A stretch of DNA of 64,000 nt, from NCBI RefSeq assembly GCF_014651635.1, contig NZ_BMXG01000018.1, positions 1-64,000 on the forward strand, given 5' to 3'. This stretch comes from Cerasicoccus arenae. Lineage in GTDB: Bacteria > Verrucomicrobiota > Verrucomicrobiia > Opitutales > Cerasicoccaceae. The notes beneath the pieces were generated by a model. That model saw nothing but the letters and a program-made list of their open reading frames with translations. It was not told the DNA's origin and searched no databases. Shown piece after piece: positions 1 to 64,000 of this stretch (position 1 is its first letter; each line of letters begins with the position of its first letter). The position numbers and the translations under genes are program-made.

Positions 1-366
1 CGACGAATCCCCCCCCCCCTCAGGTTCCAGCAAACTCAATGGCCGCAATGGCAATTTCCGCCATCAAGGGGAGCCAATCGGATTCCAAAATCAGCCAAGA
101 GCCCATTGACGACACCTCCCCCGCTCCCGGCGTCAAGATTGACCGCAACGAATCCAGCGCCATTGTATCGCCCGAGGCCACTCCAGGAAACTGGAATTTC
201 CCTTTGCCAACTGTGGCCTTGATGCCCGCCAAAAACACAGCTGCGACACCTCGCGGGGTGGCGATTCAGGACACAAAGGCAAACGATGATGAGGATAATA
301 ACCGACTCATTCGCCGTGGCCCACGTCGTTAGAGCGAAACTTAATATTGGCGCACACTGGTGCCAA
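1..366. other. Window edge without a confident gene
   Basis: This is the stretch downstream of the minus-strand permease gene. I see no complete, recognisable gene. Two minus-strand frames stay partly open: one ends at a stop at 20-22, the other at 36-38. The second contains a short stretch, TANESVIILIIVCLCVLN, that loosely resembles the RATxxSV region near the C-terminus of MlaE permeases, so a decayed duplicate is conceivable but weak. A run of 11 C lies at 9-19. Confidence 0.35.
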
Positions 367-1506
367 TTACATACCGAGTATATTAAAGATCACGGCGAAG
401 ACGGCGTCAGTGACGATGATCAATGTAATCCCCGTCACCACAGCGGAAGTAGTCGCCATGCCAACAGCTGCTGAGCTGTTCCCACACTGCATACCCCGTA
501 AACAACCCGCCCCGGCAACAATACCGCCAATGACCACTGCCTTGATGATGCCAGTTGAAAATTGCGGAATCGTTATGGCTTGAATACAACGATTAATGAA
601 CTGTTGGAGCGTAATATCGAGCATCGATACACTCACCAACATCCCCCCCACGATACCGATGAAATCAGCAAAGAGCACGAGCATGGGCATCATGAAACCA
701 AGCGCTAGAAGTCGTGGCAAAACGAGGAAATCCATTGGCGATATACCTAAAGTCTTTAAAGCATCAATTTCCTCCGAAACTTTCATGCTACCCAGCGATG
801 CCGCAAAGGCCGCACCCGTGCGACCACACATAATGATGCCCGTCATAATGGCACCCATTTCGCGGACCATCGCTAAGCCGACAAGATCTGCCACGTAAAT
901 ATCCGCACCAAATTTCTTCAGTTGAACCGCACCAACGAAGGCCAAAATAACGCCAACCAAAAAATTGATAAGGGCAACAATCGGCAGTGCTTCCGCACCT
1001 GCCTGCTGCACAATAAGCCATAGGTCACGCCAACGGAATCGCGCTTTCCCCCGCATAAAACGAAAGATAGAAAGCGTAGATTCACCAATAAAAACGGCCG
1101 TCTCATTGAGCTCGTTACCGAATTTGAGGGTCGTGTTCCCAACAGAAGTCACAAAGGAGACACGGGCAACATCACGATCAGTCCCCTCTTTCTTCGGCAC
1201 GGCAGTTGCCAACTTGAGCAGACTCGCTGCGCCATCTGGCAAGCCTGAGGTGTCCATTTCCGTCTTAGTGAGCGTCGCTAAGTCGCCCACTTTTTGCAGG
1301 TAGGTCATCAGCGCGGAATCCCAGCCTGACATCCTCTTAGTTTCAAAAGTAATCCTACCAGGGGGAGCCTTTTCGCGAAATTGAGCCTCAACCAGAGAAA
1401 ATGCGGGGAGCTTGGCCCCGTATTTCCATTCACCAGCCAACGATAAAACCAATGCATCGCCTTCCCGTCGCACATCTAGAACCGTTGTCGTTGGACTATC
1501 CGCCAT
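367..1506 (-). CDS. MlaE-family lipid ABC transporter permease with N-terminal STAS domain
   Basis: Inner-membrane permease of an Mla-type phospholipid/hydrophobic-solute ABC transporter, which helps maintain outer-membrane lipid asymmetry in Gram-negatives. The first ~110 residues look like a STAS domain, and from about residue 150 there are five to six hydrophobic segments. Family hallmarks are visible: VREMGAIMTGIIMCGRTGAAFAA, read as the conserved REMGPVLTALLVAGRVG-type loop, then EEIDALKTLGISPMDFLVLPR and a C-terminal AAVGMATTSAVV. I chose the ATG at 1506; an in-frame TTG at 1545 would add 13 residues. The ATPase and MCE-domain partners are not in the window and may lie to the left. STAS-MlaE fusions are common in Verrucomicrobiota and Bacteroidota. 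Confidence 0.88.
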   Translation of the reverse strand: MADSPTTTVLDVRREGDALVLSLAGEWKYGAKLPAFSLVEAQFREKAPPGRITFETKRMSGWDSALMTYLQKVGDLATLTKTEMDTSGLPDGAASLLKLATAVPKKEGTDRDVARVSFVTSVGNTTLKFGNELNETAVFIGESTLSIFRFMRGKARFRWRDLWLIVQQAGAEALPIVALINFLVGVILAFVGAVQLKKFGADIYVADLVGLAMVREMGAIMTGIIMCGRTGAAFAASLGSMKVSEEIDALKTLGISPMDFLVLPRLLALGFMMPMLVLFADFIGIVGGMLVSVSMLDITLQQFINRCIQAITIPQFSTGIIKAVVIGGIVAGAGCLRGMQCGNSSAAVGMATTSAVVTGITLIIVTDAVFAVIFNILGM

Positions 1507-1590
1507 AAGCAATGGAGATCTTGCTGTAAACCATGCGCTTGCCAAACACTTTCGTTAGAATCATTTGCATAATTCATCAGACGCTACATA

Positions 1591-1624
1591 AAAAACCTCC
1601 GCTGGTGATTTTACCAGCGGAGGT
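1591..1624 (-). terminator. Rho-independent terminator of the P-II gene
   Basis: A perfect 12-bp stem (1595-1606 pairing with 1613-1624) encloses a 6-nt loop. On the minus strand it is followed by five T (A run 1591-1595). It lies 25 nt after the stop of the P-II gene. Confidence 0.85.
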
Positions 1625-1648
1625 CGAAAAAGAGAGACTTACTAAGGC

Positions 1649-1999
<351 letters not shown>

Positions 2000-2048
2000 T
2001 TATTGATTATTGATTTTTTTGCAATGAATCAAGTAGAGACTCACGCCA

Positions 2049-3443
2049 TTACTTGGTGTCCGGTGCGAAGTCCGGATAGGCTTCTTGACCATGCTCGCCA
2101 ATGTCTAGGCCACCCATTTCTTCTTCTTCCGACACACGGACGCCAATGGTTACCTTGAGGATACCGAAGACAATGATCGAGAAGATGAATGCAAAGGCTG
2201 AAATAGCGATCGTGCCAATCAACTGGGACATGAAGAATCCTCCACCACAGATACCTACGACAATCGTGCCGAAGTTACCGCAAATACCGTGAACGGAAAT
2301 CGCTCCAACTGGGTCGTCGATTTTGATCTTATCGAAGAACAGAACCGAGATGACTACGATAATACCAGCGATGAGGCCTACAATGATCGACCAGAATGGT
2401 GAGATTGTGTCAGCGCCAGCAGTGATGCCGACCAAACCAGCCAAGACGCCATTCAACGACATCGAAAGGTCTGGTTTCTTCAGAACGATCCACGAAGTAA
2501 ACATGGCACCAAGACCGCCTGCACAGGCTGCCAAAGCAGTCGTTACGAAGACCAATGAGACCATATATGGATCTGCACTGAGAACCGAACCACCGTTAAA
2601 TCCGAACCAACCAAGGAACAGCAAGAAGACACCGATCGTTGCGAGTGGCATGGAGTGACCGAGAATCGGACGGACCTTGCCATTATCCAGATACTTGCCC
2701 TTACGAGCGCCGAGCAGAAGAACACAGGCCAAAGCAGCATAACCACCGAAGGCGTGCACCAGAGACGAACCAGCGAAGTCGATGAATTCTTTATCGCCGT
2801 CGACTCCGAAGTCATTCAACCAGCCTCCGCCCCATTCCCAGGAACCGGTAACCGGATAAGCAAACATCACCAACAAGGTGGCGAAAATCATGAAGCTGCT
2901 CAGCTTGACGCGTTCAGCAACAGCACCCGAAACAATCGTCGCAGCAGTTGCAGCAAACATCGCTTGGAAGATGAAGTCTGTGTACCATGTGTAATCTGCA
3001 TATTCAGAAGACATCAACTCCATCGTAGGATCAACGTCGAACCAACTGCCCATTGCAAACACACCGCCAATGCTCCAAGCGTCGCCAGGATACATCGCAT
3101 TGAAGCCCCAGAACGCATAAGTGAGGACACCCATGCAAATAATGAAGACATTCTTAAACAGGATGTTAACCGTGTTCTTGGATTGGCACAGGCCGGCTTC
3201 GAGAGTCGAAAAGCCTAAGTGCATGACAAAAACCAGCGCCGCAGAAATGAGGAGCCAGAGATTACTAATGGTGAAGAAGCTGCCCTGTGTCTCCATAAAG
3301 GCACCATAGGCGGCGTCAAATGGGACGGCTTCAGTAACCGCTTCGGTCACTTCTTCTACTACATCCTGCGCCATGGCTCCAGACACGCCAAAAAAGGCCA
3401 GCCCGAGCATAAGCATCAGAAATTTCAGGAGTCTGAGTTTCAT
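2049..3443 (-). CDS. amtB: Ammonium transporter (Amt family)
   Basis: Inner-membrane trimeric ammonium channel of about 464 residues. A signal peptide ending GVSGAMAQ precedes the first channel helix. Family features are present: HLGFSTLEAGLCQSKN (equivalent to the GFALLEAG helix), the pore histidines in SSLVHAFGG and ISVHGICGNFG, and LGWFGFNGGS. The ATG at 3443 starts the signal peptide cleanly; an ATG two codons upstream at 3449 is equally possible. A longer open frame reaching 3554 lacks any sensible N-terminus. It is followed 61 nt later by the P-II gene, consistent with co-transcription under nitrogen control; I see no clear sigma-54 site upstream. Confidence 0.93.
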   Translation of the reverse strand: MKLRLLKFLMLMLGLAFFGVSGAMAQDVVEEVTEAVTEAVPFDAAYGAFMETQGSFFTISNLWLLISAALVFVMHLGFSTLEAGLCQSKNTVNILFKNVFIICMGVLTYAFWGFNAMYPGDAWSIGGVFAMGSWFDVDPTMELMSSEYADYTWYTDFIFQAMFAATAATIVSGAVAERVKLSSFMIFATLLVMFAYPVTGSWEWGGGWLNDFGVDGDKEFIDFAGSSLVHAFGGYAALACVLLLGARKGKYLDNGKVRPILGHSMPLATIGVFLLFLGWFGFNGGSVLSADPYMVSLVFVTTALAACAGGLGAMFTSWIVLKKPDLSMSLNGVLAGLVGITAGADTISPFWSIIVGLIAGIIVVISVLFFDKIKIDDPVGAISVHGICGNFGTIVVGICGGGFFMSQLIGTIAISAFAFIFSIIVFGILKVTIGVRVSEEEEMGGLDIGEHGQEAYPDFAPDTK

Positions 3444-3851
3444 GATCATTGTATAGTTTGTTGGATTGAGAATTTTTCCGCTAGATAACCGGAGTTTCTG
3501 AGAGGAACATCCAAAAGCACCAAACGTGCCAATTTCCATAAATTCACTGCACACTCCCTTCCTATATTATTTCGTTCATCGATAAATCCATGAACTGAAT
3601 TAGCTAGAATCGATGAAACCAATTCATTCAATACTCTTCTTGGCACAGCAAACCTGCCGCAATGAACTGTCTCAAATGCGCAACAGTGATTACGTCAGAA
3701 GCCAAATTTGATCACATGGCACTAAAAGGACATCGACGTAATAAGTGACCACTGCGGGAAGAATATGCGTAATTTTTGCCATAAGTCTTAAACTAATATA
3801 CCTAGCGCAATAAATCTTGACAAAAAGATACTTTGCGGCGAGATTTGTAAT
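3444..3851. other. Intergenic control region between amtB and pirin genes
   Basis: About 400 nt separate two divergently read genes. No gene is evident. It should contain the amtB promoter, not identified with confidence, and the pirin promoter at 3817-3845. Confidence 0.5.
3817..3845 (+). promoter_or_regulatory. Candidate leaderless promoter for pirin gene
   Basis: A perfect TTGACA (3817-3822) begins exactly 35 nt before the ATG at 3852. The position expected for a -10 box (3840-3845, GAGATT) is poor. If transcription starts at the ATG, the mRNA would be leaderless. The same spacing recurs at 60921 and 61818. Confidence 0.4.
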
Positions 3852-4544
3852 ATGATTGAAAAACGCCCATCCAATGACCGAGGTTCAACGAATATTGATT
3901 GGCTAGATAGCCGTCATAGCTTTAGTTTTGGCCAGTACCATGACGCTTCACGCCAAAGCCACGGTGCACTGCGTGTGATCAATGATGATCGAGTCGCCGC
4001 CCTACAAGGATTCGGGACTCATCCGCATCGCAATGCTGAAATAGTGAGCTATGTGCTCTCCGGTGCGCTCGAGCATCGTGACAGCATGGGAAATGGCAAC
4101 GTCATCAAGCCGGGCCAATTTCAGTATATGAGCGCGGGTCGTGGAGTAACACACAGCGAATTCAACCCAAACGACGAAACGTCTCATTTCCTGCAAATCT
4201 GGCTATTGCCAAATGAGGAAAATGCAGAACCTGCTTATGCCCAGTCAGATATTGCACAAATAGAGCCAAAAAACGGGCTCCAATTAATTGCCTCTAATAT
4301 TGATCCAGCGGCCCCCATCCAATGGCGGACCGACGCGACTCTATGGCGAGGCAGCTATACGATCGGAGACTCAGGAGAATTGCCTGGCAACGGCGACCGT
4401 GGCTATCTTCACGTAATAAAAGGCAAACTTCAATTGGGCGAGATCTCACTAAGCGAAGGCGACGCTGCTGCCATCAGCAATGAAAGCAGCAGCTTGAATC
4501 TCGTCGGTCTGGAGGATTCAGAATTCCTATGGTTCAGCTTATAA
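3852..4544 (+). CDS. Pirin family protein (bicupin)
   Basis: Cupin-fold pirin of 230 residues, related to E. coli YhhW, which has quercetinase activity; the physiological substrate is unknown in most members. The N-terminal cupin shows the metal-binding pattern FGTHPHRNAEIVSYVLSGALEHRDSMG, with His-x-His and downstream His/Glu ligands, followed by YMSAGRGVTHSE, a strong pirin signature. The C-terminal cupin is less conserved, as usual. It stands alone and ends immediately against the convergent autokinase gene, with no gap between stop codons. Confidence 0.88.
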   Translation: MIEKRPSNDRGSTNIDWLDSRHSFSFGQYHDASRQSHGALRVINDDRVAALQGFGTHPHRNAEIVSYVLSGALEHRDSMGNGNVIKPGQFQYMSAGRGVTHSEFNPNDETSHFLQIWLLPNEENAEPAYAQSDIAQIEPKNGLQLIASNIDPAAPIQWRTDATLWRGSYTIGDSGELPGNGDRGYLHVIKGKLQLGEISLSEGDAAAISNESSSLNLVGLEDSEFLWFSL

Positions 4545-6794
4545 TTAACTGACGGCAGTTTCTTTTTCCTTCTCTTTAGCGTCTTTACTAGCGTTCTTAT
4601 CCACGCGCTCCCGCTTTCGCTCTTTGCGATCGCGGCGCTGATAATAGCGGTAAACGTAATCCGTGGAGCTGTAGGAATAACCGTAGTAGCCATAACGCTG
4701 CGCGCCTGCACCCTTCACAGAGTTCAGAATCACACCAAGAACATTGACTCCGATTTTGTCGAAATCCTGCAATACACGCTTGGCCTTGTTGCGGTTAACT
4801 GAATTCTGACGGGCAATATAAACAACCTCGTCGACAAGCTCACCGAGCTGCAACGTCTCCACAAAGATACCAGCTGGAGGGGTATCAAAGAGCACTAGAT
4901 CGAATTCCTTTTTCAGTTGGAAGACCAGTTCCTCAAAACGTGAATTCGAAAGTATCTCCGTTGCATTCTTGGAAGTGCCACCAGAAGTCAGCATCCAAAG
5001 ATTTTCACCCATTTCTTTAATGGCCAAATCCGGATTTGAGATGAGCGGCATCGATTCCTGAACGTCCTTTTTCGTATTCCACCAAGTCATGAATCCGTTC
5101 TCATTATCGAGCTTGTAGAAACGATGGATCACTGGGCGTCGCAAGTCAAAGTCAACGAAGAGAACACGCTTTCCGTGTTTGGCAAAAGTGAAGGCAAGGT
5201 TTGCAGCGACCGTTGATTTACCCTCCCCAGGAACCGTACTGGTAACTAGGATTGCCTTCGGAAACTCACTCTCGGACAGCATTGTTATCTGCCCATAGAG
5301 CACACGAAAGGACTCAGAAATTGAATCATTTAGGTCATCACGCACGGCAAGCGGAAGCTTCTCCGGCTCAATCCGATTGCTACGTGGTACTTCACCCAAC
5401 ATTTCCCGCTGCAAAAACACATGCACATCCCAATAGCCATGAAGGCGGTTGTTCACCAATTCCAAGAGAATTGGAACGCCAATGGCCAAGATTAAAAAGA
5501 TACCCACCGCCTTGGTGATGATTCCGTTTCGATCTGGTGAAAAAGGTGCGCTAGCCGGAACCGCTTGGTCCAATACACGTATATTCGTATTGTCCAATTG
5601 AGCCGAAATAGTGGTTTCGTTCACGCGGGAAAGAATCTGTTGATACATGTTACGGTCACTATCAACTTCGCGACGCATTCCATTGTATACGATACGCAAT
5701 TGGTCCAAATCGAGCGACTCTTTTTCCGCCTTGGACATTTCTTCCTGAAGGTTTTTAAATCGGCGATCAGCGCCTGCCAATTGACTACGAAGATCAGCAA
5801 TAGCCTGTTGAACAACGTTATTAATACGCGCCTGGTTCGCATCAATCTGGTTTTGGTTATCCAACATTCGGGGGTGACGCTCCAGATACTTTCGCTCAAG
5901 AATCTTCCGGGCACCGACCAACGATTGGTGCGTTGACACCAAGTCAAGCACGTTGGCGTATTGGCTGATCATTGGAAGCTGAAGCAGCTCAGTGTCATTA
6001 TTCAAAGCCTCTTCTACCTGCTGGAGCTGCGATTCGATATTCAGCTTGTCAACCCGAGCAGCCGTCAGAGCAGCATTGAGACTTTGCAAGCGGGTACTGA
6101 TCACGTCCTGATTCTCGTCCAGGGAGATCATGTTATAATTTCGGCGGAAGTTTTCCAAACCTTCCTCACCCACCTTTACCTTCTCTTTTAATTTATCAGC
6201 CTGAGCTTGGAGGAATTGAGTGGCCGAAGTCTCCCCTACGCTTGTGCGTTCAAGTAGGTATTGAATATACTCGCTGATAAACCGATTCGCAATCAGCGCC
6301 GCCATTTCAGGATCTCGGTGAGTTGCGGTGAAATAAAACACTTGGCCCTCAGGCAAGCCGATCTCCATGGCCGAGACAATCGAGCCAATACTCCCCTTTG
6401 AATTCTCCGTGTCGTAGGGCTGGGTAATCCGTAAAATTTCTTTCTCAGTGAAGCTCTCAATGACTCGCTGCGTAAAACTACGACTGCGCATCTGCGAGAG
6501 GTGATTGCGCAAATCAACTCCACTGCGAGGGGTATTATCAACCACTTCTTTAATGTCTACGACGCGGTCCACCTTGGACTCAATTAACAACGTGGCAGTC
6601 GATTTATAAAGCGGGGCTTCCTGAAGCCCGAAAAAGGCAAACAAGCAAGAGCACAATAGGCCAAGGCTCACGCCAATGAGCCAACGCTCCCGAATCATCA
6701 GCAAATAGTCACGCCAGTTGCGAACTGGAGCCGGAATGGCCAGACTGCCCTGTGATTTCGTTTTAAGCGATGGATTCGCTGGGTCTTTAGACAT
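4545..6794 (-). CDS. Polysaccharide biosynthesis tyrosine autokinase (Wzz-Wzc fusion)
   Basis: Inner-membrane chain-length regulator and BY-kinase for capsule or exopolysaccharide export. The order is: a first membrane segment near residues 37-56, a long periplasmic coiled-coil region, a second membrane segment near 424-446, then the cytoplasmic kinase. The kinase has Walker A STVPGEGKSTVA (about 516-527), Walker A' VLFVDFDLRRP, and Walker B LVLFDTPPAG. The C-terminus holds a tyrosine cluster, YGYYGYSYSSTDYVYRYY, the usual autophosphorylation tail, then a very basic end. It lies 72 nt downstream of the export-protein gene and probably shares its transcript. Glycosyltransferases and the flippase/polymerase are not here, so this is a split locus. 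Confidence 0.92.
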   Translation of the reverse strand: MSKDPANPSLKTKSQGSLAIPAPVRNWRDYLLMIRERWLIGVSLGLLCSCLFAFFGLQEAPLYKSTATLLIESKVDRVVDIKEVVDNTPRSGVDLRNHLSQMRSRSFTQRVIESFTEKEILRITQPYDTENSKGSIGSIVSAMEIGLPEGQVFYFTATHRDPEMAALIANRFISEYIQYLLERTSVGETSATQFLQAQADKLKEKVKVGEEGLENFRRNYNMISLDENQDVISTRLQSLNAALTAARVDKLNIESQLQQVEEALNNDTELLQLPMISQYANVLDLVSTHQSLVGARKILERKYLERHPRMLDNQNQIDANQARINNVVQQAIADLRSQLAGADRRFKNLQEEMSKAEKESLDLDQLRIVYNGMRREVDSDRNMYQQILSRVNETTISAQLDNTNIRVLDQAVPASAPFSPDRNGIITKAVGIFLILAIGVPILLELVNNRLHGYWDVHVFLQREMLGEVPRSNRIEPEKLPLAVRDDLNDSISESFRVLYGQITMLSESEFPKAILVTSTVPGEGKSTVAANLAFTFAKHGKRVLFVDFDLRRPVIHRFYKLDNENGFMTWWNTKKDVQESMPLISNPDLAIKEMGENLWMLTSGGTSKNATEILSNSRFEELVFQLKKEFDLVLFDTPPAGIFVETLQLGELVDEVVYIARQNSVNRNKAKRVLQDFDKIGVNVLGVILNSVKGAGAQRYGYYGYSYSSTDYVYRYYQRRDRKERKRERVDKNASKDAKEKEKETAVS

Positions 6795-6866
6795 GATAGT
6801 AATAGAAGTGTATGCAGCTCAATGATCGGACAATCCAATCTGGCCAATTTACCCGCAGGCTCTTTT

Positions 6867-7532
6867 TTAAAATAAGCGTTGTGGCACGTATATGATGTCA
6901 CCGGGGTAGATCAAATATTTGTCACGGTCATTTTCATCATCTTGATCTTCAATGATAGCTTCCACATCGATAATAAAGTATTCTTGAGTTCCATCAGGCT
7001 TTTTACGGGTAACCCGGACCTCGGAACCACGCGCAATGCTCGAGAAACCACCAGCACGAGAAATTGCCTCGACGATGTCGATGGAGTTTTTCTCCAATGG
7101 AAATGGCACCTGACCTTGCGCTCCTGTTTGCCCAAATACGGAAAACTCCTGAGCAACATAGCCAGAAACGGTGATGTAGACTTGTGGGTTCCTCAGCAAA
7201 CGTGCATCAATAAAAGCGCGCTGGATTTTATACTCAGCTTCACGAATCGTTAGACCAAGTAGCGAAATCTCGCCCAGAAGCGGTATACGTATTTCTCCGT
7301 TGCCGGGAATTCGCTGCTCCGCCGATAACTCTGGCTCATCAAATACGGTGATGGATACCATATCGGTTGTGTTCAGCTTATAGTTTGCCGGTAATGCAAT
7401 TGGACCTCCGGATGAACCGGAACCAGAAGCGCTAGAACCCGACGCACCGGAACCACCAGAATCCTGCGCGTTCAGCGCACTGGCTAACAGTAAAGTAAGG
7501 ATGAATAGTGGCAAGCGATTAGCAAAAGTCAT
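6867..7532 (-). CDS. Polysaccharide export protein (Wza/SLBB family)
   Basis: Periplasmic or outer-membrane polysaccharide export protein with a Poly_export domain (NTTDMVSITVFDEPELS...) followed by one SLBB-type segment around QEFSVFGQTGAQG. A signal peptide precedes a Gly/Ser-rich linker of about 25 residues. There is no lipobox cysteine, unlike E. coli Wza, and at about 221 residues it is shorter than Wza (about 380), with no obvious C-terminal amphipathic helix, so it probably works with another outer-membrane component. I prefer the ATG at 7532; an upstream ATG at 7550 adds six residues. It precedes the tyrosine autokinase, its usual functional partner. Confidence 0.85.
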   Translation of the reverse strand: MTFANRLPLFILTLLLASALNAQDSGGSGASGSSASGSGSSGGPIALPANYKLNTTDMVSITVFDEPELSAEQRIPGNGEIRIPLLGEISLLGLTIREAEYKIQRAFIDARLLRNPQVYITVSGYVAQEFSVFGQTGAQGQVPFPLEKNSIDIVEAISRAGGFSSIARGSEVRVTRKKPDGTQEYFIIDVEAIIEDQDDENDRDKYLIYPGDIIYVPQRLF

Positions 7533-7915
7533 GACATCATAGTTTTTCAAAGAACCAAATTAGCCGACATCGCTATTTTTAGCAAGTTCCTTTTGGCTCA
7601 GTAATAGAAAAGCTAAAATTAGGCCCAATACCCCATCGCCTAATATGAGCATCTAAACTGACGATTAAACATCCATAAATATCTAATGATTAACAACTAA
7701 TGAAACCAACAGAAGATGGCCATCCTCTCTCTCTTTGCAATACCAACCTAAATCTGCCTATTCGCTCATCACTGAACGCTCTTCCCTCACCAATGGCAGG
7801 CAAAGAAACTTTATGATCATATGTCTCGTAGTACGGAGCCAATTTCTTGCTCAAAAAGGGTTTCACAAATGAGTTTTCGCTTTCTCTAATCATTGAACCA
7901 ACTTATTCTTGCGCC
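7533..7915. other. Divergent intergenic region
   Basis: About 380 nt between the export-protein gene (minus) and the glycine-zipper gene (plus). It is AT-rich. I see no gene, repeat or convincing promoter. Confidence 0.4.
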
Positions 7916-8683
7916 ATGAAACAACTGCATTTCGCCGTAAATATCGTAGTCGCAATTTTTGCATCCATTACATTGATGGCTGACACCTTGGAGTTGCGCA
8001 ACGGCTCAAGCCTTAAGGGTAACTACGAGGGTGGCACGCCAGATGTTGTTCGCTTCAACTTCAATGGAAGCACTCAGGATTACGCCCGTGGAGATATCGC
8101 CAGCCTGATTTTTTCCAAGGAGACGCCTGCTCGACCAATCGAGACCGCGACTTCCGCGCCTCAGCCCAGCACAAGCTCCGCAACGAGTATGACCATTCCT
8201 GCAGGTGCTGTGTTAGTGGCATCCATCCAATCTTCGTTGAATTCCGGTCAAGTCAAACCCGGCCAAACCTTCCCCGCGATCCTTGTGTCTGACCTACGCG
8301 AGGGCAATCAAGTCCTACTGCCCGCAGGCACACAACTCCAAGGCCAAGTCATTAACGCCAATTCCGCTGGACGCTTCCGTAAAAGCGCAGAGCTTTCCTT
8401 TACGATCAATGCAGTTACCTATCAGGGCCAGTTGATCCCCGTTCGCGCAAGCTCACAACAAGAAGCGACCGAAGGCGGCACCGGACGCGAAATGGTTGGT
8501 GGTGCGGCCAAAGGAGCGGCGTTGGGTTCGATCATTGGTGCCATCACTGGTGATGCGGGCGAAGGTGCAGCCGCTGGAGCAGCAGCAGGCGCAGCAGGGG
8601 GACTCATCCGCAAGGGCGATAATGTCGAATATCAAGCTGGCTCCGTCTTGGCCTTTACGCTCGAAAGCCCGGTTAATCTCTAA
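7916..8683 (+). CDS. Secreted glycine-zipper protein, function unknown
   Basis: Predicted exported protein of 255 residues. The ATG at 7916 opens a good signal peptide (FAVNIVVAIFASITLMA). A first segment (TLELRNGSSLKGNYEGG...) resembles a small beta domain. The middle (PAGAVLVASIQSSLNSGQVK...LLPAGTQLQGQV) resembles the beta-barrel of TrbI/VirB10-like surface proteins, with its recurrent LPAGT turn. The C-terminal third is a glycine zipper (VGGAAKGAALGSIIGAITGD, then AAAGAAAGAAGG), a membrane-inserting motif. I do not recognise a specific function; an envelope-associated role is likely. It stands alone. Confidence 0.6.
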   Translation: MKQLHFAVNIVVAIFASITLMADTLELRNGSSLKGNYEGGTPDVVRFNFNGSTQDYARGDIASLIFSKETPARPIETATSAPQPSTSSATSMTIPAGAVLVASIQSSLNSGQVKPGQTFPAILVSDLREGNQVLLPAGTQLQGQVINANSAGRFRKSAELSFTINAVTYQGQLIPVRASSQQEATEGGTGREMVGGAAKGAALGSIIGAITGDAGEGAAAGAAAGAAGGLIRKGDNVEYQAGSVLAFTLESPVNL

Positions 8684-8724
8684 ACCAAACGCATTCCTAA
8701 GAAAATCAATCAGACGATCAGCGT

Positions 8725-8737
8725 CCCCCCCCCCCCC
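8725..8737. repeat. Run of 13 C between convergent genes
   Basis: The longest homopolymer I found in the window. It lies 4 nt outside the stop of the LptG-like gene and 42 nt after the glycine-zipper gene, in the convergent gap, where length changes would hit only the 3' ends of both transcripts. Confidence 0.9.
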
Positions 8738-8740
8738 TCT

Positions 8741-9880
8741 CTACACTACCTTGCGGAAAAAATACGCCGATAGCAGGAGCATGAGCCCAAAAGGCAACCA
8801 CACTGCCACAGCCAGCGGTATGATGCCCTGAGAGCCAAGCAGGCGGAAGATTTCCTCCAGCATAAAGAAGAGTGCGAAAAAGCCCAGTGCCTTGGCGACG
8901 CCAACCACTGGGTTGACACGCACCCCGGCAACCGCGAACGGAATTGCGATGCCCACCATCACCAAGCACACGAACGGCTGAGAGACGATGCGCTGGCGCC
9001 GTATCTCATACGTTGGCAGCTTGGGGTTGTCTGGGTGAGACATGGTCAATAGCCGCTGGATTTCATTGAAAGATAAATTATCAGGCTCGGTGTTAAGTGC
9101 CTGCATTAACCAGGGATTCTCCTCCAACTCCGGAAACGCGCGTTCTTTAAAACCGATCGAACGGTAATTTTCACCGCTTTCCGGATCAAAGAGCATCTCC
9201 CGGCCCTGTACGAAGACCCAGTAACCATCGACATCGTCAAAATACGCCTCCTGCCCCATGATACGCCGCACCTCGCGCCCTTGCTCGTCCCGCTCATAGA
9301 CATTGACCCCAAATCCGTCGTAAGAATATTCGCTGAAGCGATTCATGAACCACAGGCGGCGATCCTGCTGATTATCAAAGGACATCAGCGGCACGATACC
9401 AACCATCCGAGCACCAAAAATTTCCGCCTCATGCTGCATTCGCCAGCCATTACGTATCAAACGGCTTTGCTCAATCGAATGTGGCACCACAGAGGCGTTT
9501 AGTAATAGCAGCAACAGCGCCAACACACCACCAGCAAGCCACAGCGAACGCGTGATCGTAAACAAGTGAAGCCCACTCGCCCGCATTGCGGTAATCTCGT
9601 TATTCCGGTGCAGGTTCCCCAGTGTGAACAGAATCGAGATCAACAGACCAATCGGGAGGATCAGCGGGAGGAAACTAGGCGTGAGATACAGGTAATATTT
9701 TACCAGCTCGACTCCAGTAGCTCCCCAGTCCAAGTAGTCCTGCATGTCATCCTGAAAGTCCTCCAGCAACAATACACCCAGCATCGCAGCAACCGCCATG
9801 GCGAACGCCTTCAGCCATTCAAAGAAAACATATCGATCCAGCAGGCGCACAAGTGAGAAAGTGAAGGTCCAAGGTTGCAA
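8741..9880 (-). CDS. LptG/LptF family LPS-export permease
   Basis: YjgP/YjgQ-family permease of 379 residues, part of the LptB2FG ABC transporter that pulls lipopolysaccharide from the inner membrane. Three N-terminal membrane helices include the family segments LPLILPIGLLISILFTLG and NNEITAMRASG, the coupling-helix region. A periplasmic beta-jellyroll domain follows, then three C-terminal helices. Which of LptF and LptG it represents cannot be decided from this alone. It is the last gene of the moxR-DUF58-transglutaminase run, 29 nt after the transglutaminase gene, so probably co-transcribed. Confidence 0.87.
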   Translation of the reverse strand: MQPWTFTFSLVRLLDRYVFFEWLKAFAMAVAAMLGVLLLEDFQDDMQDYLDWGATGVELVKYYLYLTPSFLPLILPIGLLISILFTLGNLHRNNEITAMRASGLHLFTITRSLWLAGGVLALLLLLLNASVVPHSIEQSRLIRNGWRMQHEAEIFGARMVGIVPLMSFDNQQDRRLWFMNRFSEYSYDGFGVNVYERDEQGREVRRIMGQEAYFDDVDGYWVFVQGREMLFDPESGENYRSIGFKERAFPELEENPWLMQALNTEPDNLSFNEIQRLLTMSHPDNPKLPTYEIRRQRIVSQPFVCLVMVGIAIPFAVAGVRVNPVVGVAKALGFFALFFMLEEIFRLLGSQGIIPLAVAVWLPFGLMLLLSAYFFRKVV

Positions 9881-9909
9881 GCAGACCGGACCAGATGAAA
9901 GGAAAAAGA

Positions 9910-12234
9910 TTACGATTCTGCCGTTTCCAACGCCCCCTCCCCCCTATCCACCGTCTTCACACCAGCTCTCATAAGTCGACGGGCAGCCTTGAGGGTGTTT
10001 TTCCAACTACCAGTGCTCGGGTTGTCGCCAAAACGCAGCTTTAAGAGATCTTCATAAATAGACTGCCAAGGCTTGAGAGCTTCGCCTCGCAATTCCTGCT
10101 GGGCATTTACGTAAGCAGGACGAAACCGTGTCAAAACACGACCGGCTTTGCGGCGTATCGGATCGTTGACTGCTCGCACGCCCTCATGCGTACGAGCAGA
10201 ACGCCAAGTCATGAAAGCTTGATAGAACATTCGAAGTGCCAAAATCGAAAAGCAAACGAGTGCCACTATAACCGCTACGTCACGGACCTTGGCCACGTTC
10301 CACCCCTCTGTAAGCCAACTTTTAAAGGATTTCCATTTGGTCGTAAACTGCATACGGAATTCCTTAAAGGCACTCACCGAAATATCCCGCAAGTTGTTCG
10401 CAATTTCCTCTTGGTCCTGCTGATCGAAATTAATGACCCGTCGATACCATACCATGCGAACACTGTCCAACCAGGCCCCCCAGCCAGATTCAGTCAGCAT
10501 AGCCCCCTGAAGCCCCGAATCCATATTCCCGAACAAGTGGGATGTTGAGGGTGTCGGATCAGCGCGAAGCCAACGTCCATTGCCATCATAAATTTCCACC
10601 CATGCATGCGCCATCCGGTTTCGAACCACGAAAAAATCCTCGTAATCGTTCCAAGATGCGCCGGCGAAACCAGCGACCGCCCGAGCGGGAAAGCCAGCAG
10701 TGCGCGCCAACATGATGAACGCCCCCGAAAAATGTTCGCACCAACCAGTATTTGCATTGCGCATCCAGTGGATCAAATGGTCCGAGCGCTCACTATCGGG
10801 CAGGCCTGTCGATAGTGCGTAACGGTAATTCTCACTCAGCCAGGCAAATGCTCTACGACTAAACTCCTGCGCACTAAGCTTCTGGTCGTTAGTAATTTCT
10901 TTGACTGCGGCTTGCAGGAACTCAAGGTCTTCGCCTTCGACTGGCACAATCAGCGTAGTCTCAGGATAGCTCAAATCGCGAATAGATGCGGAATACTCCT
11001 CGATTAGAATTGGCGCGCCGAATATGGCGTTCAAGGCACGTTCCTCGCGGCGGCTTGTCTGGAGTGATTCACCAAGGGCAACATTGGAAAGCGAGTAACC
11101 AAGCGTAGTCGCGCTAGGTGCATCCAACTCAAAAACATTGAACTCTTCCCCTGCAAAAAACTTCATCCGCTGAGGAAATGAAATCGATTCGAATGGACCA
11201 ATGAGCGGCAGATAACCACTCACGTTGCCCTCAAGATAGAATTTCATTTCGTCAACAGTATGGCCGCCAAGATAACGCTGCGGGTTCTCTTGATTGACGT
11301 AGCGATAGCCCTCCTGCAGTCGCGTATTGGCGAATTGCCGGGCAGCCGTAGACACACGGAACGTGCTGCTTGCCGGTTCGTAGAGGTCGAGCACGACCAT
11401 CCGCCAATAAGGTCGCGTTGGGATTTTATCCGGTTCACTTACTACGACTTGCAGGGCCACGCGATCATCGCCACTGAGCAATTCATTTACCGTTCCATAG
11501 CTAATGGTGTCGCTGAACCCGATCCCTGCATTGGCCTGCATTTTCAGAAACGGAATGGCTTGGTCCATCTTGATGCGTGGCAGGGAAATAAAAATCACCG
11601 TGGAGATCGCCACCACAATCGCGAACAGCACACCTGCAAAAGCAATCAATCGAAAATCCAGCCCAACTCGGAGCCGTATGAAAAAACGCCGCCAGCTAAA
11701 AGCCCGCCAATCGTCTGCCGCCAATATCCGCTCATTGGCCTGCTCCAGCAAGTTGACCAGAAAGAGTTGCCCCATCGCAATCGGGGTAAAAATCAGCATC
11801 TGAACCGCAAAGGAAATCGACACCAATAACACGCCCACAATGATCAGTGTAAAGAGCGTCAACAGCAGTAATTGGAGATCTTCCCGGCGCTTACGAAATT
11901 GTAGCGATCGGTAGAGCGTCAGAAAACCGACCATGCGGACCATCGGGTCTAGGAAATTCGCCCCGTGCAGGATGAAATCAACGGCAATAATGAGGATCAA
12001 TGCGGGCGTCGCTGCCTTGTTCACCCAGTCCGGGATACGCCCGATAAGATGCGGGAACAGCGTCACCGCCCCAATGCCCAAGATAAAAATCAGGATGAGT
12101 CCGCTGGGGATCGAGTTCAAGCTCCACAGCGACCACATGGCAATCAGGGCGAGTAATTGCCCTAATAGCCACTTGAGCTGTTGGAGTTCGTCTTGGCTAA
12201 GCCGAACCCGAGAGATTGCCGCTGAGGTAGGCAT
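9910..12234 (-). CDS. TgpA-like membrane transglutaminase
   Basis: Large membrane protein (774 residues) with an N-terminal DUF3488-type bundle of about six helices, a periplasmic transglutaminase-like domain and one later membrane segment near residue 660. The catalytic triad is readable: Cys in NANTGWCEHFSGAFIMLART, His in RMAHAWVEIY, and Asp in WLRADPTPS. TgpA of Pseudomonas is the best-known relative; the substrate in this phylum is unknown. Its start overlaps the end of the DUF58 gene by 38 nt, implying translational coupling. With MoxR and DUF58 it forms a widespread bacterial module thought to act in envelope protein assembly or modification. Confidence 0.88.
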   Translation of the reverse strand: MPTSAAISRVRLSQDELQQLKWLLGQLLALIAMWSLWSLNSIPSGLILIFILGIGAVTLFPHLIGRIPDWVNKAATPALILIIAVDFILHGANFLDPMVRMVGFLTLYRSLQFRKRREDLQLLLLTLFTLIIVGVLLVSISFAVQMLIFTPIAMGQLFLVNLLEQANERILAADDWRAFSWRRFFIRLRVGLDFRLIAFAGVLFAIVVAISTVIFISLPRIKMDQAIPFLKMQANAGIGFSDTISYGTVNELLSGDDRVALQVVVSEPDKIPTRPYWRMVVLDLYEPASSTFRVSTAARQFANTRLQEGYRYVNQENPQRYLGGHTVDEMKFYLEGNVSGYLPLIGPFESISFPQRMKFFAGEEFNVFELDAPSATTLGYSLSNVALGESLQTSRREERALNAIFGAPILIEEYSASIRDLSYPETTLIVPVEGEDLEFLQAAVKEITNDQKLSAQEFSRRAFAWLSENYRYALSTGLPDSERSDHLIHWMRNANTGWCEHFSGAFIMLARTAGFPARAVAGFAGASWNDYEDFFVVRNRMAHAWVEIYDGNGRWLRADPTPSTSHLFGNMDSGLQGAMLTESGWGAWLDSVRMVWYRRVINFDQQDQEEIANNLRDISVSAFKEFRMQFTTKWKSFKSWLTEGWNVAKVRDVAVIVALVCFSILALRMFYQAFMTWRSARTHEGVRAVNDPIRRKAGRVLTRFRPAYVNAQQELRGEALKPWQSIYEDLLKLRFGDNPSTGSWKNTLKAARRLMRAGVKTVDRGEGALETAES

Positions 12235-13375
12235 GTACTTGCTGTTTAGCGCCTGGTTTAAAGGTGATTAGATTCCCGCCGTAGTGCTCGCCCGCTGATT
12301 GGTAGCTAGATGTAGGTGTAGCGCGGGCCAACATTTCAAGAAAAAGCTGGAGATCGTGGAGTCGCTTGACGACCAACAAAGGCTGATCGTTGATGGCTAC
12401 GCCGACCAAGCGGCCTTCGCGAAATAAATCCTCGGCCAAGCTAGCCGCGAAACTGCATAGTTTTTCGAACTGCGCTGCCTCCTGCCAGATCGAGGCCGGA
12501 GTCTCCACAAAGACAATAAAGCCGTCTCGGTTTTCCTCCTCCATTTGCCGGACCATGAGCTGACGCAGTCGCGCGGTGGCTTTCCAGTGGACAACGCGCT
12601 GGGGGTCGCCTCGCTGGTAGCGGCGGATATTCATCAACTCGGCACCCGCGCCAGGACGGCGGGTAAAGGCACCCAATTGGTGCCCACGGTGGCCCACCGG
12701 ACTGCGAAATTCGTAGTCGATGCGCCGTGGGGTCACCACGATCGTCCGCGTCACGCCAGCCCCCATCGTTTTGCGGAGAAAGCCAAAGGGGAACTGAGAC
12801 TCCAATCCGGAAATTTGAACTTCCTCTACGCCACGCTCCCTAGGAGTAAAGAGCCATTCCAGCTTGGCCTGTTGATCCGGGTCGAGTCGTTCTTCCAGAT
12901 AAAGGCGTTCCCAATCCTTTTGCTTGCTGGAGCGTACCTTGACCCACAGACAGCAAGTTGGCAGAACTCGCTTCGTGTTCCAAAGCTCAACAGTGATTGG
13001 CGCGGGCTCTTCTACCCGAAAATGCGCGGGCAGCAGCACGCGCCAACGTCCACCGCGGAAATTCATCCAACTGAGCAATCCGCTAAGGATGAGCGTAGAA
13101 AGCACCAGCGAAAGCGCCATGAACAGGATGTTATTGCTCGACGAAGCGTAGGCCGCAGACATCAGCCCCACACACACCATCATGTGGACAAAGCCTGCCG
13201 GGGTAACGGCAATCCGGTGCCCTTCTGGCGGCACAATGAACATCCATAAAAAACGCCAGATACTGCGCCCAACCTTACGTTTGGCCACATGCATCCCGGC
13301 ATCGGCCCAATCGGTTACGTTATATTCCGGCGGCGGAGTCGGCTCGGTAGCAGATTCTGGCGGAGGTCGGGACAT
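12197..13375 (-). CDS. DUF58 domain protein
   Basis: DUF58 family protein with two membrane helices near the N-terminus (FVHMMVCVGLMSAAYAS and ILFMALSLVLSTLILSGLL) and the family core IRRYQRGDPQRVVHWKATAR, followed by a von Willebrand A-like region (DGFIVFVET). The ATG at 13375 is chosen; a TTG at 13390, right beside the moxR stop, would add five residues. Members sit beside MoxR ATPases almost everywhere, and the DUF58/VWA domain is believed to be the MoxR client. It lies between moxR and the transglutaminase gene and overlaps the latter by 38 nt. Confidence 0.87.
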   Translation of the reverse strand: MSRPPPESATEPTPPPEYNVTDWADAGMHVAKRKVGRSIWRFLWMFIVPPEGHRIAVTPAGFVHMMVCVGLMSAAYASSSNNILFMALSLVLSTLILSGLLSWMNFRGGRWRVLLPAHFRVEEPAPITVELWNTKRVLPTCCLWVKVRSSKQKDWERLYLEERLDPDQQAKLEWLFTPRERGVEEVQISGLESQFPFGFLRKTMGAGVTRTIVVTPRRIDYEFRSPVGHRGHQLGAFTRRPGAGAELMNIRRYQRGDPQRVVHWKATARLRQLMVRQMEEENRDGFIVFVETPASIWQEAAQFEKLCSFAASLAEDLFREGRLVGVAINDQPLLVVKRLHDLQLFLEMLARATPTSSYQSAGEHYGGNLITFKPGAKQQVHAYLSGNLSGSA

Positions 13376-13390
13376 AGCGCCAGCGGACAA

Positions 13391-14368
13391 TTAAAGCGGG
13401 AGTGGGATGGAATCGATCAGCTTGGTCAAGATACCTTCTACCGCACGGCGCTCCTCCAGCGGATCAGCGGTCTGCCGACGCAGGGTGAGGCGGTGAGTAA
13501 AGACGGGCTTAACCATGGAGGACACATCTTCCGGGATTAGAAACGCACGGCCAGCCATAAGCGCCTTGGCCTGGGCCGCCAGCTTGAGTGCTAACGTGCC
13601 GCGCGTGCTCACGCCGGTTTCAAATTCACTTTCTGTCCGGGTGGCGGTGATAAACTTCAGCATATAGTCGTAGAGGCTTTCCTCAACGAAGACCTGCGGC
13701 ACAAAATGTTGAATTTCGTGAATGTCCTTTTCCGTAACAACGGGGTTAATATTCAAGCTGTCGTAGCTTCGACGCGTTTGGTCAGAGCGAAGAATCTCCA
13801 GCTCATGCGCATAGTCCGGATACCCCATTTGCAGGCGCATCAGGAAGCGATCCATCTGACTTTCGGGCAGCGGAAAAGTCCCCTCATAATCCACCGGATT
13901 CTGAGTGGCGAAAACGATAAACGGGGTACCAACGTTGTAGGTAGAACCGTCAACGGACACCTTCCCACGGTCCATGACTTCAAGTAACGCAGACTGTGTT
14001 TTTGGCGTGGCGCGGTTGATTTCATCCGCCAAGACAATGTTGGCAAAGATCGGGCCGCGCTTGAACACGAACTCCTTCATTTGCTCATCGTAAATAGAAA
14101 CGCCAAGCACATCACTGGGCAGCAGATCGCTGGTGAACTGAACCCGAGAAAAATCGCAATCAATGGAACGCGCCAGACAGTAGGCAAGCGTTGTCTTACC
14201 CAAACCGGGCAAATCCTCCAACAGCACGTGTCCACCGGCAATCAGACAGACAACCACCTCTTCGATTACCTCATCCTTACCCCGTATAACCTGCGCCACG
14301 TTGCTGGTAAGGCGCTGAAGAGTTTCACGTATGCGGGGGGCTGGAATCGGCTTCGACGTTTGGCTCAT
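13391..14368 (-). CDS. MoxR-type AAA+ ATPase
   Basis: AAA+ ATPase of 325 residues in the MoxR family, chaperone-like enzymes that help assemble or activate VWA/DUF58 partner proteins. Walker A is [13 protein letters not shown], Walker B is [22 protein letters not shown], sensor 1 is [20 protein letters not shown], and the arginine-finger region [15 protein letters not shown] follows. First gene of a four-gene minus-strand operon with DUF58, transglutaminase and LptG/F-type permease. No terminator is visible between members. Confidence 0.92.
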
Positions 14369-14766
14369 AAATAACTCCTCAAATAGATATCACCTCGATT
14401 GACATACGGGGCACGCTAGCCCGATTGACCTCTTATCAATCATCATGTTCCAAACCAAGTGAATTGCAAGCCAAGGCCTTTCGTCGACGCGAATTCATTT
14501 TGGGCTTCTTTCCTTGAGCAATTTGAAGGTGACCAAAGAGAAGCCGCCGACCCTAGAGTCGACGGCTTCAGCTACCACTACTGCTACTATTCTGTGTTGG
14601 AATTAACCAACACAATAAATATATCACATAAATGACAAATTAGTATAAGGATTATACTCTATTTCGTTACATTTGTTACACGAAAGATCATTCGGTAGTA
14701 TACCGACCTTATAATGCCAAGATTCTGGACTTATAAATGCAAAAAAGACTTAGACCCAGTCTATGA
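14369..14766. other. Intergenic region between moxR and cysK
   Basis: About 400 nt, notably AT-rich from 14580 to 14760. Both flanking genes read leftwards, so it holds the cysK terminator (14540-14569) and the moxR promoter, which I cannot pin down. No gene is supported. Confidence 0.45.
14540..14569 (-). terminator. Candidate cysK terminator hairpin
   Basis: A 12-bp stem with one G-U pair on the RNA (14540-14551 with 14558-14569) encloses a 6-nt loop. On the minus strand it is followed by a pyrimidine-rich TCTCTTTGG stretch rather than a clean U run. It lies about 200 nt past the cysK stop. Confidence 0.5.
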
Positions 14767-15720
14767 CTAGAGTCCAAAGCCTGTAGCCACTTCCTGACGC
14801 GCTTTTTCAGCCAACGGAGTAGATAGGTAACGTTCCACCGAACTGCAGGCAACTGTAACAATGAGTTTGCCCGCCATTTCTGGGCGCTTGGCCAGTTCAA
14901 TCGCAGAATAGATGTTGGCACCGGAGGAAATACCAACCGGAAGACCTTCCAGCAAGCAGACCTGCTGTGCGGTCGCAAAGGCGGCATCATTGCTCACTTG
15001 GATCACCTCATCAATGATGTCGGTGTTGCAATTTTTCGGGATAAAGCCTGCGCCAATTCCCTGAATCTTGTGCGGGCCAGGAGCGCCACCCGAGATGACT
15101 GGGCTAGCGTCAGGCTCAACGGCAACGGTGTGCAGCGACTTGCGAGACTTGATCACTTCGGAAACACCGGTAATCGTGCCGCCAGTGCCTACGCCAGAGA
15201 CGAAGGCATCGATCTTGCCTTCAGTCGCAGCCCAGATTTCTTCCGCCGTGGTGCGGCGGTGAATTTCAGGGTTGGCCGGGTTCTCAAATTGTTGCGGCAT
15301 GAACGCGTTTGCATTCTCCGCTACGAGTTCTGCCGCGCGGGCAATCGCGCCGCCCATTCCCTTAGGTCCAGGGGTCAACACCACTTCAGCGCCTAGCATG
15401 CGCAAAAGCACGCGTCGCTCCATCGACATCGTTTCCGGCATGGTCAACATGCAGCGGTAGCCCTTGGCTGCGCAAACAAACGCCAATGCAATACCAGTGT
15501 TGCCCGAAGTCGGCTCAACAACCAAACCACCTGGCTTCAATCTGCCATCACGCTCAGCGGCTTCGATCATCGCCAAACCAATACGGTCCTTGACGCTGGA
15601 TAGCGGATTGAAAAATTCACACTTTACGTAAACATCGGCTTCGAGGCCTTCAGTCAGCTTGTTCAGCTTGATCAACGGCGTATTGCCAATCGTCGTAATA
15701 ATCGAGGGAGACATGGACAT
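14767..15720 (-). CDS. cysK: Cysteine synthase (O-acetylserine sulfhydrylase)
   Basis: PLP enzyme that makes cysteine from O-acetylserine and sulfide. The PLP lysine is in [11 protein letters not shown] (about residue 44), the substrate loop is [11 protein letters not shown], and the phosphate-binding loop is [10 protein letters not shown]. Length 317 is typical. The ATG at 15720 is followed by an in-frame MSPS two codons on. It lies 54 nt downstream of infA on the same strand, so the two may share a transcript. CysK versus CysM cannot be fully separated by eye; the sequence looks like CysK. Confidence 0.92.
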
Positions 15721-15774
15721 AGGATTTCAGTAGTTGAGGTGGACGGGTTCGTTAAAAAATCTCAACCCCGAGCA

Positions 15775-16047
15775 CTACCGTCGCCGAGGGCCGTAGCTGC
15801 GAATTGGGGCATTGCGCTGCTGCGCCGCATTACGCAGACGGAAGGTGATACGCGCCTTGTTCAAATCATAGCGCGACATCTCCATCTTTACCATGTCACC
15901 TGTGGTGATCTTGATGAAGTGCTTACGCAATTTACCGGAAATCGTGGCCAGCACGACGTGTTTATTCGGAAGCTCAACCCGGAACATTGTCCCAGGGAGC
16001 ACGGCTACCACCTTGCCTTCTACTTCTATTACGTCGACGTCTGCCAT
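15775..16047 (-). CDS. infA: Translation initiation factor IF-1
   Basis: Ribosomal A-site-binding initiation factor with a single S1/OB fold: [20 protein letters not shown], then [22 protein letters not shown] and a conserved [18 protein letters not shown]. At 90 residues it is longer than E. coli IF-1 (72) owing to a basic C-terminal tail ([19 protein letters not shown]). It stands upstream of cysK rather than in a ribosomal protein operon. Confidence 0.95.
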
Positions 16048-16203
16048 ATATTGTATATCAATGTATCTCGCTAGGCCGGGGATGCAACCTCAGCTAAAAA
16101 AGAATGCGCAAGAATCGCTGACTTGCCGTCTGAGTCAAGGTTTTATCGGTCTTCAGCAAGATTTCGACTTGCCCCCGCAAGCTGCCATCCGAAACGTAGC
16201 ACC

Positions 16204-16773
16204 ATGGAGGATTCCCAACCGCGCGCACTGCTGCCCTGCCCTTACCCTAAATTGTTCCCGTCACAGCTCAACCGAGACGATCAATTTTTCATGCAGCTTG
16301 CCTATAATCAGGCCATTGACGCCTGGCGCGCAGATGAAACCCCCATCGGAGCCGTCATCGAGTTCAACGGCGAACCCATCGCCCACGCCTTCAACCGTGT
16401 TGATGCGACCAAGGACCCCACTGCACATGCTGAGATGCTCGCCATTACCAAAGCGGCCAACTTCATTGGCGACTGGCGCCTCAACGAATGCCGCCTCTAC
16501 GTGACTAAGGAGCCCTGCCCCATGTGCGCCGGTGCCAGCATCATGGCCCGCCTCAAGGAGGTCGTTTTCGCCGTCCCTGACCCCAAAATGGGCTACCTTG
16601 GCGGCGTCTTGGAGGCCCACGCGACGCCATCCCTCAACCACCGCCTCAATGTCCGCTCCGGCATCCTCGAAGATCAATGCCGCGAACTCATACAGGCCTA
16701 TTTCCGCCTAAAACGCGTTCAATCAAAGAATGCCCATGTCCCAAACGCCATTGACGAAGATCAACTGACCTAA
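16204..16773 (+). CDS. tadA: tRNA-specific adenosine deaminase
   Basis: Zinc deaminase that converts the wobble adenosine of tRNA-Arg(ACG) to inosine. The catalytic pattern is intact: HAEMLAI supplies the histidine ligand and proton-shuttle glutamate, and PCPMCAGA supplies the two cysteine ligands. The start at 16204 gives 189 residues, about 25 more at the N-terminus than minimal TadA, and a later start at the internal Met of FFMQLAYNQA (16291) is possible. A TTG-started frame from 16123 looks unlikely. It converges on the methyltransferase gene. Confidence 0.88.
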   Translation: MEDSQPRALLPCPYPKLFPSQLNRDDQFFMQLAYNQAIDAWRADETPIGAVIEFNGEPIAHAFNRVDATKDPTAHAEMLAITKAANFIGDWRLNECRLYVTKEPCPMCAGASIMARLKEVVFAVPDPKMGYLGGVLEAHATPSLNHRLNVRSGILEDQCRELIQAYFRLKRVQSKNAHVPNAIDEDQLT

Positions 16774-16868
16774 ATAGCGAAACAAAAAACAGCTAAAAAT
16801 AAACGCAAGCAGCTAACAATCAACTACTAGCAAAACAACAAAGCCGAAACGAGCTACCCGGCCTTCAC

Positions 16869-18041
16869 TCATCCCGCAGGAGCGGTACTGGGTGAACAAA
16901 TCGACCTAACTGGCAGCACGCTCAATAGCGGCTCCAACAGATCCTGCGCTAGATGGCGAACCACTGGGACCGCCACGCCGTCACCGATCAAATGATACCC
17001 CTCATTGTAGCGCTTTGGCAGTTTATAACTGTCCGGCAGCCCCATTAAGCGAGCGGCTTCACGAACCGACAGCAAACGCGTGCGAACACTGGGGCCGTCG
17101 ATAAAAACCACGGTTTGACGACTAGACCCCCCCCCCGGCGTCCGCAGACAACCCGCCACTCCATCAAACCTTACCTCTGCCCGTTGACGGCGTTGACCAC
17201 CTTCACCCATACGTGTTCGTCGATAAATCGTCCCCACAACGCCCCCCCCTCTCTCCTGCGCCAAGGTGACCTTAGCACGGTTTTTAGCGTCCATCAGCAC
17301 GAGCAAATGTTCCGTTTCTTCGGCTGAATGCCAAGTGACTCCGGACGGCTCATCTTCGATGGCATCAGCGAGATCGATGCCCCGGGCTGCAGGCGCGGGC
17401 AAACGCCACCAGACCCAATGCTGGCGATCTGTCGAATCGATGTTAGCATAAGCCAATTGTAACGCAGGCGGGTGGAACGGCATTTGTGCCTCCTCCAACA
17501 CAAGAGCGGACGGAATCTTCGCATCTCGCCGAACCGCAACAAGAAACAAACGCGGACGCGACTGCGGCAAGTAATGCACGGTGTCGATTAACAATGCGCC
17601 AAAGCGATAGCCACCACTAGACAACGCCTTTGCAAGTGCGGCAAAATCCTGCCCACAATGCGAAGTCAAAGCACCTGCCACGTTCTCCAGCACGATTAGA
17701 TGCGGCGCTCGGCCCTCTGCACCAAGGCGCTGCATGAGATTCCAAAAGCCCCAGAACGACCCCGACCGTGCACCTGCCAGCCCAGCCCCCCCCCCTGCGA
17801 GCGAGAGGTCTTGGCAAGGAAAAGAAGCCCAAGCGAGATCAGCCTGCCCAGGCAAATCAGCTGTCGCAACATCCTGCACAGGACGCGAATCAAGCAGTTC
17901 ATCAGCACCCCAGTTCAGGCGATAGGCGGCATTTTTCTTCGCATCACAATCGTTCGCAAAAAGAGGTCGCCAGTGCGGGCCAAGCCCCATACGCGCCATA
18001 CCACCACCGGCAAAAAATTCGTAGAAAAGGTGATGCGTCAT
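16869..18041 (-). CDS. DNA (cytosine-5) methyltransferase with three poly-G tracts
   Basis: C5-cytosine DNA methyltransferase of 390 residues, complete. Motif I FFAGGGMARMGL (9-20), motif IV SFPCQDLSLAGGG with catalytic Cys76, motif VI LENV (118-121), motif VIII QSRPRLF, motif IX LLSVREAARLMGLPD and motif X YHLIGDGVAVPVVRHLA are all present. Target site unknown. The coding strand carries G10, G8 and G10 runs, read as Gly-Gly-Gly at residues 83-85, 265-267 and 303-305; a one-base slip in any would truncate the enzyme. No restriction endonuclease is adjacent, so it looks like a solitary, possibly regulatory methyltransferase. It follows the HEAT-repeat gene by 34 nt and could be co-transcribed. 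Confidence 0.9.
   Translation of the reverse strand: MTHHLFYEFFAGGGMARMGLGPHWRPLFANDCDAKKNAAYRLNWGADELLDSRPVQDVATADLPGQADLAWASFPCQDLSLAGGGAGLAGARSGSFWGFWNLMQRLGAEGRAPHLIVLENVAGALTSHCGQDFAALAKALSSGGYRFGALLIDTVHYLPQSRPRLFLVAVRRDAKIPSALVLEEAQMPFHPPALQLAYANIDSTDRQHWVWWRLPAPAARGIDLADAIEDEPSGVTWHSAEETEHLLVLMDAKNRAKVTLAQERGGGVVGTIYRRTRMGEGGQRRQRAEVRFDGVAGCLRTPGGGSSRQTVVFIDGPSVRTRLLSVREAARLMGLPDSYKLPKRYNEGYHLIGDGVAVPVVRHLAQDLLEPLLSVLPVRSICSPSTAPAG
17127..17136. repeat. C10 tract in methyltransferase gene (residues 302-305)
   Basis: Ten consecutive C on the plus strand, G10 on the coding strand. It lies upstream of motifs IX and X, so a shift would remove the C-terminal catalytic lobe. Confidence 0.9.
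17242..17249. repeat. C8 tract in methyltransferase gene (residues 265-267)
   Basis: Eight consecutive C on the plus strand in the variable target-recognition region, immediately followed by a CT-rich stretch. Confidence 0.85.
17786..17795. repeat. C10 tract in methyltransferase gene (residues 83-85)
   Basis: Ten consecutive C on the plus strand just after the PCQ catalytic motif. A shift here would truncate the protein at about a quarter of its length. Confidence 0.9.
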
Positions 18042-18075
18042 GACGTCCGTTTCAGCATATTCACCGTCCGATTCC

Positions 18076-19692
18076 CTATAGTTTGTTCATGTCGATCTCG
18101 ATGATCTCCCCTTGCCCGATCTCAGTGCGAATCCGTGGCGTCAGCGGATTTTTCGGGTTTTTCTCCACGAATTCACGAAGAATTTCATCGCGACGAGGGA
18201 ATTGGCGTTCACGTAGCATAATGACCACTGCGGTACGCTGCATCGCGATATCCTGATCTTCTAATGAGGCCGAAACCACCTCTGGCCAGCCTTCCAAACG
18301 CATGGTACTAATCGTCTCAAGTGCGGCAATCCGTACATCAACCGCCTCATCAAGCATCAAGTCATAGAGTAGCCCCTCCGCCTCTGCCCGTGGCTGTCGG
18401 ATGGCGAGCTGAACTAATGCGGCACGAACATCTGCATGAGGATTGTCAATCAGCCCGTCGATAATCTCGTCATTCACCAACTCGGGGTGCACATAGTATT
18501 GAGTCATGCCCATGGCCCGAATTTCCTGATTCGAGTCCATCAGGATACGCGCCATAATTTCTGGGTATTGCTCGGCCAAATCAAGCGAAACAAAAAGGCG
18601 CACGGCCTCCAACCGAAGCACTGAGCTGCGCAGCTCAGTGAGTGCTGGCGCAAGCGGCGCTGCGAGTCCCTCGTAATTACGAAGCATCTGAAGAAGGCGC
18701 TGTGCCTGATCCTGTGTCAATCGATCGGCGACCAACGCCTTGATCAGCCAATCCAGCTCTGGCGGCTCGCCAGTCCACCGAAAAAGCGACAAATGCGCCT
18801 CGGCAGCGATCTCAAGGTTATCCAATTGGGAAATCTGGCGCAGCAGTTCAATGCCCTCTGGCAAACCGCGTCTCCCCAACTCAGCTGTCAGGCGTAGTTG
18901 TGCGACAGTATCGTCACCCTCAATAATTTTCTGAGCCGGCTTAGTCCACTGCACAGGATTACCATAGCCAATTGCCAACGGAATTGCCTCCAGTCGAACA
19001 CCACGATCAGAATCGTCCAACATTTCAACAAAGACTTCAGGCGGCGTGGACAGGTTAAGGTTACTGCTATTGGTCAGGATGTTACGGCGGACCACGGCAT
19101 CTTCATCATGATAGGCACCCATCAATGCACGGCGCACTTCAGGACTCAGTGGACGATTACCGAAATCAGGGCGAATCATGCTCGCCATCTGCATAATGCT
19201 CATCATCTGCGGAATGATAGATGACACGGAGCGACGCACCTCGACATCCTCATCGGCGATGTGCAGCAAAACGGGCTCCACCGCCTCGACTGGCAACCCA
19301 TGTCGCCATTCGGCGATGGATACCACAGCCGCCCGACGTACGCGCGCATTGGGGTCATTCAACGCCTCAACCACCGCCTTTTTGGCCTCGTTGGCATGGT
19401 ATTTACTCAGCAGCATGACCGCGCCCACACGCATTTCCGCTTTGTCCGATTGCATGTCCGCCAACGCGCGTTGGATCGTCTCGCGTTCCTGCTGCGTTAG
19501 ACGCGGCTGCGCCATCAGTTCGGGCGGCAGCAGGTTACGAGGCAGTGAATTTTGCCGCTGCGCAGCCAGAGGCAAAACGCTGGCCAACAAGAAACCTCCC
19601 ACAAATAGCACTATACAAACGAATCGGGATGCGTGGAAAGAGGCACACAAAAATCCTTTCCGAAGTTTCCGTTCCTGTTTCAAAATGTGCAT
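18076..19692 (-). CDS. Secreted HEAT-repeat protein
   Basis: Exported alpha-solenoid of about 538 residues. A basic N-terminus and a signal peptide (IVLFVGGFLLASVLPLAAQ) precede many HEAT-like helical repeats with the pattern D-x-x-x-x-V-R-x-x-A (DPNARVRRAAVVSI, DEDVEVRRSVSSI, DSDRGVRLEAIPLA, DNPHADVRAALVQLA, DEAVDVRIAALETI). Such solenoids are protein-binding scaffolds. The ATG at 19692 starts 5 nt after the stop of the BatA-like gene, so the two are surely co-translated. The partner is unknown; the upstream gene product is the obvious candidate. Confidence 0.8.
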   Translation of the reverse strand: MHILKQERKLRKGFLCASFHASRFVCIVLFVGGFLLASVLPLAAQRQNSLPRNLLPPELMAQPRLTQQERETIQRALADMQSDKAEMRVGAVMLLSKYHANEAKKAVVEALNDPNARVRRAAVVSIAEWRHGLPVEAVEPVLLHIADEDVEVRRSVSSIIPQMMSIMQMASMIRPDFGNRPLSPEVRRALMGAYHDEDAVVRRNILTNSSNLNLSTPPEVFVEMLDDSDRGVRLEAIPLAIGYGNPVQWTKPAQKIIEGDDTVAQLRLTAELGRRGLPEGIELLRQISQLDNLEIAAEAHLSLFRWTGEPPELDWLIKALVADRLTQDQAQRLLQMLRNYEGLAAPLAPALTELRSSVLRLEAVRLFVSLDLAEQYPEIMARILMDSNQEIRAMGMTQYYVHPELVNDEIIDGLIDNPHADVRAALVQLAIRQPRAEAEGLLYDLMLDEAVDVRIAALETISTMRLEGWPEVVSASLEDQDIAMQRTAVVIMLRERQFPRRDEILREFVEKNPKNPLTPRIRTEIGQGEIIEIDMNKL

Positions 19693-19697
19693 CGTAT

Positions 19698-21869
19698 CTA
19701 CCGTAAGCCCAAGTTGCGTCGCCAAAACCATTCAATGCCAAATACCGCCAGTAAGGCCAGAAGAAACACCAGATTACGCGTCCAGTAGGTGCGCTCTTCA
19801 CGCAGCGGAACGCTTGTCGAAAGCCTTAGTTCATCGATGTTTTTTATTTCATTCCATGGATAGTAGCGCCCACCGGTGATCCGCGCAAGGTCGCGCAAAG
19901 CATTCTCCCGGAAGCGTAAATCCTCGTTTTCACGGCCAGACCGCCGCGCCGCAAAGTAAGCCGTGTGGGTCAGCAGTTCTCCATCAGGAAACGCGATTTG
20001 GTAGTCCACGCGGTATTCGCCAGGCCGGCCCAACAAAGCATCTCCAGCAAAACGGCCAGGGTCTGACGCCTCAGGAATCAAGTCCAGCTCGGGAAGAACA
20101 TCACCGCCGGGCGCAGTGATGGTTGCCCGGATACGCGCGTCCTCGGAAGGCCGAAAATCACTGCCGCGCACGTTAATATCCATCGCAACGGGGCTGCTCA
20201 GGTCAACCACTTCGCCTTGAATAGGCAGCTCGACACGTGGCTTTCCGCCAGTCGCCAACCAGGCAATTAATTGCTGCCAAAAGGCGCTGTGCTGCTCGTT
20301 TTCCCGATCACTCGTCAAGGCCCAGCGCCAGGTGCTCTCCGTACCCAGATAGGCCACACGGCCCGCACCGTAGGCATGGACGGTGAGCACCGGTAGGCCA
20401 GGTTGCTCTGTTTCCGCCGCCACACGTACGCCCAAAGACAGACCCTCGGGCTGGAAGAAAAGCGTCTCTGCGGGCAAATAAGGACCCGGCGGCAAGGACA
20501 GAACGCCTGCATCCGCATCGGAAAAAACCGGCTGCGTTGCCAGCTCGATTGGCGTGCGCTTCAGCACACGGCCCAGCTCGCCCTTGCGCACAGGCAACAG
20601 CGCACGGAGATCTTCCGGCATTTCGTTGGGATCGCCGAGAAAAAGCGCCCCCCCCCCCCGCAGCAGCAAGTAATCGCGCAGACCTTCACGCGCCTTCAGG
20701 GACAATTCTTTGACTGCCGATATATCGACCACCAACACCGCGTGTGGAAAGAAGGTTTCGCCGTCTTCTGGAAAGCCAGTCATCGCCTCCTCCATCGCAC
20801 CCTCTTCGCCAAAGCCCGAGCGATAAAAGCGCTCCGGCCCCGTCTGGATGATGCACTGGCGGGAAAGCTGATCATCGTCGCCAAGCGCCGCCTGGAGGTA
20901 GCGCCAGAACGGGCCAAGCCGTGCGCTGAGATAAAGCAGGCTCTGGTTCTTCGGCAAGGTGATGTCCACCCCGGCATAATCGAGATCATTGGCGCGGTTG
21001 TAGTCGCCTGACGCCGGATTTTTCAACATCGCCCGGTAAACTTGCAAACCCGGTGCCTCTGGGATAAAGCTGAAGCGGACTTGGCTCTCTTGCCCGGCAG
21101 GTAATTCAACTGGCTGGGACTCGATTAGCTCGTCTTCAGCGTAAAGCTGGATCTCTGCGCGACGGGTCTCATTAAAGCTGTTTGTAATGCCGATCCCCAA
21201 GTTGAGTGGGTCCCCAAGAGGGGCGTTTTCTGGCGCATCGGTGAACCGGAGGGCGAGATCCCCGGGGGGGGTAGGTTCCCCAATACCCACCACTGAAACT
21301 GGGATGCCAACGTCTCGCCAAGCAACGGCAGCGGCGGGCAAGCGTTCGCCTTGCAGGCTAATGCCGTCGCTAAGCAGTAATGCGCCGCCGAGCTGAGAAT
21401 TTTCCGGCGAACGCGAATTCAACAGCTCCGACAAACCGTTGCCGAGGGCGGTATCGCCATCGCGGACATTCCAATCCGCCCCCGCCTGCCAGTTGGTGGC
21501 AATGGAGGAAGGCTCCAGCGTATAGCGCTCAGCTAATCGCGCCCAAAGGTTGCCTGACTCTTCCGGCGCAAGCTCCTCCTGAAGCAGGCCAAGGCGGGTC
21601 TGGCTTTTCGGCAAATCAGCGGTCTCCATGCTCCGGGAAACGTCCCCCACGATCGCAACCGCAAACTGGCTGGCGTCCGGGTATTGCCGCGAAAGGAAGG
21701 GATTGAGCAGCAGCAGGACGATTAAGATTACGCCCAATGTGCGTAAAACGGTAAGGCTCCACGCAGCGTTCTTTGTGACCGCCGGTCGTTTCCATAATAT
21801 CCAAGCCACCACGCACGCGCCCGCCAGCACAATAGCCAGAGGCGGAAATGGGGTGTCGAAGCCAGTCAT
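19698..21869 (-). CDS. BatA/VWA-like large membrane protein
   Basis: Envelope protein of 723 residues: two N-terminal membrane helices (PLAIVLAGACVVAWILW, LGVILIVLLLLNPFLS), a VWA-like beginning FAVAIVGDVSRSMETAD in which the MIDAS is degenerate (DVSRS for DxSxS), a middle glutamine-amidotransferase-like fold around HAVLVVDIS...YLLLRGGGALFLGDP, beta-sandwich domains, and one C-terminal helix. This architecture is common in Verrucomicrobiota and Planctomycetota near MoxR/DUF58 modules. It carries a G12 run (residues 404-407) and a C8 run in coding sense. It leads a tight unit with the HEAT-repeat gene. Exact function unknown. Confidence 0.7.
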   Translation of the reverse strand: MTGFDTPFPPLAIVLAGACVVAWILWKRPAVTKNAAWSLTVLRTLGVILIVLLLLNPFLSRQYPDASQFAVAIVGDVSRSMETADLPKSQTRLGLLQEELAPEESGNLWARLAERYTLEPSSIATNWQAGADWNVRDGDTALGNGLSELLNSRSPENSQLGGALLLSDGISLQGERLPAAAVAWRDVGIPVSVVGIGEPTPPGDLALRFTDAPENAPLGDPLNLGIGITNSFNETRRAEIQLYAEDELIESQPVELPAGQESQVRFSFIPEAPGLQVYRAMLKNPASGDYNRANDLDYAGVDITLPKNQSLLYLSARLGPFWRYLQAALGDDDQLSRQCIIQTGPERFYRSGFGEEGAMEEAMTGFPEDGETFFPHAVLVVDISAVKELSLKAREGLRDYLLLRGGGALFLGDPNEMPEDLRALLPVRKGELGRVLKRTPIELATQPVFSDADAGVLSLPPGPYLPAETLFFQPEGLSLGVRVAAETEQPGLPVLTVHAYGAGRVAYLGTESTWRWALTSDRENEQHSAFWQQLIAWLATGGKPRVELPIQGEVVDLSSPVAMDINVRGSDFRPSEDARIRATITAPGGDVLPELDLIPEASDPGRFAGDALLGRPGEYRVDYQIAFPDGELLTHTAYFAARRSGRENEDLRFRENALRDLARITGGRYYPWNEIKNIDELRLSTSVPLREERTYWTRNLVFLLALLAVFGIEWFWRRNLGLR
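20648..20659. repeat. C12 tract inside the BatA-like gene
   Basis: Twelve C on the plus strand encode Arg-Gly-Gly-Gly in the minus-strand gene. A shift would remove the C-terminal half, including the last membrane helix. Confidence 0.9.
21264..21271. repeat. G8 tract inside the BatA-like gene
   Basis: Eight G on the plus strand, read as Pro-Pro in coding sense (TPPGD). It is the one coding tract of eight or more that is C-rich in the coding strand. Confidence 0.8.
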
Positions 21870-21894
21870 GAAAATTATACTAAACGAGGATTTT

Positions 21895-21973
21895 CAACCA
21901 CAGATGACACTGATAAACGCGGATTTCAAACCGTGAATTTATATATCAGTGATAATCAGCGTTATCGGTGGTT
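21895..21973. repeat. Imperfect inverted repeat, possible REP-like element
   Basis: The left arm (21895-21927, beginning ACCACAGATGACACTGATAA) and the right arm (about 21943-21973, ending GTTATCGGTGGTT) are imperfect reverse complements. The arms resemble the dispersed ACCACAGAT...GGAT intergenic repeats found in many bacterial genomes. It sits in the gap between two minus-strand genes. Confidence 0.5.
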
Positions 21974-21986
21974 TTATGGCACGCTC

Positions 21987-22769
21987 CTACCGTGCACGCA
22001 GCGTGAACTGCTCACACTTCGTGGCGATACGTTGTTCGACATCTATCTCGACCAAAGTTCCACAGAGGCGCACATCGTTGCTAGCTACCGGCCACATGCG
22101 AGGCAGGCCATCAAGGAATTTTAAAAGGATCGGCTGGATTTCGCGGCCCAAAATACTCTCGTAAGGGCCACACATGCCAGCGTCCGTATGGTAGGCCGTG
22201 CCACGTGGCAAAATGGTCGCATCGCCCGTTGGAATGTGCGTGTGCGTGCCAACGACCATCTGGGCGCGCCCGTCCATGTACCAACCAAAGGCGACTTTTT
22301 CCGAGGTCGTTTCAGCGTGGATTTCAGCAAGAATCGCGTCACACTGCGGATGAAGCTCGCCAATCATATGGTCAGCCGTGCGAAACGGGCAGTCGGCCTG
22401 TGTCTTCATGAATGTGCGGCCCAACACCGTGAAAACGCCCAGCTTGAAGCCGTTCTTCTTCAGAATCAGATACGTGCGACCTGGATTTTCGGCGGGGAGA
22501 TTGGCTGGGCGACAAACGCTGGCCAATGTGCCGATTTCGTCAGTAAATCCGCGTTGATCCCACACATGATCGCCCAAAGTCACGCCATCAATGTCGGCAT
22601 CGAACAGCTCACCTGCAATGGCTCCGGTGATGCCTGAACCAGCGGCGGAATTTTCCCCATTGGCCACGACGAAGTCGAGTTGCAGCTCCTCGCGGAGCAC
22701 TTTTACCTGAGCTTTGACGAACTCGCGTCCGGGCTTGCCGACGATGTCGCCTAAAAATAATACACGCAT
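21987..22769 (-). CDS. YmdB-family metallophosphoesterase
   Basis: TIGR00282/YmdB family phosphodiesterase of 260 residues; B. subtilis YmdB hydrolyses 2',3'-cyclic nucleotides. Metal-site motifs are visible: RVLFLGDIVGKPGRE, VVANGENSA, TLGDHVWD, EIHAETTSEK and VGTHTHIPTGD. The canonical Asn of the GNH motif is replaced by Asp (GDH), seen here and worth checking against relatives. The ATG at 22769 gives the standard MRVLFLGDIVG start; an upstream start at 22784 would read through a palindrome (22771-22788). It stands alone. Confidence 0.85.
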   Translation of the reverse strand: MRVLFLGDIVGKPGREFVKAQVKVLREELQLDFVVANGENSAAGSGITGAIAGELFDADIDGVTLGDHVWDQRGFTDEIGTLASVCRPANLPAENPGRTYLILKKNGFKLGVFTVLGRTFMKTQADCPFRTADHMIGELHPQCDAILAEIHAETTSEKVAFGWYMDGRAQMVVGTHTHIPTGDATILPRGTAYHTDAGMCGPYESILGREIQPILLKFLDGLPRMWPVASNDVRLCGTLVEIDVEQRIATKCEQFTLRAR

Positions 22770-22784
22770 TCCCCATGCACGCAT

Positions 22785-23125
22785 GGGGAGGTTAAAGTTT
22801 AAAGGTTAAAGTTTAAAGCATCGGCATGCTGACGTGACTCAGGGCCATTTTGCAGAACTGAATCATATTGGTAATACCCATTGCTTGAATCAACGTAGTC
22901 TCTATCCCCCCATATCTAGACTACTTTAACCTTTAATCTTTAGACTTTAACCTTCTCCCCCCCTCCCCCTTATTGCGGGTGTATAAATATCCTTGCCCGT
23001 TCAGTAGAGGCACTCTAACTTTCCGCGCCCTTGACCCCCTGTGTCCCTTTTCAGGGTTGCCTTTGTGGAGAAATCCGCGAGCGTGGAGGGTTTCGCATCA
23101 ACATAAACTAAAACACCATCGAACC
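22785..23125. other. Upstream region of acetolactate synthase gene
   Basis: 340 nt between divergently read genes. It contains the inverted repeat above and a C7-T-C5 pyrimidine block at 22957-22969. I looked for a leader peptide rich in branched-chain codons and did not find one. Confidence 0.4.
22790..22952. repeat. 29-nt imperfect inverted repeat flanking 105 nt
   Basis: The arm at 22790-22818 is itself a tandem of GGTTAAAGTTTAAA. The arm at 22924-22952 is its imperfect reverse complement. The enclosed 105 nt hold no gene. The element lies between the phosphodiesterase gene and the acetolactate synthase gene. Confidence 0.55.
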
Positions 23126-24901
23126 ATGAAAACCGAATCAGTCGTTAACTTCCCGCCACAGGATGAGAAAGGTCCCGCCATGAAAGGCGCAGACATTCTC
23201 GTCGCTTGCCTTGAGCGTGAGGGAGTCGACGTCGTCTTCGCGTATCCTGGCGGCGCTTCGATGGAGTTACATCAGGCTCTGACCCGTTCTTCGAAAATCC
23301 GCACCATTTTGCCGCGCCACGAACAAGGCGGCGGTTTCATGGCGCACGGCTTCGCCCGCGCCACTGGCAAGGCCGGCGTCTGCATGGCCACCTCCGGTCC
23401 CGGTGCGACGAACCTCGTCACCTGTATCGCAGACGCCTATATGGACTCCATTCCGCTGGTTGCGATTACCGGTCAGGTTTATCAGGAATTCATTGGCAAG
23501 AGCGCGTTTCAAGAAACGGACTTCTTCGGCATGACCTTGCCGATCGTGAAGCACAGCTTCCTTGTTCTGACGGCTGAAGAATTGCCAGTCATTGTTAAAA
23601 AGGCTTTTGAAATCGCCACCACTGGCCGTCCTGGTCCCGTCGTGATCGACATCCCCAAGGATGTTCAACAAAAGATCTGGGAGCCGATTTTTCCGTCCAA
23701 AGTTGAGATCCCTGGCATGCGCGAAATGCCGCAGGCTTCCGACGCCGAGCTGATCGAGGTTCTCCAGAAGCTCGAAAAGAGCAAGCAACCGGCACTCTAT
23801 ACTGGCGGCGGCATTATCTCTGCTGAGGCCACACCTGAGCTGCGTGAGTTTGCCGAATTGACTGGCGTGCCCGTTGCCTCGACTCTGATGGGCTTGGGTG
23901 CCTTCCCAGCTGACCATCACCAGAGCCTTTATTGGTTTGGGATGCACGGCACCGTGGCAGGCAATTGGGCCGTTTGCGACAGCGACTTGTTGATCACCCT
24001 CGGGGCGCGTTTTGACGACCGCATCACCGGCACGGTTTCCAAGTTCGCCCCTGACGCACACATCGTCCACTTCGACATCGACCAGAGCGAGTTCAACAAG
24101 AACAAGTTCGCGCACCAGACCGTATTTACCGACGTTAAATACGCGCTGACCCGCATGATCCAGCTCATCAAGGCCGGCCACTTCAAGAAGCCTGACCTCT
24201 CTGCTTGGTTCAAGACGATCGACACCTGGAAGCAGGAGCATCCGTATCCTTTCCACTACAAGGAGAGCAAATACATCCTCCCCCAGCAGGCGATTGAGAC
24301 CTTGTTCGAAGTCACCAAGGGCGACGCGATCATCAGCACTGGCGTGGGCCAGCACCAGATGTGGGCTCCACAGTATTACCGCTTCGGCGAACCGCGTCGC
24401 TTCATCAGCTCGCTCGGTCTCGGCACAATGGGCTTCGGCTATCCTGCCGCCCTCGGCGCACAAGTTGCCTTTCCGGATAAGCTCGTGGTTGATATCGACG
24501 GCGATGGCTCCTTCCTCATGAACGTGCAGGAAATGGCCACGGCCAAGATCGAAAAAATCAACGCCAAGATCCTCCTGCTCAACAACCAGCACTTGGGCAT
24601 GGTGGTGCAGTGGGAAGACCGCTTCTATGACGGTTGCCGCGGCCACACCATTCTCGGCGACCCGACCAACATCGGCGGCCCCGACAATCTGGAAGCGATT
24701 TACCCGGACTACGTCACCGTTGCGAAGGGCTTTGGTATTCAGGCTAAGCGTGTTCACCGCAAGGAAGACCTCCGCGCAGCAATTGAAGAGATGGTCAACT
24801 CCGACGGTCCCTATCTGCTCGACGTCATCGTGCCCTACACCGAGCACGTGTTGCCGTTCATCCCGCAGAAGATGTCCGCCAAGGAAATCCTCACAGACTA
24901 G
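23126..24901 (+). CDS. ilvB: Acetolactate synthase, large catalytic subunit
   Basis: TPP enzyme for the first common step of branched-chain amino acid synthesis (pyruvate to acetolactate, or acetohydroxybutyrate). The catalytic glutamate lies in [10 protein letters not shown], the cofactor loop is [10 protein letters not shown], and the TPP/Mg2+ motif is [14 protein letters not shown] with the closing LLLNN. About 591 residues, full length. The ATG at 23126 is preferred over an upstream in-frame start at 22973 because homology begins near [14 protein letters not shown]. No regulatory subunit (ilvH/ilvN) follows; it must be elsewhere. Terminated by the hairpin at 24961. Confidence 0.93.
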
Positions 24902-24960
24902 CCAACCTCCGGTTGGATCGAAAGTCGGCCTCTGGTCGATGAGCTAAGCAACCTTTTAGC

Positions 24961-24996
24961 AAAGCGCGCCCCAATCTGGGACGCGCTTTTTGTTTC
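24961..24996 (+). terminator. Terminator after ilvB
   Basis: An 8-bp stem (24961-24968 with 24982-24989) continues after one mismatch into a 3-bp stem, with a 5-nt loop and the tail TTTTTGTTT. Confidence 0.85.
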
Positions 24997-25044
24997 AAAC
25001 CGAAAACCAGTCAGTCAGGTCTGACCGAATATATTCCAAACCAA

Positions 25045-27219
25045 TCAACCCTGTTCACTCGCAGCCTGAGCAGGCTGGTAATTTTCAGGGAATACAGGCC
25101 AATGAGGAGGCTTGGGTGATTGGCTATTGGTTTCTACCGCTCCCATATCCGGAGCAGCGCCGGAATAGTCGTCATTAAAATTCGGGATTCTCTCGGCAGC
25201 GTCATGGCCAGGTGCTCCAGGCGAAAGCCAAAGGCGACCATCCGGAGCACGCTCATAGACAGGTGATGCGATTACTGCGTGCGCTTCGGCTCCTTCCCGG
25301 GTCATTATCTTGCCGTCATACATATCGTAATCGAAGTCATTGCTCCACGTTTTTTGCGTATCAAGGATCGCCCAATTATTGGCACCTCGCATTTGCAGAA
25401 GATTGTTTCGCGTGGTCATGTTCTCCTGAAGCTTTTTCTTCGATGTAAACACAATGCCCGATTGAGCTCCGCTAGAGGCCAAATCACTCCCTTCAAAAGC
25501 TGGCGGCTGCAAAGAGGTATTGTGAAAGATATACATCTTTCCTCGGGTATATTGAGCTTTCTCGTTACCTAGCTTAACCAGGTAATGGCCACGAAGGTCA
25601 TTCGCCGACGAGCCAGAGTGCTTACGCGATACGCCGTAAACGTTGCGGAAGAAATAGACTGGGCCAAGCGACGGTGCTGCGGCACCAATCGCGCCATACG
25701 TCATATCAATGTAGTTGTTCCAGACACGCACATTCATGTCTGCACCTTCAATCTCCAGACCATCGTCCCAGCAGTGCGAAACAAAGTTGTCGTAGATGTC
25801 GCTGTCACGATTGGGGAAACCACCGAAGCCGAAATTGGATAGCTCGCCCATTCCATCGTTAAACATGTGGTCGATATCCGAGTAAATCCGGTTGTTGCGA
25901 ATAACGAACTGCCCTTTGCCACCCCGGAAGCTGATTCCCTGCGGACCTTCTGGGTGGGAGCTCTTCGTCCCTGGACGTTTCTCCGCCCAAGAATTGCTGT
26001 CGCTGCGCGGATGATGCATCTCACAGTTTTGGATGACGATATGCTCCAGCTGCTTAGAACTGCTATAGATCGCTGAATTCAGATTCTTGGCTTGTCCATT
26101 GGACCGCGTTTCTCCCCATCCGCTGATATCGCAATCGTCAATGACCACATGATCGACGTCGCCGAGAACAATGCCATGCGTGGAAGCGCCCTTCAAAGTC
26201 AGCCCACGGACAATTACCCAAGATGCATTAATCTCCACATTAGCACTGGCTTTGTCTTGCGCGTCCCAAACCGCATCCACACCGGATGCAGGCTCATAAA
26301 GCACATAACCCTCTTTTTCGCTGCCGCCTTCAGTAATCTTGTAGGTTTCTCCTTCGAGGGTAGTTGGAAGCGTGACATGGCGGGCAATTTTAAAGTCTTC
26401 CGACCATGTGTTGAAAGGAACGATGCGCTCTGGCCCATCCTGTAACTTCAAGCGAGCTTCGTAGGCAGTGCCGGGCTCGAGGTAAACGATACTACCCCGA
26501 TACTCTCCCGTATGCTCAGCTCCCTTCCCTCCGTGTTCAGTTGCGTCAAACCAGAGAGGCAGGGCGTCCTTCCAGTCGGTAGCACCTTGTTTACGGTAAT
26601 GAACCTCCACCACTCGATCGCTCGTGCCGCCCTGAGGCTTCCAATAAAGGCCAACCGAATTGAATGTCGCGACTGCCTGCGGAGGAACTTCTTCCCCCTG
26701 ATAGCTATAGGGCGGCAAAACTTCGAGGGACAATCCCTTGAAGGCGACGCTTTGGCCGACATCTTCAGCTTTTTGCTGCCAGCGTATCAGCACCTCGATA
26801 TAATCCGCCCCATCGCTGTTAAAAACCTTTTCCACCGTTTCCCAGTCGGCCCCAGCGTTGCGTCCCGTATTCGTACGGTCCAACTCACGCCCATTGCTGT
26901 AGCGCTTGATCTGATAAAGGGCGATCTTCGGCGCAGTCCCCTTCAATTCTCCAACCAAGCGGTAACGTGTTCCTGGCTTGATATCGATGCGCTGCAGGAT
27001 CTCACCAAATCCACCCTGTGACTCAGCGATTTCAATCTTCAGCCCACCCGCGGCGGACTCTTGAGAAATCGGCTGCTTGGTGCGTATTGTCCAAGCCGCT
27101 GGTTTGCCATCATTCCACTCGGTGAAGTCGCCATTGCGGATCAGGTCAGCCGCATCAGCATTGATCAAGGCCAGTAGCCCCAGCGTAAAAGTTAGTAACT
27201 TGATTTTATGGGAATTCAT
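25045..27219 (-). CDS. Secreted right-handed beta-helix (lyase-like) protein
   Basis: Exported protein of about 724 residues. A signal peptide (LTFTLGLLALINADA) is followed by a carbohydrate-binding-like beta-sandwich (LIRNGDFTEWNDGKPAAWTI), a fibronectin-III-like segment around residues 190-290, and a parallel beta-helix from about 330 with repeated V-I-x-N/D-C rungs (VVIDDCDISGWG, HIVIQNCEMHHPR, FVIRNNRIYS, IYDNFVSHCWDDGLEIEG). Such helices are typical of PL6-like and other polysaccharide lyases or mannuronan epimerase relatives; the catalytic residues are not assignable by eye. The start at 27219 fits the signal peptide. Two LacI-type regulators are encoded divergently upstream, suggesting substrate-inducible expression. 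Confidence 0.68.
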   Translation of the reverse strand: MNSHKIKLLTFTLGLLALINADAADLIRNGDFTEWNDGKPAAWTIRTKQPISQESAAGGLKIEIAESQGGFGEILQRIDIKPGTRYRLVGELKGTAPKIALYQIKRYSNGRELDRTNTGRNAGADWETVEKVFNSDGADYIEVLIRWQQKAEDVGQSVAFKGLSLEVLPPYSYQGEEVPPQAVATFNSVGLYWKPQGGTSDRVVEVHYRKQGATDWKDALPLWFDATEHGGKGAEHTGEYRGSIVYLEPGTAYEARLKLQDGPERIVPFNTWSEDFKIARHVTLPTTLEGETYKITEGGSEKEGYVLYEPASGVDAVWDAQDKASANVEINASWVIVRGLTLKGASTHGIVLGDVDHVVIDDCDISGWGETRSNGQAKNLNSAIYSSSKQLEHIVIQNCEMHHPRSDSNSWAEKRPGTKSSHPEGPQGISFRGGKGQFVIRNNRIYSDIDHMFNDGMGELSNFGFGGFPNRDSDIYDNFVSHCWDDGLEIEGADMNVRVWNNYIDMTYGAIGAAAPSLGPVYFFRNVYGVSRKHSGSSANDLRGHYLVKLGNEKAQYTRGKMYIFHNTSLQPPAFEGSDLASSGAQSGIVFTSKKKLQENMTTRNNLLQMRGANNWAILDTQKTWSNDFDYDMYDGKIMTREGAEAHAVIASPVYERAPDGRLWLSPGAPGHDAAERIPNFNDDYSGAAPDMGAVETNSQSPKPPHWPVFPENYQPAQAASEQG

Positions 27220-27235
27220 AACAACGAAACGATTC

Positions 27236-27249
27236 GAGCAAAACTGCTC
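27236..27249 (-). promoter_or_regulatory. Palindrome upstream of the beta-helix gene, candidate operator
   Basis: GAGCA-AAAC-TGCTC, a perfect 5+4+5 palindrome 16 nt before the start codon at 27219. The position suits a repressor site. Confidence 0.4.
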
Positions 27250-27730
27250 ATGATACATATGTGGGAAAAGCACATTGTAGCCGAATCCGAACATTAACAC
27301 CGAGACCACTTACTGTTAACCTATTAAACTCAACGTATTACATACTTCCACGACATTAGAATGAGTCAATCAACATGATAATTGAATAGCTTAACCCAAA
27401 CAAATTTGGTCAAATCACTCCCCCTAACCTAGCATTCGAATTTGTTGCCACTACTATACGACACATCCAGAAATACATCCCCCCCCTGTTCTCTCGGCCA
27501 TCATTAACCAATAGGTTATTAAAGAAACCGCAATCCAACGCATAAACTTGGGTCGCGCTTCTCATCCCCCCCACTGTTCATTAAAACCAGCCCCCCAAAA
27601 AAACTGCTTAATTCATTTATCCGTATTCTCAAATACAGACCTATAAGCAAGTGCACGCGTGAGAGCTTTCACTCCGCGGTAAAATTTGATCACATTCCCT
27701 AGGGGGGAAGATAACAAAGGACAGAGAAGG

Positions 27731-27750
27731 CCCGGTCCAAATGGACCGGG
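27731..27750. terminator. Strong hairpin, terminator or attenuator candidate
   Basis: A perfect 8-bp GC-rich stem (27731-27738 with 27743-27750) with the loop AAAT, extendable by three more pairs around one bulge. There is no long U tract on either strand, so its role is uncertain. Confidence 0.4.
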
Positions 27751-27852
27751 TCCTTCATATTTCCCCGAGAAAAACCTGCCAACAACCACCCCAATGAAAC
27801 TGAAGCGCACTCAAAGAACTTTGAAACAAAGCGTTTTTTATTCCTAGCAACG

Positions 27853-27868
27853 ACCTAGGTGACTAGGT
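27853..27868. promoter_or_regulatory. Perfect palindrome before lacI 1, candidate autoregulatory operator
   Basis: ACCTAG-GTGA-CTAGGT, a perfect 6+4+6 inverted repeat ending 11 nt before the ATG at 27880. A further CCTAG lies at 27843. The position is typical of LacI-family self-repression. Confidence 0.5.
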
Positions 27869-27879
27869 AGTATACGATC

Positions 27880-28920
27880 ATGGGTAAACGCGTGACTCAG
27901 AAAAGCATCGCGATGGAGTGTGGCGTGAGCACTGCAACCGTATCCTACGCCCTTCGCAACAGCGCACGTATCCCCCTGAAAACCCGTAACCGCATTGCCG
28001 CAGTTGCAAAAAAACTGGGTTATCAGCCAGACCCCAGCCTCGCCTCCTTGGCCTCCCGCCGTAGTAGTAAGAAGGGTTCGCCATTCTCCGCCTCTGTTGC
28101 AGTCATCCACCCCAACCCCAAAGACTCTCGCCCCAGTCGGCTCTTTGATTTGCACTGCCACCATTTCAAAGCCAAAATGAATGAATTAGGCTGCTCCGTG
28201 ACGGACTTTTATATCGATTCGGGGCGATACCGCCCCGAAAGACTCGCGCAGATCCTACGCACACGCGGAATCAAGGGAATCCTCTTAGGCTGGGGCAAAT
28301 GGCCTGACTACATCAAGCGTTTCCCTTGGAGTGAATTTGCAGTAATCTCAACGGTGCGTACCGATTTGGGAAGCAGCATTGATAAGGTCAGCATGAACCA
28401 TTTCCATGCCCTCGACGATGTTTTCCAGCAACTCGATAATCTGCCATATAACCGTTATGGGGTCATACTCCACGACGACTGCCCGGAAATCACCATTAAA
28501 CACATCCTTGGAGCCTATTACGCCAACCACTACGAACGGCCATCACTCAAAAGCCTACCACCCTACTGCTTTAACATGGGAGAACCGCCCGAGCGACTTG
28601 CGCAATGGTATCAAAAGCATAAACCGGAAGTGATCATCAGCCATCGCGTGATCGATCCCAAAATCTTTGCACGAGCCGGGATTTCGGTTCCAGACGAAGT
28701 GCAATTAGTTGTTCTAGAAATAGATGAAGAAAGCTCGATACAATACTCAGGCGTTTATTCCGGCGCAGAAATGGGTCGAACCATCGCAGTTTCTCTTGCT
28801 CGGAAAATTCGTAGTGACGAGGTCTATGTCGGCAGCCGCAATGGGAAACTTACGTTTGTCAGCGGCACCTGGCGCGAAGGCGAAACCCTCCGTCTCCCCA
28901 AGAAAAACTCGAACGAATAG
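27880..28920 (+). CDS. LacI-family transcriptional regulator 1
   Basis: LacI/GalR regulator of 346 residues. The N-terminal helix-turn-helix is VTQKSIAMECGVSTATVSYALRN, followed by the hinge region RNRIAAVAKKLGYQPDPSLASLASRR. The remainder is a periplasmic-binding-protein-like effector domain with the family-specific stretch GIKGILLGWGKWPDYIKRFPWSEFAVIS. It faces the beta-helix gene divergently and probably controls it. It is a clear paralogue of the next gene: both share the GI(K/R)GI(L/V)L-WG and FPW-EF motifs and an SMNHF motif. Confidence 0.9.
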   Translation: MGKRVTQKSIAMECGVSTATVSYALRNSARIPLKTRNRIAAVAKKLGYQPDPSLASLASRRSSKKGSPFSASVAVIHPNPKDSRPSRLFDLHCHHFKAKMNELGCSVTDFYIDSGRYRPERLAQILRTRGIKGILLGWGKWPDYIKRFPWSEFAVISTVRTDLGSSIDKVSMNHFHALDDVFQQLDNLPYNRYGVILHDDCPEITIKHILGAYYANHYERPSLKSLPPYCFNMGEPPERLAQWYQKHKPEVIISHRVIDPKIFARAGISVPDEVQLVVLEIDEESSIQYSGVYSGAEMGRTIAVSLARKIRSDEVYVGSRNGKLTFVSGTWREGETLRLPKKNSNE

Positions 28921-29020
28921 CGAGCTCATCTTCTAGATTAAACTTACTGGCTCTTTCAATACCAATGCAGCTACTCAGAAGCATTGTGCATCACACCCAT
29001 TACTTACCTGGAAATTTCAC

Positions 29021-30028
29021 ATGAATATGAAAACGCTGGCCGAACACTGTGGCGTCAGCATCGCCACGGTTTCATATGCCCTACGCGATGACAAGCGCAT
29101 CTCAGAAACGGTTCGCCTTCACATCCGGAAAAAAGCAAGAGAGCTAGGCTATCGCACCAACTCCTTGGGGAGTTCCCTTGTGGCCTATCGCCAAGATGTC
29201 CGACAAAGGCCAACTCAGTCCACTGTCGCTGTTCTATTTGAAAATCCTCCCCACGCACGACGCACTGTTCTTTTCCAACCGCATCTGGCGAGCTTCCGAC
29301 AAAGCATCGAGCGCTACGGCTACAAGGTAGAGGAAATCTATCTGGATAATATGGAAATAACCACAGCCGAATTCGCTCAATCGCTCCACGACAAGGGCAT
29401 TCGCGGGATCGTACTTGCTTGGGGCTTATGGAGCACACGCCTCAAAGATTTCCCTTGGAACGAATTCACCGTCGTCTCAGCCGAACGCAATGAAATCCAT
29501 CCAGCCTTGGACCGGATCAGTATGAATCATTTCAGTGCGACAGACGAGTGTTTCCTCCGACTGTCAACGCTTGGTGCAAAACGAATCGGACTAATTTGCC
29601 ACGATGACCTGCCACTTCGCGTAAAGAAAAATATAGTTGGGGCTTACCTCATGAACGCACACTCCAACGAGCATTCCATAACTGACATTCCGCCCTACTT
29701 CTACAACTTGGCCGAACCCGCCGATCATTTTGCGAAATGGTTTAAACAATATCGACTTGATGCCCTGCTTTCCCACCGCCTAATCGATCTGAATTTTTTC
29801 CACAAAGCCGGCCTCCATTTCCCCGAAGACGCACACTATGCCGTTATTGAAATCGATGACGACGGCACAGGCCCAGAATCAGGGGTTACATTAAACGAAG
29901 AACTCGGGCGGGTTTTGGCCGACACCATTGCTGGTAAACTCCATTACGATGAATCTGTCGACCCTGCAAGTGAAGGCAACCTCATCCTAGTCGACGGTCA
30001 TTGGAAAGCTGGCACCACGACTAATTGA
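29021..30028 (+). CDS. LacI-family transcriptional regulator 2
   Basis: Second LacI regulator, 335 residues, 100 nt downstream of its paralogue. HTH MKTLAEHCGVSIATVSYALRD, hinge KKARELGYRTNSLGSS, then an effector domain with GIRGIVLAWGLWSTRLKDFPWNEF and SMNHFSATDE. The ATG at 29021 places the HTH at the very N-terminus, as expected. The DNA-recognition helices of the two (STATVSYALR and SIATVSYALR) are nearly identical, so they may bind overlapping operators while their effector domains have diverged. Confidence 0.9.
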   Translation: MNMKTLAEHCGVSIATVSYALRDDKRISETVRLHIRKKARELGYRTNSLGSSLVAYRQDVRQRPTQSTVAVLFENPPHARRTVLFQPHLASFRQSIERYGYKVEEIYLDNMEITTAEFAQSLHDKGIRGIVLAWGLWSTRLKDFPWNEFTVVSAERNEIHPALDRISMNHFSATDECFLRLSTLGAKRIGLICHDDLPLRVKKNIVGAYLMNAHSNEHSITDIPPYFYNLAEPADHFAKWFKQYRLDALLSHRLIDLNFFHKAGLHFPEDAHYAVIEIDDDGTGPESGVTLNEELGRVLADTIAGKLHYDESVDPASEGNLILVDGHWKAGTTTN

Positions 30029-30083
30029 AACCCAAATTTCATTCGGCTTGACTCATGGAGAAACATACTCGTTTTTCCCCATG

Positions 30084-30701
30084 ATGAAAACAGTAAATGC
30101 AGCGCTGCTCGCAGCCTTAGTTTGCACATCAGCCAATGCAGTTCTGATAACGACCATCCAGGAAGTCGGCCCTAATGTGGTCGTGACCACGAATGGCTCC
30201 GTTAACTTAGCTGGACTTTTTGATCCCTTTGACTACGGAAGCCCACTACCAGGTATTGCGCCCTTCGTCCCCGCATTTCTCACAGGCTCAAGCCCGATTG
30301 GCACCGGTTACTTGGGCATTAATGTCAATTCTGCCCCCTGGGGCACCGGTAGTCAGCAACCAGCCGATTTAAACTCAGGCCCGATTGTTGGCGTTTATGA
30401 TTTCTTCTATGGTTATGGCCCAGAACTAATCGTCCCGCAAGGTTACGTAAGCAATACAACTCTTGCGACCTCCACCGCGATCTACTTGGGAGAAACATTG
30501 GCCACAATGGGGCTTGTTCCTGGTAATTATTCCTGGGGCTGGGGCACTGGGCTCGACGCCGACTCCATGCAAATAAGCATCGGCGGAGCTGCGATCCCTG
30601 AGCCTTCGACCTACATTGCACTGGCTGGCTTCGGCACGCTAGGCGTATTCCTCTGGCGACGCCACAAGGTCAAGGCTGCCAGCGAAGCGACGATCACATA
30701 A
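30084..30701 (+). CDS. PEP-CTERM sorting-domain protein
   Basis: Secreted protein of about 205 residues: signal peptide (AALLAALVCTSANA), a Gly/Pro/aromatic-rich body without a recognisable fold, and a C-terminal sorting signal IPEPSTYIALAGFGTLGVF followed by LWRRHK. Such proteins are processed by an exosortase and often accompany exopolysaccharide systems. An ATG directly upstream at 30081 is equally usable. It follows the second lacI by 55 nt and has its own terminator at 30731. The tail beyond the basic cluster is unusually long for the family (12 extra residues). Confidence 0.8.
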   Translation: MKTVNAALLAALVCTSANAVLITTIQEVGPNVVVTTNGSVNLAGLFDPFDYGSPLPGIAPFVPAFLTGSSPIGTGYLGINVNSAPWGTGSQQPADLNSGPIVGVYDFFYGYGPELIVPQGYVSNTTLATSTAIYLGETLATMGLVPGNYSWGWGTGLDADSMQISIGGAAIPEPSTYIALAGFGTLGVFLWRRHKVKAASEATIT

Positions 30702-30730
30702 TCTCGAAACCTCGATCAAACGGGATGTTT

Positions 30731-30763
30731 ACCGCCGATGCTAAGAAGCTCGGCGGTTTTTTA
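30731..30763 (+). terminator. Terminator after PEP-CTERM gene
   Basis: A perfect 8-bp stem ACCGCCGA/TCGGCGGT (30731-30738 with 30750-30757), an 11-nt loop, then a T run. Confidence 0.85.
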
Positions 30764-30826
30764 TCTCCCGAAATCAACGCAAAAATAAATCTAGCGCTTC
30801 GGTTCCTCAGACGACATTCTTTACTC

Positions 30827-31261
30827 ATGGCAAAAGAAGATCAAAAGGAAACAATCGCCGCACCAGCTCCAATTAAAAAGCCCATGAACCACTTGGTCTG
30901 CGTCGCGTGGGCATTTATTTTCATTGGGGCATTGGCGCTTGTTCAGACCATTCAATCCTTCATTAACGAGCCACTCGCCGTTCCAAATTTCTTAATGGTT
31001 TTCATTGTCGTTGGCTGGGGTCTGCTGAAGCGTAAACCCCTCTGGCGTACGTTTGCTCTTTCCTGTGCCTACGTCTTTTTCATCTTCACGGTCGGCAAAA
31101 TATTGATCGTCGTAAAATCACCCGACGGAATGGAGGGTGCCCCCTTGTTTAGCGTCGTCATGTTCTGGGCAATTAGCGTCCTCATGATCGCTGGAGGCGG
31201 CTACGCAATCTGGGCATTGCAGACCAAAGCAGTCCGCAGCCAGTTTGACTCTAAACTATAG
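30827..31261 (+). CDS. Small membrane protein, unknown function
   Basis: Hypothetical inner-membrane protein of 144 residues with about four hydrophobic segments (LVCVAWAFIFIGALALV, FLMVFIVVGWGLL, FALSCAYVFFIFTV, VVMFWAISVLMIAGGGYAIW) and a charged, lysine-rich cytoplasmic N-terminus. The ATG at 30827 is chosen because a frame opening at 30725 runs through the preceding terminator. I do not recognise the family. A C10 run starts one base after its stop codon. Confidence 0.6.
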   Translation: MAKEDQKETIAAPAPIKKPMNHLVCVAWAFIFIGALALVQTIQSFINEPLAVPNFLMVFIVVGWGLLKRKPLWRTFALSCAYVFFIFTVGKILIVVKSPDGMEGAPLFSVVMFWAISVLMIAGGGYAIWALQTKAVRSQFDSKL

Positions 31262-31271
31262 CCCCCCCCCC
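31262..31271. repeat. C10 tract between small membrane gene and aroA
   Basis: Ten C immediately after a stop codon and about 68 nt before the aroA start. Length changes would alter the 5' leader of aroA only if its promoter lies upstream of the tract. Confidence 0.85.
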
Positions 31272-31290
31272 GGCGTATCGTCATTCTGCT

Positions 31291-31315
31291 TGAAGTGACC
31301 GCAAGGATCACTTCA
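31291..31315. promoter_or_regulatory. Palindrome upstream of aroA
   Basis: TGAAGTGA and TCACTTCA form a perfect 8-bp inverted repeat around 9 nt, ending 24 nt before the aroA ATG. It could be an operator or a leader hairpin. Confidence 0.35.
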
Positions 31316-31339
31316 CTACGAGTCTCTGTTTAAAAAGCT

Positions 31340-32680
31340 ATGAGCGAAGCCCTTACTATTCAGCCTTTTACCCGTCCTGTGCGCGGGCGCGTCACCCTGC
31401 CCGGCTCCAAGAGCATTACAAACCGGGCTCTGATCTTGGCCGCACTTTCCCAAGAGTCACTCACCCTCGAAGCCGCGCTATTCAGCGATGACACCCGCAT
31501 CATGGCTAATGCACTACGAGCACTAGGCATTACTGTGAGCGAAGACGAGGCAGGCAAAACGATCTTCGTCAATGGTTGCGGTGGAAGCATTCCTAACCCA
31601 GAGGCCGAGATTTACGTGGGCAATGCTGGCACCGCTGCTCGCTTTCTCACCGCCATGCTTTGCCTTCGTGAAGGCGGAGTCTACCGTATGGACGGTTCCG
31701 CCCCAATGCGCAAACGTCCGATGCGTGGCCTGCTCGACGCGCTTGTGACCCATGGTGCCGCTACTGTCGAATACCACGGTGAACCCGGATTTTTCCCTTT
31801 CACTCTACGTACCAATGGTGTACCTGGCGGCGAACTGTCTGTGGATGCTTCCGCGAGCAGCCAAATTCTGTCGGCCCTGTTGATGGTTGCCCCCCTCGCC
31901 AAGGGTCCGCTAACCCTTACTCTGGCTGGCGAAACGGTCTCTCACCCATTCATCGGCATGACGCTCGCCATGATCGAGCAGTTTGGCATCCAGCCGCAAG
32001 GCAAGTCGGATACCGGCCCATTTCCCTTCACTGGCGGCGGACGTTACTACTACCCTCGCCCAGCCTATGTAGTCGAGCCAGACGCCACTGCAGCGAGCTA
32101 CTATGCCATGCTTCCATGGGTTATCGGCGGCTCACTTACCCTTGAGCGTTGCTATGGCATCGGGCTTCAGGGAGACATTCACTTCATCGAAATATTAGGC
32201 CAACTAGGCGCGTTTTTCAATGTCGATGGCGCAGACCTCGTGGCCGAATTTCGGGAACGTAAACAGGGGGGGGTGACTGAGGATTTCAACGCCATATCTG
32301 ACACCTTCTTAACTTTGGCCGCCATCACCCCGTTACTTGATGGCCCGACGACGATTTCAGGCATCGCCCACACTCGCCATCAGGAAACTGATCGCATTGC
32401 GGCCATGGCCACCGAGCTACGCAAGCTCGGACAGCGGGTCGATGAAACCGATGACAGTATGACTGTCCACCCCGACTTCACCGCAATCGTCGCCAAGACC
32501 AAAGACTCACCATTAGCCATCGACACCTACGAAGACCACCGCGTCGCCATGAGCTTCGGTATCCTTGGTAGCCATGATCTTCACGGCGACGGTCGCCCTT
32601 GGTTAACTATCAATGACCCCAATTGCTGCGCTAAAACTTTCCCAAACTTTTTCGACGTGCTCAAGGCGCTAAGAGGCTAA
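31340..32680 (+). CDS. aroA: 3-phosphoshikimate 1-carboxyvinyltransferase (EPSP synthase)
   Basis: Shikimate pathway enzyme joining PEP to shikimate-3-phosphate. Substrate-site motifs: PGSKSITNRALILAA (lysine and arginine contacts), YVGNAGTAARFLTAML (PEP loop), MDGSAPMRKRPMRGLLDAL, SSQILSALLM, and HRVAMSFGILG near the C-terminus. Length 446, typical. A G8 run at 32266-32273 encodes Gly-Gly-Val at about residues 310-312, so slippage would inactivate an essential enzyme; this argues that tract length here is constrained. Ends before a bidirectional terminator. Confidence 0.94.
   Translation: MSEALTIQPFTRPVRGRVTLPGSKSITNRALILAALSQESLTLEAALFSDDTRIMANALRALGITVSEDEAGKTIFVNGCGGSIPNPEAEIYVGNAGTAARFLTAMLCLREGGVYRMDGSAPMRKRPMRGLLDALVTHGAATVEYHGEPGFFPFTLRTNGVPGGELSVDASASSQILSALLMVAPLAKGPLTLTLAGETVSHPFIGMTLAMIEQFGIQPQGKSDTGPFPFTGGGRYYYPRPAYVVEPDATAASYYAMLPWVIGGSLTLERCYGIGLQGDIHFIEILGQLGAFFNVDGADLVAEFRERKQGGVTEDFNAISDTFLTLAAITPLLDGPTTISGIAHTRHQETDRIAAMATELRKLGQRVDETDDSMTVHPDFTAIVAKTKDSPLAIDTYEDHRVAMSFGILGSHDLHGDGRPWLTINDPNCCAKTFPNFFDVLKALRG
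32266..32273. repeat. G8 tract inside aroA
   Basis: Eight consecutive G on the coding strand at codons for Gln-Gly-Gly-Val. It is the only long tract inside an indisputably essential biosynthetic gene in this window. Confidence 0.85.
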
Positions 32681-32750
32681 GCATTAGACGCCTGATAGAT
32701 GCTGCCACGACATTTGCTCCAGCCGAAGGCATCTCCTTTCACATCAAAGA

Positions 32751-32778
32751 AAAAGCCCGCCAATACTGACGGGCTTTT
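32751..32778. terminator. Bidirectional terminator between aroA and desaturase
   Basis: A 9-bp stem AAAAGCCCG/CGGGCTTTT (32751-32759 with 32770-32778) around a 10-nt loop. T-rich flanks on both strands suit termination of both convergent genes. Confidence 0.85.
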
Positions 32779-32815
32779 GAAAATCACTGCGTTTCGCTAC
32801 GCGATGTATAGTCCT

Positions 32816-33952
32816 TTAGATTGCAATCGGCTGGACACCAGGAAGCTGTTCTAAGTGCTCTAAAGTGGCCCGAATTTGACGACGCCATTCATTCATCTTA
32901 CTCTTGGAAAGCTCGACACGGTCGCGGACATTCTTATCCAACTGATAATACTGGTTGCTCAGTTCTTCCTGTGCCTCGTGCAAGCGGTCCAAAGTCAGCT
33001 GGACACCGTGACTAAGGGATGCACGTAAGTCTGGGCGCTGCTGATACGGCTCTAGCCCGCATTGGATCCGTCGGCGAGCCTCGGTCAGCTCAGCCAAGAG
33101 AATCTTGGCATCAGACACTTCGCGTAAGTTCGATGTCAGGCCGATTTTGGATAGCGTCCAAATCGTCCACTTGGTTGGGTCGAATTGCCAAGGTTTCACG
33201 CCGTTACGATAGTCGTGCTGAAACTCGTGGTGGTAATTGTGGTAGCCTTCACCAAAAGTGAAGAGCGCCATAAACCAGCTATCGCGAGCGCTGTGCTTGG
33301 TCGAGTAAGGCTGGTTGCCGACATAGTGGCAGGCGGAATTAATGAAAAACGTCGCATGCTGCACACAAACGGTGCGTAGGACACCGGCCAGCAGGAAGGA
33401 GCCCAAAGCGCCTTGCCACGTCCCATACCAAGCGTAACCAAGCGCGGTTGGCACGATGAAACCGACAACAAAAGCGATCAGGTGGACATATTTCTCCTGC
33501 CAGACCACGAGCGGATCTTTCCGCAGGTCAGCGACATTGTCCAAGGGTGGCTCCGCTTTTAGTTTAAACAGAAGCCAGCCAACGTGGGCGTAAAAGAACC
33601 CATTGTTGATATTATACGGGTCGTCTTCGTGGTCGACGTGCTTATGGTGGCGACGGTGATCGCTGCACCAGTTAAGAATCGAATTTTCGAAAGCAGCAGC
33701 ACCAAACAGCGTAACGAAGAGGCGTACGGGCCACTTAGCTTTAAAGGAAATATGAGAAAACAGCCGGTGGTAACCCAGCGTAATGCTCAGGCCTGTCGCA
33801 ATGCAGTAAAAGGTGAAAAGCGAAAACTGGAACCAGTCCAAGCCGTAATTGTAGAGATACCACGGCACTGCGGTCAGGGAAGTTAACAACGTAAGGCCGA
33901 GGAAGATACAAGTGACCCACTCGACACGGTTGAAAGGAATATTTTTGAACAT
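32816..33952 (-). CDS. Acyl-CoA / fatty acid delta-9 desaturase
   Basis: Membrane di-iron desaturase of 378 residues that introduces a double bond into acyl chains. The three histidine boxes are intact: HRLFSH, HRRHHKHVDHEDDP, and EGYHNYHHEFQHDYRNG. Four hydrophobic segments surround them. The C-terminal 100 residues form a charged helical tail not found in short bacterial desaturases. It lies near the fatty-acid synthesis cluster fabG-acpP-fabF on the same strand, but 190 nt separates it from fabF. Confidence 0.9.
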   Translation of the reverse strand: MFKNIPFNRVEWVTCIFLGLTLLTSLTAVPWYLYNYGLDWFQFSLFTFYCIATGLSITLGYHRLFSHISFKAKWPVRLFVTLFGAAAFENSILNWCSDHRRHHKHVDHEDDPYNINNGFFYAHVGWLLFKLKAEPPLDNVADLRKDPLVVWQEKYVHLIAFVVGFIVPTALGYAWYGTWQGALGSFLLAGVLRTVCVQHATFFINSACHYVGNQPYSTKHSARDSWFMALFTFGEGYHNYHHEFQHDYRNGVKPWQFDPTKWTIWTLSKIGLTSNLREVSDAKILLAELTEARRRIQCGLEPYQQRPDLRASLSHGVQLTLDRLHEAQEELSNQYYQLDKNVRDRVELSKSKMNEWRRQIRATLEHLEQLPGVQPIAI

Positions 33953-34144
33953 GGATTGTCTGTCAGATAAATAATCAAAGCGACCGCGCCGCCGGAGGGG
34001 GGGCTGCGCGCTTCAATTGGATTCAGTATTAATTAAGGGTATACCTCAATTTAATCAGACAGTCTGCCGAAAATTTGTTCCAACGCAATAACGATTAACG
34101 AGAATCAGTTTCGCAATAAGCAGATATTCGATCTAGCGAAGAAA

Positions 34145-35407
34145 TTACTTATGGCGCTCAAAGATGATCGTCGCATTATGTCCGCCAAATCCGAGATTAT
34201 TACTCATGGCGATATCTACCTTCTGCCCAGTGCGCGCAACATTTGGCACATAGTCCAGATCGCAATCCGGATCTGGGGTCTCATAATTGATAGTCGGGGG
34301 AATGATGCCCGTCTCAATGACCTTGGCGCAGATCGCGGCTTCAATGCCACCGGCGGCACCCAAAAGGTGTCCCGTCATACTCTTTGTGCTGCTGATCGGC
34401 ATTTTGTAGGCATGTTCGCCAAATACCTTCTTGATCGCGAGCGTCTCAAATTTGTCATTGTATGGCGTAGACGTGCCGTGGGCATTGATGTAGTCCACGG
34501 ATTCCGGCTCAATTTTAGCCATCGCCATTGCACGATTGAGCGCATACGCCAAGCCTTCACCTTCTGGGTCCGGGCTGGTGATGTGGTAGGCATCGCAAGT
34601 GGCAGCGTAGCCCGAAAGCTCGCAAATGATCTTTGCACCGCGTGCCTTGGCGTGTTCCTCGCTTTCGAGAACGAGCACACCGGCACCATCCCCCATCACG
34701 AAGCCATCACGGCCAGCATCAAACGGACGGGATGCACGCTCAGGCTCGTCATTGAAGCCTGTGCTCATCGCCTTCATATTACAGAAGCCGGCGTAACCCA
34801 CGTGGGTGATTGCGCCTTCACTGCCACCAGCAATCATCACATCGGCATCGCCGCGCATAATCATGTGGGCAGCTTCTCCGAGGGCGTGTGTCGCAGTCGA
34901 ACAGGCACTGACTACGGCAAAATTCGGCCCCTTCGCTTTAATCTCAATCGCCATGACACCAGAGGCCATGTTCGCGATGAGCGAGGGGATCATAAATGGA
35001 GATACCTTGCGCGGTCCACTCTCTTTGAGCTTCCAAGCCTGCTCTTGGACTGTTTCCAGTCCGCCAATACCAGAGCCGATGAGGACGCCGACCTTGTAGG
35101 GGTCCTCCTGCGACATATCAAGCTTGGCGTCCGCCACGGCTTGCTTGCCGGCGCTGACGGCATAGTGAACATAGCGGTCGTTACGGTTGACGTCTTTGGC
35201 GTTGTTAAAACAAGCCTTGGCATCAAAGTTCACCACTTCTGCCCCAATTTGGCAGGAGTAGGCGCTGGCGTCCATGCATTCGATTTTACGAATACCGCTC
35301 TTGCCAGCGATGATACCGTTCCAAAAGTCGTCGACGGAGTTGCCTAAGGCATGGACTACTCCAATGCCCGTGACAACGACCTTCGTCTGTGGGCGTGGGT
35401 CACTCAT
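34145..35407 (-). CDS. fabF: Beta-ketoacyl-ACP synthase II
   Basis: Elongating condensing enzyme of type II fatty acid synthesis, 420 residues. The catalytic Cys is in VVSACSTATHALGEA, the first His in INAHGTSTPYNDKFET, the Lys and second His in SSTKSMTGHLLGAAGG, and the gating loop is NLGFGGHNATIIFERHK at the C-terminus. The ATG at 35407 matches the standard KVVVTGIGVVHALGN start; an upstream start at 35443 would overlap toward acpP and is unlikely. Third gene of fabG-acpP-fabF, 41 nt downstream of acpP. Confidence 0.95.
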   Translation of the reverse strand: MSDPRPQTKVVVTGIGVVHALGNSVDDFWNGIIAGKSGIRKIECMDASAYSCQIGAEVVNFDAKACFNNAKDVNRNDRYVHYAVSAGKQAVADAKLDMSQEDPYKVGVLIGSGIGGLETVQEQAWKLKESGPRKVSPFMIPSLIANMASGVMAIEIKAKGPNFAVVSACSTATHALGEAAHMIMRGDADVMIAGGSEGAITHVGYAGFCNMKAMSTGFNDEPERASRPFDAGRDGFVMGDGAGVLVLESEEHAKARGAKIICELSGYAATCDAYHITSPDPEGEGLAYALNRAMAMAKIEPESVDYINAHGTSTPYNDKFETLAIKKVFGEHAYKMPISSTKSMTGHLLGAAGGIEAAICAKVIETGIIPPTINYETPDPDCDLDYVPNVARTGQKVDIAMSNNLGFGGHNATIIFERHK

Positions 35408-35448
35408 GAATGAATAAACGGGCGATTCCAGAGAGCCGCCCATCCTGA

Positions 35449-35706
35449 TTAGCCTGCGGCCTTATCCTTGATATAGCTGACCACGTCACCGACGGTCTGC
35501 AGCTTCTCGGAATCGGATTCGGGGATTTCGCCCTTAATCTCATCCTTGAATTCTTCTTCAAATGCCATGACGAGCTCAACTAGGTCGAGCGAGTCAGCTC
35601 CGAGATCATCCAAAAAGGAAGCTTGTGGAGTTACCTGCTCTTCGTTGACATTGAGCTGGTTAACAATGATTTCTTGTACGCGTTCTTCGATGCTTTTATC
35701 CGACAT
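35449..35706 (-). CDS. acpP: Acyl carrier protein
   Basis: Small acidic carrier protein, 85 residues. The 4'-phosphopantetheine serine is in [19 protein letters not shown]. It carries fatty-acyl intermediates between FabG, FabF and the other Fab enzymes. It lies between fabG and fabF on the same strand (36 and 41 nt gaps), the canonical bacterial order. Confidence 0.97.
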
Positions 35707-35742
35707 ATTTCGGGAGGTGTATGGATTAAATTAGAAAGTTGT

Positions 35743-36489
35743 TTACATCGCCATGCCGCCGTCAACCGAAAAAGTTTGCCCGGTGATGTAACCGGCTTCT
35801 TCACTTGCGAGGAATGTGCACATAGAAGCGATCTCAGATGTCTGGCCAAAACGCTTCAGCGGGACCATTTTGGCCGCTTCAGTTTTAACCGTATCGCTGA
35901 GTTCGTTGGTCATGTCCGTTTCAATGAAACCAGGCGCGACGACGTTAACGGTGATATTGCGCGAGGCGACCTCGCGAGCGGTAGACTTGGTAAATCCGAT
36001 CATACCCGCTTTGGCGGCACCATAGTTGGCCTGACCGGGGTTGCCAATAATGCCTACCACCGATGAAATATTAATAATGCGGCCCCAACGCTTGCGCGTC
36101 ATCGGACGCAGCAGCCCTTTGGTCCAGAAAAAGCAGGATGAAAGGTTGGTGTTGATAACATCCATCCAGTCAGCATCGCTCATACGCAGAAGCAGTCCAT
36201 CTCGGGTGATCCCTGCATTGTTGACTACGATGTCGATACACTCGTAGTCCTTAAGCAACTGCTCGCAGGCAGCGGCAACAGCGGCGGAATCAGCTACGTC
36301 GACGGCTAAAGCTTCAGCTTGCCCTCCACTTGCGCGAATGGCCTCAGCAGCGGCACCACAGGAGCTTTCGCTTTTGCTGACGCAGATAACGCGCACGCCC
36401 TCGGCAGCAAGGCTCTCTGCGATCGCGCGGCCAATGCCCCGGCCCGCGCCGGTTACCAAAGCAGTCTTGTTCTCAAAGGTCAGTTTCAT
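35743..36489 (-). CDS. fabG: 3-oxoacyl-ACP reductase
   Basis: NADPH-dependent short-chain dehydrogenase that reduces beta-ketoacyl-ACP, 248 residues. The cofactor loop is TGAGRGIGRAIAE, then NNAGITRDGLLLRM, catalytic Ser in INISSVVG and Tyr-x-x-x-Lys in NYGAAKAGMIGF. The ATG at 36489 (MKLTFENKTALVTG) is favoured over 36501. First gene of fabG-acpP-fabF; FabD and FabH are not adjacent. Confidence 0.94.
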   Translation of the reverse strand: MKLTFENKTALVTGAGRGIGRAIAESLAAEGVRVICVSKSESSCGAAAEAIRASGGQAEALAVDVADSAAVAAACEQLLKDYECIDIVVNNAGITRDGLLLRMSDADWMDVINTNLSSCFFWTKGLLRPMTRKRWGRIINISSVVGIIGNPGQANYGAAKAGMIGFTKSTAREVASRNITVNVVAPGFIETDMTNELSDTVKTEAAKMVPLKRFGQTSEIASMCTFLASEEAGYITGQTFSVDGGMAM

Positions 36490-36685
36490 GTAAGGGGCCA
36501 AGGCATGTTAACTGTGCAAGGGGCTGGCAAGCAAAATCTCGCCCATACAACTCAGTATATTACATCCGCACACCGTCAACTCAACAGAATGAACCGAGAA
36601 TTACATCCCCAAGACAGCAAATGATTTTCGAGCATGACATTTGTGACTCAATGGTCAAGCATGCCCGAGTTCGCCTGAAATTAAG

Positions 36686-38806
36686 ATGGATAAAAAGCCC
36701 AAAAAAAACAGTTATGTTCGGTGGTTAGTGCAGCACTATTTTGCCGATTTTCGCCACTTCCTGCGGCATGGACTCAAACGACGATTTCGTGGGTTGACGG
36801 GCTTTACTCGTTTTCACAAAAAGGAATGGACCGATTGGTGGAAGTCACGCGACAGTCGCCGAAAATTTGCCAAGATTGAGCGGAAACACCAAGCTAAACG
36901 CATTCGGAATGATGCTGCATCTGGCATACGTAGTTTCGGCGCGTCACTCTGGTCAATGTTCACTGCCCCAGTGCGTCTGCTCAAGTGGAGCAGGATGAAA
37001 TTCCGCCAATTGCGGAAGCTTTCCTTTCGAGAGGCTTGTGAAGAAATCTGGATGGGTTATCGCGCATTAATCGCGAGTGGACTCAACCGGGTGGAATTCC
37101 TTTTCAAGCGGACATTTAGTCTGCCGCTCTGGCTACGCGCCATCATCACAATTGTCGGTGTGGCCTTCATCGCTGGCGTCATTGCCACGCCTTGGCTGTT
37201 CAAGACTGCCAAAGCCTACCGCAGTGAGCATATGCTAGTCCAAGCAAAGGAGTTACAAGCCGATGGGCGGAATGTAGAAGCCTACCAGAAGATTCGCGCT
37301 GCCGCCCTCCTCCGCCCAGATCAAGCCGAAGTCCGCGAGCTCGTACTCGAACTCGCCGAAGAGGTCCGCTCTCCTCAGGCCGTCTGGTGGGCCGAGCGAG
37401 CCGCCAAAGCCAATAACTACGACGCAGAATCAATCGCAAAGGTGATTGAAATGGCTGCCTACTTTCGGCAGTCTCAGATTGGCGTACGGTACTTGGCCAT
37501 GCTTCAGGAAGCTTACCCGGACTACGAAGGAGCCACCGACGCTGAACTGCGGCTATTGCTATCTCAGGGCAAACGAGTCGAGGCGATCAACAAGGCGCTC
37601 CACGCCTATAAAAACGGTGAAACCAGCCCAACCATCCACGAAGTGCTGGCAATGCATTATCTGAACGCCAGCGACCCAATTGCCCAGAAAACCTTGGCCG
37701 ACTACCTCCAAGAAAATCTGAACCGAAACGACGAGGTTGGTTTATCACTCAAACGATTGGTGCTTACCCGCACGGCCGAACTTTCACCGGAAGTCATGGA
37801 GCAGGTAAATTTTGCCCAAATACTGACAGATCTGAGACAGTTCCCCGAGGCTAAACAGAACGACCGCGCACTGGCCATCGGACGCGCATTAGAGCACGGA
37901 GATATTTCCAAGGATGAAGCCCAAGCCACTATCTTGGCCGAATTTGATATCAATGACCCCGATGAGCGTGAGGATTTAATGGAAATGGCCAGCATTTTTG
38001 GGCTCTATGGCATTATTGAGTCATTGCCAGCCACCCAGAAAAGAGAGCTGAATCAACTCAGGCTAGAAGGCATGGTTCTCAGTGAAACACCCGACTTTGA
38101 AGGTGCCCGCCAACTACTGGACAGCTCAAGCGAAGCCACTCTCGCACCGCTGCAAGCCTCATTCTGGAACGCCATGCTTGCGCGTGAGCAAGGTCACAAT
38201 GAAGCCTTCACTAAATCCCTCATCGAAGCCCTGAATTACGCAACGCTGGAGGAATGGGTCTACCTCGAACGCATTTTGCATCGCCGTGCGACAGAAGCTC
38301 AACTGCTGGAGTTCTACCGTGAATCGGTCCAACGCTTACCCAACACGCCATATATCGCCGCACACGCCTTAAACTACGCGTATCAAGTGGGGGCCGACGC
38401 CGAGCTTGCCGCCATGGCTCAGCAAATGCCGCTGGATACCTTTAAACGTGACCCTTATAGCCAAATCTTTCTGATTTATCTGAAAGCGCTGCAGGAACGC
38501 GATTTGTCAACCAGTCGCTATCATGCGGAGGACCTAGTAGCCAAATACCCCCGTGAGGCCAGCTACTACATCGCCCTCGCCTTTGTTTACGCTCAATCGC
38601 AAAATGTCCCGCTCGCGAAATCCGTGATTAGCTCATTTCCCCTAGGAAATGATTATGAGGCAATGCCGCCCTTTTTAAGAATCTGCCTAGCAGCCACTGG
38701 TAACACCGCCGCCCTGCCCGATATCGACAAACTCCCCCTAGCCAAAGAACGCGAGATCGCCAAACGCCTTGTAGATTCCAAACCGACCGAGGCGGCGCTT
38801 AATTAA
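36686..38806 (+). CDS. Membrane-anchored TPR-like protein 1
   Basis: Unrecognised 706-residue protein. A strongly basic N-terminal ~150 residues (many Arg/Lys/Trp, with HFLRHGLKRRFRG and RRKFAKIERKHQAKRIR) precedes one membrane helix at about 152-172 (AIITIVGVAFIAGVIATPWLF). The remaining ~530 residues are helical repeats of TPR type, e.g. AYQKIRAAALLRPDQAEVREL. Topology would put the basic region in the cytoplasm and the repeats in the periplasm. The neighbour on the opposite strand has a short N-tail, helix and TPRs too, and their stops are 10 nt apart. A scaffold role in envelope assembly is possible; no catalytic motif is visible. Confidence 0.6.
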   Translation: MDKKPKKNSYVRWLVQHYFADFRHFLRHGLKRRFRGLTGFTRFHKKEWTDWWKSRDSRRKFAKIERKHQAKRIRNDAASGIRSFGASLWSMFTAPVRLLKWSRMKFRQLRKLSFREACEEIWMGYRALIASGLNRVEFLFKRTFSLPLWLRAIITIVGVAFIAGVIATPWLFKTAKAYRSEHMLVQAKELQADGRNVEAYQKIRAAALLRPDQAEVRELVLELAEEVRSPQAVWWAERAAKANNYDAESIAKVIEMAAYFRQSQIGVRYLAMLQEAYPDYEGATDAELRLLLSQGKRVEAINKALHAYKNGETSPTIHEVLAMHYLNASDPIAQKTLADYLQENLNRNDEVGLSLKRLVLTRTAELSPEVMEQVNFAQILTDLRQFPEAKQNDRALAIGRALEHGDISKDEAQATILAEFDINDPDEREDLMEMASIFGLYGIIESLPATQKRELNQLRLEGMVLSETPDFEGARQLLDSSSEATLAPLQASFWNAMLAREQGHNEAFTKSLIEALNYATLEEWVYLERILHRRATEAQLLEFYRESVQRLPNTPYIAAHALNYAYQVGADAELAAMAQQMPLDTFKRDPYSQIFLIYLKALQERDLSTSRYHAEDLVAKYPREASYYIALAFVYAQSQNVPLAKSVISSFPLGNDYEAMPPFLRICLAATGNTAALPDIDKLPLAKEREIAKRLVDSKPTEAALN

Positions 38807-38816
38807 ACAGCTATAG

Positions 38817-40532
38817 CTAAAGCGCCTGATGCGCCTCAAGGACGGACTTCGCTTGATCATAGAGCACAGCTTCCTCTGGCATGAGCACGGCAGGATCAAG
38901 GCCCTTCATCAGATTCGCAGCCGCAGGGTAATCCTTTTGGTCAACCGCAATGAGAAGCCCTCCGAGGCGGCAGCTTCCGATGCTAAGGTATTGCTTGTTC
39001 AGTAGATCAAACTGCTCCTGAGCTTGGTCGAGCAGGCCTGCTTTCCACAAAAGAAAGGAATATGTAGAGCGCATGACACTAGCCGGCGACTGCTCAACCA
39101 ATGGAGCAATGCGATGCGGATCGGCATCCGCAGGATCGTCCAACAACGCCTCAAGATAATATTGATTATTAAGCATACCGACGTCATCCGGTGATAGCTC
39201 CAGTGAACGATGCACCACAACGAGCGCGTCTGCTGTCTTGCCCTGCATCGTAAGCGCAGCGAGATAAAGAGGAATCGCGGCCAATTCTTCGCGCGAATTT
39301 TTCGCAGCAGCAATCGCTGTTTTCAGGCAGGCTGCTGCCTCCTCTTGCCAACCTTTACGCAGAGCAAGCTGCCCGAGTGCCAGAAGCTCGTTAAAGGCCC
39401 CGTCTTCCTCAGCCTGAGCGTAGGCATCCCGCCAGAGTTGCGTTGCTTGCTTGCTGTTGGCCGTATCCTGGCCGCTACCAATAAACGCCAGCAAAGTGGT
39501 ACGACGGGCTTCACTGATGGGCTGATCAGCCCGATTAAGCAGTCGGCTCGCATTTTCCAAATCATTGCTCTGCATATAAGCCATAAGCTGAGCGCTCCAA
39601 CGGCCAGTCTCGTCCAGTTGACCGCTAGCAGGACTCTGCAAAAAGACCAGAAGCTCGGCGTAAGCACTATTGGAAAGAAGCCATTTTGCGACCAACTCAG
39701 GCTCCTTAGCCCCTTCACGACGAATTGCCTCAGCAATGATTGCAGCGCGCTTTCCCGGCTCCAAATTCAATTGCTGTGTATCGGCTAGCAAACGGCTGAT
39801 CGGTGTCCCGCGCGAATGCTCTCGTATGCGACGCATCAACCATTCTCGATCACTGTCGAAAAGCGGGATACCTGGACTCGCGGCCAGCGTCAATAAGGCA
39901 CTCATGCCGACTTCTCCCTTATGTTTAGACGCCTGGCGCAAGTTGGACTTCGCCTGAATGTCAGCGGCCCGATTGTTCTGCCTCAATAAAAGTTGCCCGC
40001 GCAGGAGCAGCGCCTCCTCATTTTGGGAGTCAACCGACAGTAATTGCTCCAAAGTCGAAAACGCCTCCCTCTGCTCTTCACGCCGTATTTGTATCTTGGC
40101 CTGAAGCAGCAAAAATTCTGGATTAGCAGCTTGTTTGGTGCGCAGTTCCTGAAGAACCTCATCCACGCCATCCAGCCTATCCGCATCCAACTGCAACTGC
40201 AGAAATGCCAGCCCGATCTCTGGATGATCCTTCGCACTCCCCTGAGCCAATAACGTGGTAAGCTCTTCAATAGAGCCTTTGGCATCTATTTCGATCAAGG
40301 CGCGAACCTGAATGACGCGCGCGCGCATTTTGTCTGGCCCAAATGCAATTAACCGTTCGGTGTGCGGAATGACCTCTGCGTACTGTCCTGCTTTGAGAAG
40401 CCGGAAGGCGCGTGAGAACTCATACCCCTGCCAGATCCAATAGCCACTGCCCAGCAACCCAACCAGCACCAACAAGAGCAGCACAAAAGGCAGCCAAGAC
40501 ATTCGGCCAAGACGATTAGACGCATAGGGCAT
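38817..40532 (-). CDS. Membrane-anchored TPR-like protein 2
   Basis: Protein of 571 residues with an N-terminal membrane helix (LPFVLLLLVLVGLLGSGYWIW) and a long helical-repeat region that I read as divergent TPRs (RAFRLLKAGQYAEVIPHTERL, EVLQELRTKQAANPEFLLLQAKIQI, EEALLLRGQLLLRQNNRAA). No catalytic motif. It converges on the preceding gene, with the same membrane helix-plus-solenoid plan but a different N-terminus. Start at 40532; an ATG at 40502 (MSWLPF) is also possible. Confidence 0.6.
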   Translation of the reverse strand: MPYASNRLGRMSWLPFVLLLLVLVGLLGSGYWIWQGYEFSRAFRLLKAGQYAEVIPHTERLIAFGPDKMRARVIQVRALIEIDAKGSIEELTTLLAQGSAKDHPEIGLAFLQLQLDADRLDGVDEVLQELRTKQAANPEFLLLQAKIQIRREEQREAFSTLEQLLSVDSQNEEALLLRGQLLLRQNNRAADIQAKSNLRQASKHKGEVGMSALLTLAASPGIPLFDSDREWLMRRIREHSRGTPISRLLADTQQLNLEPGKRAAIIAEAIRREGAKEPELVAKWLLSNSAYAELLVFLQSPASGQLDETGRWSAQLMAYMQSNDLENASRLLNRADQPISEARRTTLLAFIGSGQDTANSKQATQLWRDAYAQAEEDGAFNELLALGQLALRKGWQEEAAACLKTAIAAAKNSREELAAIPLYLAALTMQGKTADALVVVHRSLELSPDDVGMLNNQYYLEALLDDPADADPHRIAPLVEQSPASVMRSTYSFLLWKAGLLDQAQEQFDLLNKQYLSIGSCRLGGLLIAVDQKDYPAAANLMKGLDPAVLMPEEAVLYDQAKSVLEAHQAL

Positions 40533-40633
40533 CGCACCTAAGGTGAGTATTTTTTCTCATCTGGCAAAATAAATTGAAAGCAGAATCATGGCTTTCAATT
40601 GGGCTCAGTTTACAGCAAACTTCAACCTCTGAC

Positions 40634-40921
40634 ATGAGCAATGACTTTGAATGCCCGATCTGCGGAGCAATGGTGAAAGCCAATACCCTCGCGTGCCCCG
40701 AATGCGGTGCCGATGAGCGCACTGGCCTGTACCGTAGCAACGACTCCAGTGGCGCAATTTACGACGGTCTAGACCTACCCGACGACGACACATTCAATTA
40801 CGACGAATTCGCCGAGCGGGAGTTTGGAACGCCACGGCCAAAGTCTGCCAAGGACTACACCGTTGCCGTCATCGCCGTCTTAATGATCGTCGTAATCTTC
40901 GCGGTTTTTGTTTTGTGGTAG
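40634..40921 (+). CDS. Zinc-ribbon membrane-anchored small protein
   Basis: 95-residue protein: an N-terminal zinc ribbon CPICGAMVKANTLACPECG with two CxxC knuckles, an acidic linker, and a C-terminal membrane helix (YTVAVIAVLMIVVIFAVFVLW) running to the end. Tail-anchored zinc-ribbon proteins of this shape are common in Verrucomicrobiota but uncharacterised. The ATG at 40634 starts the ribbon; a longer frame from 40574 lacks support. Divergent from the TPR-like gene. Confidence 0.75.
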   Translation: MSNDFECPICGAMVKANTLACPECGADERTGLYRSNDSSGAIYDGLDLPDDDTFNYDEFAEREFGTPRPKSAKDYTVAVIAVLMIVVIFAVFVLW

Positions 40922-41150
40922 CCTGCTCCATACGGGCCCAAAGACCACATCCCTTGATCGCGTAGAATGGTAATCCGGCTAAAAAAAGGGGAGGGGTAGT
41001 TACGCACGACACCTACGATCTATCGTATGATTCACATTTCATACATTTGCTCGCTTTAATTGCAAGTGGCACTACAAAAGGAGTTTGCCATAGTTCAATG
41101 CTCCCCCTCTATCATGTAGGGCTAATTGCTTCGCTAAGCCATCAAGGAAA

Positions 41151-41930
41151 ATGATTCTGATTCGATTATTTCTCACATTCATCGCCATGTCATCCACGCT
41201 GTTATCGAAAGATGTTCTTTTGCTCAGCGAAGACTTCAACGATACACAGTCAACATGCGCTCAAGCTCTACTCAGGCATCCTGAGATAGAATTGGCCAAA
41301 GACGCTGGACCCGATGGTTCCGATGCAATCCGTGTTAACTATGTCGGCGGAAAAATGGGGAGCAAACGTGTCGTTATCAACTACCCGCTTGAACAGAAAG
41401 TGGATCATGCCATCCTCAGCTTCGACGTATTTTTCGAGGATGATTGGCAGTTTGTTCGCGGTGGTAAAATGCACGGCCTCGGACCTAAAAAACCAATCAC
41501 GGGCGGGAAACGTCGGCAGCCCAACGGCTGGAGTTCGCGTATCATGTTCTCAAAAAAAGGCCGTGTGCACAACTATCTGTATGACCAGAACCCGGATTTG
41601 ACCTACGGCTTCGGCGGCACGACGGCTGAACCCGTCTTTGAAAAAGGCAAATGGCAGCATGTCGTGTTGGAAACACAACTCAACGACGCCGGCCAAGCCA
41701 ATGGCTTTGCCAAAACGTCAGTCGATGGCCAAGAAGTTCTTTTTAATGACGGCATGGAATTTCGCGGAAAAGACGGCAAGGACACACTGATTCAGAAGTT
41801 CCTCTTCAGCACCTTTCACGGTGGAAATGACCCCAGTTGGGCACCCAAAGATGCCAATGGTAACTATATCACCGTCCATGCACTCTTCGATAATATCATA
41901 ATTGTCGCCCCTCAGAATCGTCAAGAATGA
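41151..41930 (+). CDS. Secreted PL14-like polysaccharide lyase, tentative
   Basis: Exported protein of 259 residues: short signal peptide (LIRLFLTFIAMSSTLLS), then a beta-rich domain resembling polysaccharide lyase family 14 (alginate/glucuronan lyases). The resembling parts are the core strand VDHAILSFDVFFEDDWQFVRGGKMHGLG and the glycine-rich GWSSRIMFSKKGRVHNYLYDQ; a closing jelly-roll strand follows (HALFDNIIIV). The fold assignment is moderate; substrate unknown. It has its own intergenic region on both sides and no regulator beside it. Confidence 0.5.
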   Translation: MILIRLFLTFIAMSSTLLSKDVLLLSEDFNDTQSTCAQALLRHPEIELAKDAGPDGSDAIRVNYVGGKMGSKRVVINYPLEQKVDHAILSFDVFFEDDWQFVRGGKMHGLGPKKPITGGKRRQPNGWSSRIMFSKKGRVHNYLYDQNPDLTYGFGGTTAEPVFEKGKWQHVVLETQLNDAGQANGFAKTSVDGQEVLFNDGMEFRGKDGKDTLIQKFLFSTFHGGNDPSWAPKDANGNYITVHALFDNIIIVAPQNRQE

Positions 41931-42100
41931 GCCAAATTCTTCGTCCATCGAACTCCAGCCAAAATCCGTGTATAATCCCCCCCTCCCCTAGAAAACGGCT
42001 TGAAAAGCATGCCGTCATTGCCTCAGTGTGTTGGGTTTAGCTGATGTGCCCCTCTGCACGCAGCCATCATTTTAATAAAAACACCAACTTAGAAACTACC

Positions 42101-43957
42101 ATGAGCACAACCGCGCCCGAAAAGCACGAATTCCAGGCCGAAGTCAAACAGGTGCTGGATATCGTTATCCACTCCCTCTACACCGACAAGGAAATCTTCA
42201 TCCGCGAGTTGGTGTCTAACGCCTCAGACGCGCTCGAAAAGCTGCGCCATTTGCAACTGACCGAGAAAACGATCCACGACGACGGCCTCACGCTTGAAGT
42301 CAACCTGACCACCGACGACACCGCCAACACGATCACGGTCCAAGACTTTGGCATCGGTATGACGCGTGATGATCTCGTCGAAAACCTTGGCACTATCGCC
42401 CACTCCGGCACCAAGGCGTTCCTCAATGCGGTAAAGGAATCCGGCGGCGCGAATGAATCGCTCATCGGCCAGTTCGGCGTTGGTTTCTACTCGGTATTCA
42501 TGTGCGCGGAGGAAGTTAAGGTCTACACCCGCAGTTGGCACAGCGAAGGCACGGGCTGGTGCTGGACCAGCGATGGCTCTGGCAGCTACACCATTGAAGA
42601 AGCCGAAGGCGTCCGACGTGGCACCAAGATCGTTATCACTCTTAAAGAGGACGCCAAGGATTTCGCAGCAGACCATCGCGTTAAAAGCATCCTTGAGCGC
42701 TACTCGGCCTATATCGAATTCCCGATCAACCTCAACGGCGAGAAGGTCAACAACCAGCAGGCAATCTGGCTGCAAGACAAGTCCGAGATCACCGAAGACG
42801 GCTACAAAGAGTTTTACAAGTATCAGGCCAAGGCCTATGACGAGCCTCTCGACTGGATGCACTTTCAGGCTGACGCGCCGCTCGACATCCATGCCCTGCT
42901 CTACATTCCTGGCGCAAATCCAGAAATGCCCGGCTTTGGTCGCATTGAGCCCGGCGTCGCACTGCACTGCCGCAAGATCCTCATCGATCCCGAGCCCAAG
43001 AAGCTCCTCCCCGATTGGCTCCGCTTCGTCAAGGGCGTCGTCGACTCCGCCGACCTCCCGCTCAATATTTCCCGCGAGTCCATGCAAGACAGCGCGTTGC
43101 TCAACAAGATCGGCAACGTCATTACCAAGCGCTTCCTCAAGCACCTCGAAGGCATTGCCAAGAAGGACGCTGACAAGTATCAAAAGTTCTGGGACGACTT
43201 CGGCATTTTCATCAAGGAAGGTGCAACCAGCGACTACACCTACCGCGAGCAAACCTCCAGCCTGCTGCGTTTCGAGTCCTCCATGTTCGAAGCCGGTAAG
43301 CTAACTTCGCTCGCTGACTACCTCGATCGCGCCAAGGAAGAGCAAAAAGAAATTTACTACCTTATCGGGCCAAGCCGCAAGGCGCTCGAAAGCGGCCCTT
43401 ATCTGGAAGCCTTCAAGGCCCGCGGCATCGAAGTCCTCTTCTGCTATGAGCCGATTGACGAATTCCTGATGACCAATCTCCGCGAGTTCAAGGAGAAGAA
43501 GCTCACCGCCGCAGACTCCAACGACATCGAACTCGAAGACACCGCTGTCGAAGGCGAAGCCCTCCCGGAAGATCAAGTCACCGCTCTTTGCGATTGGCTC
43601 AAGACCACCCTCGGCGAAACCCGCGTAAAGACTGTTGCCGTTGGTAAGCGCCTCGTAGACAGCCCGATCGCCGCCATGAACGCAGACGCCATGATGTCTG
43701 CCTCAATGCGCAAAATCATGCGTTCGATGGGACGCAACGATGAGATGCCCGAAGACAGTATTTCCGTGAACTTGGAAATCAACCCGCGCCACGGCCTCAT
43801 TAAGCACCTCAGCACCCTCCGCGAGTCCAACGAAGACACGGCAAAGCTCATCGCCGAACAGCTCTTGGACAACGCCTTGATCAGTGCTGGTATGCTCGAT
43901 GACCCGCGCAGCATGGTCAACCGCCTCAACGCCATCCTCGAAAAGGTGGCGAAGTAA
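42101..43957 (+). CDS. htpG: Molecular chaperone HtpG (Hsp90)
   Basis: ATP-dependent chaperone of 618 residues. The GHKL ATP site is clear: ELVSNASDALEKLR, TVQDFGIGMTRDDLVENLGTIAHSGT, and GQFGVGFYSVFM. The middle domain has the catalytic arginine region (DLPLNISRESMQDS), and the C-terminal dimerisation domain ends LNAILEKVAK. The ATG at 42101 gives the standard N-terminus; an upstream frame start at 42044 is unlikely. Stands alone, followed by a palindromic element at 43981. Confidence 0.95.
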   Translation: MSTTAPEKHEFQAEVKQVLDIVIHSLYTDKEIFIRELVSNASDALEKLRHLQLTEKTIHDDGLTLEVNLTTDDTANTITVQDFGIGMTRDDLVENLGTIAHSGTKAFLNAVKESGGANESLIGQFGVGFYSVFMCAEEVKVYTRSWHSEGTGWCWTSDGSGSYTIEEAEGVRRGTKIVITLKEDAKDFAADHRVKSILERYSAYIEFPINLNGEKVNNQQAIWLQDKSEITEDGYKEFYKYQAKAYDEPLDWMHFQADAPLDIHALLYIPGANPEMPGFGRIEPGVALHCRKILIDPEPKKLLPDWLRFVKGVVDSADLPLNISRESMQDSALLNKIGNVITKRFLKHLEGIAKKDADKYQKFWDDFGIFIKEGATSDYTYREQTSSLLRFESSMFEAGKLTSLADYLDRAKEEQKEIYYLIGPSRKALESGPYLEAFKARGIEVLFCYEPIDEFLMTNLREFKEKKLTAADSNDIELEDTAVEGEALPEDQVTALCDWLKTTLGETRVKTVAVGKRLVDSPIAAMNADAMMSASMRKIMRSMGRNDEMPEDSISVNLEINPRHGLIKHLSTLRESNEDTAKLIAEQLLDNALISAGMLDDPRSMVNRLNAILEKVAK

Positions 43958-43980
43958 GGCACCAACAAATTCGTCAATCT

Positions 43981-44005
43981 TGGTAGGGACAGCTCGTCCC
44001 TACCA
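43981..44005. repeat. Perfect palindromic element after htpG
   Basis: TGGTAGGGAC-AGCTC-GTCCCTACCA, a perfect 10-bp stem with a 5-nt loop. It lacks a U tract, and resembles dispersed REP-type GTAGGGAC palindromes of this phylum rather than a terminator. Confidence 0.6.
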
Positions 44006-44102
44006 ATGCTGACTTTGGCAACGGCGGAAGTGCCATTGCCCCTCATTTAATGCGCCACGCCTGAAACCAATCTCAGAGCAAAACGCTCTCTAATCGACTG
44101 CC

Positions 44103-46142
44103 TCAATAACGCATCCCGATCATCTGATGACAGAGCAGCGTTGAAACACGAAATTTGAGCACTCCGTCGACTTGCTCAAACTCCACTGCCTCTCCTAAAG
44201 GTTCTAGTTGGACAGACTTCACCGGTCGATCCAGCTTCAATTCGACGTCCAAATTATAGAGCGGAAGTAAATCCTCGATCACTTCAAAGAACTGCCCTTT
44301 AGCCGAAACATTACCACCGTGGAGATCTGCTTGCCCGCCTCGGTTGATGGTATTGGCATGGAGCAGGTGCAGCACATAGCGACTATTTTCTGCCTGATTC
44401 ATCAGTGAGACACGTCCAGTCGATGGCAGTCCTGAAACCGTCAACGAACGGTCATCGGCAAGCAAATATGCCAGTGCCTTTTCAAAATACTGACGCAGTG
44501 CAACCTGGCCACACCTACGGTAAATCGAAAAAACAGGGTGCGCGAGGTAAGCCACATTGCCCTTGAGCACACCACAGCTAAAACCAGACGCTTCTGGTTG
44601 ATTAGGCGCGTGTTGGTGACTGCAAAAATGATCCCACTGACGGTTAAAATATGGATCATAGACATCACCGAGCGACACACCGTCCGTAACCGTCAAGCGG
44701 CGGCTCTTGGCATACATCACCATCGGTCGGTTCACAAAATCAGCACGCAACCCCGTGTTCGGTAAAATGTAATCCGGCGCATACTCAGAGAGGTCCCCGA
44801 CTTCAGCTCCAACATCAAACAACATACCACGCTCCGGATCAACTGCGCTATCAGCTGTTAAAAATAGCTTTCCACCCTGATCGAGGTAGGACTTTAATTT
44901 CGTCTCAAGCTCAGGACCAACTTTTACATCATCGGGCAGAATAAGCAGCTTATACGGCGCAAAATCCATCTCAGCATCGAGCACATCGAACAGCACATGA
45001 GCTTCAAGCAACATACGTCCTGCCCCCGTATCGGAGGCAAGATCTCGTACATTATTTAGAAAGTTCTCAGCACTATTTATCGAGCCACTTAATACGAGGC
45101 CAACATCAGCCACATTACGGGCCCCTTGCACAAAAGCCTCCTTTTGCGCGACATCACGATATGCTTCTCCAATTATTTCGTAAGTGCTCTCATCCAAAAC
45201 ACCGATCGGATGTAACTGATCGCCTACGCTACACTTCGCTCCATAGGCCAACATCGCACAGCACTCATAGCGCAGAGCATTCGGATGTTTGTAACCGCCA
45301 AATTCGCCCCAGGTGGAATGGAACTTCCCCGTCATCCCGAGATAATCCATATCCAACTGGTGAACATACTTTGCAGACATAGGGAAATGGTCGTAGCCCC
45401 ACCCTCCCGTCGGTAAACTTTCCAACTCCAAGTGGCTGAAAAACTTCAAGATTTCCCGATAGCCCGGAACGATGTGCCCATTGTTATGAAAAATCGGCAT
45501 ATTCGGGTCGATGGAATGAACCGCGTCCGTAACGCGCTGGTAATACTTCATCAATCCATCCAGACGACTCTGTCGCCGATCTTCGATCTTTAGCGGATCA
45601 AGTCCCTTTGCTTGCATATGGCGCAGCCCCCAAACGGAACAATCTTCTGCCTGATTAATTATGTCCAAAAAGATACCATCCGCATCAGGAAAAAGCTCCA
45701 TCACTTCGCGCACCTGAGCACAGAGATAATCGAGATACGGCGAATGAAAGCTCATCGTCTGAAAGCCTGCGCTAAGGTTGGACTTCGACCATCCAGCATA
45801 ACGGCCCTCTGAATCAACTTCACGCCATTCCGGATGCTCATCTGCCGCGAGGTTATGGACGCCTGCAGTCAGGTAAATTGGAACATTGATATCAATCTCC
45901 TTACAGGCATTAAACTGCTCCCGCAATAGATCAAAAGAAAGCCCAGGATGTCGTTTTCCCACCTTTGTATCGTAATAGCTCCAACCATGATGGCAGGTTG
46001 CAAAGGTCGAAACACTATCCACCGCAGCCCCCTTCAGTGTCGCCTGATAAGCCTTCTTATCAAAGCGAGAACCGATACGATCAATCGCGCCGGAAGTATG
46101 AAAATCGAGATGAATCTGTCGAAAACGCAACGGGGAAAACAT
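44103..46142 (-). CDS. GHL6-type glycoside hydrolase-like protein
   Basis: Cytoplasmic-looking protein of 679 residues with an N-terminal (beta/alpha)8 barrel of the GHL6 type (starts LRFRQIHLDFHTSG; acidic motif ELFPDADGIFLDIINQAED) and a later beta-galactosidase-trimerisation-like domain around VGLVLSGSINSAENFL and YKLLILPDDVKVGPELETKL. Relatives are uncharacterised glycosidases. Substrate unknown. Start 46142 fits the family's LRFRQIHLDFH opening better than 46160. Divergent from an AraC regulator with about 85 nt between starts. Confidence 0.78.
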   Translation of the reverse strand: MFSPLRFRQIHLDFHTSGAIDRIGSRFDKKAYQATLKGAAVDSVSTFATCHHGWSYYDTKVGKRHPGLSFDLLREQFNACKEIDINVPIYLTAGVHNLAADEHPEWREVDSEGRYAGWSKSNLSAGFQTMSFHSPYLDYLCAQVREVMELFPDADGIFLDIINQAEDCSVWGLRHMQAKGLDPLKIEDRRQSRLDGLMKYYQRVTDAVHSIDPNMPIFHNNGHIVPGYREILKFFSHLELESLPTGGWGYDHFPMSAKYVHQLDMDYLGMTGKFHSTWGEFGGYKHPNALRYECCAMLAYGAKCSVGDQLHPIGVLDESTYEIIGEAYRDVAQKEAFVQGARNVADVGLVLSGSINSAENFLNNVRDLASDTGAGRMLLEAHVLFDVLDAEMDFAPYKLLILPDDVKVGPELETKLKSYLDQGGKLFLTADSAVDPERGMLFDVGAEVGDLSEYAPDYILPNTGLRADFVNRPMVMYAKSRRLTVTDGVSLGDVYDPYFNRQWDHFCSHQHAPNQPEASGFSCGVLKGNVAYLAHPVFSIYRRCGQVALRQYFEKALAYLLADDRSLTVSGLPSTGRVSLMNQAENSRYVLHLLHANTINRGGQADLHGGNVSAKGQFFEVIEDLLPLYNLDVELKLDRPVKSVQLEPLGEAVEFEQVDGVLKFRVSTLLCHQMIGMRY

Positions 46143-46187
46143 GCATTTAGGTTGCCACAAAAATGCGAATCACAAAAGAAGAAACAC

Positions 46188-46217
46188 TTGTCAAATTCCT
46201 AGCATTAGTGGTAATAA
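46188..46217 (+). promoter_or_regulatory. Overlapping divergent promoters for araC and GHL6 genes
   Basis: On the plus strand TTGTCA (46188-46193), an 18-nt spacer and TAATAA (46212-46217) suit the AraC gene. On the minus strand a perfect TTGACA (46194-46189) points at the glycosidase gene. The two -35 boxes overlap, so one bound AraC dimer could affect both. Confidence 0.5.
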
Positions 46218-46227
46218 TTCACCATCA

Positions 46228-47004
46228 ATGAAGTGGATCGAAAATTTAGAAATGCCCCCATCGATTATCCAACTCACTCGTGCTGTGCATGGCAGGCAGG
46301 TCGATTCCGAAACATTCCGACTTCCCGATCACTGGGCACTGCACTTCTACGAATATAGCGGGCAGCTTGATTGCGCGGGCACGAGCTATGCGATTCATCC
46401 CGGCTCATGCTCACTGGTACCACCAGGATGCCCTGTGACCTTTCATTACGAAGGGCTCTCCGAACACCTCTACTGTCATTTCCTACTCCCCAAACTATCA
46501 AACGTAAACTCTCTCAGCCCTGAATTCCTCTCCAATGATGTTCGACTACCTCAATTGAAAAATCTACTCACCGACGCAATCAAGCTTCGGCGAAGTTCTC
46601 CCCAGCGCGCCTGTCTACGCTTGTGGGAAGTACTGCTAGGGATTCGAGATATCCTCGATAATGCCGACAGCCATCCCAGGCACGAATACATAGTGGAAAC
46701 GGCAACGCAGATTGTAATGCAAGAAATGGGCCACCCCCTCACCATTCATGATTTAGCCCGCCGCTGCCAGCTCTCCCACAATCAACTCACCCGCATCATC
46801 AAACAACAAATCGGCGAGACCCCAGTAATTTGGCTTCGGCGAATTCGCACTGATCGAGCGAAAGAATTTCTTAAATTCTCCGACCTCCCGATCAAAGTCA
46901 TTGCCGCAGAAGTCGGCTACCCAGACCTCCAGTATTTTAATAAAACCATCCGGCAACGATTTGGCCAATCCCCTACATCCATAAGGAAATTCGCTAATCG
47001 ATAA
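46228..47004 (+). CDS. AraC-family transcriptional regulator
   Basis: 258 residues with an N-terminal cupin-type sensor (YEYSGQLDCAGTSYAIHPGS, LVPPGCPVTFHYEGL) and a C-terminal double helix-turn-helix (TIHDLARRCQLSHNQLTRIIKQQ, then SDLPIKVIAAEVGYPDLQYF, ending GQSPTSIRKF). The ATG at 46228 is favoured; an upstream frame from 46141 would overlap the divergent gene. Divergence from the GHL6 gene strongly suggests it controls that glycosidase in response to a sugar. Confidence 0.9.
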   Translation: MKWIENLEMPPSIIQLTRAVHGRQVDSETFRLPDHWALHFYEYSGQLDCAGTSYAIHPGSCSLVPPGCPVTFHYEGLSEHLYCHFLLPKLSNVNSLSPEFLSNDVRLPQLKNLLTDAIKLRRSSPQRACLRLWEVLLGIRDILDNADSHPRHEYIVETATQIVMQEMGHPLTIHDLARRCQLSHNQLTRIIKQQIGETPVIWLRRIRTDRAKEFLKFSDLPIKVIAAEVGYPDLQYFNKTIRQRFGQSPTSIRKFANR

Positions 47005-47091
47005 TGAGCGAATCTCTACATAAAAATTGTCGAAAAAAGAGCGCAACCAGAGCGAAAACCCACTGACTTTTTAAACGCGTTTCCAAAAGAT

Positions 47092-48369
47092 TCAGCCGAC
47101 CGCCATTGTTTCTCCAGCAATCCTTCCCGTGGTCCAAGCGGCCTGAAAATTAAAGCCACCGGTGATGCCGTCGATGTCCAGACATTCGCCCGCGAAATGC
47201 AAGTGCGGCACGACACGGCTTTCCATACGACGGAAGTCCACTTCCTTCAGCTTCACGCCGCCACAGGTAACAAATTCGTCCTTGTTCGTGGTCTTTCCTT
47301 GGACTTGATAATGGCCGTCAACGAGTTCCCGGATGAGCGCGTTTTCCTGATCTTTTGGCAATTGAGCCCAGCGCATATCCTCAGCAATGCCTGCAATCTG
47401 CACCAAGCGTTCCCACAGCCGACGTGGAATGGCGTCGAACACCTTGCTCTGGACATTGTTTTTGCCAGAACGCTTGCGTAGCTGGTTGAACTGTTCACGG
47501 AGCTGGTTTTCCGTCGCCTGCCCCAACCAGTTGATCGCGATTTCAAAATGATAATTTTCCGCCTGCAGAGCACGCGCTTCCCAAGCCGAGAGCCGGAGAA
47601 TCGCCGGACCACTGAAGCCACGGTGGGTAATAAGGATCGGGCCGACCTGAGGTTTACCGCCCTTGATAACCTGCACACTCACATCCTGCACCGATAGCCC
47701 CGCCAGGCCGTGCGTGCGCTTGTCGGCGACATTAAAGGCAAACAGCGACGGTGCCAGCGGCTCGATCGTATGCCCCAACCCCTCCAGCGCCCGCATCAAC
47801 GGCGACGCTTTCAGCGAACCAGCAGCAATGCAGATCGCGTCCGCCCGGTCAATTTGATCGTCCGTTCGTTCCAGTGTAAAGCTGCCATCAGACTCGACGG
47901 TGAGCGACTTCAGGCCGACGCCTTTAAGGCGTTGAATGCCCGCTTCCTGAGCGGCTTTGAGGAAGCAATCAATGATCGTTTGCGAGTCATCGGTGGTGGG
48001 AAACATCCGACCATCGTCCTCGCGTTTGATGTGCACGCCACGCTCCGTAAACCAGTCCAACGTGTCCTGTGGCTGCCAACGATGGAACGCGGCACGTAGC
48101 TCTCGCGAACCACGCGGATAACGGGTAGACAGCTCCTTAGGATCGAAACACGCATGGGTGACATTGCAGCGCCCTCCCCCGGAAATTTTGACCTTCGCAA
48201 GCCACTTCTGGCCACGCTCATAAATGGTGACCTTCGCTTTGGGGTTGGCTTCGGCAGCCGTAATCGCAGTAAAAAAGCCAGCGGCTCCCCCGCCAACAAT
48301 GGCCAGACGGGGTGCCTTCTTGCTGCCTTTACGCTGAGGCTCATCCGGGTTTTGCGGGCTAGTGCTCAT
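47092..48369 (-). CDS. BaiN/HI0933-family FAD-dependent oxidoreductase
   Basis: Flavoprotein of about 425 residues in the BaiN (HI0933, YhiN) family. FAD-binding GGGAAGFFTAITAAE at the N-terminus, the family signature KISGGGRCNVTHA, then VTCGGVKLKEVDFRRMES and C-terminal GFNFQAAWTTGRIAGE. Physiological reaction unknown in most bacteria. An ATG one codon upstream at 48372 is possible. Stands alone between convergent AraC and divergent DUF1294 genes. Confidence 0.9.
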   Translation of the reverse strand: MSTSPQNPDEPQRKGSKKAPRLAIVGGGAAGFFTAITAAEANPKAKVTIYERGQKWLAKVKISGGGRCNVTHACFDPKELSTRYPRGSRELRAAFHRWQPQDTLDWFTERGVHIKREDDGRMFPTTDDSQTIIDCFLKAAQEAGIQRLKGVGLKSLTVESDGSFTLERTDDQIDRADAICIAAGSLKASPLMRALEGLGHTIEPLAPSLFAFNVADKRTHGLAGLSVQDVSVQVIKGGKPQVGPILITHRGFSGPAILRLSAWEARALQAENYHFEIAINWLGQATENQLREQFNQLRKRSGKNNVQSKVFDAIPRRLWERLVQIAGIAEDMRWAQLPKDQENALIRELVDGHYQVQGKTTNKDEFVTCGGVKLKEVDFRRMESRVVPHLHFAGECLDIDGITGGFNFQAAWTTGRIAGETMAVG

Positions 48370-48471
48370 CATGATTTTGTCTGATCGCTTCGCCCAATAA
48401 AGACAAGCCCTGAGGCTCCAATCAACAAATCAGTATCATCGCGGTGACGACAATACCCTAACCTTCATATT

Positions 48472-48500
48472 TTGACATTTTGTATTGTGACTATTTTAAA
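48472..48500 (+). promoter_or_regulatory. Promoter for DUF1294 gene
   Basis: TTGACA (48472-48477), a 17-nt spacer and TTTAAA (48495-48500). The expected start is a few bases before the ATG at 48513, giving a very short leader. Confidence 0.5.
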
Positions 48501-48512
48501 TCACCCGAATCA

Positions 48513-48950
48513 ATGAAACGAACGGCAGAACGACGAAACAGGCGCAGCACCCAATATTGGACCACGGCAATTGTGGTAGCCCTACTTGCATCGGGACTTC
48601 CAATCGCTGCCCTGATCAAATTATGCAGCTCTAATAACCCCAAATATGTGCTTGGCTATATCGTGCTTATATCGCTCATCACCGTTTACATAAACTGGTC
48701 CGACAAAAGAAAAGCGCAGACCGATTCTTGGCGGACCCCAGAAAACACGCTCCACCTCTTGGAGTTAGCTGGTGGTTGGGCCGCGGCATATTTCGCACAG
48801 AGATTTTTTCGTCACAAGACATCAAAAACGAGGTATCAGGTCACATTCTGGTTCATTGCCGTGATTCAAAATTACGTGGCCTTGGAATATCTGCTAAAGT
48901 GGCGCTTCTCCAAGGATGTCTATTCATTTCTGAAAACCCTTTTTGAATAA
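48513..48950 (+). CDS. DUF1294 membrane protein
   Basis: Inner-membrane protein of about 145 residues. It has the DUF1294 core: YINWSDKRKAQTDSWRTPENTLHLLELAGGWAAAY, matching the family's W-S-x-D-K-x-A pattern and LHLLxLxGGW, with RFFRHKTSKTRYQVTFW after it, and two to three further hydrophobic segments. Function unknown. Start at 48513 follows a good promoter. A C9 run begins 3 nt beyond its stop. Confidence 0.78.
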   Translation: MKRTAERRNRRSTQYWTTAIVVALLASGLPIAALIKLCSSNNPKYVLGYIVLISLITVYINWSDKRKAQTDSWRTPENTLHLLELAGGWAAAYFAQRFFRHKTSKTRYQVTFWFIAVIQNYVALEYLLKWRFSKDVYSFLKTLFE

Positions 48951-48952
48951 TG

Positions 48953-48961
48953 CCCCCCCCC
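48953..48961. repeat. C9 tract after DUF1294 gene
   Basis: Nine C just after a stop codon, 125 nt before the SPOUT methyltransferase start. A similar stop-then-C-run arrangement occurs at 31262. Confidence 0.8.
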
Positions 48962-49085
48962 TGCGCGCTGCGAAAATCGGCCACGAGCAGGGTTTCAAAT
49001 CATGGTTCTGCGATTCTCCAGGTACTTTGCGGTTAATTGACAAACAGAGCTTGTCGGACGCCAGCAATCCTCCGAGACTTCCCGC

Positions 49086-49934
49086 ATGACAGAGCCCTCC
49101 GCCCAAGACGACAACACCATTCATCCGGAAGACTGGATCATTTGCGGGCGCGCCGCTGTAGAAGCGGTCTATAAAGAACGGCCTCAGGCGCTGCGTAAAC
49201 TTTGGATCACCGAGGAGAACTTGGGTGTGCTAGGCCAAATCTGCCATTACCTGGCCGACGAGAAACGATCCTACTCCCAGCAAACTTACGACCGCCTAAC
49301 GCGCGTCGTCAGGCACCCAAACCACGATGGCATCGTGGCGTTCATCGACCCGCCGCTCAAACCGCAATTTCAGGTATCCCACCTCGTGGACTGGCAGAAA
49401 AGCGGCGAACCCCTGCTGATCATTGATCGAGTCAAAGACCCGCTCGAGCTGGGGCGCATCCTCCGTGTCGCAGTGAGCTTTAACATGCGCCGTGCACTGA
49501 TCACTGACGCACCTGACCAAGCCCCCATCGACGGCGCAGTGTACAGCAGCAGTCAAGGCGCACTGGAATACATTCGCTGCTACCGCATCGGGCGCCTCGT
49601 TCCGTTGTTCAAGCCAATGGCGCAATACTTTCTGTCGATTGGTGTCGGCGGTCCCGGTGCCAGCCGACCCAAATGGGACAAGCCTCTCCGCGCCCCCGGC
49701 CGCGCCGCCGCGTTGATCATCAGCGACCGTCCGGAAGGCATCGACAAACGCATCGTTCCGCTGTGCGAGCACCGGATTTATATTCCGACACAGGGCCCGG
49801 TCTCTCTAGCCCCATCGGAAAATCTGGCCACCCTACTGTCCTGGCTCACGGTCGAGGGTAAAAAGGGTGCCAACCGGGGCTTTCGCGCGCGCCAAGCCGA
49901 AAAGAAAGCCAAGAAGACGACGAAGAAAGATTAG
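49086..49934 (+). CDS. TrmH/SpoU-family RNA methyltransferase, divergent motifs
   Basis: 282-residue SPOUT protein. An N-terminal substrate-binding-like part (WIICGRAAVEAVYKERPQ) resembles RlmB/TrmH. The knot region has aberrant motifs: DPLELGRILRVAVSF replaces the usual DPxNxGAIxRTA, and VSLAPSENLATLLSW replaces SLNVSVAAAILL. The tail is very basic (RQAEKKAKKTTKKD). It probably still binds SAM, but the conserved Asn and Arg of motif 1 are changed, so activity is uncertain. Likely target rRNA or tRNA 2'-O-ribose. Confidence 0.75.
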   Translation: MTEPSAQDDNTIHPEDWIICGRAAVEAVYKERPQALRKLWITEENLGVLGQICHYLADEKRSYSQQTYDRLTRVVRHPNHDGIVAFIDPPLKPQFQVSHLVDWQKSGEPLLIIDRVKDPLELGRILRVAVSFNMRRALITDAPDQAPIDGAVYSSSQGALEYIRCYRIGRLVPLFKPMAQYFLSIGVGGPGASRPKWDKPLRAPGRAAALIISDRPEGIDKRIVPLCEHRIYIPTQGPVSLAPSENLATLLSWLTVEGKKGANRGFRARQAEKKAKKTTKKD

Positions 49935-49967
49935 CCCGAAGCACGATTACTGTTTCCATCCAAAGGG

Positions 49968-49996
49968 TTGACGCGGCTCGAAAGTGCGCCTTAAAT
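49968..49996 (+). promoter_or_regulatory. Promoter for aldehyde dehydrogenase gene
   Basis: TTGACG (49968-49973), a 17-nt spacer and TTAAAT (49991-49996), about 37 nt before the ATG. Confidence 0.5.
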
Positions 49997-50032
49997 TCGT
50001 CTTCTACCCTTCTGTTACCCTACGCGATTATT

Positions 50033-51400
50033 ATGTCACTTCAGACAGTGAATCCCGCCAAGGGGGAGCTTGTTCGCGAGTTTCCCTCCATAGACATTCC
50101 CGAGATCCTTCGTATTCTGGATGACGTTGTGACGGATGCCGCAGTTTGGCGAGGGATGTCTTTTTACGAGCGGGGCAACTGCTTTCGCTCTGCCGCGAAA
50201 TTGCTGCGCGCCAACAAAGAAGCCTACGGTAAAACGATCACGCTGGAGATGGGCAAACCGATCACTGAGGCCATGGCTGAGTGTGAAAAATGCGCCTGGG
50301 TCTGCGAATACTACGCAGATAAAGCCGCAGAATATTTGGCCGACGAGCCCTTGGAGACATCTGCGAGCGAGGCCTTCGCCACCTTCCAACCACTCGGCTG
50401 CGTACTCGCAATCATGCCTTGGAATTTCCCATTCTGGCAGGTTTTCCGTGCCGCTGCTCCCGGGATGATGGCTGGCAACGCCATGGTCCTCAAGCACGCC
50501 TCCAATGTTCCCCAGTGCGCGTTGACGATCGAGTCCATTTTTCAGCAATCGGGCTTCCCGATGAATGTCTTTCGCACGCTGATGGTTGGCTCAGACGGGG
50601 CAGCTATCGCCATTGCCCACCCCGCCGTGAACGCAGTCACCCTTACTGGCTCCACAAAAGCAGGCGAAAAGGTCGCCGCTATGGCAGGTTCGCTGATTAA
50701 AAAATGCGTCCTCGAACTCGGCGGTGCGGACGCCTATATTGTCTTGGAAGACGCCGATCTGGACCTAGCGGTGGAAAAAATTGTTGCGGGACGTATGCTC
50801 AATGCTGGCCAAAGCTGCATCGCCGCCAAACGCGCGATTGTGCTGCCTAAAGTGCGTGAAGCCTTTGAACAAAAGGTAGTTGCTGCGATGAAAGAAATTA
50901 CCCTTGGCGACCCAACACTTGCCCAAACGAAGCTTGGCCCAATGGCGCGGATAGACCTACGCGACGAAATCCATGACCAAGTTCAAGCCAGCATAAAGGC
51001 GGGCGCGAAGCTTTTGATCGGCGGCTATATCCCCGAGCAGCCCGGAGCCTGGTATCCGCCAACAGTCATTTCCGATTCCCCCGAAGGCTCACCAGCTTAC
51101 GATCAGGAAATGTTCGGCCCGGTTTTATCAATTGTCGAAGCCAAGGATGAACACGACGCAGTTCGCATCGCCAACAGTAGCGAGTATGGCTTGGGTGGTG
51201 CCGTCTTCACGCAAAACTTGGAACGCGGGCGGAAGTTAGCACGCGAAAAACTGCATGCCGGAGCAGTATTCATCAACGACTTCGTGAAGAGCGATCCCCG
51301 GTTGCCGTTTGGCGGAATGAAACGATCCGGTTACGGTCGCGAATTGTCTTCCTATGGCATCAAGGAGTTCGTCAACATCAAGACCGTTGTATTGGCCTGA
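50033..51400 (+). CDS. NAD(P)-dependent aldehyde dehydrogenase, succinate-semialdehyde type
   Basis: Aldehyde dehydrogenase of 455 residues. PWNFPFWQVFRAAAP (cofactor/active site asparagine), LTGSTKAGEKVA, ELGGADAYIVLEDADLDLAV (catalytic Glu) and GQSCIAAKRAIV (catalytic Cys) are all present. Most similar in texture to the bacterial succinate-semialdehyde dehydrogenase group (GabD/Sad), where a Cys-Ile-Ala-x-Lys-Arg motif is typical. Substrate not provable by eye. Confidence 0.85.
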   Translation: MSLQTVNPAKGELVREFPSIDIPEILRILDDVVTDAAVWRGMSFYERGNCFRSAAKLLRANKEAYGKTITLEMGKPITEAMAECEKCAWVCEYYADKAAEYLADEPLETSASEAFATFQPLGCVLAIMPWNFPFWQVFRAAAPGMMAGNAMVLKHASNVPQCALTIESIFQQSGFPMNVFRTLMVGSDGAAIAIAHPAVNAVTLTGSTKAGEKVAAMAGSLIKKCVLELGGADAYIVLEDADLDLAVEKIVAGRMLNAGQSCIAAKRAIVLPKVREAFEQKVVAAMKEITLGDPTLAQTKLGPMARIDLRDEIHDQVQASIKAGAKLLIGGYIPEQPGAWYPPTVISDSPEGSPAYDQEMFGPVLSIVEAKDEHDAVRIANSSEYGLGGAVFTQNLERGRKLAREKLHAGAVFINDFVKSDPRLPFGGMKRSGYGRELSSYGIKEFVNIKTVVLA

Positions 51401-51459
51401 GGAATTTCAGGGTCGCAATTTTAATTATAGCCCCCAGCATTCCCCTATTAAAGCGTGTA

Positions 51460-51852
51460 ATGAGTAACTTTTTCCCTCACGAAACCCAAAAAGTCTACCA
51501 ACTCAGTATTGAGTGGGTAGTCATGGTCGAGAATTTCACCGAAGGCGACAACCGCCGCAAAGGGCTTGCTGAACAGCTGGACAGCATCTCGAATACTATC
51601 CCGATTCATATTGTAGCGGCTTTGGGGAAAGGTTCCTCTGCCGAGCGCGTCAAGGCCTTTGACGCCGCCAAAAGCCAGGTGCTGGCTTGCACTGCAGTTC
51701 TCGACATGATGGTTGCCCGCAATGTTTTGGAAACGGGTGACGCCGCTATGGGCAAGCGCCAACTCGCTATGATGTCCCGCTTGCTCAACGGAATGATCCA
51801 GTCCGCAAATACTCACGAGCTCATCCGCAACCGCTTGTCGGTGCCGAGTTGA
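51460..51852 (+). CDS. Four-helix bundle protein (23S rRNA IVS family)
   Basis: 130-residue helical protein of the family first found in 23S rRNA intervening sequences. The pattern is VYQLSIEWVVMVENF, then RRKGLAEQLDSISNTIPIHIVAALGKGSS and a final helix with MSRLLNGMI. It forms a pentameric bundle in solved relatives; function unknown. Here it is an ordinary chromosomal gene, not inside rRNA. It follows the dehydrogenase gene by about 60 nt. Confidence 0.72.
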   Translation: MSNFFPHETQKVYQLSIEWVVMVENFTEGDNRRKGLAEQLDSISNTIPIHIVAALGKGSSAERVKAFDAAKSQVLACTAVLDMMVARNVLETGDAAMGKRQLAMMSRLLNGMIQSANTHELIRNRLSVPS

Positions 51853-51975
51853 GCTAGACTTGCTTTGGCTACATTTCCCATCGTCAGTCCACGAGAATGG
51901 TGGAGCTGACCAGCCTTGTGCCTCTCTGATGCGTCGGTGACGGCATGCTCCTGGATTTCCAACGGACGGAATATC

Positions 51976-53640
51976 CTACTTAGACGTCACAGCTCCTCGC
52001 CTCTGCCGCCAAATCGCGAGGGCAAGGAAAACGCCCCCCCCCCATAGCACCCAGTCGCCATAGCGCACATAAAAGGTCAACTGGCCGCGCCAGATTGGGT
52101 CATAGGTCAATGAAAAGGTCTTGCTGCCTCGTTGATAAACACGACCATCTTCCCCTGTCAGCACATCACGAACGTTGCCATATTCATCGATCCAGCCACT
52201 CCAGCCATTATTGCCGCAACGGACAACTGGCCGTCGAGTCTCCACCGCGCGCAGCACGGAATGTGCGGCATGCTGGTAAGCCCCCGCTTCCTCGCCATAC
52301 CAACCGTCATTCGTCACCACGACGATGAAATCAGCACCTTCTCGGGCCACTTCACGACCCAAGCGAGCAAAAATATCTTCGTAGCAGATCAGCACACCGG
52401 CTTTCCAAATTTGACCGTTCGCCTCGACCGGAAGCGGACGGGAATGGTCACCGGGCCTCAAATCGATGTCCAGCGGCACCACAGTCTTAATGAAAAATAG
52501 GATATTACGCAGAGGGATATATTCACCGAAAGGGACGAGGCGGCGTTTGGCATAATGGCCATCGCGAAGGCCATTCTCGGGATCAATATAAAAGACTGCA
52601 TTAGCCCACTCTCCGTTGGGAAACTGCGCCAGCGCACCGGTGATTAATGGAATACCGATGCCCGCGATACCATCGGCGATCCACAACTCCATGTTGCGGT
52701 CGCCCTTGGCGTTAATAATGGGATACGGCGGCGCGGCTTCAGGCCAAAGTATCAAGTCCGGCTTGGGCGTGGAAATGACAGCACGCTGAGTTTCCTGTTG
52801 GAGCACATCGAGGGACTCCTGAACCATCTCCTGCGTCCACTTCAAATCAGCTGGAATCCAAGGCTGGACAGCAGCAACATTGAGCATTGGCTCGCGATCT
52901 CCTCCTTGAGAAACCGTTTTTACGTAAATCCAAACCGATGCGAACACCATCGCCAATGCCACGTAAAACTCTGGGCAAAACCGCCAGCGCAGTTGCAGAC
53001 GCGGGCGCGAGGGGATGTTGGCCAGAGCTTCAGAATCAGCATTTTCAGTTTCGGCCTCAGCCTTGGCAGGCTCCAGAAAAAGACGTTGAATGTAGACCGC
53101 AAGGGTCAGGTTGAAGAAGATGAGAATGAACGACACCGCATACTGGCCGCCGTACTCCGCCGCCTGTAGCATGGCTGGGCGCAGCCATTGGCTCGCGGCC
53201 AACGGGAGCCACGGAAAGCCCGTCAGCACCCATGTTTTCAGCCATTCCAGAATCACCCAAAAACCCGCGAGCCCCAGCAGGGTAAGCAAGCGCTGGGGAA
53301 AGCTGCGCGACATCGCCGGAGGCAGCAGCCAACCAGCCATCAACGCCCAACTCATCGGAAAAAGCGCCAACAGGAATGACAGTATGATCAAACCCACTGA
53401 GCCCATCGGCGGATGCACATGGCGCAGCCAAATGATCAGCAGAAACCAGCTCAGCCAGAATCCTAAAAAAGCGCATATTGCCAACCGGCGACGCGGTGGG
53501 CGCGTAAACATCCACAGCAGCAGCGGCAAGGCGAACAGATAAGCTGCCTCCGCCACATCCCAAGGCGGGAACGCCACAAAATGCAAAAGGCCCGTGCAGA
53601 TACCCGCCAGAGCGCCAATCAGCCAAGGGCCTTTTTTCAT
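51976..53640 (-). CDS. lnt: Apolipoprotein N-acyltransferase
   Basis: Inner-membrane enzyme adding the third acyl chain to lipoproteins, 554 residues. N-terminal membrane bundle of about seven helices, then a nitrilase-fold domain with the catalytic triad Glu in LILWPEAAPPYP, Lys in KRRLVPFGEYIPLR and Cys in GVLICYEDIFARLG. The ATG at 53640 (MKKGPWLIGALAG) is clear; an upstream frame would overlap the lipoprotein gene. A C10 run (52034-52043) encodes Gly-Gly-Gly in the last membrane helix, about 20 residues before the stop. Confidence 0.92.
   Translation of the reverse strand: MKKGPWLIGALAGICTGLLHFVAFPPWDVAEAAYLFALPLLLWMFTRPPRRRLAICAFLGFWLSWFLLIIWLRHVHPPMGSVGLIILSFLLALFPMSWALMAGWLLPPAMSRSFPQRLLTLLGLAGFWVILEWLKTWVLTGFPWLPLAASQWLRPAMLQAAEYGGQYAVSFILIFFNLTLAVYIQRLFLEPAKAEAETENADSEALANIPSRPRLQLRWRFCPEFYVALAMVFASVWIYVKTVSQGGDREPMLNVAAVQPWIPADLKWTQEMVQESLDVLQQETQRAVISTPKPDLILWPEAAPPYPIINAKGDRNMELWIADGIAGIGIPLITGALAQFPNGEWANAVFYIDPENGLRDGHYAKRRLVPFGEYIPLRNILFFIKTVVPLDIDLRPGDHSRPLPVEANGQIWKAGVLICYEDIFARLGREVAREGADFIVVVTNDGWYGEEAGAYQHAAHSVLRAVETRRPVVRCGNNGWSGWIDEYGNVRDVLTGEDGRVYQRGSKTFSLTYDPIWRGQLTFYVRYGDWVLWGGGVFLALAIWRQRRGAVTSK
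52034..52043. repeat. C10 tract near the 3' end of lnt
   Basis: Ten C on the plus strand, Gly codons at about residues 533-536 of Lnt. A slip would alter only the last ~20 residues, part of the C-terminal helix. Confidence 0.85.
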
Positions 53641-53647
53641 AAGCCGT

Positions 53648-54142
53648 TTAGGAATCACCCTGCGATGGGAAATCCTTGAGCAAGACGGGGATTTCATCCG
53701 AAAGCTTTCCACCTACCAAAGGAGAAGTAACGGACCACAGCGACGCTCCATTCTTCATCGCCGTAAGCGTTAAATAGAATGCATTCCCTGCGTTCGCTTG
53801 ATTACTGCCGCCAATCGCCCCTGACGGTTGTTTGCTGCCCAAAACCTTTCCCTTTTCCCAACTGCCATTAATCGTGAAGTCAGCCGCCGAGGCGCTGTCC
53901 ACCACGGTGTAACCCTTCGCTTCAAGCGTTGATCCGACGATTTTGCGAACATTTTCATCGGTGCGTTCAGAGGGCGGGCGACTACCGTCTGTATCTGCAA
54001 AGTCTGGCGACACATAGCACTTGCTCGACGAAGACAGGACCTTGGAACCAGAAGAAGAGGAATCGACCTGCACCGTTTCACAGCCTCCCAAACAAAAAGC
54101 CAAGATGAACACGATCGAAGATAGCTGCAATGAAATGGACAT
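53648..54142 (-). CDS. Small lipoprotein
   Basis: Predicted lipoprotein of 164 residues. The signal peptide ends at the lipobox LGGC (Cys20), followed by a Ser-rich linker and a compact domain with DENVRKIVGSTLEAKGYTVVDSASAADFTI, a pattern seen in DUF4136-like lipoproteins. It precedes lnt by 7 nt, so both form one unit; its own maturation would use that enzyme. Function unknown. Confidence 0.78.
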   Translation of the reverse strand: MSISLQLSSIVFILAFCLGGCETVQVDSSSSGSKVLSSSSKCYVSPDFADTDGSRPPSERTDENVRKIVGSTLEAKGYTVVDSASAADFTINGSWEKGKVLGSKQPSGAIGGSNQANAGNAFYLTLTAMKNGASLWSVTSPLVGGKLSDEIPVLLKDFPSQGDS

Positions 54143-54251
54143 GCTGAACTAATCGCCCCCTGATTCCGTATTGCAATTGAATTTTCGGAAAAGTATAATC
54201 GTAGATGAAAATTTTGTAACTTTATCCCCTACTCTGGGTTCTTATTAAACG

Positions 54252-55754
54252 ATGAGTTTCGCCTACGGTAACATGAGCCCCCGCCAAACGTGGCAACCCC
54301 TGCCAAGCGACCAGTGGAACACCGACACCGCCGCCCATTTGCTTCGCCGTATTGGCTTTTCCGCCCGCCCAGCCGACGTACAGCAAGCGGTCAATGTGGG
54401 CCTCCAAGCAACGGTTAAAGACGCCTTTAAAGGACGTGAATTTGACGTACCAACGAAAACCTGGGAGGCAGAACTCGAAATCCAGCACCTTCGCCGGGGT
54501 ATGCGCAATCAGGACGAGAAAACCCGTCAGGAACTCCAGAAAAAAATCCAGCGAGCCGAACGGGAAGCGTTTAGTGAATTTGCCATGGCTTGGTTTGATT
54601 TTGCGCGCCAACCCGAAAATTCCGCTCAGGAAAAATACGTGCTCTTTCTGGAGAGCATGTTCGTCGTTGCCCACTCCAAAGTAAAACGCGGCGGCGTGCT
54701 CTACGAACATCAAAACCTTCTCCGGCGCGAAGGTTTTGGCAGCTACCGCGATTTAGCCAAATCCGTGAGCCGTTCGCCCGCGATGATTCAATACCTCGAT
54801 CTGAATCGAAGTGTCAAAGGCACCCCCAACGAAAATTTCGCCCGCGAGCTCATGGAGCTATTCACCCTCGGTGAGGGCAACTACACTGAGCAAGATGTTA
54901 AGGAGGCAGCACGCGCCTTTACTGGCTATAACTACACCGGTAATACCGATTATTATTTTTCCGAATTCCGTTTCAACCCCCACTCTTACGACGACGGCCC
55001 GAAAACAGTGTTTGGGCGAACCGGTCGCTGGAACGGCGATGAAATCATCGAGATGGTTTTCGAACAGCCCGGAGCCAAGCTCTTTCTCCCGCGTGAGCTT
55101 TGCCTGTTTTATCTCAGTGAGACGCCAGTGCCCGACCTCTACCTCGACTATTTGGGAGACGAATGGGCCAAGCGTGACTTTGATCAGCGCTGGCTCCTTC
55201 AAACCGTTTTTACCAGCCAACTATTTTTTGCACCCGAATTCCGCGGCGAGTTGATCAAGTCGCCCATTCATTATTATATCGGGCTTTGTCAGGACATGAA
55301 TCTGGACATCTATCCGGTCCCTCAACGGCTGGAAGGGCAACTACGCAGCATGGGCCAGAGCTTCCAGAACCCACCTAATGTACGGGGCTGGCTCGGCGGC
55401 AAACATTGGATCACCGCCTCCTCCCTCTCGGCCCGTCAACAGTTGGTCCGCAACCTTCTTTACCCACCCAATGAAAAACGCCTCAATGCTGACGAGAAGA
55501 TGCGCATCGAAGAAGCGATTGAGGATGACAAGGGGCCGTTCCACGTCGATCAAGAGCGGCTCGAACCTCTTCTCAATAAAGACTCGCCGGACCTCATTAA
55601 CCACCTTTGCCGATATTTCCTGCCCAAAGAGCAGACAGAAGAATTCAAGGAGCAGCTCATCGTGCATGTGCGTGTTCCGCCGCGTCAGCGTTCGGAGCGC
55701 GTGCGACAAGCCCTGCTCGCCCTGCTTCAATCCCCCGCCTATCAACTTTCTTAA
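54252..55754 (+). CDS. DUF1800 family protein
   Basis: 500-residue DUF1800 protein. Family signs: HLLRRIGFSARPADVQQAVNVGL at the N-terminus, YDHQNLLRREGFG-type stretch (VLYEHQNLLRREGFGSYRDL), NENFARELMELFTLGEGNYTEQDVKEAARAFTGY, and the tail PNVRGWLGGKHWI. Function unknown, but always paired with a DUF1501 protein. 6 nt gap to that gene here. Confidence 0.9.
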   Translation: MSFAYGNMSPRQTWQPLPSDQWNTDTAAHLLRRIGFSARPADVQQAVNVGLQATVKDAFKGREFDVPTKTWEAELEIQHLRRGMRNQDEKTRQELQKKIQRAEREAFSEFAMAWFDFARQPENSAQEKYVLFLESMFVVAHSKVKRGGVLYEHQNLLRREGFGSYRDLAKSVSRSPAMIQYLDLNRSVKGTPNENFARELMELFTLGEGNYTEQDVKEAARAFTGYNYTGNTDYYFSEFRFNPHSYDDGPKTVFGRTGRWNGDEIIEMVFEQPGAKLFLPRELCLFYLSETPVPDLYLDYLGDEWAKRDFDQRWLLQTVFTSQLFFAPEFRGELIKSPIHYYIGLCQDMNLDIYPVPQRLEGQLRSMGQSFQNPPNVRGWLGGKHWITASSLSARQQLVRNLLYPPNEKRLNADEKMRIEEAIEDDKGPFHVDQERLEPLLNKDSPDLINHLCRYFLPKEQTEEFKEQLIVHVRVPPRQRSERVRQALLALLQSPAYQLS

Positions 55755-55760
55755 TCCGCA

Positions 55761-56999
55761 ATGAAGAACCAATACACGCCCATCGCCGTCACCCGGCGCG
55801 AATTCCTCCGCGGCTCAATGGGGGGGCTGGGCCTCGTGGCCTTCAGCGGGTTTGCTCCGAGCTTCCTAACCAGCACCGCCCGGGCCGATGTCGCGCGCCC
55901 GGAAACCGGTCGACAGATTCTCGTCATGATTCAGCTCGCTGGTGGCAACGACGGGCTCAACACCTGCATCCCCTTTCAGGACGACATGTATTATAACCTA
56001 CGGCCCGATTTGGGAATCAAGGAGGGCTATCGGCCGATCTCTGATTTCCTAGCCCTGCACCCCAATTGCGCGGGCATGGAGCGCCTCTACAAGGACGGGA
56101 ATCTGAGCATCATTCAGAACGTCGGCTATCCCAACCCCAACCGCAGCCATTTCCGCTCCACGGAAATCTGGGAGACCGCTACCGACAGCGATATTATTGG
56201 CCGTGACGGCTGGCTGGGGCGCTATTTTGACAATGCCTGTGACGGCGATGGCCACACCAGTAGTGACCCGATGGCGCTCCACATCAGTGACGACACGCCC
56301 GGCCATTTCATGTCCGAAAAGCCGCACTCGATCTTTGGCATGCCCGCCCGTGGTCGCATTCGCAAGAAGAACGAAGATGAGCTCGCTCTGCTGGAAAAGC
56401 TGACCCAGGCCCCCAGTGCTTCCGACACGGGCAGCTATTTGCAGCACATGATGATGGATGCCATTGTCACCGAGAAGCGGGTCCAAAACATCGTCGACCG
56501 CTACAAGCCGCAGGCCAAGTATCAGGGCAACCTGGGTCAATCCCTGCAAAAAGTCGCCGCAATGATCGCCGCCGGGCTCGAAACGCGCGTCTATTTTGTC
56601 GCTCAAGGCGGTTACGACACACACGCCAACCAAGCAAACGGCCACTCCCAACGCCTCGGCGAGCTATCCAATGCGCTACACGCTTTCCAACAGGATCTGA
56701 TCAAACATAAGCTCGACGACCAAGTCCTCACGGTGGTTTTCTCAGAGTTTGGGCGCCGCCCACAGCAGAACGGCAGCCAAGGCACGGACCACGGTGCCGC
56801 CGCCCCGCTCTTTGTCATGGGCCGCAATCTACAAACGCCGCTCCTCGGCGAGGTGCCCGACTTACAGAATCTGCAAAACAACGACCTCCGCCACGAATAC
56901 GATTTTCGCCAAGTCTACGCCTCCGTTATTCAGGACTGGTTTAAGGCCGACCCATCACTCGTCCTTGACGGCCAATTCGATACCTTGCCGATTATCTAA
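55761..56999 (+). CDS. DUF1501 family Tat-exported protein
   Basis: 412-residue DUF1501 protein, alkaline-phosphatase-like fold of sulfatase type. A twin-arginine leader RREFLRGSMGGLGLVAFSG precedes the mature part. Typical motifs: MIQLAGGNDGLNTCIPF, QNVGYPNPNRSHFRSTEIWE, GYDTHANQ, and VFSEFGRRPQQNGSQGTDHGAAAPLFVMG. Function unknown; DUF1800 and DUF1501 proteins are co-encoded in Planctomycetota, Verrucomicrobiota and others. A G7 run lies in the leader at 55820-55826. Confidence 0.9.
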   Translation: MKNQYTPIAVTRREFLRGSMGGLGLVAFSGFAPSFLTSTARADVARPETGRQILVMIQLAGGNDGLNTCIPFQDDMYYNLRPDLGIKEGYRPISDFLALHPNCAGMERLYKDGNLSIIQNVGYPNPNRSHFRSTEIWETATDSDIIGRDGWLGRYFDNACDGDGHTSSDPMALHISDDTPGHFMSEKPHSIFGMPARGRIRKKNEDELALLEKLTQAPSASDTGSYLQHMMMDAIVTEKRVQNIVDRYKPQAKYQGNLGQSLQKVAAMIAAGLETRVYFVAQGGYDTHANQANGHSQRLGELSNALHAFQQDLIKHKLDDQVLTVVFSEFGRRPQQNGSQGTDHGAAAPLFVMGRNLQTPLLGEVPDLQNLQNNDLRHEYDFRQVYASVIQDWFKADPSLVLDGQFDTLPII

Positions 57000-57029
57000 A
57001 GGGGCGAATACTGCATTACCCGCCGTCTG

Positions 57030-57818
57030 TTAATCCTGCTTTTCCAAATAACCCAGCGAAACCAAAAACTGGTCCATTTCGCGTAGGGTCTCATCGTATT
57101 TGACCTCGTTGTAGAAACCGTGTGGCTCGCCTTCGTAAGTGATCAGTTCCGACCGGACACCCAGATCCTGCATCGCTTTCTGGAACTCCTTGGCCCGCTC
57201 CACGCTTAAATGTTGATCTTCCGTCCCGAGCAGCACAATCGCGGGCCCCATGTCGGCATGCAGATTATGTAAGGGCGAGAAGGATGCCCAGTAGTCCTGC
57301 ACGCGGTCGAATCCGAAGCCCTCGGGACCGTTGTCATAGACCGGATTAAAGAGCACGAGCGCGTTCGGGCGACAACTGACGGAAGTGTCTTCGCCCGGCT
57401 CGTTGAAACCGTCCACCGTCGCAGTCGCCGCCGCAACATGGCCGCCCGCCGAGCCGCCGCCAGCAGCAATCCGGTTGGGGTCGATCCCCAATTCGCTAGC
57501 GTGCGCACGCACGTAGCGAATCGCCGACTTACCATCCTGCACGCACTCTTGAGGCCCAGTCTGGTGTAGGCTATGGATCCGATATTCCACGCAGATCGCC
57601 ACCATTCCGCGTGAGGCGAGGTGCTCGCTTTGCGCATAAAATTGCTTCGGCGTTCCGTTCACCCAACCCCCACCAAAGAAAAACAAAATGGCGGGCACCT
57701 GACTATCTGGCCGATGCCCGGGTGGGTAGAAAACGTGCAAGTTCAATTCCACATCACCCACAGCTTTATAAGTAATGACTTTGCCGGGGTGAATGGTTTC
57801 GGCGTGGGGGAATTTCAT
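57030..57818 (-). CDS. Alpha/beta hydrolase, acetyl-esterase (BD-FAE) type
   Basis: 262-residue alpha/beta hydrolase. Oxyanion region FFFGGGWVNGT, nucleophile elbow GGGSAGGHVAAA (Ser), and acid/His region ending in EPHGFYNE. It lacks a signal peptide. Resembles the acetyl xylan esterase / BD-FAE group, consistent with the carbohydrate theme of the locus. Convergent with the DUF1501 gene. Confidence 0.82.
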   Translation of the reverse strand: MKFPHAETIHPGKVITYKAVGDVELNLHVFYPPGHRPDSQVPAILFFFGGGWVNGTPKQFYAQSEHLASRGMVAICVEYRIHSLHQTGPQECVQDGKSAIRYVRAHASELGIDPNRIAAGGGSAGGHVAAATATVDGFNEPGEDTSVSCRPNALVLFNPVYDNGPEGFGFDRVQDYWASFSPLHNLHADMGPAIVLLGTEDQHLSVERAKEFQKAMQDLGVRSELITYEGEPHGFYNEVKYDETLREMDQFLVSLGYLEKQD

Positions 57819-58234
57819 TTCACGACATTACCGAGCAAAGCGATCCAATCTCCAGAAATATTTTCCGTAACTTCGTTTAAAAAATCGCCTGTTCATCATG
57901 AAGCGATATCGGCTTCAGTCACCGTGGTACTGCGGTTGATTATTTGGCTAGATCAGGTCTTCGGTTTTAATCAAGCGAACCGGGTTCATGCATGTGCGAT
58001 AGCTGCCGCCCCTCTACCCCTGAAAGCTGCATCGCAGAAGTGCGCAAGGCTGTATTTCCAGTATCGAAAGTCCTTCTTTTGAATACAAGTCTCACAAAAA
58101 TCAACTACTAACAAAATGCCTAGACGTTCTTAAATCGCTTTTATTTCGTTATTTACGTTGACACAAATAAAGATAATGGGATTCAGTCTCTATTAATTCC
58201 TGTCTAGAGACAGGGTCTAAAACCTATATTAGCA
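57819..58234. other. Intergenic region before PEP-CTERM gene
   Basis: 416 nt, AT-rich in its right half. No gene is supported. A perfect TTGACA at 58160-58165 lies 75 nt before the PEP-CTERM gene start but has no convincing partner at -10. Confidence 0.4.
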
Positions 58235-58894
58235 ATGTCCAAAATACACCTAATGCAACACACCACCCTCACGACTCCCATGCGCATAGTCACCATGGGT
58301 ATTCTTCTAAGCGCGTCATCCGTGCAGGCGTTGATTTCCTTCGACTTTGTCCAAACCGCATCGGGCGTTACAGTCACCGCCAGCGGTGAGACGCCCAGTT
58401 GGTTCAGCAGCAGTTTCCCCATCCAATTTGCCGAGCAAGCAATCTTTGGAAACAATGGCGAGGGCACCATCCTTTCGAGCACCACCAACGGCGCGAACTA
58501 CATGGGAAGCAGCACGTTCGCTAGTATCAGTGGAGATATCCCCTGGGGCGATGCAAGCGTGAGCAGTACGAACTCCGTAAGCGGTAGCACTCTGGCAGTC
58601 CTGATCGGGGAGGGTTCTGGTAACGTAACGATTTTCTCGGATGTAGCGACGGGCAGCACTACGATGGGAGGCTCCACCTCCTACTTCACCAACGGTGAAA
58701 CACTGGCCGACTTCGGCTTCACGCCGCCGGACATCGCTCTCGGTGCTGGCACCTTCTCCCTCCTCGACGCCAGCAGCAACACCCTCGTAGAGGTTAACTG
58801 GACGACCGGCGTCGTTCCCGAGCCGAGCACGTATACAATGATTTTCGCGGGCCTGGTCGGAGTCGCCGCCTTCCTCAAGCGACGCAAGCGATAG
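58235..58894 (+). CDS. PEP-CTERM sorting-domain protein
   Basis: Secreted protein of 219 residues. Signal peptide ending ASSVQA, a Ser/Thr/Gly-rich beta-type body (FASISGDIPWGD, STLAVLIGEGSGNVTIF), then VPEPSTYTMIFAGLVGVAAFL and KRRKR. Start could also be at 58280 (MRIVTMG). Terminator at 58927. No similarity I can name for the body. Confidence 0.78.
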   Translation: MSKIHLMQHTTLTTPMRIVTMGILLSASSVQALISFDFVQTASGVTVTASGETPSWFSSSFPIQFAEQAIFGNNGEGTILSSTTNGANYMGSSTFASISGDIPWGDASVSSTNSVSGSTLAVLIGEGSGNVTIFSDVATGSTTMGGSTSYFTNGETLADFGFTPPDIALGAGTFSLLDASSNTLVEVNWTTGVVPEPSTYTMIFAGLVGVAAFLKRRKR

Positions 58895-58926
58895 GTTTTT
58901 AAGCCAATAATCCATAACCATGCCTC

Positions 58927-58959
58927 ATGCCCCTTCTCAGTGGCCTGGGGCATTGTTTT
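58927..58959 (+). terminator. Terminator after PEP-CTERM gene, before rpsA
   Basis: A 7-bp stem ATGCCCC/GGGGCAT (58927-58933 with 58947-58953) around 13 nt, followed by TGTTTT. Confidence 0.65.
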
Positions 58960-59177
58960 GTCAAATTGCAGGCCGGACGCCACAAAGCAACGCGTGGGTA
59001 TCACGAGTATCATTTCACACTTGCCAAAGGCCCAAAAAACGGGCCTGATATTGGGTTTTCGCCAAAGTGGATTCGTCCGCCGCGGCTTTCTCAGACAACC
59101 GACAAACCAAACAACCAACCGTCAACCGGATCCCTACCGCGCATCGCGCATCAGGATTCGTTATCCATCAACTACCT

Positions 59178-60839
<1,662 letters not shown>

Positions 60840-60865
60840 TCCCCTCCGGTTTACAGCATATTTTC

Positions 60866-60900
60866 AAAGCCCCAGCCATTCTTGGCTGGGGCTTTTTGTT
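60866..60900 (+). terminator. Terminator after rpsA
   Basis: A perfect 12-bp stem (60866-60877 with 60884-60895) with a 6-nt loop and a T-rich tail. Confidence 0.9.
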
Positions 60901-60920
60901 GTCCGAAATACCAGAATGCC

Positions 60921-60949
60921 TTGACTTAGTCTCAGATCTCCATTCAATT
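60921..60949 (+). promoter_or_regulatory. Candidate leaderless promoter for PEP-CTERM gene
   Basis: TTGACT (60921-60926), a 17-nt spacer and TCAATT (60944-60949). The -35 box starts exactly 35 nt before the ATG at 60956. Confidence 0.45.
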
Positions 60950-60955
60950 AAAGCC

Positions 60956-61747
60956 ATGAATTTTCCTACCCTTGCTACGATCGCCTTGAGCTTAGGCATG
61001 ATCTCCAGCGCAACCGCAACCGTCATCGTATTTGACGATTTTGGCTCAGCTGCAGGAAGCAGCGACTTGCCCGGCCGCACTCCAGTAGTCACCCCCGGCA
61101 ACAATTGGACTGGCTACACCAGCGGATCGAACGTTGGCTGGAAGGTCATTGACGGTGATGCTGTTTTCGGCACCTCCTCAACAGTTAACGGCATGGCTGG
61201 CATTGAGCTCGGCAGTGATTATTTCGTCAACAATCCCGCGATCTACAGCTTAAAATCCACGATTTCGATGACTCCAGACGGCGGCAGCGACCTATGGTAC
61301 GGCATTGGTTACTCCAATTTCATTAGCACTGGCCAAAATCGCGGGTTTTATGCAGTAGGAGAAGCGAATGAGGGTAAACCTTGGATGTTCATGCGTCAAA
61401 ACGGAGAGCTGAACGTCCGCGTTGCTGGCGCGACCACAGTCTATTCTGACACTGGCTACGATGTGTCAAATTTTGAAATAGAATTGGTGCTCGATACATC
61501 AGTCGCCAACTGGACGGTCGATGCATATATTAATGGAGCACAACTAGACCTCAATGGCGTGTCTATCGGCATGTCATACACCTACGTAAACAACCCAACC
61601 CTGGCTGCCATTGGCCTATCCGCCCCAGACGGTGTCGTTGGCAGTGTTGAGTCTATTACCCTGCAAACCATTCCCGAGCCGCACACCTATGCGCTTATCC
61701 TTGGTGCCGCATGCCTGATCGGCCTCATCGCACGTCGACGTCGCTGA
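60956..61747 (+). CDS. PEP-CTERM protein, tandem paralogue 1
   Basis: 263-residue secreted protein. Signal peptide, then a beta-rich body starting VIVFDDFGSAAGSSDLPGRTPV, resembling a lectin-like jelly-roll (LELVLDTSVANWTVDAYINGAQLDL), and the sorting signal IPEPHTYALILGAACLIGLIA-RRRR. The next gene is its close paralogue. The proline-glutamate-proline motif carries His where Ser or Gln is usual. Confidence 0.85.
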   Translation: MNFPTLATIALSLGMISSATATVIVFDDFGSAAGSSDLPGRTPVVTPGNNWTGYTSGSNVGWKVIDGDAVFGTSSTVNGMAGIELGSDYFVNNPAIYSLKSTISMTPDGGSDLWYGIGYSNFISTGQNRGFYAVGEANEGKPWMFMRQNGELNVRVAGATTVYSDTGYDVSNFEIELVLDTSVANWTVDAYINGAQLDLNGVSIGMSYTYVNNPTLAAIGLSAPDGVVGSVESITLQTIPEPHTYALILGAACLIGLIARRRR

Positions 61748-61817
61748 TTTTTTAAATCCGCTCACGATCAAAAATCGAGGAGTAACGGACTCCAAGGCCA
61801 CTCACTTAGTTAAGCAT

Positions 61818-61846
61818 TTGACAAAAACGCTATTTGAATCAATTAT
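61818..61846 (+). promoter_or_regulatory. Candidate leaderless promoter for second PEP-CTERM gene
   Basis: A perfect TTGACA (61818-61823), a 17-nt spacer and AATTAT (61841-61846); TATAGAT at 61844 is an alternative. The -35 box starts exactly 35 nt before the ATG at 61853. Confidence 0.5.
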
Positions 61847-61852
61847 AGATGC

Positions 61853-62647
61853 ATGCGTTTCATTGCCCCATTACTCGCGCTCTGCTTGTTGCCTACGTTC
61901 CCCGACATTGGCGCAAGCGTCATTGTTTTCGATGATTTTGGCCCATCCGGCACCAACTCCGCCTTATCAGGCCGCACACCAGTAACCTCACCCGGCAACG
62001 ACTGGATTGGCTACAGCAGCGGCACAAGTTTCGGCTGGCAAGTATCCGATGGCGAGGCCCAGTATGGCAGTTCTTCCGTGCAAAATGGCATGGCTGGCAT
62101 ATTGCTGAGCGCCAACTATTTCGCAGACAATCCGAATGTCTACAGCCTTAAGTCCACGATGTCCATGACCGACATCGACGCCACCACTTGGTATGGCGTT
62201 GGCTTCAGCGAAAGCATCGGGACCGTTCCTGATAGAGGTTTCTATATTGCTGGCCCAACCGAAGGAAGGCCTTGGATATTTGCCCGCAACAATGGTGAGT
62301 TGAATGTACGAGCTGGCGGTGCCACAGGCTCAACCATTTATTCTCAAACGGGCAAGGATTTCAGTAGCTTCGAAATGGAATTGGTGCTCGATACTTCGGT
62401 CGCCAACTGGACCGTTGACGCCTTTTTCAATGGCGTGCAGTTGGACCTCAACGGTGGAAGCATTGGCATGACCTACACCTACTCCACCAATCCATCCAGC
62501 CTTGGTGCGATCGGGTTTTCTTCATCCGCCAATGCCCAAGGAACCATCCAATCCATTACGTTGGAAACCATTCCCGAGCCGCAAACCTACGCGATCATCC
62601 TTGGTGCCGTCTGCCTCGTTGGCCTCATCGCACGTCGCCGTCGTTAA
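61853..62647 (+). CDS. PEP-CTERM protein, tandem paralogue 2
   Basis: 264-residue paralogue of the preceding gene: VIVFDDFGPSGTNSALSGRTPV, ELNVRAGGATG, ELVLDTSVANWTVDAFFNG, and IPEPQTYAIILGAVCLVGLIARRRR. The bodies match closely along their length, showing a recent tandem duplication, while upstream sequences differ except for the promoter box. Role probably cell-surface or matrix; an exosortase must be encoded elsewhere. Confidence 0.85.
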   Translation: MRFIAPLLALCLLPTFPDIGASVIVFDDFGPSGTNSALSGRTPVTSPGNDWIGYSSGTSFGWQVSDGEAQYGSSSVQNGMAGILLSANYFADNPNVYSLKSTMSMTDIDATTWYGVGFSESIGTVPDRGFYIAGPTEGRPWIFARNNGELNVRAGGATGSTIYSQTGKDFSSFEMELVLDTSVANWTVDAFFNGVQLDLNGGSIGMTYTYSTNPSSLGAIGFSSSANAQGTIQSITLETIPEPQTYAIILGAVCLVGLIARRRR

Positions 62648-62670
62648 ACACGCGGGGTAAATTACAGGCC

Positions 62671-62706
62671 CGCCATATCGCAACCCTTGTGAGTCGCGAT
62701 ATGGCG
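62671..62706. terminator. Hairpin between PEP-CTERM and HipA-like genes
   Basis: A perfect 11-bp stem CGCCATATCGC/GCGATATGGCG (62671-62681 with 62696-62706) with a 14-nt loop. No U tract on either side, so a terminator is possible but unproven. Confidence 0.4.
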
Positions 62707-62777
62707 TAGAATGGCATTCAATGTGCCAACGAATAGCGGTTTATGAGCTGGCTTAGAGCTGATCGAAGAAATACGCG

Positions 62778-64000
62778 TCAATTCATGTCATCGCGCAGCC
62801 GTGTCAGGCTACGCTCGACCATGGCGGTATAACCTTCGCCGACGCCCGATGCGACGGCGAACGCTGGCCAGCGCTTAGTGGCGGCGGTAACGTCAGCGAG
62901 GATGCCCATTGTAGTGCTTCGGGTAATCGAGAAATTGTCCGCTAGGGCAACAAAATCCTGAGTGGTGATATTCGTCCGCTTGCCGTCGACCTGCATCCAG
63001 TTGCCCGCTAGATCATTTTCGCAAAACATGAGGTCATAGGCCGGGGCAAGTTGCCAGTGGCCATCGGGAGTCATCAGAAATGAAAAATTCTTCGCGTGGT
63101 CGTCACGGTTATGGGCGAGGATGTTGAACACCATGCGGCGAAACTGTTGGTCGATGGCCCCCGCGTCATGGGTCAGCGCCATCGTCGTCCGGAGCAGCTC
63201 GCTATAGTCCAGATTTGCATCGCGAAAATCCAGATGCCGCAGGCCGGCGTAAGTGTGCAGGTGGATGCGTTCGTTTGGATTGTCCGCCACGCGGTCAAAT
63301 CGCCTCACTGCGAAATGCCGAGCGCCATCCTGATCCTCAATCAGTGTGCATGGTGCCACTTCAAGGCCGGCGGCGGCGGCCATTTTGGCGTAGGCATGCT
63401 CCAGGCAGCCGATGTTCCTCAGTTGGTCACGGCCCGTGGCTAGCTTGATCATCCACGCCTCCATGCCCTCCGGGATGACATCGCTGCCGGTGCGAATCAC
63501 GCGCCCATCTGGGCTCATTGCCACCAGTATTTTGGGCTGCGCCCCACCTGCCGTGGCCCCGCTGATCAGGAGCGCGGCATCCAGCATGCCTTGATGTTCG
63601 TGCTCCACGATTTTGCGCGCAGACTCCGCCGCCGCTTGTAAATCGACGGGGATCATGGCATCCGCTTCACCATCGCACGGCTCGTAGGTCAAGGCACCCA
63701 TGGTGCGATTCCCCTGATAGGCTAGAATCTCCACTGGGCTGGGGCGCGGCAGTTGTTTTTCCTCGAATCGCCGCCGCAGCACTTCCATACCAAACTTATC
63801 GGGGAGCGAATCGGCAATAACTCCCGGCAGACCCGCTTGCCAACTGGGAAAGGGGCCAAAAACGCCGCGCCGACTTGGCAACTCTATGGGTGACAGCTCG
63901 ATTTTTGCCCGCAAAAACAGCACATCAAATTCAAAGTAAACGCCATCCTTGGCCTCCAGTAATTGACCCACTCGCTCGCCACGGTAAAGCACATTGAGCC
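62778..64000 (-). CDS. HipA-like serine/threonine kinase, 5' end outside window
   Basis: HipA-family toxin kinase, over 404 residues. The frame stays open to the window edge (LNVLYRGERVGQL), so the start lies beyond it. Motifs: SGATAGGAQPKILVAMSPDG (P-loop-like regulatory segment), FAVRRFDRV, HNRDDHAKNFSFL (catalytic Asp region), and APAYDLMF (metal-binding). The autophosphorylated Ser of E. coli HipA (Ser150 in SVAGAQEK) aligns with Thr here. HipB-type antitoxin would be expected just beyond the right edge. Confidence 0.85.
   Translation of the reverse strand, partial: LNVLYRGERVGQLLEAKDGVYFEFDVLFLRAKIELSPIELPSRRGVFGPFPSWQAGLPGVIADSLPDKFGMEVLRRRFEEKQLPRPSPVEILAYQGNRTMGALTYEPCDGEADAMIPVDLQAAAESARKIVEHEHQGMLDAALLISGATAGGAQPKILVAMSPDGRVIRTGSDVIPEGMEAWMIKLATGRDQLRNIGCLEHAYAKMAAAAGLEVAPCTLIEDQDGARHFAVRRFDRVADNPNERIHLHTYAGLRHLDFRDANLDYSELLRTTMALTHDAGAIDQQFRRMVFNILAHNRDDHAKNFSFLMTPDGHWQLAPAYDLMFCENDLAGNWMQVDGKRTNITTQDFVALADNFSITRSTTMGILADVTAATKRWPAFAVASGVGEGYTAMVERSLTRLRDDMN

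Follow-up and report, generated by a model that had tools for sequence, protein, structure and literature searches.

A −35-like box set 35 nt before start codons suggests leaderless transcripts for a class of genes in a bacterial genome most likely of the Verrucomicrobiota

Three genes of the window share a box-to-start distance

The window (the whole stretch of DNA analysed here, 64,000 nt) carries three genes whose ATG codons, at 3852, 60956 and 61853, had been noted in a preliminary description for a TTGAC-type box exactly 35 nt upstream. All three boxes are present with identical spacing, two of the genes being paralogues. The elements of the two loci, all on the forward strand, are the following:

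3817..3822, +, TTGACA, −35-like box, first base 35 nt before ATG 3852
3840..3845, +, GAGATT, candidate −10 hexamer at a 17-nt spacer, weak (3/6 matches)
3852..4544, +, pirin / quercetinase-like cupin gene (PF02678, PF17954), predicted leaderless
60866..60895, +, intrinsic-terminator-like hairpin after an rpsA-like gene, 13-pair stem and T-rich tail
60921..60926, +, TTGACT, −35-like box, first base 35 nt before ATG 60956
60944..60949, +, TTCAAT, −10-like at a 17-nt spacer (4/6 matches; not listed by the promoter scan, whose rule it fails)
60956..61747, +, PEP-CTERM protein gene (PF07589), predicted leaderless
61818..61823, +, TTGACA, −35-like box, first base 35 nt before ATG 61853
61841..61846, +, AATTAT, −10-like at a 17-nt spacer (10/12 consensus matches including the −35 box)
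61853..62647, +, second PEP-CTERM protein gene (PF07589), paralogue of the gene at 60956, predicted leaderless

The start of the pirin gene at ATG 3852 is supported by its homologues, most of which, among the matches listed, align from residue 1 or 2. A hexamer better than GAGATT, TGTAAT, lies at 3846-3851, directly before this ATG. The PEP-CTERM tandem (60956-62647) sits directly after a gene with S1 domains (rpsA-like), and the hairpin that separates them is the strongest among the nine terminator-like sites listed (5.2 expected); if active, it would confine the next promoter to the ~60 nt that follow it. Given that the two PEP-CTERM genes are adjacent paralogues (63% identical), the three examples are not three independent draws. 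For the box at 61818 the predicted +1 is 61853, 7 nt past the last base of AATTAT.

A consensus promoter scan returned four promoter-like sites in the 5-kb stretch holding 61818 (3.1 in shuffles) and three in the stretch around 3817 (3.3 in shuffles), where the pair at 3817 was not reported. TTGAC as such matches 141 times in the window against 126.7 expected, a count reached by 10 of 100 shuffles; what is enriched is its position relative to start codons and not its frequency. No Shine-Dalgarno (SD) core stands upstream of any of the three genes (0/3), and the scarcity of SD sequences that had been remarked upon is borne out by the window as a whole, GGAG, GAGG or AGGA occurring in SD position in 2 of the 49 called genes with 200 nt upstream.

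A positional peak at 35 nt before genes likely to need their own promoter

From the genome to which the window belongs (G000; 4,128,508 bases in 63 contigs), stretches totalling 1.264 Mb were sampled. Genes and their starts were called with a simple home-made codon-pair model that makes no use of upstream signals, yielding 973 genes. We refer to a gene as first-like if it has a divergent neighbour at a distance of at least 40 nt or a same-strand neighbour at a distance of at least 80 nt, with 200 nt of upstream sequence; 608 genes fell into this class and 237 were operon-internal. The first sample consisted of 800 kb plus the window (681 genes, 685 after retraining), and contigs C3 and C7 (400 kb) served as a hold-out, for which the tested position was fixed beforehand; training of the coding model drew on every G000 piece. 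Expected box counts at 35-37 nt were derived from positions 41-150, and P values are Poisson probabilities.

TTGAC begins 35-37 nt before the start codon in 21 of the 608 first-like genes, against 2.81 expected (P = 3.6e-12). The excess is found in the first sample with the window removed (11 in 381 first-like genes vs 1.61; P = 1.1e-6) and in the hold-out (5 in 187 genes vs 0.98; P = 0.0034). Among 41,480 tests combining every 5-mer with a 3-nt window, TTGAC at 35 nt came out on top, and TTGCC, TTGCG and GCTTG near 35-37 nt likewise rank high. The peak is present both for genes called at their 5'-most possible start (274) and for those called at other starts (334).

The controls behave differently. 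Operon-internal genes lack the peak (1 box in 237 genes vs 0.74 expected), as do 3847 internal in-frame ATGs (7, 5 and 0 boxes at 35, 36 and 37 nt vs a mean of 3.83 per position) and the first-like genes in 300 kb of Escherichia coli K-12 processed with the same pipeline (0 in 162 genes vs 0.3). The 244 not-first-like genes of the first sample show 3 boxes at 35-37 nt vs 0.76 (P = 0.04). The histogram of box-to-start distances that the preliminary description had envisaged, drawn here over ~31% of the genome, accordingly climbs steeply at 35 nt, a rise that neither operon-internal genes nor internal ATGs nor E. coli display.

Two other counts were set aside. Searches of the raw pattern that ignore gene starts, namely TTGACA-N29-ATG over the whole genome (27 vs 17 for a backward control) or the same over 31 spacings (551 vs 280), were discarded as too noisy. 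A depletion of boxes closer than 34 nt amounts to 2 vs 7.5 at 20-33 nt, yet to 11 vs 12.5 at 10-33 nt; these figures vary with the background used and are therefore not counted as evidence.

The share of genes concerned can be bracketed by two measures. At 34-39 nt, the surplus of any TTG is equivalent to 69 of the 608 first-like genes (11.4%), and that of the stricter TTG[AC]C to 41 (6.8%), while the any-TTG excess in the 237 operon-internal genes is −0.6. On these grounds leaderless starts are a well supported prediction for roughly 7-11% of first-like genes. The earlier suggestion that leaderless transcripts may be common in this organism thus finds support in the sequence statistics, provided that common is understood as that fraction and not as a majority. 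Within 130 nt of start codons, a proportion of ~0.37 of the TTGAC-type promoters would be in the leaderless position (bootstrap 0.24-0.59), a value that is estimable for G000 only and is meaningless for E. coli and for the related genome G004 introduced below. At 40-130 nt the first-like genes carry an excess of 43.5 TTGAC boxes, indicating that many promoters lie further out.

Promoter anatomy and the start codon context

When the 33 TTGAC boxes that first-like and intermediate genes carry at 34-39 nt are aligned and positions are counted from the first T, T reaches 58% at position 29 and A/T 81% at position 28; the 61 boxes located at 42-90 nt behave similarly, with T at 44% at position 29. 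This A/T enrichment falls where a −10 hexamer separated from the box by 17 nt would end. In sigma-70 promoters the +1 usually lies 7 nt beyond the −10 element, so that, for a box at 35, a 17-nt spacer followed by 7 nt makes the A of the ATG the expected +1.

The −10 element itself is weak. The two-box pattern TTGAC-N16-19-TANNNT-N5-8-ATG matched three ATGs in 864 kb and none of the called starts, and a canonical −10 is therefore not claimed. TA at 12 nt is not enriched in genes with TTG[AC]C at 34-38 nt (4% vs 7%). An expectation-maximisation search for a two-box motif gave a weak peak with the −35 box at 35-39 nt and the first base of the −10 at 12-15 nt, together with artefact peaks at the start codon. 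With a −10 this weak, the leaderless status of individual genes remains a prediction.

SD cores precede 22 of the 608 first-like genes of the window genome (4%; background 5%) and are weakly raised before operon-internal genes (28 of 237, 12%; background 6%). The same pipeline recovered them in E. coli K-12 before 58 of 162 first-like genes (36%; background 7%) and 28 of 57 internal genes (background 2%). C at −1 is found in 50-55% of the boxed sets and in ~40% elsewhere, internal genes included; being frequent in internal genes too, it is alone no evidence for a start site. As a more general feature of start codons in the G000 sample, A occupies +4 in 39-55% and C occupies −1 in ~40%, first-like and internal genes being alike in this respect; this context is unrelated to SD pairing.

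Related genomes and homologues

The peak recurs in G004, which represents another genus of the family (400 kb; 6 boxes in 214 first-like genes vs 0.87, P = 0.0003; internal genes, 1 in 50 vs 0.05). It is absent from the small samples of the congener G002 (200 kb; 1 in 78 first-like genes vs 0.44) and of G040 from another family (0 in 102 vs 0.38). Two further small and GC-rich samples gave 2 boxes in 92 genes vs 0.16 (G043; P = 0.012, with 1 in 24 internal genes) and 1 in 105 vs 0.41 (G005). The trait is thus shown for the window genome and G004, the remaining samples being too small to decide. The any-TTG excess at 34-39 nt is 20.7 of 214 genes in G004, 3.3 of 162 in E. coli, 0 of 78 in G002 and 2.9 of 102 in G040.

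The boxes of the window were followed in homologues of the genes concerned. Of 24 pirin loci, three that aligned only beyond residue 25 and two without a placeable ATG were dropped, leaving 19 with our own. Five of these have TTGAC within 150 nt: at 35 nt in the window, at 33, 34 and 35 nt in L143, L147 and L146, and only at 113 and 150 nt in L156; the other 14 placeable copies have none, one relative (L141) showing TTTAC at 35 nt. For the PEP-CTERM genes, 29 loci were reduced to 10 including our own by removing 18 with no usable hit or with an alignment past residue 25 and one without a placeable ATG. Four of the 10 placeable copies carry TTGAC, at 35, 35, 36 and 35 nt, and six do not. The first PEP-CTERM gene has 12 matches in G001 and 13 in G002; in three of these matches the TTGAC box lies at 35-36 nt. 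In the box-bearing homologues of both families, the box-to-ATG length is kept while the intervening sequence has diverged.

No 16S gene was found in the assembly of the window genome. Of 36 genomes searched, three, all relatives, have a 16S locus, and the target of probe EUB338-III, which is assigned to the Verrucomicrobia, was present in all three loci (two of them on the reverse strand as stored), making Verrucomicrobiota the most likely phylum; an Opitutae-like position within it is no more than a guess based on PEP-CTERM genes and genome sizes. PMC5446981 connects EubII and EubIII with Planctomycetales and Verrucomicrobiales, giving the order both ways. The congener G002 retains an intact CCTCC 16S tail; the other two 16S loci are partly masked, the tail not being visible. 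An association of leaderless starts with loss of bS21 was considered and dropped, bS21 being present in 53 of 54 genomes.

A reciprocal divergent gene pair

A further locus of the window genome, on contig C6, consists of two divergent genes:

C6 77412-78425, −, 2-hydroxyacid dehydrogenase gene (PF02826)
C6 78455-79138, +, divergent partner gene, no Pfam or NCBIfam hit

Only 29 nt separate the two (locus L036, 17412-19138). Both begin with ATGTCAA, the complement of which, TTGACAT, provides the candidate −35 box of the partner, 36 nt from the partner's ATG. The second gene occurs in nine of 54 genomes (own included), eight of this family and, as the ninth, G043; two of the 10 family genomes lack it. 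The reciprocal arrangement is kept in all eight family genomes with the locus, with a gap of 29 nt in seven and 30 nt in one, and TTGACAT, TTTAAT and TGTCAA are invariant among them, one start codon being TTG. It is absent from the 75 nt examined at the G043 homologue (32% identity).

In our sample, 12 of 138 serine second codons are TCA, and TCAA follows the start codon in three of 972 genes, two of which are the C6 pair. The rarity of TCA and TCAA after starts suggests that the DNA letters, and not only the serine, are conserved at this locus. No other single locus, in our view, argues as strongly for leaderless starts as this pair, although the letters might equally be preserved as part of a symmetric operator. 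The notion that such mirror-image TTGACAT/ATGTCAA promoters might be widespread was rejected, as the exact pattern occurs once in the genome and, of the 104 divergent pairs in the first sample, one has its genes less than 40 nt apart. The bare mirror pattern is found in 18 of 54 genomes and a backward control in eight of 54, so that only the homologous C6 locus is meaningful.

Interpretation and alternative explanations

The explanation that we find probable is that sigma-70-type promoters are set such that the +1 falls on the A of the start codon or 0-2 nt upstream of it. The −35-like box peaks sharply 35-37 nt ahead of the start codon in genes that require a promoter of their own, and not in operon-internal ones, and the position of this promoter would place the transcription start at the start codon. 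The three window genes, along with roughly a tenth of first-in-transcript genes, would then be leaderless. As is the case for known leaderless mRNAs, ribosomes, probably as 70S particles with initiator tRNA, would start on the 5'-terminal AUG without SD pairing.

A considerably less likely reading accepts TTGAC as a genuine −35 box and supposes that the −10 is displaced or that the true start codon lies downstream, resulting in ordinary short leaders of ~5-30 nt with a later start or SD-independent translation of leadered messages. The weakness of the −10 speaks for it, as do TGTAAT immediately upstream of the pirin ATG and the many first-like genes whose promoters lie further out (the excess of 43.5 at 40-130 nt), yet it does not explain why box counts should climb so abruptly at 35 nt from the called start. 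The alignment of most listed pirin homologues from residue 1 or 2 and the spacing of 33-36 nt in homologues with a box near the gene also argue against it. Chance combined with one gene duplication would account for the coincidence in the window, where the two PEP-CTERM genes are neighbouring paralogues, and would fit the modest genome-wide count of TTGACA-N29-ATG (27 vs 17); we consider it extremely improbable, as it is contradicted by the start-aware statistics, the hold-out, the other genus and the negative controls.

Alternatively, TTGAC may be a regulator site or part of an operator, in which case its spacing would be silent on the transcription start. An imperfect palindrome, ATCTTGACAAAAAGAT, lies over the pirin −35 box (3814..3829, +), and two relatives (L146 and L147) have ATCTTGACATCAAGAT, with perfect 7-nt arms; the palindrome at 3814-3829 is a possible MarR-type operator. 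Matches to this pattern with up to three mismatches are at chance in the window (3 vs 2.69 expected). In PMC6798810 the quinone-responsive operator of MhqR is given as TATCTCGAA-aTCGAaATA, of which ATCTTGACATCAAGAT is reminiscent, a likeness that would fit a quercetinase-like gene. The resemblance of the palindrome to MhqR-type operators and the mirror-image TTGACAT boxes of the C6 pair lend the operator explanation some weight, but it remains very unlikely as a general one: the peak pools many different first-like genes, it includes TTGCC and TTGCG variants, and A/T-rich positions occur at −10 distance. An operator overlapping a −35 box would, moreover, be compatible with leaderless transcription.

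Relation to known leaderless systems

Leaderless starts are a known, under-studied phenomenon that has been mapped in Akkermansia and is here extended with a signature led by the −35 box and not by TA. In a Cappable-seq study of mouse gut (PMC4782308), leaderless start sites make up 10% in Akkermansia muciniphila and 0.4% in E. coli. The window genome resembles A. muciniphila in phylum (as judged from the 16S signature of its relatives), in the presence of −35 and −10 signals and in the proportion (~10% there, 7-11% here), with the reservation that the former is a share of start sites from mapped 5' ends whereas ours is a share of first-like genes from sequence statistics. The window genome departs from Akkermansia in combining a clear TTGAC box with a −10 that is weak.

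Zheng et al. 2011 (PMC3160421) predicted such genes across a wide range of bacteria; the leaderless genes termed TA-led, in Actinobacteria, Deinococcus-Thermus and others, have TANNNT ~12 nt before the start and no SD. The same source reports leaderless genes in one of 37 Bacteroidetes/Chlorobi genomes, and the word Verrucomicrobi- does not occur in its main text. Our candidates are like TA-led genes in that the promoter abuts the start codon and the SD is absent; unlike them, they have their positional signal in the −35 box and show no TANNNT signal at 10-12 nt, but only an A/T bias at the end of the −10. SD-scarce species with a conserved CCUCC include Bacteroidota and Akkermansia (PMC10783764). 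The window genome is similar to these in that its first-like genes have SD cores at background level and its congener G002 keeps CCTCC, and differs from them in the small SD excess of its internal genes (12% vs 6%) and in its predicted leaderless class.

Bacterial bidirectional promoters, according to PMC10268837, have symmetric overlapping −10 elements and start sites 7-25 bp apart. At the C6 pair a single short stretch would likewise drive two divergent genes, with start sites 29-31 bp apart if both are leaderless and, in distinction to these promoters, with each −35 overlapping the start codon of the partner. Among the matches listed for literature on verrucomicrobial start-site maps and overlapping divergent promoters, no report of such a reciprocal start-codon/−35 pair was found. 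Whether the lineage has compacted promoters and start codons, making leaderless genes a regular class and ATGTCAA at C6 a start codon, second codon and partner −35 box at once, all locked by a family-conserved spacer of 29-30 bp, is a question on which we are evenly divided. The 29-bp pair is a natural and conserved test case, in that a leader longer than a few bases would need another promoter inside the neighbouring gene.

In genomes of this kind, programs that depend on SD motifs or assume a 5' leader when predicting genes will put start codons in the wrong place. Such genomes could show how ribosomes whose anti-SD is intact select starts in promoter-proximal genes that lack both an SD and a leader. 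As a separate observation on sequences abutting start codons in the window, a tandem double copy of CTTTAAACTTTAACC lies at 22790-22818 (−), directly upstream of the ATG of the gene at 21987-22784.
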